Source of the DNA: Thermoleophilia bacterium
GTDB taxonomy: Bacteria > Actinomycetota > Thermoleophilia > Gaiellales > Gaiellaceae
Direction of reading: 5' to 3'
Assembly: GCA_009694305.1 (NCBI GenBank)
Contig: SHVL01000020.1
Span: 1 to 43,251, forward strand
Length of the DNA stretch: 43,251 nucleotides
Under the pieces are notes generated by a model. The model worked only from the letters and a program-made list of their open reading frames with translations, ran no database searches and had not been told where the DNA came from. The position numbers were made by a program, and so were the translations under genes. Within the stretch, counting starts at the first letter, position 1. Every line of letters starts with the position of its first letter. Shown in pieces: positions 1-43,251 of this stretch.

Positions 1-2
1 CG

Positions 3-743
3 AACGTCGTCCTCGCCGCCGCGGGCAACGTCGATCACAAGTGCATCGTCGCCGCGCTGAGGAAGAGCCGAAAGGGGGCCGGAGGCCCGGCGCCGGCGCT
101 GCCCCGCAAGCCCGCAGGTCGGATCGCTGCTCCCGGCGCCCGGTTCCTGCGAAAGAACACGGAGCAGTACCACGTCTGCCTCGCCGGCCCCGGCATTCGC
201 CGGGACGATCCGCGGCGGTATGCCTCGGCGCTCCTCGACGCGATTCTCGGGGGCTCTGCCTCGTCGCGCCTGTTCCAGGAGATCAGGGAGAAGCGCGGCA
301 TGGCGTACTCCGTGTACTCCTACGGATCGCAGTACGTTGACGCGGGCCAGATCGGCATCTACGTCGGAACGCGCGAGGAGAACCTGCGGGAGTGCCTCGA
401 GGTGATCGGGACAGAGCTTCGCGACCTTGGCGCCGGCAACCTCCGGAACGGGGAGCTCGAGCGCGCGAAGGAGAACATGAAGGGGCGCCTGCTGCTCTCG
501 CTCGAGTCCACGTCGGCACGGATGAGTCGGCTCGGCAAGGCGGTGGTGATGGGAACGGAGATCCTGCCGATCGAGGAGATCGAGCGAAGGATCGTTGCCG
601 TCACCGAGGATGATGTCGCGTCACTCGCTCGGGAGCTCTATACGCCGGAGTTCCTTTCGGCCGCCGGGATCGGGCCGAGCGAGAAGCGCTTTCGGGCCGC
701 CGTGCAACGACTCAATCCCGGAGCCCTGGGGCGCGCAGCATGA
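3..743 (+). CDS. M16-family zinc protease, C-terminal part (5' end outside window)
   Basis: The frame is open from base 3 to a TGA at 741-743, giving about 246 residues, so the gene starts upstream of the window. It matches the C-terminal half of processing-peptidase-like M16 proteases, with the conserved segment around REKRGMAYSVYSY (the Arg/Tyr substrate-contact region of the inactive-type domain) and a preceding stretch ending in GGSASSRLFQEI. The zinc motif HxxEH lies in the N-terminal domain and is therefore not visible. Members are usually about 400-440 residues and degrade peptides. The stop overlaps the dapB start (ATGA), so the two are translationally coupled. Confidence 0.85.
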   Translation, partial: NVVLAAAGNVDHKCIVAALRKSRKGAGGPAPALPRKPAGRIAAPGARFLRKNTEQYHVCLAGPGIRRDDPRRYASALLDAILGGSASSRLFQEIREKRGMAYSVYSYGSQYVDAGQIGIYVGTREENLRECLEVIGTELRDLGAGNLRNGELERAKENMKGRLLLSLESTSARMSRLGKAVVMGTEILPIEEIERRIVAVTEDDVASLARELYTPEFLSAAGIGPSEKRFRAAVQRLNPGALGRAA

Positions 744-1384
744 ACCTGCTCATCTTCGGTCGCGAGGGCAAGGTGGGCACCGTTCTGATGCAGTCGCTCT
801 CCACCGCCGGCCACGACGTCCGTGGTGTCGAGGCCGGCGAGCCGGTCGAGCTAGAGGGCATTGACGCGGCCGTGGACTTCACGACGCCCACTGCCGTCCT
901 CGGCAATGCAACGGCAGCGCTCGCGGCTGGTGTTCCCTGCGTGATCGGTACAACCGGGCTCGACGATGCCGGTCTCGCCCAGCTCGACCGGCAGGCGCGT
1001 GAGATGAAGACCCAGTGCTTCGTGGCGGCGAACTTCGCGCTCGGAGCTGTCCTGATGATGCGATTTGCGGCCGAGGCGGCGCGCTCGTTCCCGCGGGCGG
1101 AGATTATCGAGCTTCACGCCGACACCAAGCTCGACGCGCCGTCGGGCACGGCCAAGGCGACCGCCGCCGGGATGGGCGGGGACGTCCCGATCCACTCGGT
1201 TCGCCTCCCGGGCCTCGTCGCCCACCAGGAGGTCATCCTGGGTGGACTGGGGGAGACGCTGACGATCCGCCACGACACGACCTCGCGTGAGGCTTTCGTG
1301 CCGGGCGTGCTCCTTGCGCTCGATCGCGTCCGGGGACTCCCGCACGGGCTCACGTTCGGTCTCGACGCCCTCCTCCCGTCGTAG
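740..1384 (+). CDS. dapB: 4-hydroxy-tetrahydrodipicolinate reductase
   Basis: DapB reduces the DapA product with NAD(P)H to tetrahydrodipicolinate in the diaminopimelate/lysine pathway. The 214-residue protein has an N-terminal dinucleotide-binding loop (FGREGKVG, residues 6-13), FTTPT and GTTG motifs, and the substrate motif LHADTKLDAPSGTA at 125-138. The catalytic His (H126) and Lys (K130) are present, but the second His of the usual HH pair is Ala. The protein is somewhat short for the family (about 240-270). It starts by ATGA overlap with the M16 gene. Its last codons (LLPS-stop) lie inside a repeat element shared with the gene ending at 31900, so the natural C-terminus may have been replaced. 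Confidence 0.93.
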   Translation: MNLLIFGREGKVGTVLMQSLSTAGHDVRGVEAGEPVELEGIDAAVDFTTPTAVLGNATAALAAGVPCVIGTTGLDDAGLAQLDRQAREMKTQCFVAANFALGAVLMMRFAAEAARSFPRAEIIELHADTKLDAPSGTAKATAAGMGGDVPIHSVRLPGLVAHQEVILGGLGETLTIRHDTTSREAFVPGVLLALDRVRGLPHGLTFGLDALLPS

Positions 1385-1406
1385 GGGCGGGACAGGTCCC
1401 GCCCCT
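1368..1406 (+). repeat. Palindromic repeat, copy 1, supplying the dapB stop codon
   Basis: CCCTCCTCCCG, then TCG, then TAGGGGCGGGAC-AG-GTCCCGCCCCT. The last part is a perfect 11-bp inverted repeat (1383-1393 and 1396-1406) around a 2-base spacer. The same sequence lacking the TCG triplet occurs on the minus strand at 31880-31913. In both places TAG is the stop codon of a gene and CTCCTCCCG encodes its C-terminal LLP. It may also act as a terminator for dapB, though there is no U tract. Confidence 0.8.
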
Positions 1407-1531
1407 GCGAAGGTGTGCGGACGCCGACGCTGACGCTGTTGCCCTTCATCAGGAAGTCCCGGAGCTCACGCAGGATGTTGGCTTCTCGGGTCGATGGGGA
1501 AGCCTGGAGATAGTGCGTAGGGCGATCAGGG
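1407..1531 (+). other. dapB-dapA intergenic region
   Basis: I recognise no gene between the palindrome and the dapA -10 box. Short frames here are not protein-like. Confidence 0.5.
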
Positions 1532-1537
1532 TACAAT
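1532..1537 (+). promoter_or_regulatory. -10 box of leaderless dapA promoter
   Basis: TACAAT ends exactly 6 bases before the dapA ATG (1544). Transcription should start at or beside the start codon. No convincing -35 hexamer is seen. Confidence 0.6.
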
Positions 1538-1543
1538 CGTGCG

Positions 1544-2425
1544 ATGCTCGGGGAGATTCTGACCGCTGTCGTTACCCCGTTTCGACCGGACGGCAGCGTT
1601 GCGCTCGGCCCGTTCCGGGCGCTCTGCCGTCATCTCGTCGAGAACGGCTCGGACGGCATCGTCGTGACGGGCACGACGGGCGAGGCGCCGACTCTCTCCG
1701 ACGACGAACGGTTTGCCCTGTACGAGGTGGCGGTGGACGAGGTCGGCTCCACGCACACGGTTGTGGCGGGGACAGGAACGTACGACACCGCCCACTCGGT
1801 GCACCTCACCGGCCGCGCGCACGAGATCGGCGTGGACGGCTTCCTCGTCGTGACGCCGTACTACAACAAGCCGCCGCAGCGAGGAATCGTCGCGCATGTC
1901 GAGGCGATCGCCGCCGCCACCGACCGGCCGGTCGTCTTCTACGACATCCCGGGCCGTGTCGTTGTTGACGCGGAGCCGGCCACGATCTCCGCACTCGCAG
2001 GAATCGAGAACGTCCGCGCCGTCAAACAGGCGAAGCCTTCGCTCGACGCCGCACGCCATGTGGTCGCCTGCGGCCTCGACCTCTATGCCGGGGACGACGA
2101 TCTCGTGCATCCATTTCTGGAGGTCGGAGGGGTTGGAGGAATCTGCGTCTATACGCACGTCGTGGGACCGCAGGTGAAGGAGTTGGTCGCGCGGTATCGC
2201 AGCGGCGAGCTCGATCGCGCCCGTGCGATCGACGAGGAACTTCGCCCCGCGATCGACCTTCTCCGCGTGCAGACGAACCCGATCGCGATCAAGACGGCGC
2301 TGAACCTGCTCGGTCACAATGTGGGTGGCTTCAGGCTGCCGCTCGTCGATGCAACCGCCGAAGAAGAAGCCGCCGTGCGCGCCTGCCTCGAGCGGCTTGG
2401 CCTGCTGCAACCGCTTGCCGCCTGA
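1544..2425 (+). CDS. dapA: 4-hydroxy-tetrahydrodipicolinate synthase
   Basis: DapA condenses pyruvate with aspartate semialdehyde, the first committed step to diaminopimelate and lysine. The 293-residue protein has the family length and all key residues at E. coli numbering: T44/T45 in GTTGEAP, Y133 and R138 in YDIPGR, and the Schiff-base lysine K161 in AVKQAK. The start follows a TACAAT box by 6 bases with no Shine-Dalgarno, which suggests a leaderless message. It is separated from dapB by 159 bp and probably has its own promoter. Confidence 0.96.
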   Translation: MLGEILTAVVTPFRPDGSVALGPFRALCRHLVENGSDGIVVTGTTGEAPTLSDDERFALYEVAVDEVGSTHTVVAGTGTYDTAHSVHLTGRAHEIGVDGFLVVTPYYNKPPQRGIVAHVEAIAAATDRPVVFYDIPGRVVVDAEPATISALAGIENVRAVKQAKPSLDAARHVVACGLDLYAGDDDLVHPFLEVGGVGGICVYTHVVGPQVKELVARYRSGELDRARAIDEELRPAIDLLRVQTNPIAIKTALNLLGHNVGGFRLPLVDATAEEEAAVRACLERLGLLQPLAA

Positions 2426-2532
2426 ATCCGCGCGCCGCGCACCACGATCCGCCGGTACAGGGCCCCGGTGTGATGCGCGTCGCAAGCCGAAGCCGCAGCG
2501 CCGTCATCGACCCCGCGACCGCGGCCCATCCG

Positions 2533-2538
2533 TACACT
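2533..2538 (+). promoter_or_regulatory. -10 box ahead of the RNase J leader ORF
   Basis: TACACT lies 8 bases before an ATG at 2547 that opens a 10-codon leader ORF, not the RNase J gene itself. A leaderless transcript from here would begin at the leader peptide. Confidence 0.45.
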
Positions 2539-2546
2539 GCAAAACG

Positions 2547-2579
2547 ATGCCCCAAACGTCCAACAGGCGCGAACAATGA
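2547..2579 (+). CDS. 10-residue leader peptide upstream of RNase J
   Basis: ATG at 2547 encodes MPQTSNRREQ and stops with TGA at 2577-2579, which overlaps the RNase J ATG (ATGA). The leader sits directly downstream of a TACACT -10 box. RNase J has at best a weak AGG as ribosome site. The arrangement suggests leaderless initiation on the peptide followed by coupled reinitiation on RNase J. This is inference; there is no homology support for so short an ORF. Confidence 0.4.
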   Translation: MPQTSNRREQ

Positions 2580-4225
2580 GCGACACACTCCGCATCATCC
2601 CGCTCGGCGGGCTTGGCGAGGTCGGCAAGAACATGACCCTCTACGAGTTCGACGGCGAGCGCATCCTGATCGACGCAGGGCTCGCGTTCCCGCGGGACGA
2701 GCACCTCGGCGTCGATCTCGTCCTGCCCGACTTCTCGTACCTCGAAGACCGGCCCCTTCTTGCGATCGTGCTGACACACGGGCACGAGGATCATGTGGGC
2801 GCTCTCCCGTACGTTCTGCGCGAGATCGAGGTCGGCGAGGTGATCGGCACAAAACTGACCCTTGCGATGGTCAAGTCGAAGCTGGACGAGCACAAGCTCG
2901 GTGCCTCGACGACGCTGCGCGAGGCCGATCCCACGAGCAACGGGATGCAACTCGGCCCGTTCAAGCTCGAGTTCATCAGGATGGCGCACTCGATCCCCGA
3001 CTGCTTGGCGATCGTGATCGAGACCCAGGCCGGGCGGGTGCTCCATACGGGAGACTGGAAGCTCGACCACACGCCGGTTGACGGCCTGAAGACCGACGTC
3101 GGCAAGTTGGCCGAGATGGGCAACCGCGGCATCGACCTGATGCTGGGCGACTCGACGAACGCCGAGAGGCCCGGGATGACCGGATCCGAGCGACTCGTCG
3201 GCGAGGCCTTCCGTCAGCTGATTCCGACGAGAACAGGGCGTATCCTCGTCGCGAGCTTCGCATCGAACATTCATCGGATGCAGCAGGCGGCGGAGGTGGC
3301 AATTGCCAATGACCGCAAGGTTGCTCTCGTAGGCAGGTCGATGCGCAAGAACATGGGCATCGCACGGAACCTCGGCTACGTCAATCTCCCCGAGGGGTCC
3401 CTCGTCTCGCCGAAGGAGGCGATGGCTCTTCCTCCCGGCAAGGTGATGATCCTCTGCACCGGCAGTCAGGGGGAGCCGATGTCTGCCCTCACCCGGATTG
3501 CCTACGGCGACCACCAGAATGTTGACGTCGAGCGCGGTGACACGGTGATCATCTCGGCGAAGCCCGTTCCGGGCAACGAGTTGCGCGTCCATGATTCGAT
3601 CAACCGGCTTGCACGTCTCGGCGCGGAAGTGCTCCACGAGGAGGTCGCGATGGTGCACGTCTCGGGCCATGCCTGTTCGGAGGAGTTGCGGACGCTGCTC
3701 TCGCTCGTGCGGCCCAAAGCGTTGATGCCGATTCATGGCGAGTACCGCATGCTTGCCGCCCATGCGAGGCTCGGCCGCGACGCAGGAATACCGGCCGACG
3801 GGATCATCATCGCCGAGAACGGCTCCGTCGTCGAGTTGACACACCGAGGGGTCAGGATCGTGGACAGGATCGCAGCCGGCGTCACGTTTGTGGACGGTCT
3901 CGGTGTCGGTGATGTCCAGGACGTCGCACTCCGCGACCGGCGCCGGCTCTCCGAGGACGGCGTCCTGATCGTCGTCACGACCGTCGCTCTCTCGGATGGA
4001 GGTGAGATCGCGCCACCCGAGTTGATTGCCAGAGGCTTCGGTGACAACGAGGAACTGCTCGAGGAGTTGCGCGAGGAGGCAGATCGGATCGCCGAGGAGC
4101 TCGCCGAGGACGGCATCACCGAGATCAAGCTGCTGCAAGAGCACATGCACGACGGAATCGCAAAGCTGGTGTACGACCGAACGCGCCGGCGCCCGATGAT
4201 CTTGCCCGTGGTGATCGAGGTCTAG
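2576..4225 (+). CDS. rnj: Ribonuclease J
   Basis: RNase J is a metallo-beta-lactamase/beta-CASP nuclease with endo- and 5'-3' exonuclease activity in mRNA decay and rRNA maturation. The 549-residue protein starts MSDTLRIIPLGGLGEVGKNM and carries the zinc motif HGHEDH near residue 68, a downstream HTGD motif near 157, the beta-CASP segment with GSQGEPMSAL, and VSGHACSEEL. The C-terminal domain is complete. RNase Y is also encoded in this window. Its start overlaps a 10-codon leader ORF (ATGA), and its stop overlaps the next gene by one base (TAGTG). Confidence 0.95.
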   Translation: MSDTLRIIPLGGLGEVGKNMTLYEFDGERILIDAGLAFPRDEHLGVDLVLPDFSYLEDRPLLAIVLTHGHEDHVGALPYVLREIEVGEVIGTKLTLAMVKSKLDEHKLGASTTLREADPTSNGMQLGPFKLEFIRMAHSIPDCLAIVIETQAGRVLHTGDWKLDHTPVDGLKTDVGKLAEMGNRGIDLMLGDSTNAERPGMTGSERLVGEAFRQLIPTRTGRILVASFASNIHRMQQAAEVAIANDRKVALVGRSMRKNMGIARNLGYVNLPEGSLVSPKEAMALPPGKVMILCTGSQGEPMSALTRIAYGDHQNVDVERGDTVIISAKPVPGNELRVHDSINRLARLGAEVLHEEVAMVHVSGHACSEELRTLLSLVRPKALMPIHGEYRMLAAHARLGRDAGIPADGIIIAENGSVVELTHRGVRIVDRIAAGVTFVDGLGVGDVQDVALRDRRRLSEDGVLIVVTTVALSDGGEIAPPELIARGFGDNEELLEELREEADRIAEELAEDGITEIKLLQEHMHDGIAKLVYDRTRRRPMILPVVIEV

Positions 4226-4779
4226 TGTCCCCTCCGCTACCGCAGCCAGGGTGGTGTGACGTGATCCGCGACTACGCTGCAACGGAGCGGACGGCGCGAC
4301 GACTGACCGGGCAACTGCGCGCCTGCGAGGCCGCGGCCCTTGCGTTTTGCAGGCTCCTCGAAAAGTGGCATCGCGGTGAGGCGGTTCCCGCGACTCCCGG
4401 CGGCCGTCAGGCGGCTCTCCGTCACGCGGCCGACCGGATCGAGACGGCGCTCGCCGGGCTCGAGGGGCCGCTTTCGCGCTACCTCCTGGAGCTCGAGCCG
4501 GAGAGGGCAGAGGGACGTTCGTGGTACGGCGGACCGGGGGCGGGGGAGCTCGTCGAGTGGCGACCGATTCTCGACCGCGCGGGGGTTCATGCCTGCCCAA
4601 ACCGCGTTGCGGCGGCCTACCTCGAGCTGGCGGTGCTGGTTCGAGCGCTCGAGGGACTTGCCGATGCCGCACGCCTCGACAGCGCGCCCGACCGCTCATC
4701 GCTCTGGGCAGGTCTCTTCGATCTGCGCGACACGCTTCTCGGCTCGACCGTTGACGACCTGCGGGCGCTCGCCGCGTAG
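4225..4779 (+). CDS. Uncharacterised helical protein
   Basis: I do not recognise this 184-residue protein. It begins with GTG overlapping the last base of the RNase J stop; an alternative GTG is at 4261. The sequence is rich in Ala, Arg, Leu and Glu and is predicted by eye to be mostly helical, with no membrane segment, signal peptide or metal motif. The central part contains YLLELEPE and YLELAVLVRALEGLADAA. Codon use resembles its neighbours. Translational coupling suggests co-expression with RNase J, but that does not establish a role in RNA metabolism. Confidence 0.6.
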   Translation: MSPPLPQPGWCDVIRDYAATERTARRLTGQLRACEAAALAFCRLLEKWHRGEAVPATPGGRQAALRHAADRIETALAGLEGPLSRYLLELEPERAEGRSWYGGPGAGELVEWRPILDRAGVHACPNRVAAAYLELAVLVRALEGLADAARLDSAPDRSSLWAGLFDLRDTLLGSTVDDLRALAA

Positions 4780-4812
4780 GCGCGCGGGGAGAGGCTTGTG
4801 TCTCTCCGGGGT

Positions 4813-4818
4813 TACGCT
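4813..4818 (+). promoter_or_regulatory. -10 box of ribokinase remnant
   Basis: TACGCT stands 6 bases before the ATG at 4825, the same layout as at dapA, crcB and uppP. The promoter appears preserved although the gene is broken. Confidence 0.45.
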
Positions 4819-4824
4819 TTGCCC

Positions 4825-5346
4825 ATGCCACCCCGGATCACCGTCGTCGGATCGGTCAACCTCGATCTCGTCGTGCGCTGCGAGACGCTGCCGTGCCCGG
4901 GGGAGACCGTCAGCGGAGCGACCCTCTCACGGTTCCCCGGAGGCAAGGGAGCGAATCAGGCCGTCGCCTGCGCGCGTCTCGGCGCTGATGTGCGACTGGT
5001 TGCTGCCACCGTCCGACGCGGTTCTCTGCCAGCAGGAGATCCCCGACGCTGCTGTCATTGCTGCGTGGGAGCAGGCAACGGGAATGTTCTGTCTCAATAA
5101 GGAGCAGTGTTGCTCGAGGACGGGGACGAGGTTGCGCGTGCGGCACCACCACACGTGGAGGCCGTGGACGGCACCGCTGCCGGTGATGCGTTTACGGCCT
5201 GCCTTGTCGTGTCGCTGCTCGAAGGGCGCGGTGAGGAGGAGGCGCTGAGCCGTGCCTGCGCCGCCGGTTCGCTCGCAGCCTCGCGCCTCGGAGCCCAACC
5301 GTCGCTGCCGACCGCAGCCGAGATCGACGCGATCCTCCGCCGCCAG
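4825..5346 (+). pseudogene. rbsK: Ribokinase, broken by two internal deletions
   Basis: Ribokinase phosphorylates ribose; intact proteins are about 300 residues. Here frame 1 gives the N-terminus (ITVVGSVNLDLVVRCETLP, then FPGGKGANQAVACARLGADV) and then runs into non-homologous sequence and a stop at 5098-5100. A second frame (about 5000-5096) encodes LPPSDAVLCQQEIPDAA and AAWEQATGMFCLN, typical of the ribokinase middle. A third piece from 5107 encodes the C-terminus with the catalytic DGTAAGDAF motif. Roughly 70 and 80-100 codons seem missing at the two junctions, judged from family length. I infer a pseudogene; assembly collapse is the alternative. Confidence 0.8.
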
Positions 5347-5484
5347 AACCCACTGTCGCCCCGACCCACGGGGGGCACCCACGGCTGCGATCGACGACGG
5401 CTGATCATTGAGGAGCCGCCATACCGGCGTTGTGCAAACACGCCCCGAACCCGCGTAGCTACCTTCGCTCGGACAGCGCGTCCT

Positions 5485-5853
5485 CTATACCGCGCGTCCG
5501 ACCTTGAGCCCAAACCAGACTGCGATCAGCCCGGCGGCCAGCGTGCCGAAGGCGTTCAGGCCTGCCTGAGCGGTGTGGCCCTCCTCGAGCAGGCGGTAGG
5601 TGTCGAGCGAGAACGTCGAGAACGTCGTGTAGGCGCCGAGAAATCCCGTGACGACCGCAATGCGCACCCATGACCCCTCGAATCGAGGCTCGAGCGCTTC
5701 GACCATGAAGCCGATCAGAAACGCCCCGGTGACGTTGACGACGAAGATTCCCCACGGGAACGCGCCGGTGCGGCGGCCGATCAACTCGTCGAGCCCGTAG
5801 CGGGCAAGCGCACCCAGTGCGCCGGCAACCGCGATTCCAATCACGACGGGCAT
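5485..5853 (-). CDS. crcB: Fluoride channel CrcB/Fluc
   Basis: CrcB/Fluc proteins are small dimeric membrane channels that expel fluoride. The 122-residue protein has four hydrophobic segments, GALGALARYGLDELIG near the N-terminus, the asparagine of NVTGAFLIGF, and the signature LGAYTTFSTFSLD in helix 3. I chose the ATG at 5853 because it follows a TATCCT box by 6 bases and gives the family length; the open frame runs much further upstream but overlaps ftsK antisense. Many actinobacteria carry two adjacent copies; only one is seen here. I see no fluoride riboswitch in the 42-bp divergent gap to ftsK. Confidence 0.93.
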   Translation of the reverse strand: MPVVIGIAVAGALGALARYGLDELIGRRTGAFPWGIFVVNVTGAFLIGFMVEALEPRFEGSWVRIAVVTGFLGAYTTFSTFSLDTYRLLEEGHTAQAGLNAFGTLAAGLIAVWFGLKVGRAV

Positions 5854-5859
5854 CTGCGG

Positions 5860-5865
5860 AGGATA
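5860..5865 (-). promoter_or_regulatory. -10 box of leaderless crcB promoter
   Basis: On the minus strand TATCCT is followed by 6 bases and the crcB ATG. TTGCTG 19 bp upstream is a poor -35 candidate. It lies in the 42-bp gap shared with ftsK. Confidence 0.55.
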
Positions 5866-5895
5866 CGGCACGTCGCCGCAGAAACAGCAAAGCCT

Positions 5896-8106
5896 ATGCC
5901 TCGAACCCGCAAGAAGCCGGCACCACGGACGCGAGCACCTGCCCGCGGCACCAAGCCGCCGGCGACAGCCCGCTCGCACCATCACCCGGAGTTGTGGGGG
6001 CTCGGAATGATCGCGGCCGGTGCTTTCCTCGCCACGTTGCTCTGGCTCCGCTGGGATGGAGGAGCCGTCGGAGCGAAGACGGCGGACGGGCTGCACGGTG
6101 CCTTTGGCGTAGCGTCCTATGTGATCCCACTCGTGCTCCTCGGTATCGGCGGGCTGATGCTCGTGCGCAGCAGGCTTGTTGACGTGAAGCCGTTCAGAAC
6201 AGGTCTCGTCCTCGGCTCCGTCGGCCTCATGCTTGTGCTCGGCGACGGCCACGGCGGTGCAGTCGGCGGCGGTCTTGCACGCGGTCTGGGCAGTGTGGTC
6301 GGGGAGACAGGCGTACTCATCCTCGGTGGCGCCCTGCTCGTCGCCGGCGCCCTGCTGGTCACAGGTGGGTCGGTGGGAGCTGTTCTGCGGGGCTCCGGCG
6401 GAGCCATGCGGAGGGCCGGAGGCGCCGCCCGGCGATCGTTCGACGGGTTCGAGCTCCCCGATCTTGGAATGTCTGCCGACCCGGAAGACGACTTCGAGAT
6501 CGAACGTCCCCAGCAGCTCGTGGACGTGGCCGTGAGCTACCCCGATGTGATCGCGCCCGTGCTCACGTCCGGGGAATCCCCTCAGCTCGTGATGCACTCC
6601 GACGAGAACGCTCCTGACGCGATCACCGGCGGTGACGGTCGCGAGATCGACTTCGACAGCGCCACGGCCGTCGCCTACAGGCTCCCCGATCGCTCGCTCC
6701 TGAAGTCGTCTCCGGCCGGGAAGTGCGACAACAGTGTCGCGAGCGCGCGAACGGCCGAGCAGCTCATACAGACGCTCTCGCACTTCGGGGTCGATGCGAC
6801 GATCGTCGGCCAGATCGCAGGCCCTCGCGTCGTGCGCTACGAGCTCCAGCTTGCGCCCGGGACAAAGGTCTCGAAGGTTGCAGGCCTGAAGGATGACCTC
6901 TCGTATGCGCTCGCGACGACCGAAATCCGTATTCTCGCCCCGATTCCCGGCAAGCAGGCGGTCGGCGTCGAGGTACCGAACCTCTCGCCGAAGCTCGTCA
7001 CGCTCGGCGACATCTTCGGTGACATGCCGGGGCAGGCGAGCCCGCTTTCGGTGTGGCTCGGAAAGGACATCTCGGGCAACGCCGTGTGGACCGATCTGGC
7101 GCGTATGCCGCATCTCCTGATCGCCGGTACGACCGGCTCGGGGAAGTCGGGCTGCATCAACACGCTTCTCACCTCGATTCTCCTCCGTTCGACGCCGGAC
7201 GAGGTGCGGATGATCCTGATCGACCCGAAGCGCATCGAGCTCAACTACTACGAGTCGATTCCGCATCTTCTGACACCTGTCGTCTCGAACCCGAAAGAGG
7301 CGTCGGCGGTTCTGCAGAACGTCGTCGCCGAGATGGAACGTCGCTACGAGCGTCTCTCGATCATCCGCGCCCGGAACCTGCCCGAGGCGAACCGAACGTT
7401 CAAGGCGCGCGGGGAGGAGCCGCTTCCCTATCTGCTCGTCGTGATCGATGAGCTTGCCGACCTGATGATGGTGTCGCCGCAGGCGGTCGAGGATGCGATC
7501 ATCCGGCTCGCACAGAAGTCGCGCGCGGTCGGGATCCACCTGGTGCTCGCGACGCAGCGTCCGTCGGTGGACGTGATCACGGGCATGATCAAGGCGAACG
7601 TCCCCTCGCGGATCGCCTTCGCCGTTTCGAGTCAGACCGACTCGCGGGTGATCCTCGACACCTCCGGCGCAGAGAGCCTGCTCGGTCAGGGAGACATGCT
7701 CTTCAAGCCACTGGGCACGTCCCGGATGCAGCGCGTTCAGGGTGCGTACGTTGCCGAGGAGGAGATCGCCATGGTCGTCGAGCAGTGCCGGCGCCAGCGC
7801 GGCCAGGTACTCGACGAGAGTCTGCTCGAGGCGCCGGAGAGCTATGCCGACGAGATGGCCGACGCCAATGGCGGCGACTTCGACCCGGATGAGGACCCCT
7901 TGCTCGACAAGGCGCTCGAGATCGTCGTGCAGACGCAGACAGCTTCTGTATCACTGATTCAACGGCGGCTGCGGGTCGGCTACACGCGGGCGGGTCGGCT
8001 GATCGACATGCTCGAGCGCCGCGGTGTGATCTCCGGCTACGAGGGATCGAAGCCGAGGCGAGTGCTCATCGAAGCAGCCGACCTGCAGAGAGTTTCCGTG
8101 GACTGA
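5896..8106 (+). CDS. ftsK: DNA translocase FtsK/SpoIIIE
   Basis: FtsK pumps chromosomal DNA through the closing septum. The 736-residue protein has a basic N-terminal tail, four hydrophobic segments between about 33 and 160, an acidic linker, the alpha domain, the RecA-like motor with Walker A GTTGSGKSG (about 412-420) and Walker B LLVVIDELADLM (about 513-524), and a C-terminal gamma winged-helix domain (about 668-727) with RVGYTRAGRLIDMLE for binding oriented DNA motifs. It is complete. The start ATG lies 42 bp from the divergent crcB start; no clear ribosome site is seen. Confidence 0.95.
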   Translation: MPRTRKKPAPRTRAPARGTKPPATARSHHHPELWGLGMIAAGAFLATLLWLRWDGGAVGAKTADGLHGAFGVASYVIPLVLLGIGGLMLVRSRLVDVKPFRTGLVLGSVGLMLVLGDGHGGAVGGGLARGLGSVVGETGVLILGGALLVAGALLVTGGSVGAVLRGSGGAMRRAGGAARRSFDGFELPDLGMSADPEDDFEIERPQQLVDVAVSYPDVIAPVLTSGESPQLVMHSDENAPDAITGGDGREIDFDSATAVAYRLPDRSLLKSSPAGKCDNSVASARTAEQLIQTLSHFGVDATIVGQIAGPRVVRYELQLAPGTKVSKVAGLKDDLSYALATTEIRILAPIPGKQAVGVEVPNLSPKLVTLGDIFGDMPGQASPLSVWLGKDISGNAVWTDLARMPHLLIAGTTGSGKSGCINTLLTSILLRSTPDEVRMILIDPKRIELNYYESIPHLLTPVVSNPKEASAVLQNVVAEMERRYERLSIIRARNLPEANRTFKARGEEPLPYLLVVIDELADLMMVSPQAVEDAIIRLAQKSRAVGIHLVLATQRPSVDVITGMIKANVPSRIAFAVSSQTDSRVILDTSGAESLLGQGDMLFKPLGTSRMQRVQGAYVAEEEIAMVVEQCRRQRGQVLDESLLEAPESYADEMADANGGDFDPDEDPLLDKALEIVVQTQTASVSLIQRRLRVGYTRAGRLIDMLERRGVISGYEGSKPRRVLIEAADLQRVSVD

Positions 8107-8190
8107 ACCCGAAACTCACAGCTTCTCGTAATTCTTCCCCGTCCCAACAGTCAATAGCTGTCGACGTTGCCGATTGTCGGGAGGAATGGA

Positions 8191-9143
8191 ATGAGAAATA
8201 GGAAGATGACGACGCTGCTCACAGGCAGCATCGCGATTGTGTTGGTAGCGATGCTCGCTGGGGTAGGGCTCGCCGCCGGTGGCAAGAAGGCCGCCGCTGG
8301 TGATACCTGTCTCGTGACAGACGTGAGTGGCCTGAACGACAAGAGTTTCAACGCGCTGGCCAACAAGGGCCGCCTCGACGGTGAGAGGGTGCTCGGCGTC
8401 AAGACGTCGGTGTTGCAGTCGTCCAAGGAGTCGGACTACATCCCGAACCTTCTCGCGTGTGTTCAGCGCGGGGCCGATCAACACCGTCGCCGTGAAGTTC
8501 CCGAACAGCAAGTTTGCGATCATCGACTAACCGCATGGTGCGCTGGCGTCCAGGCCGGCGAACACGCGCGGCATCCTCTTCCGTGAGCAGGAGGCCGGGT
8601 ATCTCTCCGGCTGGCTCGCGATCAAGCAGCTCACGTGGCAGAAGAAGCCGCTCGTGATCGGTGCCGTCGGAGGCTTCAAGATCCCGCCGGTCGATCGCTA
8701 CATGGCGGGCTACAAGGCTGGCGCGGAGGCCGCCAACCCGAAGGCAAAGGTTCTGCTCGGGTATGCGCAGAGCTTCAGCGACCAGAGCAAGTGCAAGGAA
8801 ATGTCGCTGCTCCACATCGACCAGTGCTCGCAGGTCGAGTTCTCGGTAGCAGGTGGGTGCGGGCCCGCATGAACGGGTTGACGCCGACCAGGCCTATCTT
8901 GGTACGCACATGCTGACGAGCGCCGTCAAGCGTGTCGATGCCGGTGTCTCTCGCACCATGAAGCAGGCGAAGACTGGCAGTTTCCGGGGGTACGGCAACA
9001 CGACCGTCTCACTCCGCTCTGGTGGCGTCGGACTCGGCAAGATCTCGCCGAAGGTCCCGGCTTCGATCATCGCTGAAGAGAAGGTGCTCGAGCACAAGAT
9101 CCGCACCGGCAAGCTGAGGAATATTCCGACCGAGGTGAAGTAG
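8191..9143 (+). pseudogene. BMP/PnrA-type substrate-binding lipoprotein, broken
   Basis: Intact proteins of this family bind purine nucleosides or sugars and feed the ABC transporter that follows. Three pieces lie in three frames. Piece 1 starts at ATG 8191 (GGGAGG at 8179-8184) with a signal peptide and VTDVSGLNDKSFNALA. Piece 2, from about 8477, has INTVAVKFPNSKFAIID, an in-frame TAA at 8528-8530, then GILFREQEAGYLSGW and IPPVDRYMAGYKAGAEAA. Piece 3, from about 8877, has VDADQAYLGTHMLTSAVK. About 10-15 codons appear to be missing at each junction. No single full-length product can be made. Residual frames suggest recent decay. Confidence 0.85.
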
Positions 9144-9163
9144 TCCTCGACGGGAAGCAAAGT

Positions 9164-9197
9164 GATGAAGGGCGGGGCGCACGGCCCGCCCTTCATC
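9164..9197 (+). terminator. Strong hairpin between binding-protein remnant and ABC genes
   Basis: A perfect 13-bp stem, GATGAAGGGCGGG and CCCGCCCTTCATC, encloses an 8-base loop. No U tract follows. This position commonly holds a hairpin that stabilises the binding-protein message and limits read-through to the ATPase and permeases. Confidence 0.65.
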
Positions 9198-9261
9198 GTT
9201 CTCGTGTGCCACGCGAGCATTGAAGCGGTTCTTCCGCGCACATCGCCCTCCCGCGGAACCG

Positions 9262-9267
9262 TAGAAT
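9262..9267 (+). promoter_or_regulatory. -10 box ahead of ABC ATPase gene
   Basis: TAGAAT lies 9 bases before the ATG at 9277, downstream of the hairpin. It would give the transporter genes a near-leaderless promoter independent of the broken binding-protein gene. Confidence 0.4.
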
Positions 9268-9276
9268 CGTCGCTCG

Positions 9277-10812
9277 ATGACCGAAGCGGCTCCCACGGTG
9301 CTCGAGATGACCCACATCACGAAGCGCTTTGCCGGCATCGTCGCCAACGACGACATCAGCTTCGATCTCCGTCAGGGTGAGGTACACGCCCTACTTGGCG
9401 AAAACGGTGCAGGCAAGTCGACCCTGATGAACATTCTCTACGGCCTCTACCACCCGGATGAGGGTGAGATCAAGATCGCTGGCAAGCAGGTGCAGCTCGG
9501 GTCACCGAGCGCCGCAATCGATGCGGGAGTAGGGATGGTGCACCAGCACTTCATGCTGATCCCCGTGATGACCGTCGCGGAGAACATCGTTCTCGGCCAC
9601 GAGCCGCGACACGCAGACCTCTTCCTCGACATCGGCGAGGCAAACGAGCGCGTGCGGGAGATCTCCGATCGGTTCGGACTCACCGTTGACCCGAAGGCGA
9701 GGATCCAGGACATCACCGTTGGGCAGCAGCAGCGCGTCGAGATCCTCAAGGCGCTCCACCGCAACGCCGACATCCTCGTGCTCGATGAGCCGACCGCCGT
9801 GCTCACACCCCAGGAGGCAGGCGAGCTCTTCGGGATCGTCCGTGGCCTGACGGAGCAGGGCAAGTCGATCATCTTCATCAGCCACAAGCTGAACGAGGTC
9901 GCGGAGATCGCCGACCGCATCACAGTGCTGAGGCGCGGCAAGCTGATCGACACGATCCCGGCGGCCGGCGCGACGGAGGAGAGCCTCGCCACCTTGATGG
10001 TCGGTCGTGAAGTGACGCTCCGCGTGGACAAGAGCCCGTCGAATCCGACGGACACGTTGCTCGAGGTGCGGGATCTGCACGTCTTCGACGATCGTGGGAT
10101 CGAGAAGGTTCGGGGCATCTCCCTCGACATCCGTGCAGGCGAGATCGTCGGCCTCGCCGGCATCGACGGTAACGGTCAGACCGAGCTGATCGACGCGATG
10201 ACCGGCCTTCGCAGAGCGGCGTCGGGGAGCGTGAAGGTCGCGGGGAAGGACGTTACGACCGCGACCGCTTACGGGCACTTCGAGGCGGGCCTGGGTCATA
10301 TTCCCGAGGATCGCCAGCGACGTGGTCTCGTGCTCGAGTTCTCGATCGCCGAGAACATCGCCCTGCACGACTACCGGCGGGCGCCGGACTCCCGCTTCGG
10401 GTGGTTGTTCCCCGCCCGCCTTCTGGAACGCGGCGCGCGCCTGATCAAGGAGTACGACGTCCGGGGCGGCGGCCCCCAGACGCGCGCAGGCGGCCTCTCC
10501 GGCGGGAACCAGCAGAAGGTCGTGCTCGCCCGCGAGATCGACCGCAACCCACAGGCACTTATCGCGGCCCAGCCCACGCGCGGTCTCGACGTGGGAGCAA
10601 TCGAGTTCGTGCATCGGCGCCTCGTTGAGGAACGCGACGAGGGCCGCGCGATTCTCCTCGTCTCGTTGGAACTGGAGGAGATCCTCTCGCTTTCGGATCG
10701 GATTCTGGTCATCTACGAGGGTGAGATCGTTGGCGAGTTCCCACCGTGGGCAACGGAGGAAGAGCTGGGCGTCGCGATGACTGGCGGCGGCCGCGGGGAG
10801 GAGGCCGCGTGA
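9277..10812 (+). CDS. ABC transporter ATP-binding protein, nucleoside/simple sugar type
   Basis: This 511-residue ATPase has two nucleotide-binding domains in tandem, as in the YufO/RbsA type. Domain 1 has Walker [13 protein letters not shown], the signature-like [13 protein letters not shown] and Walker [13 protein letters not shown]. Domain 2 has the degenerate Walker [11 protein letters not shown] usual in this group, [15 protein letters not shown], and a Walker B region reading [11 protein letters not shown]. It powers uptake through the two permeases that follow, overlapping the first by GTGA. Association with a BMP-type binding protein points to nucleosides, but the substrate is inferred. 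Confidence 0.9.
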
Positions 10813-12026
10813 GCGATCTCGATCAACCGCCCGCTGGCGCCCCGCAGGATCCGTCTGGCCTTGGCCCCGGGGTGAGACAGTCGATGCTCGAGCGCTACGA
10901 CGTCGCCGCAAAGGCCGGGGGTCTTCTGGCGCCCGTTCTGACGGCGCTCCTCGCGTTCGCTGTCGGCGGGCTCGTCGTCATCATCACGACGGGAAAAAAC
11001 CCGCTCGCGACCTATCGCGCGATCTTTGAGGGCGCAGGTTTCAACTGGTTGCTCCCGTGGGTGCAAGGGACGGAGCGTCAGGCAGCTGCGTTCAACATGC
11101 AGCAGACGCTGATCATCACGACGACGCTCGTACTCACGGGCCTCGCCGTCGCGTTCGCCTTCCGCTGCGGTCTCTTCAACATCGGCGGCCAGGGGCAGTA
11201 CATCACCGGAGCGATCTTCGCCGTCTGGATCGGATCGTCGTTCGAAGGCTTGAATCCGTTCATCCACGTTGTCTTCGCCGCGGCCGCGGGCGCGCTCTGC
11301 GGGGCGCTCTGGGCGGGCATCGCAGGAATCCTCAAGGCGACGGTTGGTGCACACGAGGTGATCTCGACGATCATGCTCAACTGGATCGCCATCTGGATCG
11401 GCGCTTTCCTATTCGGTGTCGGCGGGCCACTCCAGAACGATCGCCAGGAATTCGTCCCTGTCTCGAACGACATCGTCGAAGGCGCCAAGCTTCCGGTCTT
11501 CTGGGGTGACCCGGTCTTCCAGGGCCTGCACATCGGGTTCTTTGTCGCGATCGCAGGTCTCGTCATCTACTGGCTGATCCTCAGTCGTACGACGCTCGGC
11601 TACGGTGTGAAAGCCGTCGGGTTCAACCCGGAGGCGGCCCGCTACGGCGGGATCAACGTGCCCCGCAACTACTTCCTGGCGATGGCCATCTCGGGTGCCT
11701 TCGCAGGTGTCGCAGGCGCCATCGACATCCTCGGCTGGCAGTTCAGGCTCGGTACCGACACCGTGCAACAGGCGACGATCGCCTTCGTCGGCATCGCTGT
11801 TGCCCTGCTCGGGCGCAATACGGCGATCGGCGTTGCGCTTGCCGCGCTGCTCTTCGGTGGGCTCCTCACCGGGACAGCGACCCGTAACCTCGACCCCGAG
11901 GTCTTCCAACCGGAGCTCGCTTCGAACCTGACGCTTCTGATTCAGGGCCTCGTCGTTCTCTTCGTTGGTGCCGACGTGATCGTGCTGTGGCTAATGTCCC
12001 GGATGCGGAGGAAGAGGCCGGCATGA
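10809..12026 (+). CDS. ABC transporter permease 1 (YufP-like)
   Basis: This 405-residue inner-membrane protein belongs to the BPD-transporter-2 permease family (YufP/RbsC type). I start it at GTG 10809, overlapping the ATPase stop by 4 bases. After a hydrophilic N-terminus it has about nine hydrophobic segments. The family motif region around ATVGAHEVISTIMLNWIA is present, as is the C-terminal pattern with ISGAFAGVAGAIDILGW. It pairs with the next permease to form the translocation pore. The stop overlaps the next gene by ATGA. Confidence 0.9.
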   Translation: MSDLDQPPAGAPQDPSGLGPGVRQSMLERYDVAAKAGGLLAPVLTALLAFAVGGLVVIITTGKNPLATYRAIFEGAGFNWLLPWVQGTERQAAAFNMQQTLIITTTLVLTGLAVAFAFRCGLFNIGGQGQYITGAIFAVWIGSSFEGLNPFIHVVFAAAAGALCGALWAGIAGILKATVGAHEVISTIMLNWIAIWIGAFLFGVGGPLQNDRQEFVPVSNDIVEGAKLPVFWGDPVFQGLHIGFFVAIAGLVIYWLILSRTTLGYGVKAVGFNPEAARYGGINVPRNYFLAMAISGAFAGVAGAIDILGWQFRLGTDTVQQATIAFVGIAVALLGRNTAIGVALAALLFGGLLTGTATRNLDPEVFQPELASNLTLLIQGLVVLFVGADVIVLWLMSRMRRKRPA

Positions 12027-13225
12027 CATCCACGGCTCTTCCCATCGCCGCCCGGGCTCCGCGGGGGCTGCGTTCCGTCGCCTGGATCGGGATAGCACTC
12101 GGCCTCGTCGGCCTCTGGATTGCACTGCCGCCGATCTCGGTGCGGTCGTGGGTCTGGAGTTTCGTCCTCTGTCTCATCGCGATCATGCTCGGCATCGGCG
12201 TCCTGATCCGCGGCGAGCGGCGATTCGGTAGCTTCGCGATCGCCTCGGGCGTTCTCGGGTTCGGCGTCGGATACCTTGCAACCCTCTCCGGTCTGGGCAA
12301 GCTCGAGACGGTCGTCGTCTGGTCAGCGCTCATTGCCTCCACGCTGCGCTTCGCGACGCCGCTGATTTTTGCGGCGATCGGTGGCGTGTTCAGCGAACGG
12401 TCAGGCGTCACGAACATCGGGCTTGAAGGAATGATGCTCATCGGCGCGTTCTTCGGCATCCTCGGCGCCGACAAGCTCGGTACCTGGTGGCTCGGCCTGC
12501 TCACGGCGATCGTTGCCGGTGGCCTGACTGCCCTCCTCCATGCCGTGCTGTCGATTCAGCTCCGCGCCGACCAGATCATCGGTGGCACCGCGATCAACTT
12601 CCTCGCGCTCGGATTGACCGGGTACCTGTACGTCGATATCTACGGCGCTCAGGGTACGCCCAACGACATCCCCGGTATTCCGTCGGTGCACATCGGGTTC
12701 CTCGATCGGTTCTCGTTTCTGGACGTCGTCCTCGGCGATCTCAACCTGATGATCTGGGTTGCACTGATCCTGATCCCACTTTCCTGGATCTTTCTCTTCA
12801 AGACGCCGCTCGGACTGCGAATTCGCGCTGTCGGCGAGCATCCCAGGGCAGCGGACACGGTTGGTCTTTCCGTGTACCGTATCCGCTACAGCGCCGTCGT
12901 CCTGTCCGGTATGCTCGCCGCCTGTGGCGGGGCGTATCTCTCCATCGGATTCCTCGATTCGTTCAACGAGAACATGACCGCGGGTCGTGGGTTCATCGCA
13001 CTTGCAGCAGTCATCTTCGGCAACTGGCGGCCGTTCGGTGCTGCGGCAGCCTGTGTCCTGTTCGGATTCTCGAGCGCGCTCGCCCAGCGACTGCCGGAGT
13101 ACTCGGGCTCGGCTGCCGTCCTGTTCCAGGCGCTCCCGTACGTGCTCACCCTGATCGCCGTGGCCGGCGTCGTCGGCCGCTCGATCCCGCCGGCAGCGGT
13201 CGGCCGTCCCTACAGGAAGTCGTGA
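12023..13225 (+). CDS. ABC transporter permease 2 (YufQ-like)
   Basis: This is the second permease, 400 residues, starting at ATG 12023 by ATGA overlap. The family core FSERSGVTNIGLEGMMLIGA is near residue 130-150, and LRADQIIGGTAINFLALG follows. About ten hydrophobic segments are visible; the first three form an N-terminal extension. It overlaps the small membrane protein gene by GTGA, so all four genes from 9277 to 13548 look like one operon. Confidence 0.9.
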   Translation: MTSTALPIAARAPRGLRSVAWIGIALGLVGLWIALPPISVRSWVWSFVLCLIAIMLGIGVLIRGERRFGSFAIASGVLGFGVGYLATLSGLGKLETVVVWSALIASTLRFATPLIFAAIGGVFSERSGVTNIGLEGMMLIGAFFGILGADKLGTWWLGLLTAIVAGGLTALLHAVLSIQLRADQIIGGTAINFLALGLTGYLYVDIYGAQGTPNDIPGIPSVHIGFLDRFSFLDVVLGDLNLMIWVALILIPLSWIFLFKTPLGLRIRAVGEHPRAADTVGLSVYRIRYSAVVLSGMLAACGGAYLSIGFLDSFNENMTAGRGFIALAAVIFGNWRPFGAAAACVLFGFSSALAQRLPEYSGSAAVLFQALPYVLTLIAVAGVVGRSIPPAAVGRPYRKS

Positions 13226-13548
13226 GGGGGAAGACCCGCGCAGTTTGGTCTCTCGCGCTCGGTATGGTCGCGACGATCACGTTACCGGCGGCGATTCTCG
13301 CCACGCGCTATTCGAACTCGTATGACCTTCTCTACGGCGGCCTCGTCATCCCCGTCGTCGTGGTAGCAGGTATCGGGGCAATCGTTCTCGCGCGCCAGGC
13401 CCGCGCACGCGAGCGTGCAACCGTCACGCGTGAGGGCCGAGGCAGAGTCTCCGCGTGGGGGCGTATCCTCGGGGTCATCGGCCTGTGCCTCGCCGCCTCG
13501 GGAGCGATCTCACTCGCGGTCTACGCCGTCCTCGTTTCCGCCGATTAG
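13222..13548 (+). CDS. Small membrane protein, three predicted segments
   Basis: I do not recognise a family. The 108-residue protein begins at GTG 13222 (GTGA overlap with permease 2). It has three hydrophobic segments at about 8-28, 37-58 and 80-104, with a basic loop (ARQARARERATVTREGRGR) between the second and third. The coupling suggests it is made with the transporter, but there is no evidence that it is a subunit. Confidence 0.65.
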   Translation: MRGKTRAVWSLALGMVATITLPAAILATRYSNSYDLLYGGLVIPVVVVAGIGAIVLARQARARERATVTREGRGRVSAWGRILGVIGLCLAASGAISLAVYAVLVSAD

Positions 13549-13594
13549 AGTTTTTGTTTCGGGGTGCCGGCGGACGGAGGTTCGCGGTCTCGTC

Positions 13595-13600
13595 TACACT
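13595..13600 (+). promoter_or_regulatory. -10 box ahead of RodZ-like gene
   Basis: TACACT is 8 bases before the GTG at 13609. It helps choose that GTG over upstream in-frame codons. Confidence 0.4.
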
Positions 13601-13608
13601 CCGTTGCC

Positions 13609-14286
13609 GTGTTCGATATAGGCTCAAGCCTCTGCGAAGCCCGTACGCGCCAGGGGTTCGACTTCACCGAGATGGAGTTCCGGACCAAGGTGCGCGCGAA
13701 GTATCTGCGCGCTCTCGAAGCGGAGGAGTTCGACCGCCTTCCCGGACATACCTATACGAAGGGTTTTCTACGCACCTATGCGGAGTCGCTCGGGATGGAC
13801 GGTCAGCTCTATGTTGACGAGTACAACTCTCGCTATGTCTCGAGCGACGAGGATCTTCCTCTGCAAAGACACCGCGTCCCGATGCCGGCACGGCGCCACC
13901 GCGAGCATCGCGAATCGCGGCTCGTCGTGATCGCCGTGATCATGATCGTCCTGCTCACGGCACTCGTCATCGCAGCCTGGAAGTTCGGAGATACGCCGGA
14001 GCCGAAGGTGCAGGGCGTCAACATCCAGACGCCTCCGGTGTCGGCTCCCGCGCGCGGTGTTTCCGTCGCGGCGTCAGGCGGTGCCTCCTTTGTCGTGGTG
14101 CGAGCAGCTGGCTCATCGGGCAAGCCTCTGTACCGCGGCATACTCGAGCGCGGGCAGGTCAGACGGTTCGCGCCGCAGAGGCTGACGATCACACTGAAGT
14201 CTCCGCTGAACGTGGTCATTCGTGTTGCGGGTGTAAGCGTCAAGGTTCCGAAGAGTGGCCGGATGACCATTCAGGGCGGCTCTTGA
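13609..14286 (+). CDS. RodZ-like membrane protein with N-terminal HTH and DUF4115 region
   Basis: RodZ-like proteins link a cytoplasmic helix-turn-helix domain to the membrane and, in rods, to the elongation machinery. This 225-residue protein has the HTH region at about 3-60 (IGSSLCEARTRQGFDF, then KYLRALEAEEFDRLPGHTYT), a basic stretch, one transmembrane segment near 102-123, and an extracytoplasmic beta-rich domain of DUF4115 type. I start it at GTG 13609, which keeps the HTH core and follows a -10 box. The cinA start overlaps its stop (TTGA). Role in cell shape is by family only. Confidence 0.85.
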   Translation: MFDIGSSLCEARTRQGFDFTEMEFRTKVRAKYLRALEAEEFDRLPGHTYTKGFLRTYAESLGMDGQLYVDEYNSRYVSSDEDLPLQRHRVPMPARRHREHRESRLVVIAVIMIVLLTALVIAAWKFGDTPEPKVQGVNIQTPPVSAPARGVSVAASGGASFVVVRAAGSSGKPLYRGILERGQVRRFAPQRLTITLKSPLNVVIRVAGVSVKVPKSGRMTIQGGS

Positions 14287-15542
14287 GTCGTCCTCGCGCG
14301 GCGATCGTCGTCACGGGCAGTGAGCTTGTCCGAGGTGAGAGGGCAGACCTCAACGGTCCTTTCTATGCGCGGGAGGCGCTCCTGCTCGGTCTCGACCCTG
14401 CGAGCCTGACGATCGTCGGCGACGATGCAGGCGATCTCGAAGCGGCCCTGCGCGAAGGATTCCGGAGTGATGTCTGTCTCGTTTCGGGGGGTCTCGGCCC
14501 GACGCATGACGACCGGACGATAGAGCTCGTGGCCCGGGTTGCGGGCAGACCGCTCGAGCTGGACCCCGCGCTCGAACGGGAGATAGAACAGGTCTCCCGC
14601 AGGTTTGCCGAGCGGATGAAGAGGGAATACGCTGACTTTGCCCCGGGAGTGACAAAGCAGGCGACACTGCCGGAAGGGGCCGTGTCTCTCGGCATCGCCG
14701 GTACCGCTCCTGGAGTCGTGCTCGACACGGGGTCGTGCGTCGTCGTTGTTTTGCCCGGGCCACCCGGAGAGCTCCAGCAGCTATGGCCGCGCGCGGTCGC
14801 TTCCGGGCCGCTGCAGCGAGTCCTCGCCCTGACGACCAGGCCAACCCGCCGCGTACTTCGGTTCTACGGCGTGAGTGAATCCCTCGTAGCAAAGGCGCTT
14901 GCCGACGCAGGGGGAGACGGAGATGGGGTGGAGGTGACGATCTGCGCCAGGGAGTTCGAGATTCACGTTGACCTGATCGTTGAGCCCGGCGCCGATGCCC
15001 GCGCCGATGCTCTTCAGAAGGCGTTTCTCGAACCCCTCAAACAATTTCTTTTCGGCCGCGACGAACGATCCGTCCAGGAGCTCGTGCTCCAGTCGCTTCG
15101 TGAGCAGGGTCGTACGCTCGGTACCGCAGAGTCGTGTACGGGCGGGATCGTCGCGGCACGTTTGACATCCGTGGGTGGCGCGAGTGACGTGTTTCGTGGC
15201 AGCATCGTGGCCTACGGCAACGAGATCAAGACGGGTGCTCTGGGCGTGCCTGATTCACTGCTTGCCGAACATGGCGCCGTGTCGGCCGAGGTCGCCGCCT
15301 CGATGGCGCACGGTGCCCGGGAGAGGCTCGGCGTCGATGTGGCCGTGTCGGTGACGGGCGTGGCCGGACCGGCCGGTGGCACGCCGGAGAAGCCTGTCGG
15401 GCTCGTCTTCCTACACGTGGTAGGGCCAACGGGTGATCTCTCCCTGCGGATCGAGCTTCCCGGCGATCGACATCTCGTTCGGGCGCGGTCGGCCGTCACG
15501 GCTCTGCACCTGCTCCGCAGGTCTCTCGAGCCACCGGTCTAG
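14283..15542 (+). CDS. cinA: CinA competence/damage-inducible protein
   Basis: This 419-residue protein has both CinA domains. The N-terminal MoaB-like domain (about 1-170) contains TGSELVRGERADLNG and SGGLGPTHDD. The C-terminal amidase-like domain (from about 260) contains AESCTGGIVAARLTSVGG, GSIVAYGNEIK and SVTGVAGPAGGTPEKPVG. Family activities are nicotinamide-mononucleotide deamidation and ADP-ribose pyrophosphatase. Translation appears to start at TTG 14283, overlapping the RodZ-like stop. Position upstream of recA is a common arrangement. Confidence 0.93.
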   Translation: MSRPRAAIVVTGSELVRGERADLNGPFYAREALLLGLDPASLTIVGDDAGDLEAALREGFRSDVCLVSGGLGPTHDDRTIELVARVAGRPLELDPALEREIEQVSRRFAERMKREYADFAPGVTKQATLPEGAVSLGIAGTAPGVVLDTGSCVVVVLPGPPGELQQLWPRAVASGPLQRVLALTTRPTRRVLRFYGVSESLVAKALADAGGDGDGVEVTICAREFEIHVDLIVEPGADARADALQKAFLEPLKQFLFGRDERSVQELVLQSLREQGRTLGTAESCTGGIVAARLTSVGGASDVFRGSIVAYGNEIKTGALGVPDSLLAEHGAVSAEVAASMAHGARERLGVDVAVSVTGVAGPAGGTPEKPVGLVFLHVVGPTGDLSLRIELPGDRHLVRARSAVTALHLLRRSLEPPV

Positions 15543-15910
15543 GCCGTTCGCTGCAGCCTGGATCGACTGTGTGATCTGCAGGTGCGGCAGTTGCTCCGTC
15601 CCGGCTGGAGAACGCTGCGCTGACGCGATCGTGATGTGCCTGAGCCGTGGGAGAGCACAGGCAGCCGTGAGCCGGCGATAGTGGGCGGGGGTTGCGAACG
15701 GCATATGCGCCACGGGGAGTGTGCGGAGACCCCGGCGGTGATGTGGTGTGCAGCAACGGGTTTCTGGCAGCCAGGCACGATCGAGGTCAGCGGCTCTGGA
15801 GGTGTTCCGAGCCGGCCGACGCGTGAACGTCACAGTTGCGGCGCAGTATCGGCACAGAGCCGTCACACGCCGCGAGCTAGCGTCGGGGCCATGAAGGAGA
15901 CCCGGCGGCC
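15543..15910 (+). other. Gene-free stretch between cinA and recA
   Basis: About 370 bases hold no ORF I can assign on either strand. Related genomes often have an RNA 2',3'-cyclic phosphodiesterase gene here; I looked for its HxTL/HxTx motifs in all frames and did not find a convincing copy. It may be a decayed gene beyond recognition. Confidence 0.45.
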
Positions 15911-15914
15911 GACA

Positions 15915-15928
15915 CGAACGTATGTTTG
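15915..15928 (+). promoter_or_regulatory. LexA (SOS) box upstream of recA
   Basis: CGAAC-GTAT-GTTTG matches the Gram-positive LexA consensus CGAACnnnnGTTCG with one mismatch (C to T in the right arm). It overlaps a possible -35, TTGCAT (15926-15931), with TTATCT at 15950-15955 as -10 (18-bp spacing). LexA binding would block recA transcription. Confidence 0.75.
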
Positions 15929-15996
15929 CATTACGTCCGACGCATCTGCTTATCTACACACATCAAATCATCGGAACGACGAGGAGGAACGACGAG

Positions 15997-17100
15997 ATGA
16001 AACGAGAGGAAGCACTCGACATTGCGCTCGGCCAGATCGAGCGACAGTTCGGCAAGGGCTCCGTGATGCGGATGAGCGACCAGGCCCAGGTCGCGATCGG
16101 AGCGGTCTCCACGGGATCGCTCTCGCTCGACATGGCGCTCGGTATCGGGGGTCTTCCTCGTGGTCGCGTCGTCGAGGTCTTCGGGCCGGAGTCGTCAGGA
16201 AAGACGACGCTCGTCTATCACGTGATCGCCGAGGCGCAGCGGCGCGGTGGCATCTGTGCGTTCATCGACGCAGAGCATGCGATGGACCCCAAGTACGCCA
16301 GTCGTATCGGCGTCAACATCGACGACCTGCTCGTCTCGCAGCCCGACACCGGGGAACAGGCGCTCGAGATCTGTGAGCTGCTCGTTCGCTCCGGCGCGGT
16401 CGACGTCGTAGCTATCGACTCCGTCGCAGCGCTCACGCCCAAGGCCGAGATCGAGGGAGAGATGGGCGACAGCCACGTCGGGCTCCAGGCTCGCCTGATG
16501 AGCCAGGCGCTCCGTAAGCTCGCCGGCACGCTGAATCGCACGGACACGATCTGCCTCTTCACGAACCAGCTGCGCGAGAAGATCGGTGTCATGTTCGGGT
16601 CTCCGGAAACGACACCGGGCGGACGGGCGTTGAAGTTCTACGCCTCGGTCAGGCTCGACATCCGTCGCATCGAGACGCTCAAGGACGGCGCCGAGGCGTA
16701 CGGCAACCGCGTGCGCGTCAAGGTGGTCAAGAACAAGGTTGCGCCGCCGTTCAAGCAGGCGGAGTTCGACATCATCTATGGCAGCGGGATCTCCTGGGAA
16801 GGAACGGTCCTCGACGTCGGAATCGAGCGGAAGGTCGTTCAGAAGGCCGGATCCTACTTCAGCTTCGGCGACGAGCGACTCGGGCAGGGGCGGCAGAATG
16901 CAACGGCGTTCCTGGGCGAGCATCCCGATCTCGTGCAGCAGATCCTCGCACGGATCCAGGCTGAGGCGCCGCCCGAGCAGATCGTCTCGGCCCGGCTACT
17001 TCCCCAGGCGGAGGGCGTTGCGAACGTCGAGGTGACACCCGTAGAGGACGAGGAAGCGGTCGCCGAGAGGGTGGAGATCGAGATGGAGGTCGAGGCCTAG
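15997..17100 (+). CDS. recA: Recombinase RecA
   Basis: RecA forms filaments on single-stranded DNA for homologous recombination and triggers LexA cleavage. The 367-residue protein starts at ATG 15997, preceded by a GGAGG ribosome site, one of the few clear ones in this window; an in-frame upstream extension is not protein-like. It has Walker [11 protein letters not shown], the L1/L2 loop regions, the signature [14 protein letters not shown] and [14 protein letters not shown]. The C-terminal tail is highly acidic ([17 protein letters not shown]). An SOS box lies upstream. The 3' end sits in a GTCGAG-like low-complexity tract running past the stop. Confidence 0.97.
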
Positions 17101-17125
17101 GTCGAGGTCGAGGTGGAGGTGGAGG
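17083..17125 (+). repeat. GAGGTC/GAGGTG low-complexity tract across the recA stop
   Basis: Near-tandem 6-base units of GAGGTC and GAGGTG type span the end of recA and the following intergenic bases. Slippage here could change the RecA C-terminus. Confidence 0.5.
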
Positions 17126-17148
17126 GCAATGCCCCGTCTGGCACCCCT

Positions 17149-17743
17149 GTGAGTGAACCCGCATACGCCCCGGTCGTCACGGCCCTTCGAGCGCAGGGCA
17201 GGGACCGCGTCGCGATAGATCTCGACGGTCGTCTACGTCGCGAGTCTGTCGGTCGGTGCGTCGCTGGACAGGACGGCGGCGAGGGCACTCGGACGAGAGT
17301 TACGGCGACTGGAGGCACGGCACACTGCCCTACGGGCCCTGCGTGCCCGCGATCACACGGTCGCATCGCTCGAGCAACGCCTGCTCGAGCATGGAGCGGC
17401 GCCTGCAGTTCGGCGCGAGACGCTCGAGGTGGCTCAACGGTCGGGGCTCGTTGACGATCGTCGCTTTGCCGTCAACAGAGCGGAGTCGCTGGCCCGGCGT
17501 GGAGTGGGAGACGCCGGGATCGTCGCCGATCTGGAGCGCCGGGGAGTCATGGCCACGGACATTCACGACGTACTCGGGTTGCTCGAGCCGGAGACGAGTC
17601 GTGCCATGGCGATTATCGAGGTGAGAGGGCGGAACTCTCGCTCCGTGCGCCACCTCGCAGCAAAAGGCTTCTCGGAGGAGACGATCGAAAAGATTGTTGC
17701 GGATATGGGCGGAGATGCGGTAGGGTGTGAAGGCTTCATCTGA
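17149..17743 (+). pseudogene. recX: RecX regulatory protein, frameshifted by a small deletion
   Basis: RecX binds RecA filaments and limits their activity. The start (GTG 17149) and first 25 or so codons (VTALRAQGRDRVAIDLDGR) are in frame 1. From about 17237 the homologous sequence continues in frame 2: ASLSVGASLDRTAARALG, then the repeats containing LVDDRRFAVNRAESLARR and HLAAKGFSEETIEKIV, to a TGA at 17741-17743. About ten codons of the N-terminal domain seem lost at the junction, shifting the frame. The C-terminal part could still be translated from an internal start such as GTG 17429. It is either a pseudogene or a truncated RecX. Confidence 0.75.
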
Positions 17744-17964
17744 CCATTTTTCCTGCACATGTCGCATCACTGAGAACGTTCGCTTTCGATCATCAAACGA
17801 TCCACGATCCCAACGACCTCCATCACGATCGCGGGCCAGCCAAAGGGAGCCCGGCACAGATAGACCTCACCGTACGACAGGCCGACAAGGTGACCCACCG
17901 GTGCAGGTGGTTTCGGATGTGAGCACTCGCGGCTATCACCGCGAGACAACCTCTACCGGGAGCG
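17744..17964 (+). other. recX-rny intergenic region
   Basis: No gene recognised. A 60-codon minus-strand frame (17767-17949) has no features I can identify. Confidence 0.4.
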
Positions 17965-19500
17965 TTGTTGCTTACAGTTGTTGCAGTCCTGATTGGCGTC
18001 GCGCTAGGCGTAGCCGGTCTGTGGACGTGGCTACGGACGCGGAGTGCGTCGCGCTTGCGCCTCGCTGAGGACACGCGACGTGCGTTCGTTGCAGACACCG
18101 AACGTCAGGTCGAGACGATGCGTCGCGAGGCTCAGATCGAGGCGCGCGAACTGGCGGTGGAGCAGCGCGCGGCACTCGAGTCCGAGGCCCAGGCAAGCCG
18201 TGTCGAGGTGGCGCGAGCCGAGGCGCGCATCCAGCGGCAGGAGACAGAGCTGATGGCAAAGGGCGAAGAGTTAGCGCGTCGCGAGCAGGGGATTGACGAT
18301 CGAGAGACACATACGAGGCAGCTGCAGGGAGAGCTGAAGGCCGGAAACGAGAAGCTGCACCGGGAGCTCGAGCGTGTGGGGGGGCTGACGATAGCCGCAG
18401 CGCGTGCGCAGATCTTCGAGCAGTCCGAGGACATCATACGCCACGATCTTGCACGCACCGTCCGTCAACTCGACGAGGAAGCTCGAGACGGAGTGGCGCG
18501 GCGCGCGCGCGCGCTCGTCGCGGACTCGGTGCAGCGGGTCGCCGTCAGTCAGACGACCGAAACCACAATGAGCGTCGTAGACCTATCCTCCGACGACATG
18601 AAGGGCCGGATCATCGGCCGCGAGGGACGCAACATTCGGGCTCTCGAGCAGATCACGGGAGTCACCTTCATCATCGAAGACAGGCCGCGCTCGGTCGTCC
18701 TTTCGTCGTTCGATGGGCTCCGGCGCGAGCTCGCGCGGATGACGCTCGAGAAGCTCATCGAAGACGGGCGTATCCATCCTGCGAGCATCGAGGAGATGTA
18801 CTACCTCTCGAAGGCCGAACTGGAGGAGCACGTCCGGCTTGCGGGGGAGCAGGCGGTATTCGACGCGAACTGCGGTGAGTTCCACGAGGAGATCGTGAAG
18901 GTTCTCGGCCGGCTGTGCTATCGCACGAGCTACGGTCAGAACGTCCTCAAGCACACCCTCGAGGTCGTCCACATCGTGGGAATCATGGCCGCGGAGCTCG
19001 GGGCAGCAGTGAAGACAGCGCGCCGGGCAGCACTTCTCCACGATATCGGCAAGGCGATGACCCACGAGGTCGAGGGCACGCACGCGTCTATCTCGGCCCA
19101 GCTCGCGCGCCGCTACGGCGAGACCGAGGGCGTTGTCCACGCTGTCGCGGCACACCACTACGAAGTGCAGCCCGAGACGATCGAGGCCGTCCTCCTGATC
19201 GCCGCCGACGCGATCTCGTCCGCGCGAACCGGGGCCCGCAGCAACAACATCGAGAACTACATCAAGCGTCTGGCCTCGCTCGAGGAGATCGCCGCAGCGA
19301 AGCCCGGTGTTGCGAAGGCGTACGCCCTCCGGGCCGGTCGTGAGATCCGGGTGATCGTTGAGCCGGAAGAGGTAGATGATGATGCCGCCGCTCTTCTGTC
19401 ACACGAGATCGCCCGTGAGATAGAAGCGCAACTCGAGTACCCGGGGCAGGTCAAGGTGATAGTGATCCGCGAGACCCGCGCCACCGAGATCGCGCTCTGA
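17965..19500 (+). CDS. rny: Ribonuclease Y
   Basis: RNase Y is the membrane-bound endoribonuclease that starts mRNA decay in many Gram-positive bacteria. The 511-residue protein has an N-terminal membrane anchor (about 1-20), a long charged coiled coil (about 25-160), a KH RNA-binding domain with GRIIGREGRNIRALE (about 215-229), and an HD phosphohydrolase domain with LLHDIGKAM near 357 and AAHHYEVQPET. The start is TTG at 17965 or 17968 behind GGGAG. With RNase J also present, the cell has both main Gram-positive decay nucleases. Confidence 0.94.
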   Translation: MLLTVVAVLIGVALGVAGLWTWLRTRSASRLRLAEDTRRAFVADTERQVETMRREAQIEARELAVEQRAALESEAQASRVEVARAEARIQRQETELMAKGEELARREQGIDDRETHTRQLQGELKAGNEKLHRELERVGGLTIAAARAQIFEQSEDIIRHDLARTVRQLDEEARDGVARRARALVADSVQRVAVSQTTETTMSVVDLSSDDMKGRIIGREGRNIRALEQITGVTFIIEDRPRSVVLSSFDGLRRELARMTLEKLIEDGRIHPASIEEMYYLSKAELEEHVRLAGEQAVFDANCGEFHEEIVKVLGRLCYRTSYGQNVLKHTLEVVHIVGIMAAELGAAVKTARRAALLHDIGKAMTHEVEGTHASISAQLARRYGETEGVVHAVAAHHYEVQPETIEAVLLIAADAISSARTGARSNNIENYIKRLASLEEIAAAKPGVAKAYALRAGREIRVIVEPEEVDDDAAALLSHEIAREIEAQLEYPGQVKVIVIRETRATEIAL

Positions 19501-19516
19501 CAGCCCGAATCCCCTC

Positions 19517-19530
19517 TGAACCAGGGTTCA
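19517..19530 (+). terminator. Small palindrome downstream of rny
   Basis: TGAACC-AG-GGTTCA is a perfect 6-bp inverted repeat 17 bases after the rny stop. It is short and lacks a U tract; terminator function is possible only. Confidence 0.3.
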
Positions 19531-19629
19531 CCGGAGTGCGCGCCACGCCGGCGACATCTTGTTTGTCTGATGCGAGCTTCCGGGTTGGCAACGGGTAGGC
19601 GCACGCTGCGGCCTGTCAGGTAGGTGCAC

Positions 19630-19635
19630 TATCAT
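19630..19635 (+). promoter_or_regulatory. -10 box ahead of thioesterase gene
   Basis: TATCAT is 8 bases before the ATG at 19644, consistent with a leaderless start. Confidence 0.45.
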
Positions 19636-19643
19636 CGGCGACA

Positions 19644-20045
19644 ATGAGCGATCTGCTGACCGAGCCGCCCTCGCCGCTCGACGCCGCGATCGGCCTCACC
19701 GCCGTTGAACTACTCGGTGACGCGGTCCTGCTCCGGCTCGACCCGCCCGGGGAGGCACTCGGAGGCCTGACACCGCGACCGTTTCTCCACGGCGGCGCGC
19801 TTGCAACGTGCGTGGACACGGCCGGCTGGTATGCGCTCGAGCACACGAGTCCCGGCGGGTGGACCGCCGTTGACCTGCGCTGCGACTTCCTTCGTCTTGC
19901 GGCGCCCGTGGCTCACAGGGTCGTTGCCCGCTGCGTCTCTGCCGGGCGAACGCTCGGTACCGCCGACGTGGAGATCACCGCATGGGACGATCCCGAGCGT
20001 CTCGTGGCTGTGGGCCGCGCGCGCTACATCCGCGCTGTGCGGTGA
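19644..20045 (+). CDS. PaaI-family hotdog-fold thioesterase
   Basis: This 133-residue protein matches the PaaI/YbdB hotdog thioesterase family, which hydrolyses acyl- or aryl-CoA thioesters. The helix-start motif PFLHGGALATCVDTAGWYA (about 50-68) aligns with the family HGG region, followed by WTAVDLRCDFLRLA and a C-terminal strand ending VAVGRARYIRAVR. The usual acidic catalytic residue appears to be the Asp in CVDTAG. The substrate cannot be told from the sequence. Confidence 0.8.
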   Translation: MSDLLTEPPSPLDAAIGLTAVELLGDAVLLRLDPPGEALGGLTPRPFLHGGALATCVDTAGWYALEHTSPGGWTAVDLRCDFLRLAAPVAHRVVARCVSAGRTLGTADVEITAWDDPERLVAVGRARYIRAVR

Positions 20046-20115
20046 TGACGCATCTGGTTCATACTGTCCGCACCGTCCAGACTGGATATCGCACCGCGAT
20101 GGAGAGGGGGATCTT

Positions 20116-20325
20116 GTGGAACTAGGAAAGGGCTTCTGGCTCCGAACCTGCGGCACCGTGATCGGGATCGGCGTACTCTGCCTGATTGGCCTTGTGATCT
20201 TTGATCGTCTCATCTACCGATTCGGCGCAATCGCCGCTCTCGTGATCGTCTTTGCGATCCTGATGGCAATTGCGTATCGCGCCGACCGCAAGAAGGCACA
20301 CAGGTACGACGAGAGCGACAGCTGA
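20116..20325 (+). CDS. Small two-segment membrane protein
   Basis: This 69-residue protein starts at GTG 20116 with a good ribosome site (GGAGAGGGG at 20101-20109). It has two hydrophobic segments (about 13-30 and 36-53) and a charged C-terminal tail (YRADRKKAHRYDESDS). I do not recognise a family. Confidence 0.6.
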   Translation: MELGKGFWLRTCGTVIGIGVLCLIGLVIFDRLIYRFGAIAALVIVFAILMAIAYRADRKKAHRYDESDS

Positions 20326-20431
20326 GCTACCCGTGCAGAGCATTGTCCCGGTAGCTCCGCAATGCGGGGAACGCTGGCAGGCCGGTTGCAGCAGCCTGAC
20401 CCTTTTACTCTGCGGCGCCCTGCGTTAAAGT

Positions 20432-21451
20432 TTGTCGGCGTTGGGAAGAGCAGGGGGGGTACTCGCAGTCGTCTTTGCCGTAGCGGCAATCGTCGTGGGC
20501 AGCGCGTGCCCGGATGTCGCCCGCCCGGGCCTTGCCGCTTCGGGACACGACGGCGAGGTGGCAATCTTCTACTACCCGTGGTACGGAACAGCCGCCCGCG
20601 ACGGCACCTGGCAGCACTGGCAGCAGCACGGAAACACCCCGCCGTCGCAGATCGCCTCGTCATGGTTTCCGGTGCGAGGAGCGTATTCGTCGTCCGATCC
20701 CGCCGTCGTTCGCTCCCAGATGCACGAGATCGCGTCGGTGGGCGTGGACACGGTGATCGTGTCGTGGTGGGGCCCCGGCTCCGTCGAAGCAGCACGGCTT
20801 CCGGCCGTGGCGCGCGCGGCGCGTGCCGCTGGACTGAAGGTGGCGATTCATATCGAGCCGTACCCGGGCCGGACACCACCGCTGCTCGATCCGCTGATCA
20901 GGGAACTGGCGGCGACGGGTGTCAGGGATTTCTACGTCTACGACTCGACAACGATTTCGGATGACGAGTGGCGCACACTCAACCATGGCCTGTCGGGGGT
21001 GCGGCTCTTCGCGAACACCGCCCTTGTGGGCAAGGCCGATGCGGGAGGATTCGCGGGCCTCTACACCTACGACACACTCGTCTACAGCGGAGCGTCGTTT
21101 CACCGCATGTGTACGTCGGCAAGGAAGAAGGGGCTCCTCTGTGCGCCGTCGGTTGGGCCGGGCTTTGACGCTCGGCGTGCGACGGGGAATCCACGTACCC
21201 GGGGTCGAGGCCACGGTGCCACCTACGATCGGAGTTGGGCAGCCGCCGTGCGCGCCGCTGCAGACATCGTGACGATCACGAGCTACAACGAGTGGCACGA
21301 GGGAACGCAGATCGAGCCGGCGGCGGCGGTTGGGCCCGGGTACCTGTCCTACGAGAACGCGTACGGTCTCGTGGGGCGCAGCGCGCAGCGCGCCTACCTC
21401 GACCGGACTGCCTTCTGGATCAGCCGCTACCGACAGCGCGTCGGCCACTAG
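20432..21451 (+). CDS. Secreted GH99-like glycoside hydrolase
   Basis: The 339-residue protein has an N-terminal signal sequence or anchor (about 5-25) and a GH99-type domain, the family of endo-alpha-1,2-mannosidases. Motifs are IFYYPWYGT (45-53), VIVSWWGPGS, HIEPYPGR and the catalytic-region motif YNEWHEGTQIEPA near the C-terminus. The start is TTG at 20432 or, equally possible, TTG at 20441. It probably acts outside the cell on mannose-containing glycans; exact specificity is unknown. A GC-rich hairpin follows the stop. Confidence 0.8.
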   Translation: MSALGRAGGVLAVVFAVAAIVVGSACPDVARPGLAASGHDGEVAIFYYPWYGTAARDGTWQHWQQHGNTPPSQIASSWFPVRGAYSSSDPAVVRSQMHEIASVGVDTVIVSWWGPGSVEAARLPAVARAARAAGLKVAIHIEPYPGRTPPLLDPLIRELAATGVRDFYVYDSTTISDDEWRTLNHGLSGVRLFANTALVGKADAGGFAGLYTYDTLVYSGASFHRMCTSARKKGLLCAPSVGPGFDARRATGNPRTRGRGHGATYDRSWAAAVRAAADIVTITSYNEWHEGTQIEPAAAVGPGYLSYENAYGLVGRSAQRAYLDRTAFWISRYRQRVGH

Positions 21452-21454
21452 TGG

Positions 21455-21484
21455 GGGTGGGGGGCGTTGAAGCGCCGTCCACCC
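21455..21484 (+). terminator. Hairpin after GH99 gene
   Basis: Outer arms GGGTGG and CCACCC enclose an inner GGCG-TTGAAG-CGCC hairpin, 3 bases after the stop. There is no U tract. It may serve both converging genes. Confidence 0.5.
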
Positions 21485-21597
21485 AGCAAAGGGCCCCAGG
21501 GAGCGTGCGACTCGGCCCGGAGCACAGGGATACGAGCGCGTTTCAGGATGAAGCTTTGAGCCGACCGGGCACGCCATCTGGCACGCCAAGGCCAGCC

Positions 21598-22170
21598 CTA
21601 GTACAGCGCGGCAGCGAGGCGCCTTCGGTAGGTGGAAGCCAGGGGGTCGTCTGTACCGCGTTGCTCGAAGAGGGCCACCGCAACCTCCCGCAGCCGTTCA
21701 CGGTCTGCCCCAGCGGCTGTCGGAACGGCTTCGACGATAATGCGCAGAGCGCCTTCGACGTCGCCCGCATCAAGTGCTGCGACGACGGCGGGAAGTTCTC
21801 CGCCCTCGCGAAGCTCTTCGAGGAGCGTGTCGGCACGGGCGGGGGCGAGTAGATCATCGAGAAACACGTCGAGCGCAGGGCGTGACAGGGCGCCCGTGAA
21901 GTGTGCGACGACCCGTCCGTCACGAAACGCCTTCACGGCCGGAATGCCGCTGACGGCGTATGTCTCGGAGAGGCCCGGATACGCATCGACGTCCACCTTG
22001 ACGAGCACCACCGCGTCGGCGCGGTCGTTGACGGCCGCCTCGAGTACCGGAGCGAGCGCATGACAGGGGGTACACCACTCGGCCCAGAAGTCCACAAGCA
22101 CCGGCACCTCCGCAGAGCGTGCGATGACCTCCGCGGCGAAGGTCTCCTCCGTGACATCGGCCGGCGTCAC
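21598..22170 (-). CDS. Thioredoxin-domain protein, CnoX/YbbN-like
   Basis: The 190-residue protein has a thioredoxin domain (about 1-110) with active site WCTPC (C33, C36) in place of WCGPC, and the cis-Pro segment SGIPAVKAF. The C-terminal part (GDVEGALRIIVEAV to DPLASTYRRRLAAALY) resembles the last TPR portion of CnoX/YbbN chaperone-redoxins. Family members are usually longer, so part of the TPR region is absent. I start it at GTG 22170, overlapping the stop of the HutF-like remnant (GTGA); the longer frame upstream is not thioredoxin-like. A role in protecting proteins from oxidative aggregation is by family. Confidence 0.8.
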   Translation of the reverse strand: MTPADVTEETFAAEVIARSAEVPVLVDFWAEWCTPCHALAPVLEAAVNDRADAVVLVKVDVDAYPGLSETYAVSGIPAVKAFRDGRVVAHFTGALSRPALDVFLDDLLAPARADTLLEELREGGELPAVVAALDAGDVEGALRIIVEAVPTAAGADRERLREVAVALFEQRGTDDPLASTYRRRLAAALY

Positions 22171-22685
22171 GGCAGTTCCGTGCCAATGACGTCGGACGAG
22201 CAGCCGGCGATGAGGGCCGCAGGGACATGCTCGCGTGCGACGCCTGCGAGCGAGGTCTGCGCGAGATCGACCTGCATCGGCTCCCACCTCGAGACTTGGA
22301 GGGAGTTCGCGCCCTCACTCGAGACGGTGGCGGGAAGATCCGCCTTCGAGATGATCCCGTGAGAGCCGCTCTGCCAACGGGCAATCCCCTCGAGCTTGCG
22401 GGGATCCTCGAGCGGATCGATGCGCGCGCCCGAGTCCGAGCCGATGCACAGCGGGGTTCCGCGTTCTCGTACCGCTGAAACCCGGAGAAACCCGTCGCCG
22501 AAATCGGATGCTGTCATCGGATAGGCGCAGATCCGGCCGTCGGCCGCCATGAGCATCCCGCCACGCCACCTCCCGAAGTCGGCGCCTGCGGCGCGCCCGC
22601 GAAGCGCGCGCTGAAAACGATGACAATGACTGTTGACAAAACCGGGCAGGGGTAGTGTGGTGGCCACCGTTCCTGACGCTACCAC
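22167..22685 (-). pseudogene. HutF-like amidohydrolase remnant
   Basis: The 172-codon frame joins the N-terminal metal-site segment of a formimidoylglutamate-deiminase-like amidohydrolase (LPGFVNSHCHRFQRALRGR, with the HxH pair) directly to its C-terminal segment (GDGFLRVSAVRERGTPLCIGSDSGARIDP, then VPAALIAGCSSDVI). Intact relatives are about 400-450 residues, so the first strands and about 200 central residues, including the other zinc histidines, are missing. The joined frame remains open. I infer an in-frame deletion remnant. It overlaps the thioredoxin gene by 4 bases, so the operon layout is preserved. Confidence 0.75.
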
Positions 22686-22711
22686 CTGGGGAGGAACGGG
22701 CGCGCGTGCCC

Positions 22712-22717
22712 TACTCT
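22712..22717 (+). promoter_or_regulatory. -10 box ahead of phosphatidyltransferase gene
   Basis: TACTCT is 9 bases before ATG 22727. It supports the shorter start. Confidence 0.35.
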
Positions 22718-22726
22718 TCCGGGAGC

Positions 22727-23278
22727 ATGGAAACGCGCACCGTCTCAGGCCCCGTGCGGCAGATCCCGAATGTCCTGACCCTGCTGCGTTTTGCGGCGAT
22801 CCCCCTCTTTGCCTGGCTGCTCTTCCAGGATCGCACCGGGCCGAGCTGGCCTGCCGGAATCGTCTTCGGCCTCGCCGCCCTGACCGATCAACTCGATGGC
22901 TACCTGGCCCGACGCTGGAGGGTCGAGTCTCAGTTCGGCAAGGTGGCCGACCCGCTCGCCGACCGGCTGATGATCGACACCGCCGTCGCGCTTCTCGTCG
23001 TGTTCGACAGGCTACCGTGGGTCGCCCTCGTCATCCTGCTTCGGGATCTGATCCTCCTCGGCGGCACCAGGCTGTTCGTCGCGCGCGACTACGAGTTCAA
23101 AGTCTCACGACTCGGCAAAATCGCGACGTGGGGCCTGTACGCGTCGATAGGGTGCGTCCTCGTCACGAGTGAGGGGACCGTGTGGCCGGTTGTCTGTTTC
23201 TGGATCAACCTCGCACTCGCGGTCGCCGCTGCAGGCCAGTACCTCCTCGGGGCACGGTTACAACGCACCTCACTCTGA
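22727..23278 (+). CDS. pgsA: CDP-alcohol phosphatidyltransferase, PgsA-like
   Basis: This integral membrane enzyme of phospholipid synthesis is 183 residues from ATG 22727. The catalytic signature DxxDGxxARx(8)GxxxDxxxD is complete: DQLDGYLARRW followed by GKVADPLAD. It is preceded by RQIPNVLTLLRFAAIPLFA, as in phosphatidylglycerophosphate synthases, and about five hydrophobic segments are visible. PgsA is the likeliest assignment (glycerol-3-phosphate acceptor), but other CDP-alcohol transferases share the motif. Confidence 0.85.
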   Translation: METRTVSGPVRQIPNVLTLLRFAAIPLFAWLLFQDRTGPSWPAGIVFGLAALTDQLDGYLARRWRVESQFGKVADPLADRLMIDTAVALLVVFDRLPWVALVILLRDLILLGGTRLFVARDYEFKVSRLGKIATWGLYASIGCVLVTSEGTVWPVVCFWINLALAVAAAGQYLLGARLQRTSL

Positions 23279-23448
23279 CGGCCCGCGTGGCCGACGCAGG
23301 TAGAGCCGCCAGACGAGGGAACGAGCGCGTAACGTCGCTACTTCGCTGTCGTGCAGGGAGATGCCGCCGCGTGGCGAAACCGTAGGAGAGGCGAGAAAGC
23401 GTCAAGTCGAGGTTGACCCCTACGCTACGCTGCAACTCCGAAGTCAGA

Positions 23449-23937
23449 ATGCTCCCGACCGGAAAGGCGCCCGTGGAAACACTTCCCGATCTTCTGTCGC
23501 TCTCCGACGATGAGTTGTCAACGTTGCTCGAGCAACTGGGGGAGCGCGAAGACGCGGTTTCACGTCGCCGCCGTGTCCTGCACGGGCGCATCGACATCCT
23601 GAGGGCCGAGCGTACGGCCCGTCTGAAGGCCCGGGTCTCTGCAGGGAACTTCGAGGTGCGGACGCCGGCCTCGTTCGATCGACCTATCTACGCGGGCACG
23701 GGAGATGTGCCTGTCGAGGACGAACTGCAACCGCTGCCCGACCTTGCGACCGTGGACGACGACACCCTCTGGGCCGAAGTGCGTCGCCTCGAACAGGAAG
23801 AAGACGACATCTCGCTCAACAGGCGTGTCATGCACGCCCAGATCGACATCGTCCGGGCGGAGCGCACAAAGCGCTCGAGGGGGGGCGAGCACGTGGATGC
23901 GGGCGATCTCGGCTCGATCCTCGGTGGGGGCCAGTGA
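23449..23937 (+). CDS. RsiG-like protein with duplicated c-di-GMP-binding-type motif
   Basis: The 162-residue protein consists of two similar halves, each reading LPDL, DD, then a helical E-xxx-S-xx-R-xxx-H-xxx-D stretch and RAERT. Motif 1 uses E34, S38, R41, H45, D49; motif 2 uses E118, S122, R125, H129, D133. This is the spacing of the c-di-GMP-binding signature ExxxSxxRxxxQxxxD of RsiG, the anti-sigma factor that holds WhiG-type sigma; His replaces Gln in both. No WhiG gene is in this window. The start is ATG 23449 (an in-frame TTG at 23413 is possible). It leads an operon, overlapping the FHA gene by GTGA. Function is inferred from the motif. Confidence 0.65.
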   Translation: MLPTGKAPVETLPDLLSLSDDELSTLLEQLGEREDAVSRRRRVLHGRIDILRAERTARLKARVSAGNFEVRTPASFDRPIYAGTGDVPVEDELQPLPDLATVDDDTLWAEVRRLEQEEDDISLNRRVMHAQIDIVRAERTKRSRGGEHVDAGDLGSILGGGQ

Positions 23938-24386
23938 GCCATATCTACTGCCCCGAGTGTGGCTTTCAAAGCCCCGAGGCTGCGGCTTACTGTTCACGCT
24001 GCGGAGCCCTGTTGCTACGCGAGAGCGTGGGGGAGACGACGATGAGGCTCGGACCGGACGATCTCGACGACGAGCTTGAACCCGCAGCGGCAGTCCCCTC
24101 GCTTGTCGTCCGCTCCGGTGGTGGCAGGGCAGGTGAGAGTTTCGACGCGATCGGAGACCGGGCGCTGATCGGGCGGTCTTCGGAGTGCGACGTCTTTCTC
24201 GACGACGTCACGGTCTCGCGTCGCCACGCAGAGCTCGTGCGCGACGGAGCAGCGTACACGATTCGCGACCTTGGAAGCCTGAACGGAACGTTCGTCAACA
24301 GGCGCAGGATCGAGAGCATCGTCCTCGATGACGATGACGAGGTCCAGGTCGGAAAATACCGGATGACCTTCCTCTTTCGCCGATGA
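23934..24386 (+). CDS. FHA-domain protein with N-terminal zinc ribbon (GarA/OdhI-like)
   Basis: This 150-residue protein starts at GTG 23934. Residues 6-23 form a zinc ribbon (CPEC and CSRC). GETTMRL at 33-39 resembles the ETT phosphorylation motif of GarA/OdhI, which is targeted by PknB/PknG kinases. The FHA domain (about 68-148) has the phosphothreonine-binding residues in LIGRSSECDVFLDD, VSRRHAELV and LGSLNGTFVN. GarA-type proteins switch between intramolecular and enzyme binding to control glutamate and 2-oxoglutarate metabolism. The downstream MerR gene matches the garA neighbourhood of mycobacteria and corynebacteria. Confidence 0.82.
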   Translation: MSHIYCPECGFQSPEAAAYCSRCGALLLRESVGETTMRLGPDDLDDELEPAAAVPSLVVRSGGGRAGESFDAIGDRALIGRSSECDVFLDDVTVSRRHAELVRDGAAYTIRDLGSLNGTFVNRRRIESIVLDDDDEVQVGKYRMTFLFRR

Positions 24387-25072
24387 CTGCCGCTCCCGAA
24401 ACGAGCCCGGTTGCGCGTCTGCACACGATCGGTGCGGTCTGTGACCGGCTACGCGAGGAGTTTCCGTACATCTCGATCTCGAAGATTCGCTACCTCGAGG
24501 ATCAGGGCCTTCTGCAACCGACTCGTACGAGAGGCGGTTACAGGCTTTTCTCGGAGGCCGATGTCGGTCGTTTGATTTTGATTCTCCGACTGCAGCGCGA
24601 CGAGTTCCTGCCACTGCGCGTGATCCGGGAAGAGCTGCGGGCTACCACGGTGGAGCGGGCAAAACGACGGTCCGCCGGGCTGCGTGGTCAGGAGAACGAG
24701 ATCGAGATGTCGGAGCTTTGCGAGCGCGCAGGCATCTCGGCGGAGTTTGCACGACAGCTGGAGGACTTCAGCCTGCTTGCCCCGCGTGTCGAGGCCGGTG
24801 ATCGCCTCTACCGGGAGAGCGAGGCCGACATAGCTCTCGCATGTGCTCGGATCGCACGTCACGGCATCGATGCGAGACACCTCCGTGCGTTTCGCACCGC
24901 CGCAGGGCGCCAGTCTGCGCTTCTCGAGCAGGTCGTGGCACCCGCGCTCCGCTCGCGGAGCACCGAGCGCCGTAGTGCCGCCCTCGAGGACCTCGAGAAC
25001 CTCGCGGGCGCCGCACAGGAACTTGCCCAGTTGCTGCTCACGCGCGATCTAAGAGAGGTGGTGGACAGATGA
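24383..25072 (+). CDS. MerR-family regulator, FtsR-like
   Basis: The 229-residue protein has an N-terminal MerR helix-turn-helix (about 12-75): LHTIGAVCDRLREEF, SISKIRYLEDQGLLQP and RGGYRLFSEADVGRL. A second region (about 105-150) with MSELCERAGISAEFARQLEDFSLL looks like another winged-helix half, as in the Rv1828/FtsR group. FtsR of corynebacteria activates ftsZ. It lies directly after the FHA gene (ATGA overlap), matching the garA-Rv1828 order. It overlaps apt by ATGA. Confidence 0.85.
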   Translation: MTAAPETSPVARLHTIGAVCDRLREEFPYISISKIRYLEDQGLLQPTRTRGGYRLFSEADVGRLILILRLQRDEFLPLRVIREELRATTVERAKRRSAGLRGQENEIEMSELCERAGISAEFARQLEDFSLLAPRVEAGDRLYRESEADIALACARIARHGIDARHLRAFRTAAGRQSALLEQVVAPALRSRSTERRSAALEDLENLAGAAQELAQLLLTRDLREVVDR

Positions 25073-25593
25073 GCGAGCTCGATCTAGCCGCGTTCATACG
25101 TGACATCCCGGACTTTCCGAGCAAGGGGATTCTCTTCAAGGACCTGATGCCCCTCCTGGCTGATCCGGCGGCGTTCCGTGCATCGATCGACGCGCTTGCG
25201 GCATGGGCAGGGCCCAGGGCGCCGGACGTGATCCTGGGAGCCGAGGCACGGGCGTTCATCTTCGGGGGCGCCCTTGCCTACGCGCTCGGGTGCGGATTTG
25301 TGGCTGCCCGGAAACCGGGCAAGCTACCGGGGCAGACGATCGAGGCCCGCTACGACCTCGAGTACGGGACGGATGCGCTCCAGCTGCACGTCGATGCGAT
25401 CGAGCCTGGCGCACGGGTCATCGTTCTGGACGACGTACTCGCCACAGGTGGGACGGCCCGGGCCAAGATCGATCTCGTCAACCAGCTCGGAGGACAGGTC
25501 GTCGGGGCGCTCTTCGTCATCGAGTTGTCGTTCCTCGGAGGCCGCGAACGTATCGCTGGCGCCGATATTCACGCGCTCATCGACTACAGCTGA
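25069..25593 (+). CDS. apt: Adenine phosphoribosyltransferase
   Basis: Apt converts adenine and PRPP to AMP in purine salvage. The 174-residue protein shows DLAAFIRDIPDFPSKGILFKD near the start (N-terminal family motif), GAEARAFIFGGALAYALG, ARKPGKLPGQT, and the PRPP loop VIVLDDVLATGGTARA (about 117-132). It is complete and ends the signalling operon. The nearby nucleoside-type transporter and ribokinase remnants also concern nucleobase and ribose use. Confidence 0.95.
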   Translation: MSELDLAAFIRDIPDFPSKGILFKDLMPLLADPAAFRASIDALAAWAGPRAPDVILGAEARAFIFGGALAYALGCGFVAARKPGKLPGQTIEARYDLEYGTDALQLHVDAIEPGARVIVLDDVLATGGTARAKIDLVNQLGGQVVGALFVIELSFLGGRERIAGADIHALIDYS

Positions 25594-25641
25594 CGGCTGC
25601 CCCCTCGGTGGAGGGATCATCGTGGCCCAGGACGCCTGCCG

Positions 25642-25836
25642 ATGAAGCGGACTATGGACTCGTTCGACACCCAACCGGCAAAGAGAGGAGACGGCACATT
25701 GCTGTTGCTCCGCCATTGCCATTCGATCGGACAGGCCGGTCATCGTGTCTCGGCACGGGCGCGGCTCGACGAGGTGATCGGCAGGGACTTCGCTCGGCGG
25801 CTTGTGACGAGCCTGCTGGCACACAGCCGCAGGTAA
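25642..25836 (+). pseudogene. Possible histidine-phosphatase fragment
   Basis: A short frame contains GTLLLLRHCHSIGQAG, which resembles the N-terminal RHG-type motif of phosphoglycerate-mutase-like phosphatases (LLLVRHxxSxGQ). Nothing else of that fold is visible. I list it as a possible remnant only. Confidence 0.25.
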
Positions 25837-25847
25837 CGGGCTGCGTC

Positions 25848-26027
25848 TTACGTCCCGTGCGTGCGGACGAACAGGAAGATCAGGAAGGCGCTGACGAGCG
25901 AGACGATCAGGGCTGTTCCCTTCTGGACGTCGAGCACAACCATCCCGAAGTAGAGGATGACGAGGAAGAGCACTGCCCACAGGAATGACTGGACGCCCCG
26001 GTCGATGCTCGGCATGCGAAGGTGCAT
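25848..26027 (-). CDS. Small two-segment membrane protein
   Basis: The 59-residue protein starts at ATG 26027, 7 bases after a TATCCT box on the minus strand. It has two hydrophobic segments (about 14-31 and 38-54) and a short basic end. No family recognised. The promoter position and clean coding frame make it likely to be a real gene. Confidence 0.6.
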   Translation of the reverse strand: MHLRMPSIDRGVQSFLWAVLFLVILYFGMVVLDVQKGTALIVSLVSAFLIFLFVRTHGT

Positions 26028-26034
26028 GACGGAG

Positions 26035-26040
26035 AGGATA
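26035..26040 (-). promoter_or_regulatory. -10 box of small membrane protein gene
   Basis: TATCCT on the minus strand, 7 bases before the ATG at 26027. Confidence 0.5.
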
Positions 26041-26302
26041 GCCGGGCCACACGACAGTCGCCTCGGGTGTCTGTTTTGGGGCAAAAAAATTCACCGAGTC
26101 GGTTGCGCTTTTGTCCACTCAGCCCACTGACCTTCCGCTTCCGCGTACGGCCTCCGTGCTGAGCTTCGACCTACTCGCGCTCCGTGCTCGGTGCAAGTGG
26201 AAACGTAGAATGTCGAAGTCCCGAGGTCAAGGGCCGCGGCCACGGGATTGCTGCAATTTGCGCTGATTTCTTCTCTGGTGCATACGGTACGAAGTTTTCC
26301 TC

Positions 26303-26308
26303 TATCTT
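26303..26308 (+). promoter_or_regulatory. -10 box of leaderless uppP promoter
   Basis: TATCTT is followed by 6 bases and the uppP ATG; no ribosome site is present. Confidence 0.6.
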
Positions 26309-26314
26309 GGGCGC

Positions 26315-27253
26315 ATGCGTCGGACGGTGGTCTACGGGAGCGCTACGACGCTGGTGACTGTTGCCTTCATCCTGACCCTGATCGGCTGGGGGCAGAACGC
26401 TGCGACCTTCCCGGACAGCCAGGCCCTCATCCTCGGATTCGTGCAGGGCTTCACAGAGTTGCTGCCGATCTCCTCATCGGGCCACCTGATCGTCGTCCCC
26501 TGGCTCGGTGACTGGACGTATCTCAGAGAGCACGAGGAGTTCAACAAGACGTTCGACGTCGCACTGCACCTCGGCACCCTCGTCGCCGTCGTTGCGTACT
26601 TCTGGCACGACCTGATCGGCTACCTCGTTGCGTGGCTCGGGAGCATTCGCCGGCGCTCGATCGCGAGTGAGAACGAGCGGATCGGGTGGCTGATCGTCGT
26701 CGCGAGCATCCCGGCGGCGATCATCGGAGCAGCAGGGCAGAGTGTGATCGAGAAACGCCTCGGAGAGCCGTGGCAGATCGCGATCCTGATGGGGGTGTTC
26801 GCACTCGTGCTCTACTGGGCCGACCGGCGGCCGGAGCGCAAGAGCGTGGGGGAGATGAGCCTCAAGCAGGGCCTGCTGATAGGTCTCGCCCAGAGCCTCG
26901 CGCTTGCGCCCGGCGTCTCGCGCTCGGGCATCACGATCAGCGCGGGCCGGTTTCTCGGTCTGACGCGGGACGCAGCGGCACGGCTGTCATTTCTCCTACT
27001 CGTGCCGATCGTTCTTGGCGCGGTCGTGCTGAAGGGCTACACCGACGTACTCAAGGGACAACTGCCAAACGGCTGGGTGGGGCCATTCGTCGTCGGAACG
27101 ATCGCCTCGGCCGGCAGCGGCCTGCTCGCGATCAACTGGCTGCTCGGATACGTGCGCGGCCATAACTACACCGTTTTCGTCGTCTACCGCGTAGCACTTG
27201 CACTCTTTATCCTGCTTCTGATCGCCACAGGCATCAGGGACGCGGCGTTCTGA
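26315..27253 (+). CDS. uppP: Undecaprenyl-diphosphatase
   Basis: UppP (BacA) recycles the lipid carrier for peptidoglycan synthesis by removing a phosphate from undecaprenyl diphosphate. The 312-residue membrane protein has both signature motifs, QGFTELLPISSSGHLIV (about 45-61) and PGVSRSGITISAGR (about 204-217), and about eight hydrophobic segments. An N-terminal hydrophobic segment precedes the first motif. The gene is complete and starts 6 bases behind a -10 box. Confidence 0.95.
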   Translation: MRRTVVYGSATTLVTVAFILTLIGWGQNAATFPDSQALILGFVQGFTELLPISSSGHLIVVPWLGDWTYLREHEEFNKTFDVALHLGTLVAVVAYFWHDLIGYLVAWLGSIRRRSIASENERIGWLIVVASIPAAIIGAAGQSVIEKRLGEPWQIAILMGVFALVLYWADRRPERKSVGEMSLKQGLLIGLAQSLALAPGVSRSGITISAGRFLGLTRDAAARLSFLLLVPIVLGAVVLKGYTDVLKGQLPNGWVGPFVVGTIASAGSGLLAINWLLGYVRGHNYTVFVVYRVALALFILLLIATGIRDAAF

Positions 27254-27813
27254 TCGTCGGGCCTGCTCTCCCGGGACTCGATCGCATCGCGGCCGAGGGG
27301 TACCGTGCGCTCGCGCTCGATCAGCGGGCGAACGGGCTCTCGGACGCGGGCGATCCGGCTCTCTGGACGGTTCCGCAGATGGCCGATGACGTGGAGGCCC
27401 TGATCGGCGAGCTGGAGCTCGAGAATGTGGTCGTGATGGGTTGGTCGTTCGGGTCGTTCGTGACGCAGAGCCACATGGTGCGGCATGGGAGCGCCGCGGC
27501 GTACGTGCTCATGGGGACAGTGTCTCATCCGGGAGCGCTCGCGAACATCGCGCACGAGCTCGCCACCTTCGAGCCAGAGGCGCTCCGTGAACAGGTAGCG
27601 GCGTCCTGGGAGCTCGAGGCGACCGTCGAGACGCCCGAGCAGGCAAGGCAGCTCTGGCACGACCAGATCCCGTTCCAGGTCGCCGACCCTACCGGGCCGA
27701 TCGTCTCGCAGCTGATCGCAGAGGATCGCGTCGTCTTCCGGCCGGAAATTCTCCGTCAGTTCGCAGCCGGCGGGGAGTACGGGATGCTCGATCTGCGCGA
27801 GGAGCTCCGCTAG
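27254..27813 (+). pseudogene. Alpha/beta-hydrolase remnant, truncated at both ends
   Basis: Directly after uppP the frame encodes IAAEGYRALALDQRANGLSD, the nucleophile elbow GWSFGSFVTQ and YGMLDLREELR before a TAG at 27811-27813. Missing are the start codon, the oxyanion-hole HG motif and the C-terminal part bearing the catalytic Asp and His. Intact relatives are about 260-280 residues; about 186 codons remain. No plausible start precedes the core, so I call it a remnant. The TAG stop also forms the first bases of the -10 box of the next gene. Confidence 0.75.
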
Positions 27814-27816
27814 ACT
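27811..27816 (+). promoter_or_regulatory. -10 box ahead of cupredoxin-dehydrogenase gene
   Basis: TAGACT is 6 bases before an ATC codon (27823) that begins the signal peptide. It has the same spacing as the leaderless promoters of dapA, crcB, uppP and dapE. Confidence 0.5.
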
Positions 27817-27822
27817 TTCGCA

Positions 27823-29310
27823 ATCGAACGCCGGCTTTCACATCTCACGCTCGGTGTTCTGGGTGCTCTCGCGCTCGGCCTGATCGGCGGAGCCCAGGCC
27901 AGAACCACGGCCGGCATGGAGCCCGTGAAGCTGACCGTGAAGGCGAGCGAGTTTCGGTTCGCTGTCTCCAAATCCAGAGTGGCCGTTGGCTCCACCGTGT
28001 TTGCCGTGCGCAATGGCGACTCCGTCGTTCATGACTTCGTTGTCGCCGGCAGAAGGACACGGATACTGCAGCCCGGCGAGCAGCAAAGTCTGAAAGTCAT
28101 CTTCAAGAAACCGGGGCGCTACGTCTATTTCTGCAGCGTGCCCGGCCACCGTAACGCGGGGATGAAAGGCCTGCTGACCGTCGGGAAGAAGCTCGCAGTG
28201 CTACCTCCCGTCCCTGTTGCTCCGAAGATATCCGGCGACACCGCGCGACTGACCCTTGTCGGCTCGGGGTTCGGGCGACCGGTGCTCCTGGCGAGCCCTC
28301 CTGGAGATACCCGGCGACAGATGGTCGTCGAACAATCCGGCAGGATCCAGACGATGCTGGATGGAAAGCTGCTCGCCGCGCCCTTTTTGGACATCCGCGA
28401 TCTGGTGACGAATCTCAACGAGCCAGGCTTGCTCGGACTCGCGTTCGCACCTGACTGGGCGAGCAGCGGCCGGGCTTATGTTGTCTATAACGACCGCGTC
28501 GGGAATTACAACCTCAATCTCGTGGAATACCGGCGCAATCCGGTCAATCCTGAGACTCTCGACCCCGGTTCGGCCCGACTCGTGCTCGCGATCGAGAAGC
28601 CGTATGAGAACCACAACGGGGGCATGATCGCGTTCGGGCCGGACGGGTATCTCTACTGGTCGGTGGGCGACGGCGACAGCGGGGTGCACCACGTTCCCGG
28701 AGCGTTCGCGCAGACACTGGATGATCGGCTGGGCTCGATTCTGCGGATCGACCCGCTTCACCCCGTGCCCTACGGAGCGCCGTACAGCGTCCCCGCCGAC
28801 AACCCATTCGTCGGTGTGGCCGGCGCCCTTCCGGAGATCTGGGCCTACGGGTTGAGGAACCCGTGGCGGTTCTGGATCGACCCGCGCATCGGTGACATGT
28901 TCATTGGCGACGTCGGCTACAGCGACCGGGAAGAGGTCGACCGGATCCCTGCCGGGAAGGGGGGCTTGAATTTCGGTTGGCCCTGTTTCGAGGGAACACT
29001 GAGCCGGAACACCGGATCCTGCCTGGAACCCGTGGCGCCGCTGTTCGAGTATCAGCACGCAGCGGGAAACTGCTCGATCATCGCCGGCCCGGTGATGCGC
29101 GACCCACGGTTTCCTACGTTGCAGGGGTTGCTCGCCTGGGCGGATTTCTGCACCGGCGTGATCAACCTTTCGGACGTGAGCGCGGCACCCGTTGCCCATT
29201 CGTCGCTGCAGCTGAACGTGCCCGAGGTGACGAGCTTCGGACTGGATGCCCAAGGACGAATCTACGTGATGTCGCTGCGGGGCGACGTCTACCGCCTCGA
29301 CCCGCAGTAG
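27823..29310 (+). CDS. Secreted cupredoxin-PQQ sugar dehydrogenase fusion
   Basis: From ATC 27823 the frame gives 495 residues with a clear signal peptide (ERRLSHLTLGVLGALALGL, then GGAQA). The first ATG (27916) lies after it and would give a signal-less protein, so ATC, or a miscalled ATG, is the likely start. Domain 1 (about 35-120) is a cupredoxin with copper ligands H70, C104, H109 and M114. Domain 2 (about 130-495) is a soluble glucose/aldose dehydrogenase beta-propeller with NEPGLLGLAFAPDW, NHNGGMIAFGPDG (H264), WAYGLRNPWRFWID and GGLNFGWPCFEG. Sugar oxidation with electron hand-off to the attached copper centre is inferred. Confidence 0.85.
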   Translation: MERRLSHLTLGVLGALALGLIGGAQARTTAGMEPVKLTVKASEFRFAVSKSRVAVGSTVFAVRNGDSVVHDFVVAGRRTRILQPGEQQSLKVIFKKPGRYVYFCSVPGHRNAGMKGLLTVGKKLAVLPPVPVAPKISGDTARLTLVGSGFGRPVLLASPPGDTRRQMVVEQSGRIQTMLDGKLLAAPFLDIRDLVTNLNEPGLLGLAFAPDWASSGRAYVVYNDRVGNYNLNLVEYRRNPVNPETLDPGSARLVLAIEKPYENHNGGMIAFGPDGYLYWSVGDGDSGVHHVPGAFAQTLDDRLGSILRIDPLHPVPYGAPYSVPADNPFVGVAGALPEIWAYGLRNPWRFWIDPRIGDMFIGDVGYSDREEVDRIPAGKGGLNFGWPCFEGTLSRNTGSCLEPVAPLFEYQHAAGNCSIIAGPVMRDPRFPTLQGLLAWADFCTGVINLSDVSAAPVAHSSLQLNVPEVTSFGLDAQGRIYVMSLRGDVYRLDPQ

Positions 29311-29520
29311 CCGGGCGCGCCAGGCGGGCCCCTTTTCGCTGCGTCTAGGTCGAGTGAGATGGAAGGGCCGGTGGAAACCGGTGGATCTCCTCCAGCTTGA
29401 CATAACACTGATTATCGTGCGCAAAGCAATGCGGCTTTCTCGCGTACTTTCTCGTGCTCACCTCTGGACAAGACGCTTCAACAGTGGGAGAGTAAGAGAC
29501 AGGATGGACGGAGATCGCAG
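29311..29520 (+). other. Upstream region of first sigma factor gene
   Basis: It contains a perfect -35 consensus TTGACA (29397-29402) but no -10 at the right distance, a small CCGGT-GGAA-ACCGG palindrome at about 29370, and GGAG as ribosome site 7 bases before ATG 29521. The promoter type is unclear. Confidence 0.4.
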
Positions 29521-30570
29521 ATGACAAGTCTTGATGTGGAGACACTGCTGGCTCAGGACGAGGTGAAGGGGTTCCTCGAGGCGAGCGAGCAGGCCGGTAC
29601 GGTCAGCGTGCAGGACATCGTCGAGGTCGTCGAGGCACAGGAGCTTTCACCGCTCGAGCACGACGCTCTCCTGCGCGAGTTCGACAAGCGCGGTGTCGAG
29701 GTCGTAGACCAGCCGCATGCGCCGGAGGCTCCCCCACTTCCGGCTGCGACTGCGGAGTCTACGACCGACGGACTCCAGCTCTTCCTCCGCGAGGCAGGAC
29801 GCCACACGCTTCTGACGGCGGCCCAGGAGGTTGCGCTCGCAAAGCGCGTCGAGCGAGGCGACCTCGTCGCGAAGCAGGCGATGATCCAGGCGAACCTCCG
29901 GCTCGTGATCTCGATTGCGAAGAACTACCGGAACCAGGGGCTCCCGTTTCTGGATCTGATCCAGGAGGGAACCCTCGGCCTGATCAGGGCCGTAGAGAAG
30001 TTCGACTGGCGCCGCGGCTTCAAGTTCTCGACGTACGCGACCTGGTGGATCCGTCAGGCTGTTGCGCGGGCGCTCGCCGACAAGGCGCGAACGATCCGGA
30101 TGCCAGTGCACATCGTCGAGCGGATGCAGAAGATGAACCGTGCCGACCGTACCCTGTGGGCCGTGCTCGGTCGCGAGCCGACGCTCGAGGAGATTGCCGA
30201 GGAGGCAAACCTGACCGTGCAACAGGTCGTCGAGGTGCGGGCCGCTGCACGAGCCTCTACGAGCCTCGATGCGCCGGTCGGAGAGGCCGGCGACGCCGTG
30301 CTCGGAGACTTCGTCGCCGGTGACGATCTTCTCCCGGAGGAGGAGGTGGAGCTCACGTTGCGCAGCCAGGCGCTCCAGGCCGCGCTCTCGTATCTGGGCG
30401 AGCGGGAGCGCGAAGTGCTGACGCTCCGCTATGGCCTCGGAGGTACGCCGCCACGGACGCTCGATGAGATTGGCAGGCAGCTCGGAGTCACGCGTGAGCG
30501 GGTACGACAGATCGAGATCGACTCGCTTCGACGCCTTGCAGGGCAACACGAGATGCAAGCTGTCATGTAG
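29521..30570 (+). CDS. rpoD: RNA polymerase sigma factor, RpoD/SigA type
   Basis: The 349-residue protein is a group 1/2 sigma-70 factor. Residues 1-75 form a region-1.1-like acidic N-terminus. Region 1.2 starts at [17 protein letters not shown]; region 2 contains [16 protein letters not shown] and the -10-recognition segment [15 protein letters not shown]; region 3 has [16 protein letters not shown]; region 4 ends with [19 protein letters not shown] for -35 contact. It is the better principal-sigma candidate of the two in this window because of the N-terminal extension. It converges on the second sigma gene. Confidence 0.9.
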
Positions 30571-30577
30571 GTGCGTT

Positions 30578-30593
30578 CTGCCGATGCCGGCAG
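30578..30593 (+). terminator. Hairpin between the two convergent sigma genes
   Basis: CTGCCG-ATGC-CGGCAG forms a 6-bp stem in the 45-bp gap. It could act for both strands; no U tract is present. Confidence 0.45.
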
Positions 30594-30615
30594 CACGACC
30601 CGGGTGCTTCGGTCC

Positions 30616-31509
30616 CTATGTCCGGAGGTACAGCTCGAGTGCCGGAGCGACAGTTCGTAGCTCGCGCAGCGCGCGCGTCTCGAGCTGTCGTACCCGCTCG
30701 CGGGTGATTCCGAGGAGCACACCGACCTCTTCGAGCGTCTTTGGCAGGGTGCCGTCGAGACCGAATCGTGCCGTGAGCACCCGCTGCTGGCGGGGGTTCA
30801 GCCGCAGCAGCGCTGCAGAGAGCTCCGACGAGCGGAAGGTCTCGGACGTCTCTACCTCGGGCTCGCGGGCATTCTCGTCCTCGATCATGTCGCTCATCAG
30901 GCTGTCACCGTCCCCAACAGGACTGTCGAGCGAAACGTAGTCCTGGACGAGCGAGAGCAGCGCCTCTACCTTCTTGGGTGTCAACTCGGCCTCAACCGCG
31001 ATCTCTTTGACAGACGGGTCACGATTGAGCTTCTGACCGAGCACACGGCGGGCGCGGGTGACACTCCGCACCTGGTCGGCAACATGTACAGGAAGGCGAA
31101 TCGTCCGCCCCTGTTCGGCGAGTGCCCGGGAGATCGCCTGGCGAATCCACCAGGTCGCATATGTCGAAAGCTTGTAGCCAAGGGTGTAGTCGAACTTCTC
31201 GACGGCCCGGATCAGTCCGAGGTTTCCCTCCTGGATCAGGTCGAGGAGCGGGACGCCTGCCCGCGTGTAATGCCGTGTAATCGACATCACAAGCCGGAGA
31301 TTGCACTCGACCAGCCTGCTCTTCGCGCTCTCGTCGCCGAGGTCCTTGCGTCGTGCAAGCTCACGCTCCTCCGAGGGGGTCAGGAGGCGACTGTTACCGA
31401 TCTGTCGGACGTACAGCTTGAGCGGATCCTGGGTTGACATCTCACCCGTGTCGAAATGCTCGTCGTCGGATGAGGGATCCAGAAGAGTCTCAGCGAGATT
31501 TTGATCCAT
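30616..31509 (-). CDS. Second RpoD-like sigma factor (group 2)
   Basis: From ATG 31509 this is a 297-residue sigma-70 factor (a TTG at 31548 or ATG at 31533 would add up to 13 residues). It has regions 1.2 ([20 protein letters not shown]), 2 ([16 protein letters not shown] and [15 protein letters not shown]), 3 ([16 protein letters not shown]) and 4 ([19 protein letters not shown]). It lacks the long region 1.1 of its neighbour. Similar regions 2.4 and 4.2 suggest overlapping promoter choice. A stress or stationary role is likely for group 2 factors but is not shown by the sequence. Confidence 0.88.
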
Positions 31510-31655
31510 ACCCCGGCTATCGGCAGCGGGCATCCATCGCTTGAGCAACCCGGAGAGCCGACGCAGGACTTTCCGTTCGAACTGCGTACAGAAACCTCAT
31601 CTTCTACCGACACCTTCAGACACGATATGTGTGATCCAGGTGATCCAATCATCTG

Positions 31656-31858
31656 ATGTGTGGAATCGCTGGATATAGCCTCGGGCCCGACTCGCGCGAT
31701 GCCTGGAGGAGCTTCGGGGCACGATGGCAACGGCCTGGATGGACGAACAGGCGCCCCGTGGCCTCTGGGCCGCCCGCGGTGTCGGACGGCCGCTCTGGAT
31801 CGGCTGCGCGCAGCGCGAGATCTTCTTCGCCTCGACTCGGTGTGGGCTCGCCGCGTAG
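31656..31858 (+). pseudogene. Class II glutamine amidotransferase remnant
   Basis: ATG 31656 opens with MCGIAGYSLGPDSR, the N-terminus of Ntn-type glutamine amidotransferases with nucleophile Cys2 (as in asparagine synthase). After some twelve codons the homology breaks. It resumes in another frame from about 31721 with MATAWMDEQAPRGLWAARG, GRPLWIGCAQREIFFAST and a TAG at 31856-31858. About 100 codons of the domain seem deleted and the frame is shifted. The rest of any synthetase is absent. Confidence 0.7.
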
Positions 31859-31879
31859 CGAGGACAACGCGCGACGGAC

Positions 31880-31913
31880 GGGCGGGACAGGTCCCGCCCC
31901 TACGGGAGGAGGG
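31880..31913 (-). repeat. Palindromic repeat, copy 2, supplying the stop of the HNH-repeat gene
   Basis: Read on the minus strand: CCCTCCTCCCG, then TAGGGGCGGGAC-CT-GTCCCGCCC. It is the same element as at 1368-1406 without the TCG triplet and with the spacer inverted. Its TAG ends the gene at 31900-31902 and CTCCTCCCG encodes that protein's last residues LLP. Confidence 0.8.
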
Positions 31914-32589
31914 AGCCGTCTGCGTGGACGGCTATTTCCTCGGCGCGCAGGCGCTCGCGGATGAGGTACTGGAACGCGGCCCACGGGCCTGCGTCGATGT
32001 CGATCAGCCGGTAGACCTGCCACTCGGACTGCAGCCCCGGTATTCGACCACGTGCCTCCTTCCAGTCGGTCATCTTCGGCAGCCGGCGCAGCTCCTGTGC
32101 CAGGGCGACTCCGTCTTCGATGGCACGTTCGAGCTTTTCCTCACCCACCGGGACGTCGAACCCGGCCTCCCGCAGAGCGGCGGTGAGGGAGCCGAACGTG
32201 TGCCAGATCAGCGATTTCGAGGCCATCTGCTTACGGTGCGTGTCGAGGTCACGGGCAGTCGGCGTGCGACCGAGCTCCTCGCCGAGGCGGCGAAGCTGCT
32301 CGAGGAGTTCGTCTCGACTGATGAATCGGCGAGGTGTCAGCCCCGCTGCACGCTTTGCCGCATTCCACGTACCGAAATGCTCGATCACGGTCTGAGGGTG
32401 TAACCCCGCCTCCGGGTCGGCCGCGAACTCCCTCATCGTCGGCGAGCGGCCGAGCCGCTCGGCGCTCGCACGCAACTGCTCGAGGATCTGCTCGTCGCTA
32501 TAGCGCCGTCTGATGCCGGCGCGAAACTCAGCGAGAGCAGCCTCGTCGATCCCGGCAAGGGCCGGATGCCGGAGACGGGGGCTGACCAT
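31900..32589 (-). CDS. Stand-alone HNH-repeat (homing-endonuclease-associated repeat) protein
   Basis: The 229-residue protein starts at ATG 32589 behind a -10 box. It consists of an N-terminal segment and repeats of about 60 residues: 29-88 (ERLGRSPTMREF to HFGTWNAAKRAAGL) and 90-147 (EELGRTPTARDL to TFGSLTAALREAGF), plus a diverged third copy at about 152-212. These match the repeat found next to HNH and homing endonuclease domains, thought to bind DNA. No HNH nuclease motif is present, so a DNA-binding regulatory role is possible. Its C-terminal LLP and stop come from the palindromic repeat. Confidence 0.75.
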   Translation of the reverse strand: MVSPRLRHPALAGIDEAALAEFRAGIRRRYSDEQILEQLRASAERLGRSPTMREFAADPEAGLHPQTVIEHFGTWNAAKRAAGLTPRRFISRDELLEQLRRLGEELGRTPTARDLDTHRKQMASKSLIWHTFGSLTAALREAGFDVPVGEEKLERAIEDGVALAQELRRLPKMTDWKEARGRIPGLQSEWQVYRLIDIDAGPWAAFQYLIRERLRAEEIAVHADGSLLP

Positions 32590-32597
32590 ACGCAAGT

Positions 32598-32625
32598 AGC
32601 TTAGATCATTCTGCGATATTTGCAA
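32598..32625 (-). promoter_or_regulatory. Promoter of HNH-repeat gene
   Basis: On the minus strand TTGCAA (32620-32625), a 16-bp spacer and TAAGCT (32598-32603) are followed 8 bases later by ATG 32589. It is one of the few sites here with both hexamers. Confidence 0.55.
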
Positions 32626-32693
32626 GTGGGCCAGAACGGGACTGAGATTCGATAGCTGATTCCGAGATGTGCCTTTGAGGCCACGGGATAAGC

Positions 32694-32699
32694 TAGGTT
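32694..32699 (+). promoter_or_regulatory. -10 box of leaderless S66 peptidase gene
   Basis: TAGGTT is exactly 6 bases before GTG 32706. Confidence 0.5.
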
Positions 32700-32705
32700 C
32701 CTCGA

Positions 32706-33734
32706 GTGGAGGCACTCACCAGGCCGCCTCGCGTCCGGCTCGGCGACACCGTGGCAGTCGTGTCCCCGTCTTTCGGGGCGGTGGGACTCTGGCCTCACCG
32801 CGTTCAACGGGCCACTACCTACCTGGAGTCGCTGGGGCTCAAAGTCCGTGTGATGCCGAACGCGGCACGAAGTGAGGGTTGGGCCTCGGCGCCGCCTGAG
32901 GCGCGGGCCGATGATCTGCACCGGGCGTTTCTCGACGATGAGGTAGCGGTGGTGCTGGCAGGTATCGGCGGCAACCACTCGAACCAGCTGCTGCCGCTTC
33001 TCGACTATGACCTGATCCGTGAGCACCCAAAGGTCTTCCAGGGCTACTCCGACATCACCGTTCTGCACTGGGCGCTAGCACAGCATTCCGGTCTTTCGAC
33101 CTTCTACGGCCCTGCGCTTGTCCCCGAACTTGGAGAGTTCCCGCAGGTTTTGGCCCACACCGATCGCTACCTGCGAGCCGCCTGGTTCGGCGATGACGTG
33201 GTTGACTTCGCGCCGGCGGATACCTGGACGGACGAGTTGCTCGACTGGGACACGCAGCAGGATCTGGCGCGACCGCGCGAACTGCACGCGAGTGACGGGT
33301 GGGTCACGATTCGCGAAGGCGCAGCGTCTGGGCCGCTTCTCGGTGGCTGCCTCGAAACGATCTGCTGGCACCTGAAGGGATCTTCTGCGTGGCTCGACCC
33401 CGAGGGCGCGATCCTGTTCCTCGAAATCTCAGAGGAACAACCCCCACCCTCCTCTGTGGATTCGTATCTGACGGATCTCGAACAACTCGGTGTCTTCGAC
33501 GCTGCCGCCGCGCTCGTCCTCGCGCGTCCCCACGGCTACACGCCGAAGGACACGGCGGCTCTGTGGGATGTTGTTGCTCGACGCACGGAAAGCTCAGGTC
33601 TGCCCGTTCTCGCCAACGTCGAAGTTGGTCACGCTGATCCGATGGTGACGGTACCGCTTGGGGTAGAGGCCGAGCTCGACGCAGGCAACGAGGTCTTTCG
33701 CCTGCTCGAGGCACCGACCGTTGCCAGGAGCTAG
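32706..33734 (+). CDS. S66-family peptidase (LD-carboxypeptidase / MccF-like)
   Basis: S66 serine peptidases include murein LD-carboxypeptidases, which recycle tetrapeptides, and MccF, which gives microcin C7 immunity. The 342-residue protein shows DTVAVVSPSFGAVG near the start, GIGGNHSNQLLPLLDYD, the nucleophile motif GYSDIT (about 118-123), and a C-terminal region with GPLLGGCLETICWHLKG, LEISEEQPPPSSVDSYL and VEVGHADPMVTVPLG. The longer insert and overall form are closer to MccF-like members; cell-wall recycling is equally possible. The start is GTG 32706. Confidence 0.88.
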   Translation: MEALTRPPRVRLGDTVAVVSPSFGAVGLWPHRVQRATTYLESLGLKVRVMPNAARSEGWASAPPEARADDLHRAFLDDEVAVVLAGIGGNHSNQLLPLLDYDLIREHPKVFQGYSDITVLHWALAQHSGLSTFYGPALVPELGEFPQVLAHTDRYLRAAWFGDDVVDFAPADTWTDELLDWDTQQDLARPRELHASDGWVTIREGAASGPLLGGCLETICWHLKGSSAWLDPEGAILFLEISEEQPPPSSVDSYLTDLEQLGVFDAAAALVLARPHGYTPKDTAALWDVVARRTESSGLPVLANVEVGHADPMVTVPLGVEAELDAGNEVFRLLEAPTVARS

Positions 33735-33812
33735 TTCGTTCTGGTGCGGCCGCCGACGCTAACCAAGAGTGTCGAGTGGGGAGTTCGGAGAGGCCCCACC
33801 AGCGCAGCCGGG

Positions 33813-33818
33813 TAGGCT
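33813..33818 (+). promoter_or_regulatory. -10 box ahead of murT
   Basis: TAGGCT is 8 bases before ATG 33827 and supports that start over the upstream in-frame codon at 33776. Confidence 0.45.
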
Positions 33819-33826
33819 CGGAGGCG

Positions 33827-35197
33827 ATGGGAGTGCGCCTCACGGTTGAAACGTCGGCCGCCAGGCTCGTCGGCCGTGTCTCACGAGCCGCCGGTCGCGG
33901 CGGCGGTACGACGCTGCCCGGAAAGCTGCTCTGGAAGGTCGACCCGGCCGCCATGGACGCGCTCGCTGCGCGTCTCCCCGCGGGCGTCGCCCTCGTCTCG
34001 GCCACGAACGGAAAGACGACGACCAGTGCGATGCTGGCCCGGATCCTCGGCGGCCGCTTTCAGCTCGCGTGGAACAACTCCGGCGCGAATCTTGCGTCAG
34101 GAGTCGCCTCCACTCTCCTCTCTGCCCGCTCAGCGGATCTCGGCCTCCTCGAGGTCGATGAGTTCGCGCTCCCCGAGGTGATGCGCCGCGTCGAGCCGCG
34201 CGTTGTCTCACTCGGGAATCTCTTCCGCGACCAGCTCGACCGGTACGGCGAGCTCGAGCACATCGCCGAACGCTGGCGGGAAGCCGTGAGCGATCTCTCC
34301 CCCACCTCGATGCTCGTCGTCAACGCCGACGATCCTCTCGTCGCAGATCTCGCGGATGGTCGTGTGCGGGCACTGCGCTACGGGCTCGACGATCCGCGGC
34401 TGGCACGATCGGGCCTGCAGCACGCCGCCGACTCCAAGTACTGCGTCCGGTGTGGCTCCCCGTATGAGTACGCGGCGGCGTACGTCGGCCACCTCGGCGA
34501 CTATCGATGTCCCGCCTGCGGCCATGCGCGACCCCAGCTCGACGTGGCAGCCCGTTCGATCGAGCTCGAAGCGCTCGACGCCTCGGCCTTCGACCTCGTC
34601 ACGCCCGCCGGCACGGCACGGGTGCGGCTCCCACTCCCCGGTCTCTACAACGTCTACAACGCGCTCGCGGCAACGGCGACGGCCCTCGCTCTCGACGCGC
34701 CGCTCGACGAGATCGTCGCCGGGCTCGAAGGCTTCACGGCAGCATTCGGGCGCTTCGAGCGAATCGAGGCGGGAGATCGGCAGATCCTGATCCTGCTGAT
34801 CAAGAACCCGGCAGGGGCGAACGAGGCGGTTCGGACGCTCGAGGAGGGTGGCGTGCCCGAGACGCTCCTGATCGCACTCAACGATCGCATCGCTGACGGG
34901 CGTGACGTCTCCTGGATCTGGGACGTCGACTTCGAGCCGCTGTTCCCGAAGGCTCAGAGGCTCATCGTCAGCGGGGAGCGGGCAGCCGAGCTCGCACTCC
35001 GCTTCACCTACGCGGGGTTCTCGCCGACGCAACTCGAGGTGATCCCCGATCTCCGCGAGGCACTCGATCGCGGCCTCGCCCTCACTCCGGTGGGTGGCGC
35101 GCTCGGCGTGCTCCCGACCTACACGGCGATGCTCGACCTGCGCGCTATCGCCGTGTCCCGCGGGCTCGTGCGGCCGTTCTGGGAGGAGACGCCATGA
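33827..35197 (+). CDS. murT: Lipid II isoglutaminyl synthase, MurT subunit
   Basis: MurT with GatD amidates the D-glutamate of lipid II to D-isoglutamine. The 456-residue protein has a Mur-ligase core with ATP loop SATNGKTTTSAML (about 58-70), NNSGANLASGVAS, LEVDEFALPEV, a zinc ribbon with two CxxC pairs (YCVRCGSPYEY and YRCPACGH, about 205-228) and a C-terminal DUF1727 domain with NPAGANEAVRTL and ALNDRIADGRDVSWIWDVDFE. The gene is complete. It overlaps gatD by ATGA, the normal arrangement. Confidence 0.95.
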   Translation: MGVRLTVETSAARLVGRVSRAAGRGGGTTLPGKLLWKVDPAAMDALAARLPAGVALVSATNGKTTTSAMLARILGGRFQLAWNNSGANLASGVASTLLSARSADLGLLEVDEFALPEVMRRVEPRVVSLGNLFRDQLDRYGELEHIAERWREAVSDLSPTSMLVVNADDPLVADLADGRVRALRYGLDDPRLARSGLQHAADSKYCVRCGSPYEYAAAYVGHLGDYRCPACGHARPQLDVAARSIELEALDASAFDLVTPAGTARVRLPLPGLYNVYNALAATATALALDAPLDEIVAGLEGFTAAFGRFERIEAGDRQILILLIKNPAGANEAVRTLEEGGVPETLLIALNDRIADGRDVSWIWDVDFEPLFPKAQRLIVSGERAAELALRFTYAGFSPTQLEVIPDLREALDRGLALTPVGGALGVLPTYTAMLDLRAIAVSRGLVRPFWEETP

Positions 35198-35934
35198 GGA
35201 TCCGCGTCGCCCATCTCTATCCCGACTACCTGAACATCTATGCCGACCGTGGCAACATCGCCGTCTTCGAACGGCGGGCGGCCCTGCGCGGACACGCCCT
35301 TGAGATCACCGGGGTCGCACCCGGTGCAAGCCTCGATCCGTCGTCGTTCGACCTGATCTACGTCGGCGGTGGTCAGGACCGCGAGCAGGCACTCGTCGCT
35401 CCCGACCTCGCAGAGAGAGGTCAGCTCCTACGCACCGCGGTAGACGAGGGAACAGCGCTCCTCGCGGTCTGTGGCGGCTACCAGCTCCTCGGACGCAGTT
35501 ATCGGGGCCGCGACGGCTCCTCGATGCCGGGTGCAGGGCTCTTCCCGCTCGAAACGGTCGCGGGCGACCGGCGGCTGATCGGCGACGTGCTCCTCGACGT
35601 CGATCTCGACGGGTGTACGACGACGGTGGCCGGGTTCGAGAATCACGCCGGCCGGACGCTGCTCGATCCGGGGGCCGTACCGTTTGGACGGGTGCTCGCC
35701 GGACACGGGAATGACGGTGCCTCGCGGCTCGAAGGCTGTCGCGTCGCCGCTGCGATCGGCACCTACCTCCACGGCCCGCTGCTTCCCCGCAACCCTGTGC
35801 TCGCCGACTGGTTACTCGCCCGTGCGCTCGAGCACGCCGGGGGCGACGGGTATCTCGAGCCCCTCGCAGATGAGCTGGAACGCCTTGCCCACGTCGTATC
35901 GGCCGGGCGCGCCCGCTCCCGTGGCGGGCGATGA
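35194..35934 (+). CDS. gatD: Lipid II isoglutaminyl synthase, glutaminase subunit GatD
   Basis: GatD supplies ammonia from glutamine to MurT. The 246-residue class I amidotransferase-like protein has the nucleophile C93 in LLAVCGGYQLLG and the catalytic His in GTYLHGPLLPRNP near residue 190. The N-terminal LYPDYLNIYADRGNIAVF is typical. It overlaps murT by ATGA. Confidence 0.95.
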   Translation: MRIRVAHLYPDYLNIYADRGNIAVFERRAALRGHALEITGVAPGASLDPSSFDLIYVGGGQDREQALVAPDLAERGQLLRTAVDEGTALLAVCGGYQLLGRSYRGRDGSSMPGAGLFPLETVAGDRRLIGDVLLDVDLDGCTTTVAGFENHAGRTLLDPGAVPFGRVLAGHGNDGASRLEGCRVAAAIGTYLHGPLLPRNPVLADWLLARALEHAGGDGYLEPLADELERLAHVVSAGRARSRGGR

Positions 35935-35949
35935 GAGACCCGGAGGCCG

Positions 35950-35968
35950 GTCGAGATCAGGTCTCGAC
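35950..35968 (+). terminator. Hairpin between gatD and convergent phosphatase gene
   Basis: GTCGAGA-TCAGG-TCTCGAC forms a 7-bp stem and overlaps the last codons of the minus-strand gene. It may serve both directions. Confidence 0.4.
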
Positions 35969-36715
35969 GAGCCGCCGCTCGAGCCGGTGGATCTGATCGG
36001 ACGTGAGGCCGCCTGCTCGCAGATAGTCGTGAGCGCCCCCACTGCTTTCCTGCAGCCACGCGAGGACACCTTCCATCGTTGCCGTGGGAGAGAGGGCCGA
36101 CCTCTGCCGCGTCGTCCGGGCATCGGCATCGGCGGCAGTCGCGATCCAGTCATCAAAAAGGCTCGGCATGTTGGCTTCGCTCGCTGCGTAGTCGGCGGCG
36201 ATTGCTTCGTCGGGAACGCCGGCCACCGATAGCAGGAGCGCCGAGATGATGCCCGTTCGGTCCTTGCCGGCGAAACAGTGGACGAGGACACCGTGGTCGT
36301 GGTCGGCGTCGGCCACCGCGGCGACCGCCTGTGCGACTCTCTCGGGGGATCGTTTAAGTGTGTGAATGTATCCGGCCGCGAAGACCGATCCCACGTCGTC
36401 TGCAGCCAGAAGACGGTCGTCGAATACTTTTGCGGCATCCACGCTATGCCGTCCGAAGAGAGAGACGCCGATCACCTCGACCTCCGCCGGCGCGTCCGGC
36501 TCCCCTGGCTCTTCGCCATCGAAGCGGAGGTCTATGACGCGGCGAATGCCGTGTGCCAGCGCGGCATGCCATCCGGCCGCCGAAAGTCGCCGGATGTTGT
36601 CCGCCCGCACGACAGCCCCGTGGCGGGTGCGGCGGCCCGTCGAGGTTTCGATCCCTCCGAGGTCACGGACGTTGCAACACCCGTCCCAGGCGAGGGTGCG
36701 CTCTAGGGGGCCCAC
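35957..36715 (-). CDS. Tyrosine/dual-specificity phosphatase-like protein
   Basis: The protein (252 residues from GTG 36715; ATG 36736 would add 7) belongs to the Tyr_phosphatase3 group. It has NVRDLGGIETSTGRRTRHG, RRVIDLRFDGEE and the P-loop VHCFAGKDRTGI (HCx5R, with catalytic Cys and Arg). Such enzymes act on phosphotyrosine, phosphoserine or phospholipids; the substrate here is unknown. It is last in the minus-strand operon and overlaps the NUDIX gene by 13 bases. Confidence 0.82.
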   Translation of the reverse strand: MGPLERTLAWDGCCNVRDLGGIETSTGRRTRHGAVVRADNIRRLSAAGWHAALAHGIRRVIDLRFDGEEPGEPDAPAEVEVIGVSLFGRHSVDAAKVFDDRLLAADDVGSVFAAGYIHTLKRSPERVAQAVAAVADADHDHGVLVHCFAGKDRTGIISALLLSVAGVPDEAIAADYAASEANMPSLFDDWIATAADADARTTRQRSALSPTATMEGVLAWLQESSGGAHDYLRAGGLTSDQIHRLERRLVET

Positions 36716-37167
36716 AGCGACCCCAGGTAGACACATGGATCGCCGGGCTCGAATCGGCGCAGAAACCGGCCGATAGGTGGGTGAAGGGCTGTTCCCTCTA
36801 GTTCGTCAAGCCCGAACAGACGGTGGCCACGCACGGCCTCGTCCGTCGAGACGACCTTGGCGAGCGAGCCGGTCAGGTCTCCCGCAAAGACGATGTGGAC
36901 GACGTGCTTCGGCGCGAGGCTCTGTGTCGGGGAGATCGAATCGACGATGAGGACAGGGCCCTCGACCGGGATCTCGTCACCACCCGAAATCAGACCTGTC
37001 TCCTCCCGTAACTCGCGCTGCAGCGCGCCCGTCAGGGTCTCACCGCCCTGCACGCCGCCGCCCGGAAGCAACCAGTTCTCTCTTCCCTGCTTCTCATGAC
37101 GACAGAGCAGAATCCGACCGTGCCAGCGCAGGATCGCCGAGACGCGGATCCGTGGCTCCGGCCTCAT
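36703..37167 (-). CDS. NUDIX hydrolase
   Basis: The 154-residue protein has a complete NUDIX box GX5EX7REUXEEXGU, visible as GGGVQGGETLTGALQRELRE followed by ETGL, near 35-58. NUDIX enzymes cleave nucleoside diphosphates linked to another group. Location between dut and a phosphatase suggests house-cleaning of nucleotides, but the substrate is unknown. The start ATG overlaps the dut stop (ATGA). Confidence 0.88.
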   Translation of the reverse strand: MRPEPRIRVSAILRWHGRILLCRHEKQGRENWLLPGGGVQGGETLTGALQRELREETGLISGGDEIPVEGPVLIVDSISPTQSLAPKHVVHIVFAGDLTGSLAKVVSTDEAVRGHRLFGLDELEGTALHPPIGRFLRRFEPGDPCVYLGSLWAP

Positions 37168-37616
37168 TGCAGACCGGACGAGCCGAAGCCGCCCTCGCCG
37201 CGCGCGGACTCGGTGAGGCCCGTGACCTCGATCACCTCGACCGGGGGAACAGGCATGACGAGCAACTGCGCGATGCGCATTCCCACCTCCACCGTGAAGG
37301 GTTGCTCCCTGTCGGTATTGAGCATAATCACGCGGACTTCACCGCGGTAGCCCTCGTCGATCACGCCCGGCGTGTTGACGAGCGAGATCCCGTGCCGGAG
37401 CGCAAGGCCCGAACGCGGCACGACGAGGCCGACGTGGCCCTTCGGGAGTTCGACCGCGAGGCCGGTCGCGACGAGCGCGCGCTCCCCGGGGCCGATCGTG
37501 GTCGCCTCGCACGCGCTGAGATCGAGCCCCGCATCTTCGCTGTGGGTGCGCGTGGGCAGCACTGCGTCGGGACGCAGCCTCTGCACCTTCAGGTTCGTTG
37601 CGTGCCGTTCGGTCAC
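37164..37616 (-). CDS. dut: dUTP diphosphatase
   Basis: Dut hydrolyses dUTP to dUMP, keeping uracil out of DNA and feeding dTMP synthesis. The 150-residue trimeric-type enzyme has the five family motifs, including AGLDLSA (1), PRSGLALRHG (2), NTPGVIDEGYRGEV (3), IAQLLVMPV (4) and the flexible C-terminal RGEGGFGSSG (5). It lies between hflX and the NUDIX gene with 4-base overlaps on both sides. Confidence 0.96.
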   Translation of the reverse strand: MTERHATNLKVQRLRPDAVLPTRTHSEDAGLDLSACEATTIGPGERALVATGLAVELPKGHVGLVVPRSGLALRHGISLVNTPGVIDEGYRGEVRVIMLNTDREQPFTVEVGMRIAQLLVMPVPPVEVIEVTGLTESARGEGGFGSSGLQ

Positions 37617-38917
37617 GTCGTTGCCGCAGACCCGAGGTCGTCTCCGGCAATGAGGTAGCGGGCGAACCGCCGGCTATCCCGATGCGACAGCTTCGCGCGG
37701 ATCAGCACGCCCTCGTCGGTGTCGTGGCGCTCGTCGATCGGCGCCCCCAGGGCATACAGAGCAGAGAGCGCGTTGCCCTCGTCGTACGGGACGAGGAGCC
37801 GGACGTCCTCGTAGCGGTCGGCGAACAGCGTCGCCACACTCTCCCGCAGTTGCTCGAGGCCCTCGCCCGTCGCGGCAGACACACGTAGTGCGTCGGGAAA
37901 GTGGTTTGCGATTCGCCGCTGGCCGGGCGGGTCGAGCCGATCGATCTTGTTCAGCACGAGGGTGATCGGAAGCTCATCACCTCCGATCTCGGTGAGAACC
38001 GTATCGACGGCGGCGATCTGCTCGTGCATCCTGTCTTCCGGCAGCGACGCATCGACGACGTGGAAGATCAGGTCGGCGACGAGCGTCTCTTCCAGCGTCG
38101 ATGCGAACCCCTGCACGAGCTGGGTCGGCAGCCGCCGGATAAACCCGACCGTATCGGTGACCAGATAGCGCTTCCCGTCGTAGTCGAAGCCGCGCGTCGT
38201 CGGGTCGAGCGTCTCGAAAAGGCGATTCTCGACCGACACGTCGGATCCAGTGAGCGCATTGAGGAGCGTCGATTTACCGACGTTCGTGTAGCCCGCGAGC
38301 GCCACTGTTGGCACCTCTGCGCGCTTACGCTCCTTGCGTCGCACTCCCCGTTGGGCCTGCAGCGTCTTGAGCCGGGCCCGCAAAACCGTGACGCGATGAC
38401 GGGCCATCCTGCGGTCGCTCTCGAGCTGAGACTCGCCGGGGCCGCGGGTTCCGACACCGCCGCCGAGGCGTTCGAGATGCTTCCACATCCCTCGCATCCG
38501 CGGCAGGTTGTACTCGAGTTGCGCGAGCTCGACCTGGAGCTTTCCCTCGGCGCTGATCGCATGCTGGGCGAAGATGGCCAGAATCAGCTGGGTACGATCG
38601 ACGACCCTCGTCGAGAGTGCGTCTTCGAGGGCACGCTGCTGGGTGGGATCGAGCTCGTCGTCAACGATCAGGACGTCGGCGCCGCAGTCGGCGTACAACG
38701 TCTTCAGCTCCTCGAGCTTGCCCTTCCCGACGTAGGTCTTCTGATCGGGCCGGTTGCGTTGCTGCACGAGCTCCTCCACCGGCACGACGAGTGCCGTGCG
38801 GGTGAGCTCGCGCAGCTCGCCGAGCTCGTCTTCGGCATCGGCTCCTCGCGGGAGCACGGCAAGCAGGAGCCCCTTCTCGGGCTCAAGGCCTCCCGGGGTG
38901 TCGGATCGGCCGGTCAT
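37613..38917 (-). CDS. hflX: Ribosome-associated GTPase HflX
   Basis: HflX splits stalled or stress-damaged ribosomes. From ATG 38917 the protein is 434 residues; the longer upstream frame overlaps dapE and is not HflX-like. It has the glycine-rich HflX domain (QKTYVGKGKLEELK, then GMWKHLERLGGGVGTRGPGE), the GTPase G1 loop GYTNVGKST, G3 DTVGFI and G4 NKID, and a C-terminal subdomain. The ATG follows a CATACT box by 6 bases. It heads the four-gene minus-strand operon. Confidence 0.94.
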   Translation of the reverse strand: MTGRSDTPGGLEPEKGLLLAVLPRGADAEDELGELRELTRTALVVPVEELVQQRNRPDQKTYVGKGKLEELKTLYADCGADVLIVDDELDPTQQRALEDALSTRVVDRTQLILAIFAQHAISAEGKLQVELAQLEYNLPRMRGMWKHLERLGGGVGTRGPGESQLESDRRMARHRVTVLRARLKTLQAQRGVRRKERKRAEVPTVALAGYTNVGKSTLLNALTGSDVSVENRLFETLDPTTRGFDYDGKRYLVTDTVGFIRRLPTQLVQGFASTLEETLVADLIFHVVDASLPEDRMHEQIAAVDTVLTEIGGDELPITLVLNKIDRLDPPGQRRIANHFPDALRVSAATGEGLEQLRESVATLFADRYEDVRLLVPYDEGNALSALYALGAPIDERHDTDEGVLIRAKLSHRDSRRFARYLIAGDDLGSAATT

Positions 38918-38923
38918 ACAGAG

Positions 38924-38939
38924 AGTATGCCGGTAGGCT
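38924..38939. promoter_or_regulatory. Interlocked divergent -10 boxes of hflX and dapE
   Basis: The two ATGs are separated by only 28 bp. On the minus strand CATACT (38924-38929) is 6 bases before hflX; on the plus strand TAGGCT (38934-38939) is 6 bases before dapE. Each promoter's -35 region must lie within the other gene's first codons. Confidence 0.55.
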
Positions 38940-38945
38940 CGGGCC

Positions 38946-40013
38946 ATGACAGCCCTCGCACAGCGGCTCGCACAGCGGACGCTCGAGCTCGTAGACATCC
39001 CGTCTGAGAGCCTCAACGAAGCGAAGGTGCGCTCGCACTTGCTTGCGCTCGTTCCTCCGGTCTTCGAGGCCGAGTACGCCGCCGATGACGCATTCGTTTT
39101 TGCGCGGCCACGCCGGGCGGGCGTCCCGCTCGTTGTCCTCGTCGGGCATTACGACACCGTGCCCGCGCAGGACAACGTCCCCGGCCGCATCGCAGACGGT
39201 GCAGTCCACGGCTGCGGTGCGAGCGACATGAAGGGAGGCGTCGCGGTTGCGCTCGAGATCGTGCGCGAGCTCGCGCTCGGCGAGCCAGGGCGCGTGGACG
39301 TCGCCCTGCTCCTGTTTGGCAAGGAGGAGCTTCCGGCACACTTCAGCCCGTTGCCCGACCTGTTCGAGCGGTCGCAACTCATGGCCGGCGCAGGTCTCGC
39401 GATCCTGCTCGAACCGACCGATCTGACGCTCCAGGCCGGCTGCCTCGGCAACATGAATGCGCGCATCACGTTCTCGGGTGTCAGCGGGCACTCCGCAAGG
39501 CCCTGGACGGCCGAGAACGCGATCGAGAAGGCGCTGCTCGGGCTGGCCCCGATCGCCGCCCTCGAGCGGCGCGAGGCTCTCGTCGGTGGTCTGCCGTTCT
39601 ACGAGGTCGCCTCGATCACGCAGATAGAGGGCGGCATCGCCTCGAACGTGATTCCCGACCGCACCGTTGCGACGCTGAACTTCCGGTATGCGCCTGACCG
39701 CTCGCCCGAGAGCGCGGCCGCGTATCTCCGTTCGCTCGCGCCCGTGGGGGCCGAGCTCGAGATCACCGGCGACTCACCACCCGCCACGGTCGTGACCGAC
39801 ACCCCGCTCGTCCGGGCGTTGCGCGATGCCGGCGACCTGACGTTCGAGCCGAAGCAGGCCTGGACGAACGTCGCCGATTTCACGATGCGGGGGATCGACG
39901 CGATCAACTTCGGGCCGGGAGGCACCCGCTACGCCCATCGCCGAGACGAACTCGTGGAGATCGACGCGCTCGTGACGGCGTACGAGACCCTGCTTCGGTT
40001 CCTCGTGGCCTGA
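38946..40013 (+). CDS. dapE: Succinyl-diaminopimelate desuccinylase
   Basis: DapE, an M20 zinc peptidase-like enzyme, removes succinate to give LL-diaminopimelate. The 355-residue protein has the metal ligands in VGHYDTVPAQ, CGASDMKGG, GKEELP (the catalytic and ligand Glu pair), LEPTD and the C-terminal GTRYAHRRDE. The dimerisation domain contains GVSGHSARPW. M20 members are diverse, but adjacency to dapC and dapD fixes the assignment. The start follows a -10 box by 6 bases. Confidence 0.93.
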   Translation: MTALAQRLAQRTLELVDIPSESLNEAKVRSHLLALVPPVFEAEYAADDAFVFARPRRAGVPLVVLVGHYDTVPAQDNVPGRIADGAVHGCGASDMKGGVAVALEIVRELALGEPGRVDVALLLFGKEELPAHFSPLPDLFERSQLMAGAGLAILLEPTDLTLQAGCLGNMNARITFSGVSGHSARPWTAENAIEKALLGLAPIAALERREALVGGLPFYEVASITQIEGGIASNVIPDRTVATLNFRYAPDRSPESAAAYLRSLAPVGAELEITGDSPPATVVTDTPLVRALRDAGDLTFEPKQAWTNVADFTMRGIDAINFGPGGTRYAHRRDELVEIDALVTAYETLLRFLVA

Positions 40014-40015
40014 CC

Positions 40016-41164
40016 GTGCCCGTCTCCCCCATCCTTCGCGGTCAGGCGACGTACCCGTTCGTGCGGCTGAACCAGGCTGCGGCGGCGCGCCGGGCCGAGG
40101 GGCTCGACGTGATCGACTTCGGGATGGGAGATCCCCGAGAGCCAACCGATCCACGCATCATCGAAGCGCTACGGGACGGCGTGCGCGAGCGCATGGGGTA
40201 TCCCGCTGCAGTCGGGCTGCCGGAACTGCGCGAGGCGATTGTGGCGTGGGTCGGTCGCCGTTTCGGTGCGCACCTCGACCCGGAGACACACGTGATTCCC
40301 ACCCTCGGCTCCAAGGAGGCGATCTTCTCGTTCGCCCAGGTCGTGCTCGACATCGCAGGCGGCCACGACACCGTCGTCGTGACCGAGCCCGGATATCCCG
40401 TGGCCGTACGTGGGGCCCTGTTCGCGGGCGCGCGCGTCGAGGAACTGCCGTTGCTCGAGAGCAACGGCTTTCTGCCCGACCTCGACGCTGTTCCCCTGGA
40501 GACCTGGCGGCGTACAGCTCTCTGCTGGGTCAATTATCCGAACAACCCGACAGGCGCCACGGCCCCGCTTTCGTTCTACGAGCGCCTCGCGGCACTCGCG
40601 CGGGAGCACGGCTTCGTCCTCGCCTCCGATGAGGCCTACACGGAGCTGTGGTTCGACGAGCCGCCCGTCTCGGCCCTACAGCTCTCCGACTGGCAGAACC
40701 TGGCCGTCTTCAACACGCTCTCGAAGCGGTCGTCGATGACGGGCTACCGCTCGGGCTTCGTCGCCGGAGATCCGGAGCTCATCGCCGCGTTGAAGCAGTT
40801 TCGGCCGAACGTGGGCACCGCGCCGCAGGAGTTCGTCCAGCGGGCGTCGGTCGTTGCGTGGGGTGACGAGGGGCACGTCGAGCGCGCCCGCACGGCCTAC
40901 GCGGCCAAGAGGAAGCTGTTCCTCGACCTGTTCGCGCGCGTAGGGTTGCGCGATGCCGGCGGGTCGGCGACGATGTACCTCTGGGTCGCCGTGCCGGCCG
41001 GTGAGACCTCGGAGGCATTTGCCTCGCGTCTTCTCGAGCAGGGCATCCTCGTTGCTCCGGGATCGTTCCTCGGCACCTCGGGTGAGGGCTTCGTCCGGTT
41101 TGCGCTCGTGCCCACGCTGGACGAGTGCCAGCGGGCGATCGAGATTCTCGAGAGCGTTCTGTGA
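40016..41164 (+). CDS. dapC: N-succinyldiaminopimelate aminotransferase (DapC-type)
   Basis: This 382-residue class I PLP aminotransferase begins with GTG two bases after dapE. It has DFGMGDPREPTDPRI near the start, NYPNNPTG (substrate/cofactor Asn), SDEAYTELWF, and the PLP-lysine motif FNTLSKRSSMTGYRSGF. In the pathway it transaminates N-succinyl-2-amino-6-ketopimelate with glutamate. The neighbours dapE and dapD make this role much more likely than a general aspartate or alanine aminotransferase. Confidence 0.92.
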   Translation: MPVSPILRGQATYPFVRLNQAAAARRAEGLDVIDFGMGDPREPTDPRIIEALRDGVRERMGYPAAVGLPELREAIVAWVGRRFGAHLDPETHVIPTLGSKEAIFSFAQVVLDIAGGHDTVVVTEPGYPVAVRGALFAGARVEELPLLESNGFLPDLDAVPLETWRRTALCWVNYPNNPTGATAPLSFYERLAALAREHGFVLASDEAYTELWFDEPPVSALQLSDWQNLAVFNTLSKRSSMTGYRSGFVAGDPELIAALKQFRPNVGTAPQEFVQRASVVAWGDEGHVERARTAYAAKRKLFLDLFARVGLRDAGGSATMYLWVAVPAGETSEAFASRLLEQGILVAPGSFLGTSGEGFVRFALVPTLDECQRAIEILESVL

Positions 41165-41211
41165 CACCTTCCTCGCGCGGCACCACTCCGGATACGCCAC
41201 AATCAGCGACG

Positions 41212-42009
41212 ATGGAGCTTGCGCAGCAGATCGAGGAGATGTGGGAGTCCGGGTCGCTCGACCCTGCCCGCGTGGAGGATGCAATCGCTCTGCTCGATGC
41301 TGGCGCAATCCGCGTTGCCGAGCCGACCACCGCCGGCTGGGTCGTGAACGAATGGGTGAAGAAGGCGATCCTGCTCTACTTCCGGGTCCGCAAAGTCGAG
41401 CCGATGGACGTCGGAGGGCTCCACTTCCTGGACAAGATTCCCGTCAAGACGGACTATGCCGACCGTGGTGTGCGCGTCGTACCGCCGGGTGTCGCGCGCT
41501 ATGGCTCGTTCCTCTCCGAGGGCTGCGTCCTGATGCCGGGCTACGTGAACATCGGTGCCTGGGTCGGGCCCCGGACGATGGTGGACACGTGGGCGACCGT
41601 GGGCTCATGTGCCCAGATCGGAGCCGACGTCCATCTCGCGGGCGGCGTCGGTATCGGCGGCGTCCTCGAGCCACCCCAGGCGACGCCCGTGATCATCGAG
41701 GACGGTGCGTTCATCGGATCGCGTGCCGTGATCGTCGAGGGGGTGAGGATCGGAGCCGGAGCCGTGATTGCGCCGAACGTGGTGCTGTCGGCGTCGATTC
41801 CCATTATCGACGTGACCGGGCCGGAGCCGGTCGAGTACCGCGGAGAGGTACCGGCGCGCAAGGTCGTCCTCCCGGGTGTCCGGCAGAAAGAGTTTCCTGC
41901 TGGCTCCTACGGCCTGAACTGTGCGCTCATCGTGGGTGAGCGCAATGCGTCAACGGATCTGAAGACGTCCCTGAACGACGTTCTGCGCGAGTTCGAGATC
42001 GCCGTCTAG
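41212..42009 (+). CDS. dapD: Tetrahydrodipicolinate N-succinyltransferase
   Basis: DapD transfers succinyl from succinyl-CoA to tetrahydrodipicolinate. From ATG 41212 the protein is 265 residues, the length of the E. coli-type enzyme. It has the N-terminal helical domain, the family segment WVVNEWVKKAILLYFR (about 45-60), and a left-handed beta-helix of hexapeptide repeats including VNIGAWVGPRTMVDTWATVG and GVGIGGVLEPPQATPVIIED. CACAAT 8 bases before the ATG may be a secondary -10 box. It ends the dapE-dapC-dapD operon. Confidence 0.94.
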   Translation: MELAQQIEEMWESGSLDPARVEDAIALLDAGAIRVAEPTTAGWVVNEWVKKAILLYFRVRKVEPMDVGGLHFLDKIPVKTDYADRGVRVVPPGVARYGSFLSEGCVLMPGYVNIGAWVGPRTMVDTWATVGSCAQIGADVHLAGGVGIGGVLEPPQATPVIIEDGAFIGSRAVIVEGVRIGAGAVIAPNVVLSASIPIIDVTGPEPVEYRGEVPARKVVLPGVRQKEFPAGSYGLNCALIVGERNASTDLKTSLNDVLREFEIAV

Positions 42010-42014
42010 GTAGG

Positions 42015-42052
42015 CGCGGGCGTTCGGGCTGGGGGCGGTGGTCGCGCCCGCG
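42015..42052 (+). terminator. Hairpin between convergent dapD and dapF
   Basis: An 8-bp GC stem pairs 42015-42022 with 42045-42052 in the 44-bp gap. It is placed to end both transcripts; no U tract. Confidence 0.45.
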
Positions 42053-42053
42053 G

Positions 42054-42812
42054 TCAGGGGAGCGTGGTCGTGCCACGGGCGACGCATTCTGCAGGACCCG
42101 TCAACGACGCGCGCCCGGCCGCGACGCGCACGAGCAGGTCGCCACCCGGTAGGTGAACCGTGACGGGGCTGTCGCACCAGCCGCGCTCGACCGCGACTGC
42201 GGCAGCAGCGACCGAGGAGGAGCCGGAGGAGGTCGTCTCCCCCGCGCCCCGCTCCCACACGAGGACAGTCAGGTCGTGTCGCCCGTCAACGCCCACGAGC
42301 TGAACATTCGTGCGACCGGGAAACCGGGAATGGTTCTCGACGAGCGGGCCGAGACGGAGTAGGTCGTCGCGCGTCGGGTCGTCGAGACGGATGACGGCGT
42401 GCGGATTTCCGACCGATACCACCGTCAACTCGATTCCATCGAGCATCTCGGGTTGTTCGACCGTCACGGCCCCCACGTCGGTGTCCACATCGAGGGCGTC
42501 GAGCATCCGCGCAGCGATACGACGGCCCGCGGTCTCGATCGTCACCTCGGAGGCCCCCGTCTCTGACGCGAGCCAGCGGGCAGCGATGCGGACACCGTTG
42601 CCGGACATCTCCGCCGTCGAACCGTCGGGGTTCCAGATTGTCACGACGGCACTCGTGTCGGCACGCGCGGTGATCTCGAGAACGCCGTCCGAGCCGATTC
42701 CCGTGGAGATGGAGCAGAGCCGTTGCACGCGTTGCGGCGTAAGCAGTCCGGCGTCGGGTTGCTCCACCACGAGGTAGCTATTGCCGAGTGCCTGCCATTT
42801 TGAGAACTGCAC
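42054..42812 (-). CDS. dapF: Diaminopimelate epimerase homologue lacking both catalytic cysteines
   Basis: DapF converts LL- to meso-diaminopimelate by a two-cysteine mechanism. The 252-residue protein (GTG 42812) has the family fold signatures: KWQALGNSYLVVE with the substrate Asn (N11), MSGNGVRIAARW and ERGAGETTSSGSSS. In active enzymes these read GNGxRC and GETxACGTG. Here the first catalytic Cys is Ile76 and the second is Ser196. The frame is intact and other residues are conserved, so this is not random decay. Either it is inactive or altered in chemistry, or another racemase supplies meso-diaminopimelate. It is convergent with dapD. Confidence 0.85.
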   Translation of the reverse strand: MQFSKWQALGNSYLVVEQPDAGLLTPQRVQRLCSISTGIGSDGVLEITARADTSAVVTIWNPDGSTAEMSGNGVRIAARWLASETGASEVTIETAGRRIAARMLDALDVDTDVGAVTVEQPEMLDGIELTVVSVGNPHAVIRLDDPTRDDLLRLGPLVENHSRFPGRTNVQLVGVDGRHDLTVLVWERGAGETTSSGSSSVAAAAVAVERGWCDSPVTVHLPGGDLLVRVAAGRASLTGPAECVARGTTTLP

Positions 42813-43026
42813 AGACCTGTACCACCAGTCGATCGAGGGGGTCAACCCCCCCAGTATGGCCCGTAGCGTGGGCACGGTGCCGACACCGCCAGCGTGCCGC
42901 CGACCGTGCAGCGGACTGCGGCACTTGCGGATCTCGAGAATCCGCCCGACACTCTGGCCGAGCGACGCGAAGGGCCGATGAGATCGTACCCCGTGAAGGG
43001 TTCATTCCCGTGGGCCGCGATGTTTG
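42813..43026 (-). promoter_or_regulatory. Upstream region of dapF
   Basis: On the minus strand TTGACC (-35-like) is followed 18 bp later by TGGTACAGG (extended -10-like), but the latter ends only 3 bases before the GTG, unusually close. GGGGGT-CA-ACCCCC at about 42836-42850 is a perfect short palindrome overlapping the -35. No gene is seen in the 214-bp gap. Confidence 0.35.
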
Positions 43027-43251
43027 CTACGGGTCGAGGGTCGCGCCGGTGAGGTCTGCACGGCTGAGATCTGCACCCACCAGGTTTGCGCCGGTGAGAT
43101 CTGCGCCGGCGACGTTCGCATCGAAGAGGTTCGCGCCGGTGAGGTTCGCGCCGGTGAGGTCTGCCCCGCCCATGGTCGCACCGGTGAGGGTCGCACCGAC
43201 GAGGTTCGTGCCGAAGAGGTTCGCACTGGTGAGCTTCGCATAGTCGAGGTT
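43027..43251 (-). CDS. Pentapeptide-repeat protein, C-terminal part (5' end outside window)
   Basis: On the minus strand the frame is open from the right edge to TAG at 43027-43029, giving 74 residues of near-perfect A(D/N)LxG pentapeptide repeats (ANLTG, ADLTG, ANLVG and so on, about 14 units). These form a right-handed square beta-helix. It ends GATLDP. The 5' end lies outside the window, so any other domain is unseen. The function is unknown; some such proteins mimic DNA and protect gyrase, most are uncharacterised. Confidence 0.85.
   Translation of the reverse strand, partial: NLDYAKLTSANLFGTNLVGATLTGATMGGADLTGANLTGANLFDANVAGADLTGANLVGADLSRADLTGATLDP

Follow-up and report, generated by a model that had tools for sequence, protein, structure and literature searches.

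A ten-codon mini-ORF at an inherited leaderless-type promoter may deliver ribosomes to the RNase J start in a thermoleophilian bacterium

The RNase J gene (rnj) in the window, the whole 43,251-nt stretch of Thermoleophilia bacterium DNA that was analysed (genome G000, 2.47 Mb in 98 contigs), is directly preceded by an open frame of ten codons whose stop codon overlaps the RNase J start codon. On balance we lean towards the reading that ribosomes enter at this mini-ORF, at the 5′ end of a leaderless mRNA, and pass onto RNase J by reinitiation at the ATGA overlap. The sequence-only reading of this DNA had described the elements of the arrangement, and all of them are present in the sequence: TACACT at 2533–2538, 8 bases, ATG at 2547–2549, ten codons encoding MPQTSNRREQ, and TGA at 2577–2579, which overlaps the RNase J ATG (2576–2578) to give the ATGA. 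The size of the mini-ORF (10 codons, 2547–2579) is inside the range of 5–50 codons taken for coupled leaderless small ORFs. The features referred to below are as follows:

1544–2425, forward strand: dapA, the gene upstream of rnj (TIGR00674, 261.6 bits, cutoff 206)
2533–2538, forward strand: TACACT, the −10 box (TANNNT) of the presumed rnj promoter (congener alignment and family counts)
2547–2575, forward strand: 29-nt stretch, present in this genome only, that separates the rnj ATG from the leaderless position (congener alignment)
2547–2579, forward strand: mini-ORF MPQTSNRREQ, with a presumed leaderless start at 2547 and TGA at 2577–2579 (sequence)
2576–2579, forward strand: ATGA stop/start overlap (sequence)
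2576–4225, forward strand: RNase J (rnj), 549 amino acids (TIGR00649, Pfam)

The rnj product was identified by its match to TIGR00649 (547.7 bits; cutoff 400) and by the Pfam domains RNase_J_b_CASP and RNase_J_C, and it is 92% identical to the RNase J of the closest congener, G004. The nearest named relatives bearing RNase J are metagenome-assembled Actinomycetota and Thermoleophilia. No in-frame ATG, GTG or TTG was found upstream of the rnj ORF (2576–4225). A second RNase J, 49% identical, occurs in the congener G001 (G001:C4, L009), and the window genome has no match to it at the thresholds used.

A search of 103 genomes of the family gave 93 RNase J matches in 91 genomes. Upstream sequence was read for 88 of the 93, after exclusion of four 5′-truncated matches and a paralogue of 49% identity, and 87 loci were counted, L175 being dropped because its sequence stops at the edge of a contig. 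In 75 of the 87, a TANNNT box precedes the start codon of RNase J by 6–12 nt (24, 18, 18, 12, 2 and 1 loci at spacings of 6, 7, 8, 9, 10 and 12 nt, respectively), compared to a background of 0–2 of 87 in ten other upstream 12-nt windows. The commonest boxes are TAGACT (35 loci) and TACACT (22 loci). Passages of two published reports (PMC3160421, PMC3898074) place TANNNT about 12 bp upstream of the start codon in actinobacterial leaderless genes. Because the box adjoins the start in 75 of 87 loci, and given this published meaning of the signal, most members of this thermoleophilian family probably translate RNase J from a leaderless mRNA. The RNase J −10 box (TAGACT and similar) takes its first three bases from the dapA stop codon TAG in at least seven family loci (L133, L139, L149, L152, L154, L159 and L164); these seven were read by eye, as the dapA-tail pattern used gives false matches (for example L137 and L146).

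Among 49 RNase J loci from other families of the class, few (L231, L237 and L254) have a box near a plausible RNase J start, and the leaderless RNase J promoter thus appears to be mainly a trait of this family. Several of the class loci outside the family have a Shine-Dalgarno sequence before RNase J, and in about ten of the 49 the RNase J start overlaps the stop codon of a long frame that stays open for 93 codons or more upstream (L177, L180, L181, L240 and L258 are examples); this figure was used in place of a tally of 32 of 49 ‘coupled’ loci, which counts any RTGA and is too generous. The frequency of such overlaps outside the family, together with the position of dapA directly upstream on the same strand, would accord with RNase J being made mainly from a dapB-dapA-rnj read-through transcript, with the box and the leader secondary. 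However, in the window RNase J lies 150 nt beyond the dapA stop, with no Shine-Dalgarno sequence, and the box is retained in 75 of the 87 family loci, and we consider a mainly read-through origin very unlikely.

Alignment with the congeners places the mini-ORF at the position of the family's RNase J start. The sequence CCGTACACT aligns in G004, G001 and G003, and is identical, with the same 8-nt spacing, in G004 and G001. Both the sequence and the spacing are kept in the window; after the CG that follows, ATG and 26 more bases precede the RNase J ATG. At the position of the leader ATG, G004 has the RNase J start itself. By these comparisons, the box at this spacing before the leader ATG is inherited and goes beyond chance. 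An mRNA beginning at the leader ATG, as had been proposed from the window sequence, thereby gains support by inference, its box and spacing being those of the family's predicted leaderless RNase J promoter.

In the window, 37 nt lie between the end of the box and the RNase J ATG, and the window locus belongs to the 12 of 87 in the family that lack TANNNT 6–12 nt before the RNase J start. The leader mini-ORF is absent from the 86 other family RNase J starts, and no leader-like mini-ORF was found in the 49 loci of other families of the class. One other box-spaced start was seen in the 87 loci (L030), and it lies in RNase J's own frame. Since the box and spacing are kept as in the family, and the 29 extra bases occur only in the window genome, the leader thus appears to be a recent insertion, seen in this one genome only.

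No copy of the 29 bases was found elsewhere in the 2.47-Mb genome at up to 3 mismatches. Tandem duplication was considered as their origin and rejected, as the local alignment scores against upstream, relative-promoter and downstream sequence were no better than those of shuffles (fractions of 0.72, 0.90 and 0.71 of the shuffles, respectively, reached the score). An N-terminally extended RNase J was likewise rejected, with no in-frame upstream start and nothing comparable in 87 relatives.

The stretch might instead be a consensus or assembly error, or be truly 30 bases long, such that RNase J keeps its leaderless start and acquires ten extra N-terminal residues, or such that there is no insert at all. 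We judge this to be quite unlikely. The assembly does consist of 98 contigs, the species is represented by one genome, and small deletions or changes of frame are seen in two further genes of the window on comparison with G004 or G001. However, the 29 bases are novel and have no other copy in the genome, the sequence on either side and the reading frame of RNase J are undamaged, and none of the 87 family members has a comparable N-terminal extension beside the box; moreover, the other defects in the window are deletions, and an artefact here would be an insertion, which is less likely. The two broken genes are a ribokinase (PfkB family, window 4798–5340) with two internal deletions relative to G001, and a BMP/PnrA-type ABC substrate-binding protein (BMP-type lipoprotein, window 8191–9140) that, compared with G004, has an internal stop codon and two short deletions. 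Both may be genuine pseudogenes or products of faulty assembly, and they indicate that the window is not clean, whether in its assembly or in the genome itself.

Initiation signals were examined in a 430-kb sample of the window genome. A box at 6–9 nt is present in 62 of the 290 called genes, compared to ~4.6 expected from positions 20–59, and a box at 6–11 nt in 69 of them. On the strength of this excess, leaderless initiation is taken to be common in the window genome, and the proportion is near the actinobacterial average of 19.2% for the leaderless signal given in a passage of PMC3160421. The 22 nt leading up to the RNase J start at 2576 have an anti-Shine-Dalgarno pairing energy of −2.5 kcal/mol (median −3.2 for random coding positions and −5.55 for genes without the leaderless signal), so RNase J in the window appears to lack both a leaderless 5′ end of its own and a Shine-Dalgarno sequence. 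A sigma-70 scan of 2200–2900, which does not cover actinobacterial TANNNT promoters, gave no full −35/−10 match. With no adjacent box and no Shine-Dalgarno sequence at RNase J, leaderless entry at ATG 2547 followed by reinitiation at the ATGA would be the best explanation.

We hypothesize that members of the family normally translate RNase J from a leaderless mRNA that begins at the RNase J start codon, and that 29 bases were added at this point in the window genome. Transcription would still start at or beside A2547. The ribosome would start at the 5′-terminal AUG, read ten codons, stop at the UGA (2577–2579), and then reinitiate at the overlapping RNase J AUG. The mini-ORF would thus act as a ribosome loader in cis, in place of the lost leaderless RNase J start, and the sequence of its peptide would not be expected to matter.

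The leader codons score −6.2 bits, compared to a median of +2.1 for real gene starts and −5.8 for off-frame positions. They resemble non-coding sequence, and no selection on the peptide is visible. The sequence-only reading had gone further, and had proposed that the leader ties the level of RNase J to ribosome behaviour or to control by RNase J itself. The leader does sit at the presumed 5′ end of the mRNA, and RNases are often autoregulated. However, the leader is absent from 86 family and 49 class loci, its codons give no sign of coding-like selection, MPQTSNRREQ contains no run of codons for a single amino acid, no terminator-like site was found on the + strand in 2200–2900, and an Rfam/riboswitch search of the window at the gathering threshold returned no family. 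A regulatory leader of either kind is in our view highly improbable.

The leader is not conserved, an outcome that the sequence-only reading had itself named as refuting its proposal; on this count the regulatory role fails and the structural reading stands. In relatives, the ATGA at the start of RNase J did recur: the start ATGAGCGA is found also in G004, G001 and G006, all without the leader. Because close relatives already start RNase J in this way, the overlap is weak evidence, and any stop-free insert with a length of 2 mod 3 would therefore yield it.

A precedent is provided by a glutamate dehydrogenase-like gene of the window genome (L188:3713–4987), which from its sequence we take to be gdh. 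This case was found after the fact, through the scan of the 430-kb sample. In the gdh region (L188:3693–4987, on G000:C2), TATGAT is followed by 9 nt and then by a GTG mini-ORF of 7 codons ending in ATGA. The genus comprises seven genomes, of which five have gdh upstream sequence; the G003 match lies at a contig edge and starts at residue 39, and the close match in G006 is confined to residues 238–424. All five, the window genome and the loci L260, L261, L262 and L264, have TANNNT, 9–10 nt, and a GTG mini-ORF that ends in the gdh ATGA. The mini-ORFs have 7, 8, 9, 8 and 7 codons (VGHGSSA, VSEEPTRR, VRARRSNSR, VRAARSSR and VSDGATV), and their sequences are dissimilar. The anti-Shine-Dalgarno energy at gdh is fair in L260 (−7.7) and lies between −1.9 and −5.2 in the other four.

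The gdh survey comprised 30 loci drawn from 79 genomes with a match, and none of the 25 loci from other family members has the mini-ORF layout. An AGGAG-like site precedes gdh in 23 of these 25, 20 by energy and three by eye (L274, L278 and L289, where the script put the gdh start too far downstream and the site was read before the likely true start); of the remaining two, L292 looks directly leaderless and L283 is weak. In the genus, a leaderless mini-ORF appears to have replaced the Shine-Dalgarno sequence at gdh, with its length free and its frame relation kept. The conservation of this layout in the genus supports the mechanism proposed for rnj. The earlier suggestion that RNase J depends on reinitiation is likewise favoured, by inference from the gdh layout and from the lack of a Shine-Dalgarno sequence or box at the RNase J ATG.

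The mini-ORF could also be a passive by-product of the recent insertion, with no contribution from the leader; RNase J would then be initiated directly at ATG 2576, after a short 5′ UTR that has no Shine-Dalgarno sequence. This would fit the absence of the leader from all other surveyed loci, its non-coding-like codons, and the low cost of the overlap where the RNase J start of relatives is already ATGA. Coupled mini-ORFs are also not clearly enriched in the 430-kb sample: three box-spaced mini-ORFs with an RTGA overlap were counted (rnj, gdh, and a third that was merged with another row), compared to 1, 3, 0, 3, 2, 4, 1 and 1 at eight control spacings (mean 1.9). On the other hand, ATG 2576 lacks a Shine-Dalgarno sequence, the same layout is kept at gdh, and an AUG at the 5′ end would be expected to capture ribosomes in actinobacteria, judging from passages of PMC4633059 in which an RTG at the transcript 5′ end is both necessary and sufficient for leaderless initiation. 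We regard a passive leader as unlikely.

The sequences allow a wider reading, in which ATGA-joined leaderless mini-ORFs would be a general, sequence-independent ribosome loader in the genus, replacing Shine-Dalgarno sequences and direct leaderless starts. In that case the gdh mini-ORF would predate the diversification of the genus, that of rnj would be a very recent gain, and the start mode of RNase J would have shifted from overlap with an upstream gene, to a leaderless start, to a mini-ORF with reinitiation. We put this forward tentatively and find it doubtful; if it is true, RNase J depends on leaderless initiation and on ribosome recycling. The rnj locus has the appearance of a young start-site change, with a mini-ORF in one genome at the position occupied in relatives by the leaderless start of RNase J itself, and gdh in the same genome would be the finished, conserved version of a mini-ORF start. 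The rnj and gdh sequences provide a concrete set for testing whether leaderless mini-ORFs can replace Shine-Dalgarno sequences.

Several known systems resemble the rnj leader. Attenuator leader peptides are likewise encoded by a short ORF before a gene; unlike them, the rnj leader has no repeated codon and no terminator, and is not conserved. Judged by titles and the starts of abstracts, the literature on RNase J in connection with leaderless mRNAs, autoregulation or leader peptides (PMC3848588 was checked) contains no leader at rnj, and, judged in the same way, no report of leaderless RNase J in this family was found. In common with the ATGA termination-reinitiation pairs treated in part of PMC6728339, rnj has the stop/start tetramer ATGA, but its upstream partner is a ten-codon ORF and not a gene, and its downstream start lacks a Shine-Dalgarno sequence. 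The same passages indicate that loss of the Shine-Dalgarno sequence usually lowers reinitiation in the E. coli pairs tested, which counts against reinitiation at rnj. With actinobacterial leaderless genes, as characterized in passages of PMC3160421 and PMC3898074, rnj shares the box and spacing, except that the presumed leaderless start codon belongs to the mini-ORF and not to RNase J.

The closest likeness is to the ‘coupled’ leaderless small ORFs of mycobacteria, which, in the passages of Shell et al. 2015 (PMC4633059) used here, are joined by RTGA to the next gene and are over-represented. The peptides of such ORFs need not be conserved, the layout is kept in relatives in some examples, and cysteine-rich leaderless small ORFs are mentioned as well. 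In M. tuberculosis, leaderless small ORFs are described in part of PMC9094748 as pervasively translated and mostly without signs of selection. The rnj leader agrees with the mycobacterial coupled ORFs in having an RTG at the presumed mRNA 5′ end, a very short ORF, a TGA within RTGA, and a peptide that is not necessarily conserved. It differs from them in belonging to another class of Actinomycetota, in preceding RNase J, in being known from sequence alone, and in arising by apparent insertion at a promoter that in relatives would be leaderless for RNase J itself. A layout kept in relatives, which is not a strict property of the coupled class, was found at rnj in 0 of 86 others, and at gdh in five of five. 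By analogy, the rnj leader fits the known type of coupled leaderless small ORF, at a new gene.

Follow-up and report, generated by a model that had tools for sequence, protein, structure and literature searches.

How could a DAP epimerase work with neither of its catalytic cysteines? This question is raised by the dapF gene of a Thermoleophilia bacterium (contig SHVL01000020.1; "the window" below is the whole stretch analysed, 43,251 nt). Known DapF enzymes use a thiol/thiolate pair flanking the alpha carbon, and in the textbook mechanism a cysteine thiolate with a pKa of about 8.5 removes a proton with a pKa of about 29 (PMC12039745). In alignments to solved DapF structures, Ser70 of the window protein (the S of MSGNG in AEMSGNGVR) pairs with the C of EMCGNG and Ser196 (GETTSSG) pairs with the cysteine of the GET-ACG motif. 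Serine thus replaces both acid/base cysteines: Ser70 stands in place of the first, Cys73, and Ser196 in place of the second, Cys217. Because both defining cysteines are absent, the window DapF falls outside the two-thiol (Cys/Cys) cofactor-independent epimerases. An earlier note on this DNA was right that neither catalytic cysteine is present and that Ser196 is the second catalytic position, but it took Ile76 for the first and overlooked the Cys-to-Ser change at both sites. Ile76, six residues past Ser70, is a non-catalytic neighbour; the alignment rules it out as a catalytic residue.

By descent, fold and ligands the window protein is a DapF. It scores 197.8 bits against the curated equivalog TIGR00652 (cut-off 114.65) and its open frame (Table 1) is intact, as had been noted before. 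AlphaFold (mean pLDDT 96.3, pTM 0.92) and Foldseek both return the two-domain DapF fold; the top Foldseek matches are DapF structures, with TM-scores of up to 0.91 (9mro best). In the model, residues 71 and 197, immediately after Ser70 and Ser196, each open a helix, just as helices 2 and 4 of known DapF structures carry the catalytic cysteines at their N-termini (PMC12039745). The DAP ligands N11, N61, N136, N169, E187 and R188 (window numbering; for their roles in DAP binding see PMC12039745) are all retained, which confirms the earlier remark on N11 and other substrate residues; the set consists of asparagines from both domains and of E187 and R188, which belong to the WERG motif. These ligands are practically invariant across the Ser/Ser and Cys/Cys groups of the DapF alignment alike, and together with the active-site glycines they are conserved as well in Ser/Ser as in Cys/Cys enzymes.

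Table 1. Genes and codons of the window that bear on the Ser/Ser DapF
Feature	Position	Strand	Remarks
dapB	740..1384	+	PF05173 and PF01113; intact on full reading
dapA	1544..2425	+	PF00701, 254.9 bits
dut	37164..37616	-	NF001862, 176.1 bits; synteny; second marker of the conserved locus
hflX	37613..39016	-	TIGR03156, 424.7 bits; synteny; marker of the conserved dapF locus
dapE	38946..40013	+	TIGR01900, 325.3 bits (cut-off 304.2)
dapC, succinyl-DAP aminotransferase	40016..41164	+	best family TIGR03537, 415.1 bits, somewhat below cut-off (453.6)
dapD	41125..42009	+	NF008808, 323.5 bits (cut-off 204)
dapF, Ser/Ser variant	42054..42812	-	252 aa, GTG start; TIGR00652, two PF01678 domains
Ser196, codon TCC	42225..42227	-	aligns with catalytic Cys217
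Ile76, codon ATC	42585..42587	-	non-catalytic, first active-site helix
Ser70, codon TCC	42603..42605	-	aligns with catalytic Cys73 of H. influenzae/E. coli DapF

The other DAP genes, dapA to dapE, are present in the window and look intact, in agreement with the earlier note; the true start of dapD is probably inside the listed frame, past the end of dapC, and for hflX the TTG at 39016 is probably too early a start. The genome is 2.47 Mb in size and 97% complete, and its closest named relatives are Thermoleophilia MAGs, including Candidatus Gaiellasilicea (family Gaiellaceae). A second dapF, which would make the window gene a paralogue, and a DAP dehydrogenase had both been envisaged. A genome-wide search returned a single DapF gene and no second one, and DAP dehydrogenase (Ddh, PF16654) was found in none of 61 genomes, this one included, while the C. 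glutamicum positive control was detected. Full DapF was found in 57 of these genomes, mostly incomplete MAGs, at one copy per genome; G003 has a full DapF and an extra 22-bit fragment with stops. Outside Actinomycetota, 37 of 38 genomes with a single, Ser/Ser DapF match are without the dehydrogenase, the exception showing a weak match to it. With a single DapF and no dehydrogenase, the window's lineage has no other recognised source of meso-DAP, which leaves the earlier suggestion that meso-DAP is made elsewhere without a candidate. The genome also carries lysA (394.8 bits) and, at a contig edge, a murE with the DNPR motif. This motif distinguishes DAP-adding from lysine-adding MurE ligases; it does not separate LL- from meso-DAP. 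No paper that gives the DAP isomer of Gaiella turned up in a literature search. Solirubrobacter, a member of the same class, has meso-DAP (PMC10722151).

Three further observations concern these surroundings. In the same-genus genome G003, lysA matches in two adjoining pieces (G003:C1:879886-881101; profile 7-179 and 187-416), which suggests a frameshift or an assembly error. Near the dap genes, window positions 32706-35934 (+) encode an LD-carboxypeptidase (peptidase S66) and then a MurT/GatD-like pair of the kind that amidates lipid II. Beyond the dapF start, a pentapeptide-repeat-like frame (NLTGANLFDANVAGADLTGANL...) at 43027-43251 (-) is cut by the contig end; the label comes from reading the repeats, the short piece having no Pfam match.

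The earlier note had asked whether the substitution is clade-wide. It is, and it extends more widely still; selection clearly acts on the gene, as the note supposed. Of 323 aligned DapF proteins, 187 have a Cys/Cys catalytic pair, 132 have Ser/Ser and 3 have Ser70/Cys196; the remaining gene is truncated at the end of its contig. In f1, the family of the window, all 50 sequences covering both sites are Ser/Ser, and the 51st (L025) has Ser70 but stops short of the second site at a contig edge; since both serines are fixed in all 50, chance or sequencing error is excluded. Within the same order, f2 is Ser/Ser (5/5) and f3 and f4 are Cys/Cys; within the same class, f8 and f9 are Ser/Ser (13/13). 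Families f5, f7 and f73 are Cys/Cys. The Thermoleophilia family f6 is a mix of Cys/Cys and the three Ser70/Cys196 proteins, from which it follows that the two catalytic sites need not change together. That mixed pairs never occur had been true for 243 sequences and was refuted by these three (L382, L383 and L390, from genomes G366, G373 and G370); G345, with the same genus code, is Cys/Cys. Likewise, an invariant Ile76 looked like a hallmark of all Ser/Ser enzymes in a first sample, and was dropped as such on account of the Glu or Gln of f8 and f9: position 76 is Ile in 119 and Glu or Gln in 13 of the 132 Ser/Ser proteins, and in the 187 Cys/Cys proteins it is Cys (118), Met (40) or another residue (29). 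A degenerate DNA pattern for SGNGxRI gave mostly chance matches in 296 genomes of the phylum.

Beyond the phylum, a distinct Ser/Ser clade comprises proteins from Nitrospirae, Deltaproteobacteria and Victivallales records and from many relatives of these. The serine codons of this clade are AGY in 46 and TCN in 14 cases at position 70, and TCN in 53 and AGY in 7 cases at position 196. The use of both codon families points to selection for serine itself. Two Nitrospirae and one deltaproteobacterium carry both a Ser/Ser and a Cys/Cys dapF (L045/L143, L046/L135 and L048/L142 in G061, G062 and G063), and the Ser/Ser gene L045 has a housekeeping neighbourhood. In relatives of the Victivallales genome there are also divergent second DapF-like proteins (L362-L371, with LCGNGTAC and FEFGVE.ETLACGTG), which are Cys/Cys with an altered ERG motif and an altered conserved Arg after GNGx; they possibly act on another substrate.

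The gene order around dapF links the two kinds of enzyme. The dap genes, hflX and dut are found together in f1, f2 and f3, confirming an orthologous locus with the Cys/Cys dapF of the same-order family f3. The order is dapD-dapE-dapF-dapC-hflX-dut in f3 and dapF-dapC-hflX-dut in f2; f1 has either the latter order or an arrangement in which dapD, dapC and dapE, on the opposite strand, lie between dapF and hflX-dut. The Ser/Ser gene is therefore at the ancestral locus and is not a paralogue added in this order.

In a tree of 91 proteins, built with the motif columns omitted, f1 groups with the Cys/Cys family f5 (94/95), f2 groups with the Cys/Cys family f3 (97/92), f8/f9 adjoin f2+f3 (98/93), and the Ser/Ser clade of other phyla stands apart (96/97). 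The best tree needs four changes for the Ser/Ser pair, five for Ser70 and four for Ser196, and none of 200 bootstrap trees unites all Ser/Ser proteins in one clade. In AU tests, placing all Ser/Ser proteins together is not quite rejected (p = 0.069; 0.067 on a smaller set), nor is joining f1 with the clade of other phyla (p = 0.41) or with f8/f9 (p = 0.056). A single clade of f1+f2 is rejected (p = 0.018), in a test that was picked after the tree had been seen. A fair statement is that the Cys/Ser switch would have happened at least twice, and four times on the best tree; some switches could be reversions to cysteine because the tree does not fix the direction of change.

With confidence slightly above even, we propose that the window gene would encode a functional DAP epimerase in which the serines at the two helix N-termini carry out proton transfer. 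The proposal builds on the observed sequence and its conservation, the orthologous locus, the predicted fold and the lack of a recognisable alternative; we infer the activity (from the pathway context), the substrate and the roles of the serines as acid and base. The gene is probably not broken, its product being a working enzyme whose chemistry has changed, and of the three options in the earlier note "another chemistry" fits best. We are more confident that the protein produces meso-DAP than that the serines serve as the bases. In the proposed reaction, Ser70 and Ser196 would flank the alpha carbon of bound LL-DAP, supplied by DapE, and domain closure would drive water out of the active site. 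The helix dipole and backbone NH groups would make one serine acidic enough to abstract the alpha proton; the other would return a proton from the opposite face, the meso-DAP product supplying LysA and MurE. A possible gain is that the serine pair would be incapable of forming the disulfide that inactivates oxidised Cys/Cys DapF. Counting against this proposal, thiols are far more acidic than the hydroxyl of serine, and the alignment shows no new conserved base that could assist the serines. Cys-to-Ser mutants of a histidine racemase with the DapF fold, which lose most of their activity (PMC11602996), count against it as well. On the other hand, an aspartate/glutamate racemase with Thr for Cys works in one direction (PMC8142540), and a natural Ser/Cys pair performs two-base epimerisation in the related 4-hydroxyproline epimerase (PMC4113996).

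It is unlikely, in our judgement, that the Ser/Ser protein has another substrate or catalyses another reaction (e.g., one-sided exchange or elimination) and that an unrecognised enzyme makes meso-DAP. The chief doubt about our proposal comes from the three genomes outside Actinomycetota in which Ser/Ser and Cys/Cys proteins occur side by side: the former may have a separate role there, and in the window's lineage it could likewise have another task if such an unrecognised enzyme existed. A protein of Fusobacterium annotated as DapF proved to be a histidine racemase (PMC11602996), and a Ser/Thr pair accompanies a dehydratase of hydroxyproline in the proline racemase superfamily (PMC4113996). 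However, the residues gripping the far end of DAP are all retained, the gene is at the ancestral dapF locus adjoining dapC, dapD and dapE, and the genome and its relatives have LysA and MurE and neither another DapF nor a DAP dehydrogenase. Ligand conservation, locus and the missing alternative all weigh against this explanation, including the "another substrate" of the earlier note, without settling the matter.

We regard it as quite improbable that the protein is a DAP epimerase whose serines are place-holders, the proton being moved by another group such as a serine-held water or groups of the substrate itself. Such an enzyme would fit both the weakness of serine as a base and the impaired histidine racemase mutants cited above; yet in 322 proteins both sites hold only Cys or Ser and never Ala, Gly or Thr, and the alignment of Ser/Ser against Cys/Cys groups revealed no additional conserved acid or base common to the Ser/Ser groups, Lys69 being confined to the non-actinobacterial Ser/Ser clade. 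A catalytically dead protein retained as a binding partner, for which the complexes of E. coli DapF with the RNA pyrophosphohydrolase RppH (PDB structure titles) offer a precedent, is very improbable, given that all substrate ligands and active-site glycines are no less conserved than their counterparts in Cys/Cys enzymes, that the pathway of many lineages would be left with no recognisable epimerase, and that residues no longer needed would be expected to drift and are instead fixed as serine.

The favoured reading, a serine-based DAP epimerase, can be compared with known systems. The Cys/Cys DapF enzymes of H. influenzae, C. glutamicum and Anabaena have the same fold, DAP ligands and pathway context and a catalytic pair at the helix N-termini. 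A catalytic disulfide switches off C. glutamicum DapF (PMC5296763); neither a thiol-thiolate pair nor such an inactivating disulfide is possible in the window DapF, which is Ser/Ser and not Cys/Cys. The H. influenzae DapF structures C73S and C217S (PDB 2q9h and 2q9j, by their titles) carry the same substitutions, but as single engineered mutants, whereas the window DapF is a natural double variant. HisR of Fusobacterium nucleatum, the histidine racemase formerly annotated as DapF, shares the fold but has a Cys/Cys pair of its own and another substrate, and is badly impaired by Cys-to-Ser mutation (PMC11602996). Two proteins of the proline racemase superfamily with a related fold, 4-hydroxyproline 2-epimerase B9JQV3 (Ser93/Cys) and trans-3-hydroxyproline dehydratase B9K4G4 (Ser90/Thr), have serine instead of a catalytic cysteine on one face; they differ from the window DapF in having other substrates and one serine per pair, and the accessible part of their source reports no Ser/Ser pair (PMC4113996). 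Searches of the open-access literature turned up no description of a natural Ser/Ser DapF; subscription journals could hold one.

More tentatively, and with less than even confidence, we suggest that Cys/Cys was exchanged for Ser/Ser repeatedly (at least twice, four times on the best tree), with a Ser/Cys form persisting in one family, to yield redox-insensitive DAP epimerases that would use serine hydroxyls only. If the serine-based reading is true, the thiol is dispensable in the DapF fold and the protein environment does the work, and many DapF annotations conceal a different active site. The Cys/Cys, Ser/Cys and Ser/Ser sets within one bacterial class form a natural series for testing the need for a thiol. 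Thiol-reactive DapF inhibitors such as aziridino-DAP might then fail on Ser/Ser enzymes, and in the Ser/Ser lineages lysine and cell-wall synthesis may lack redox control.
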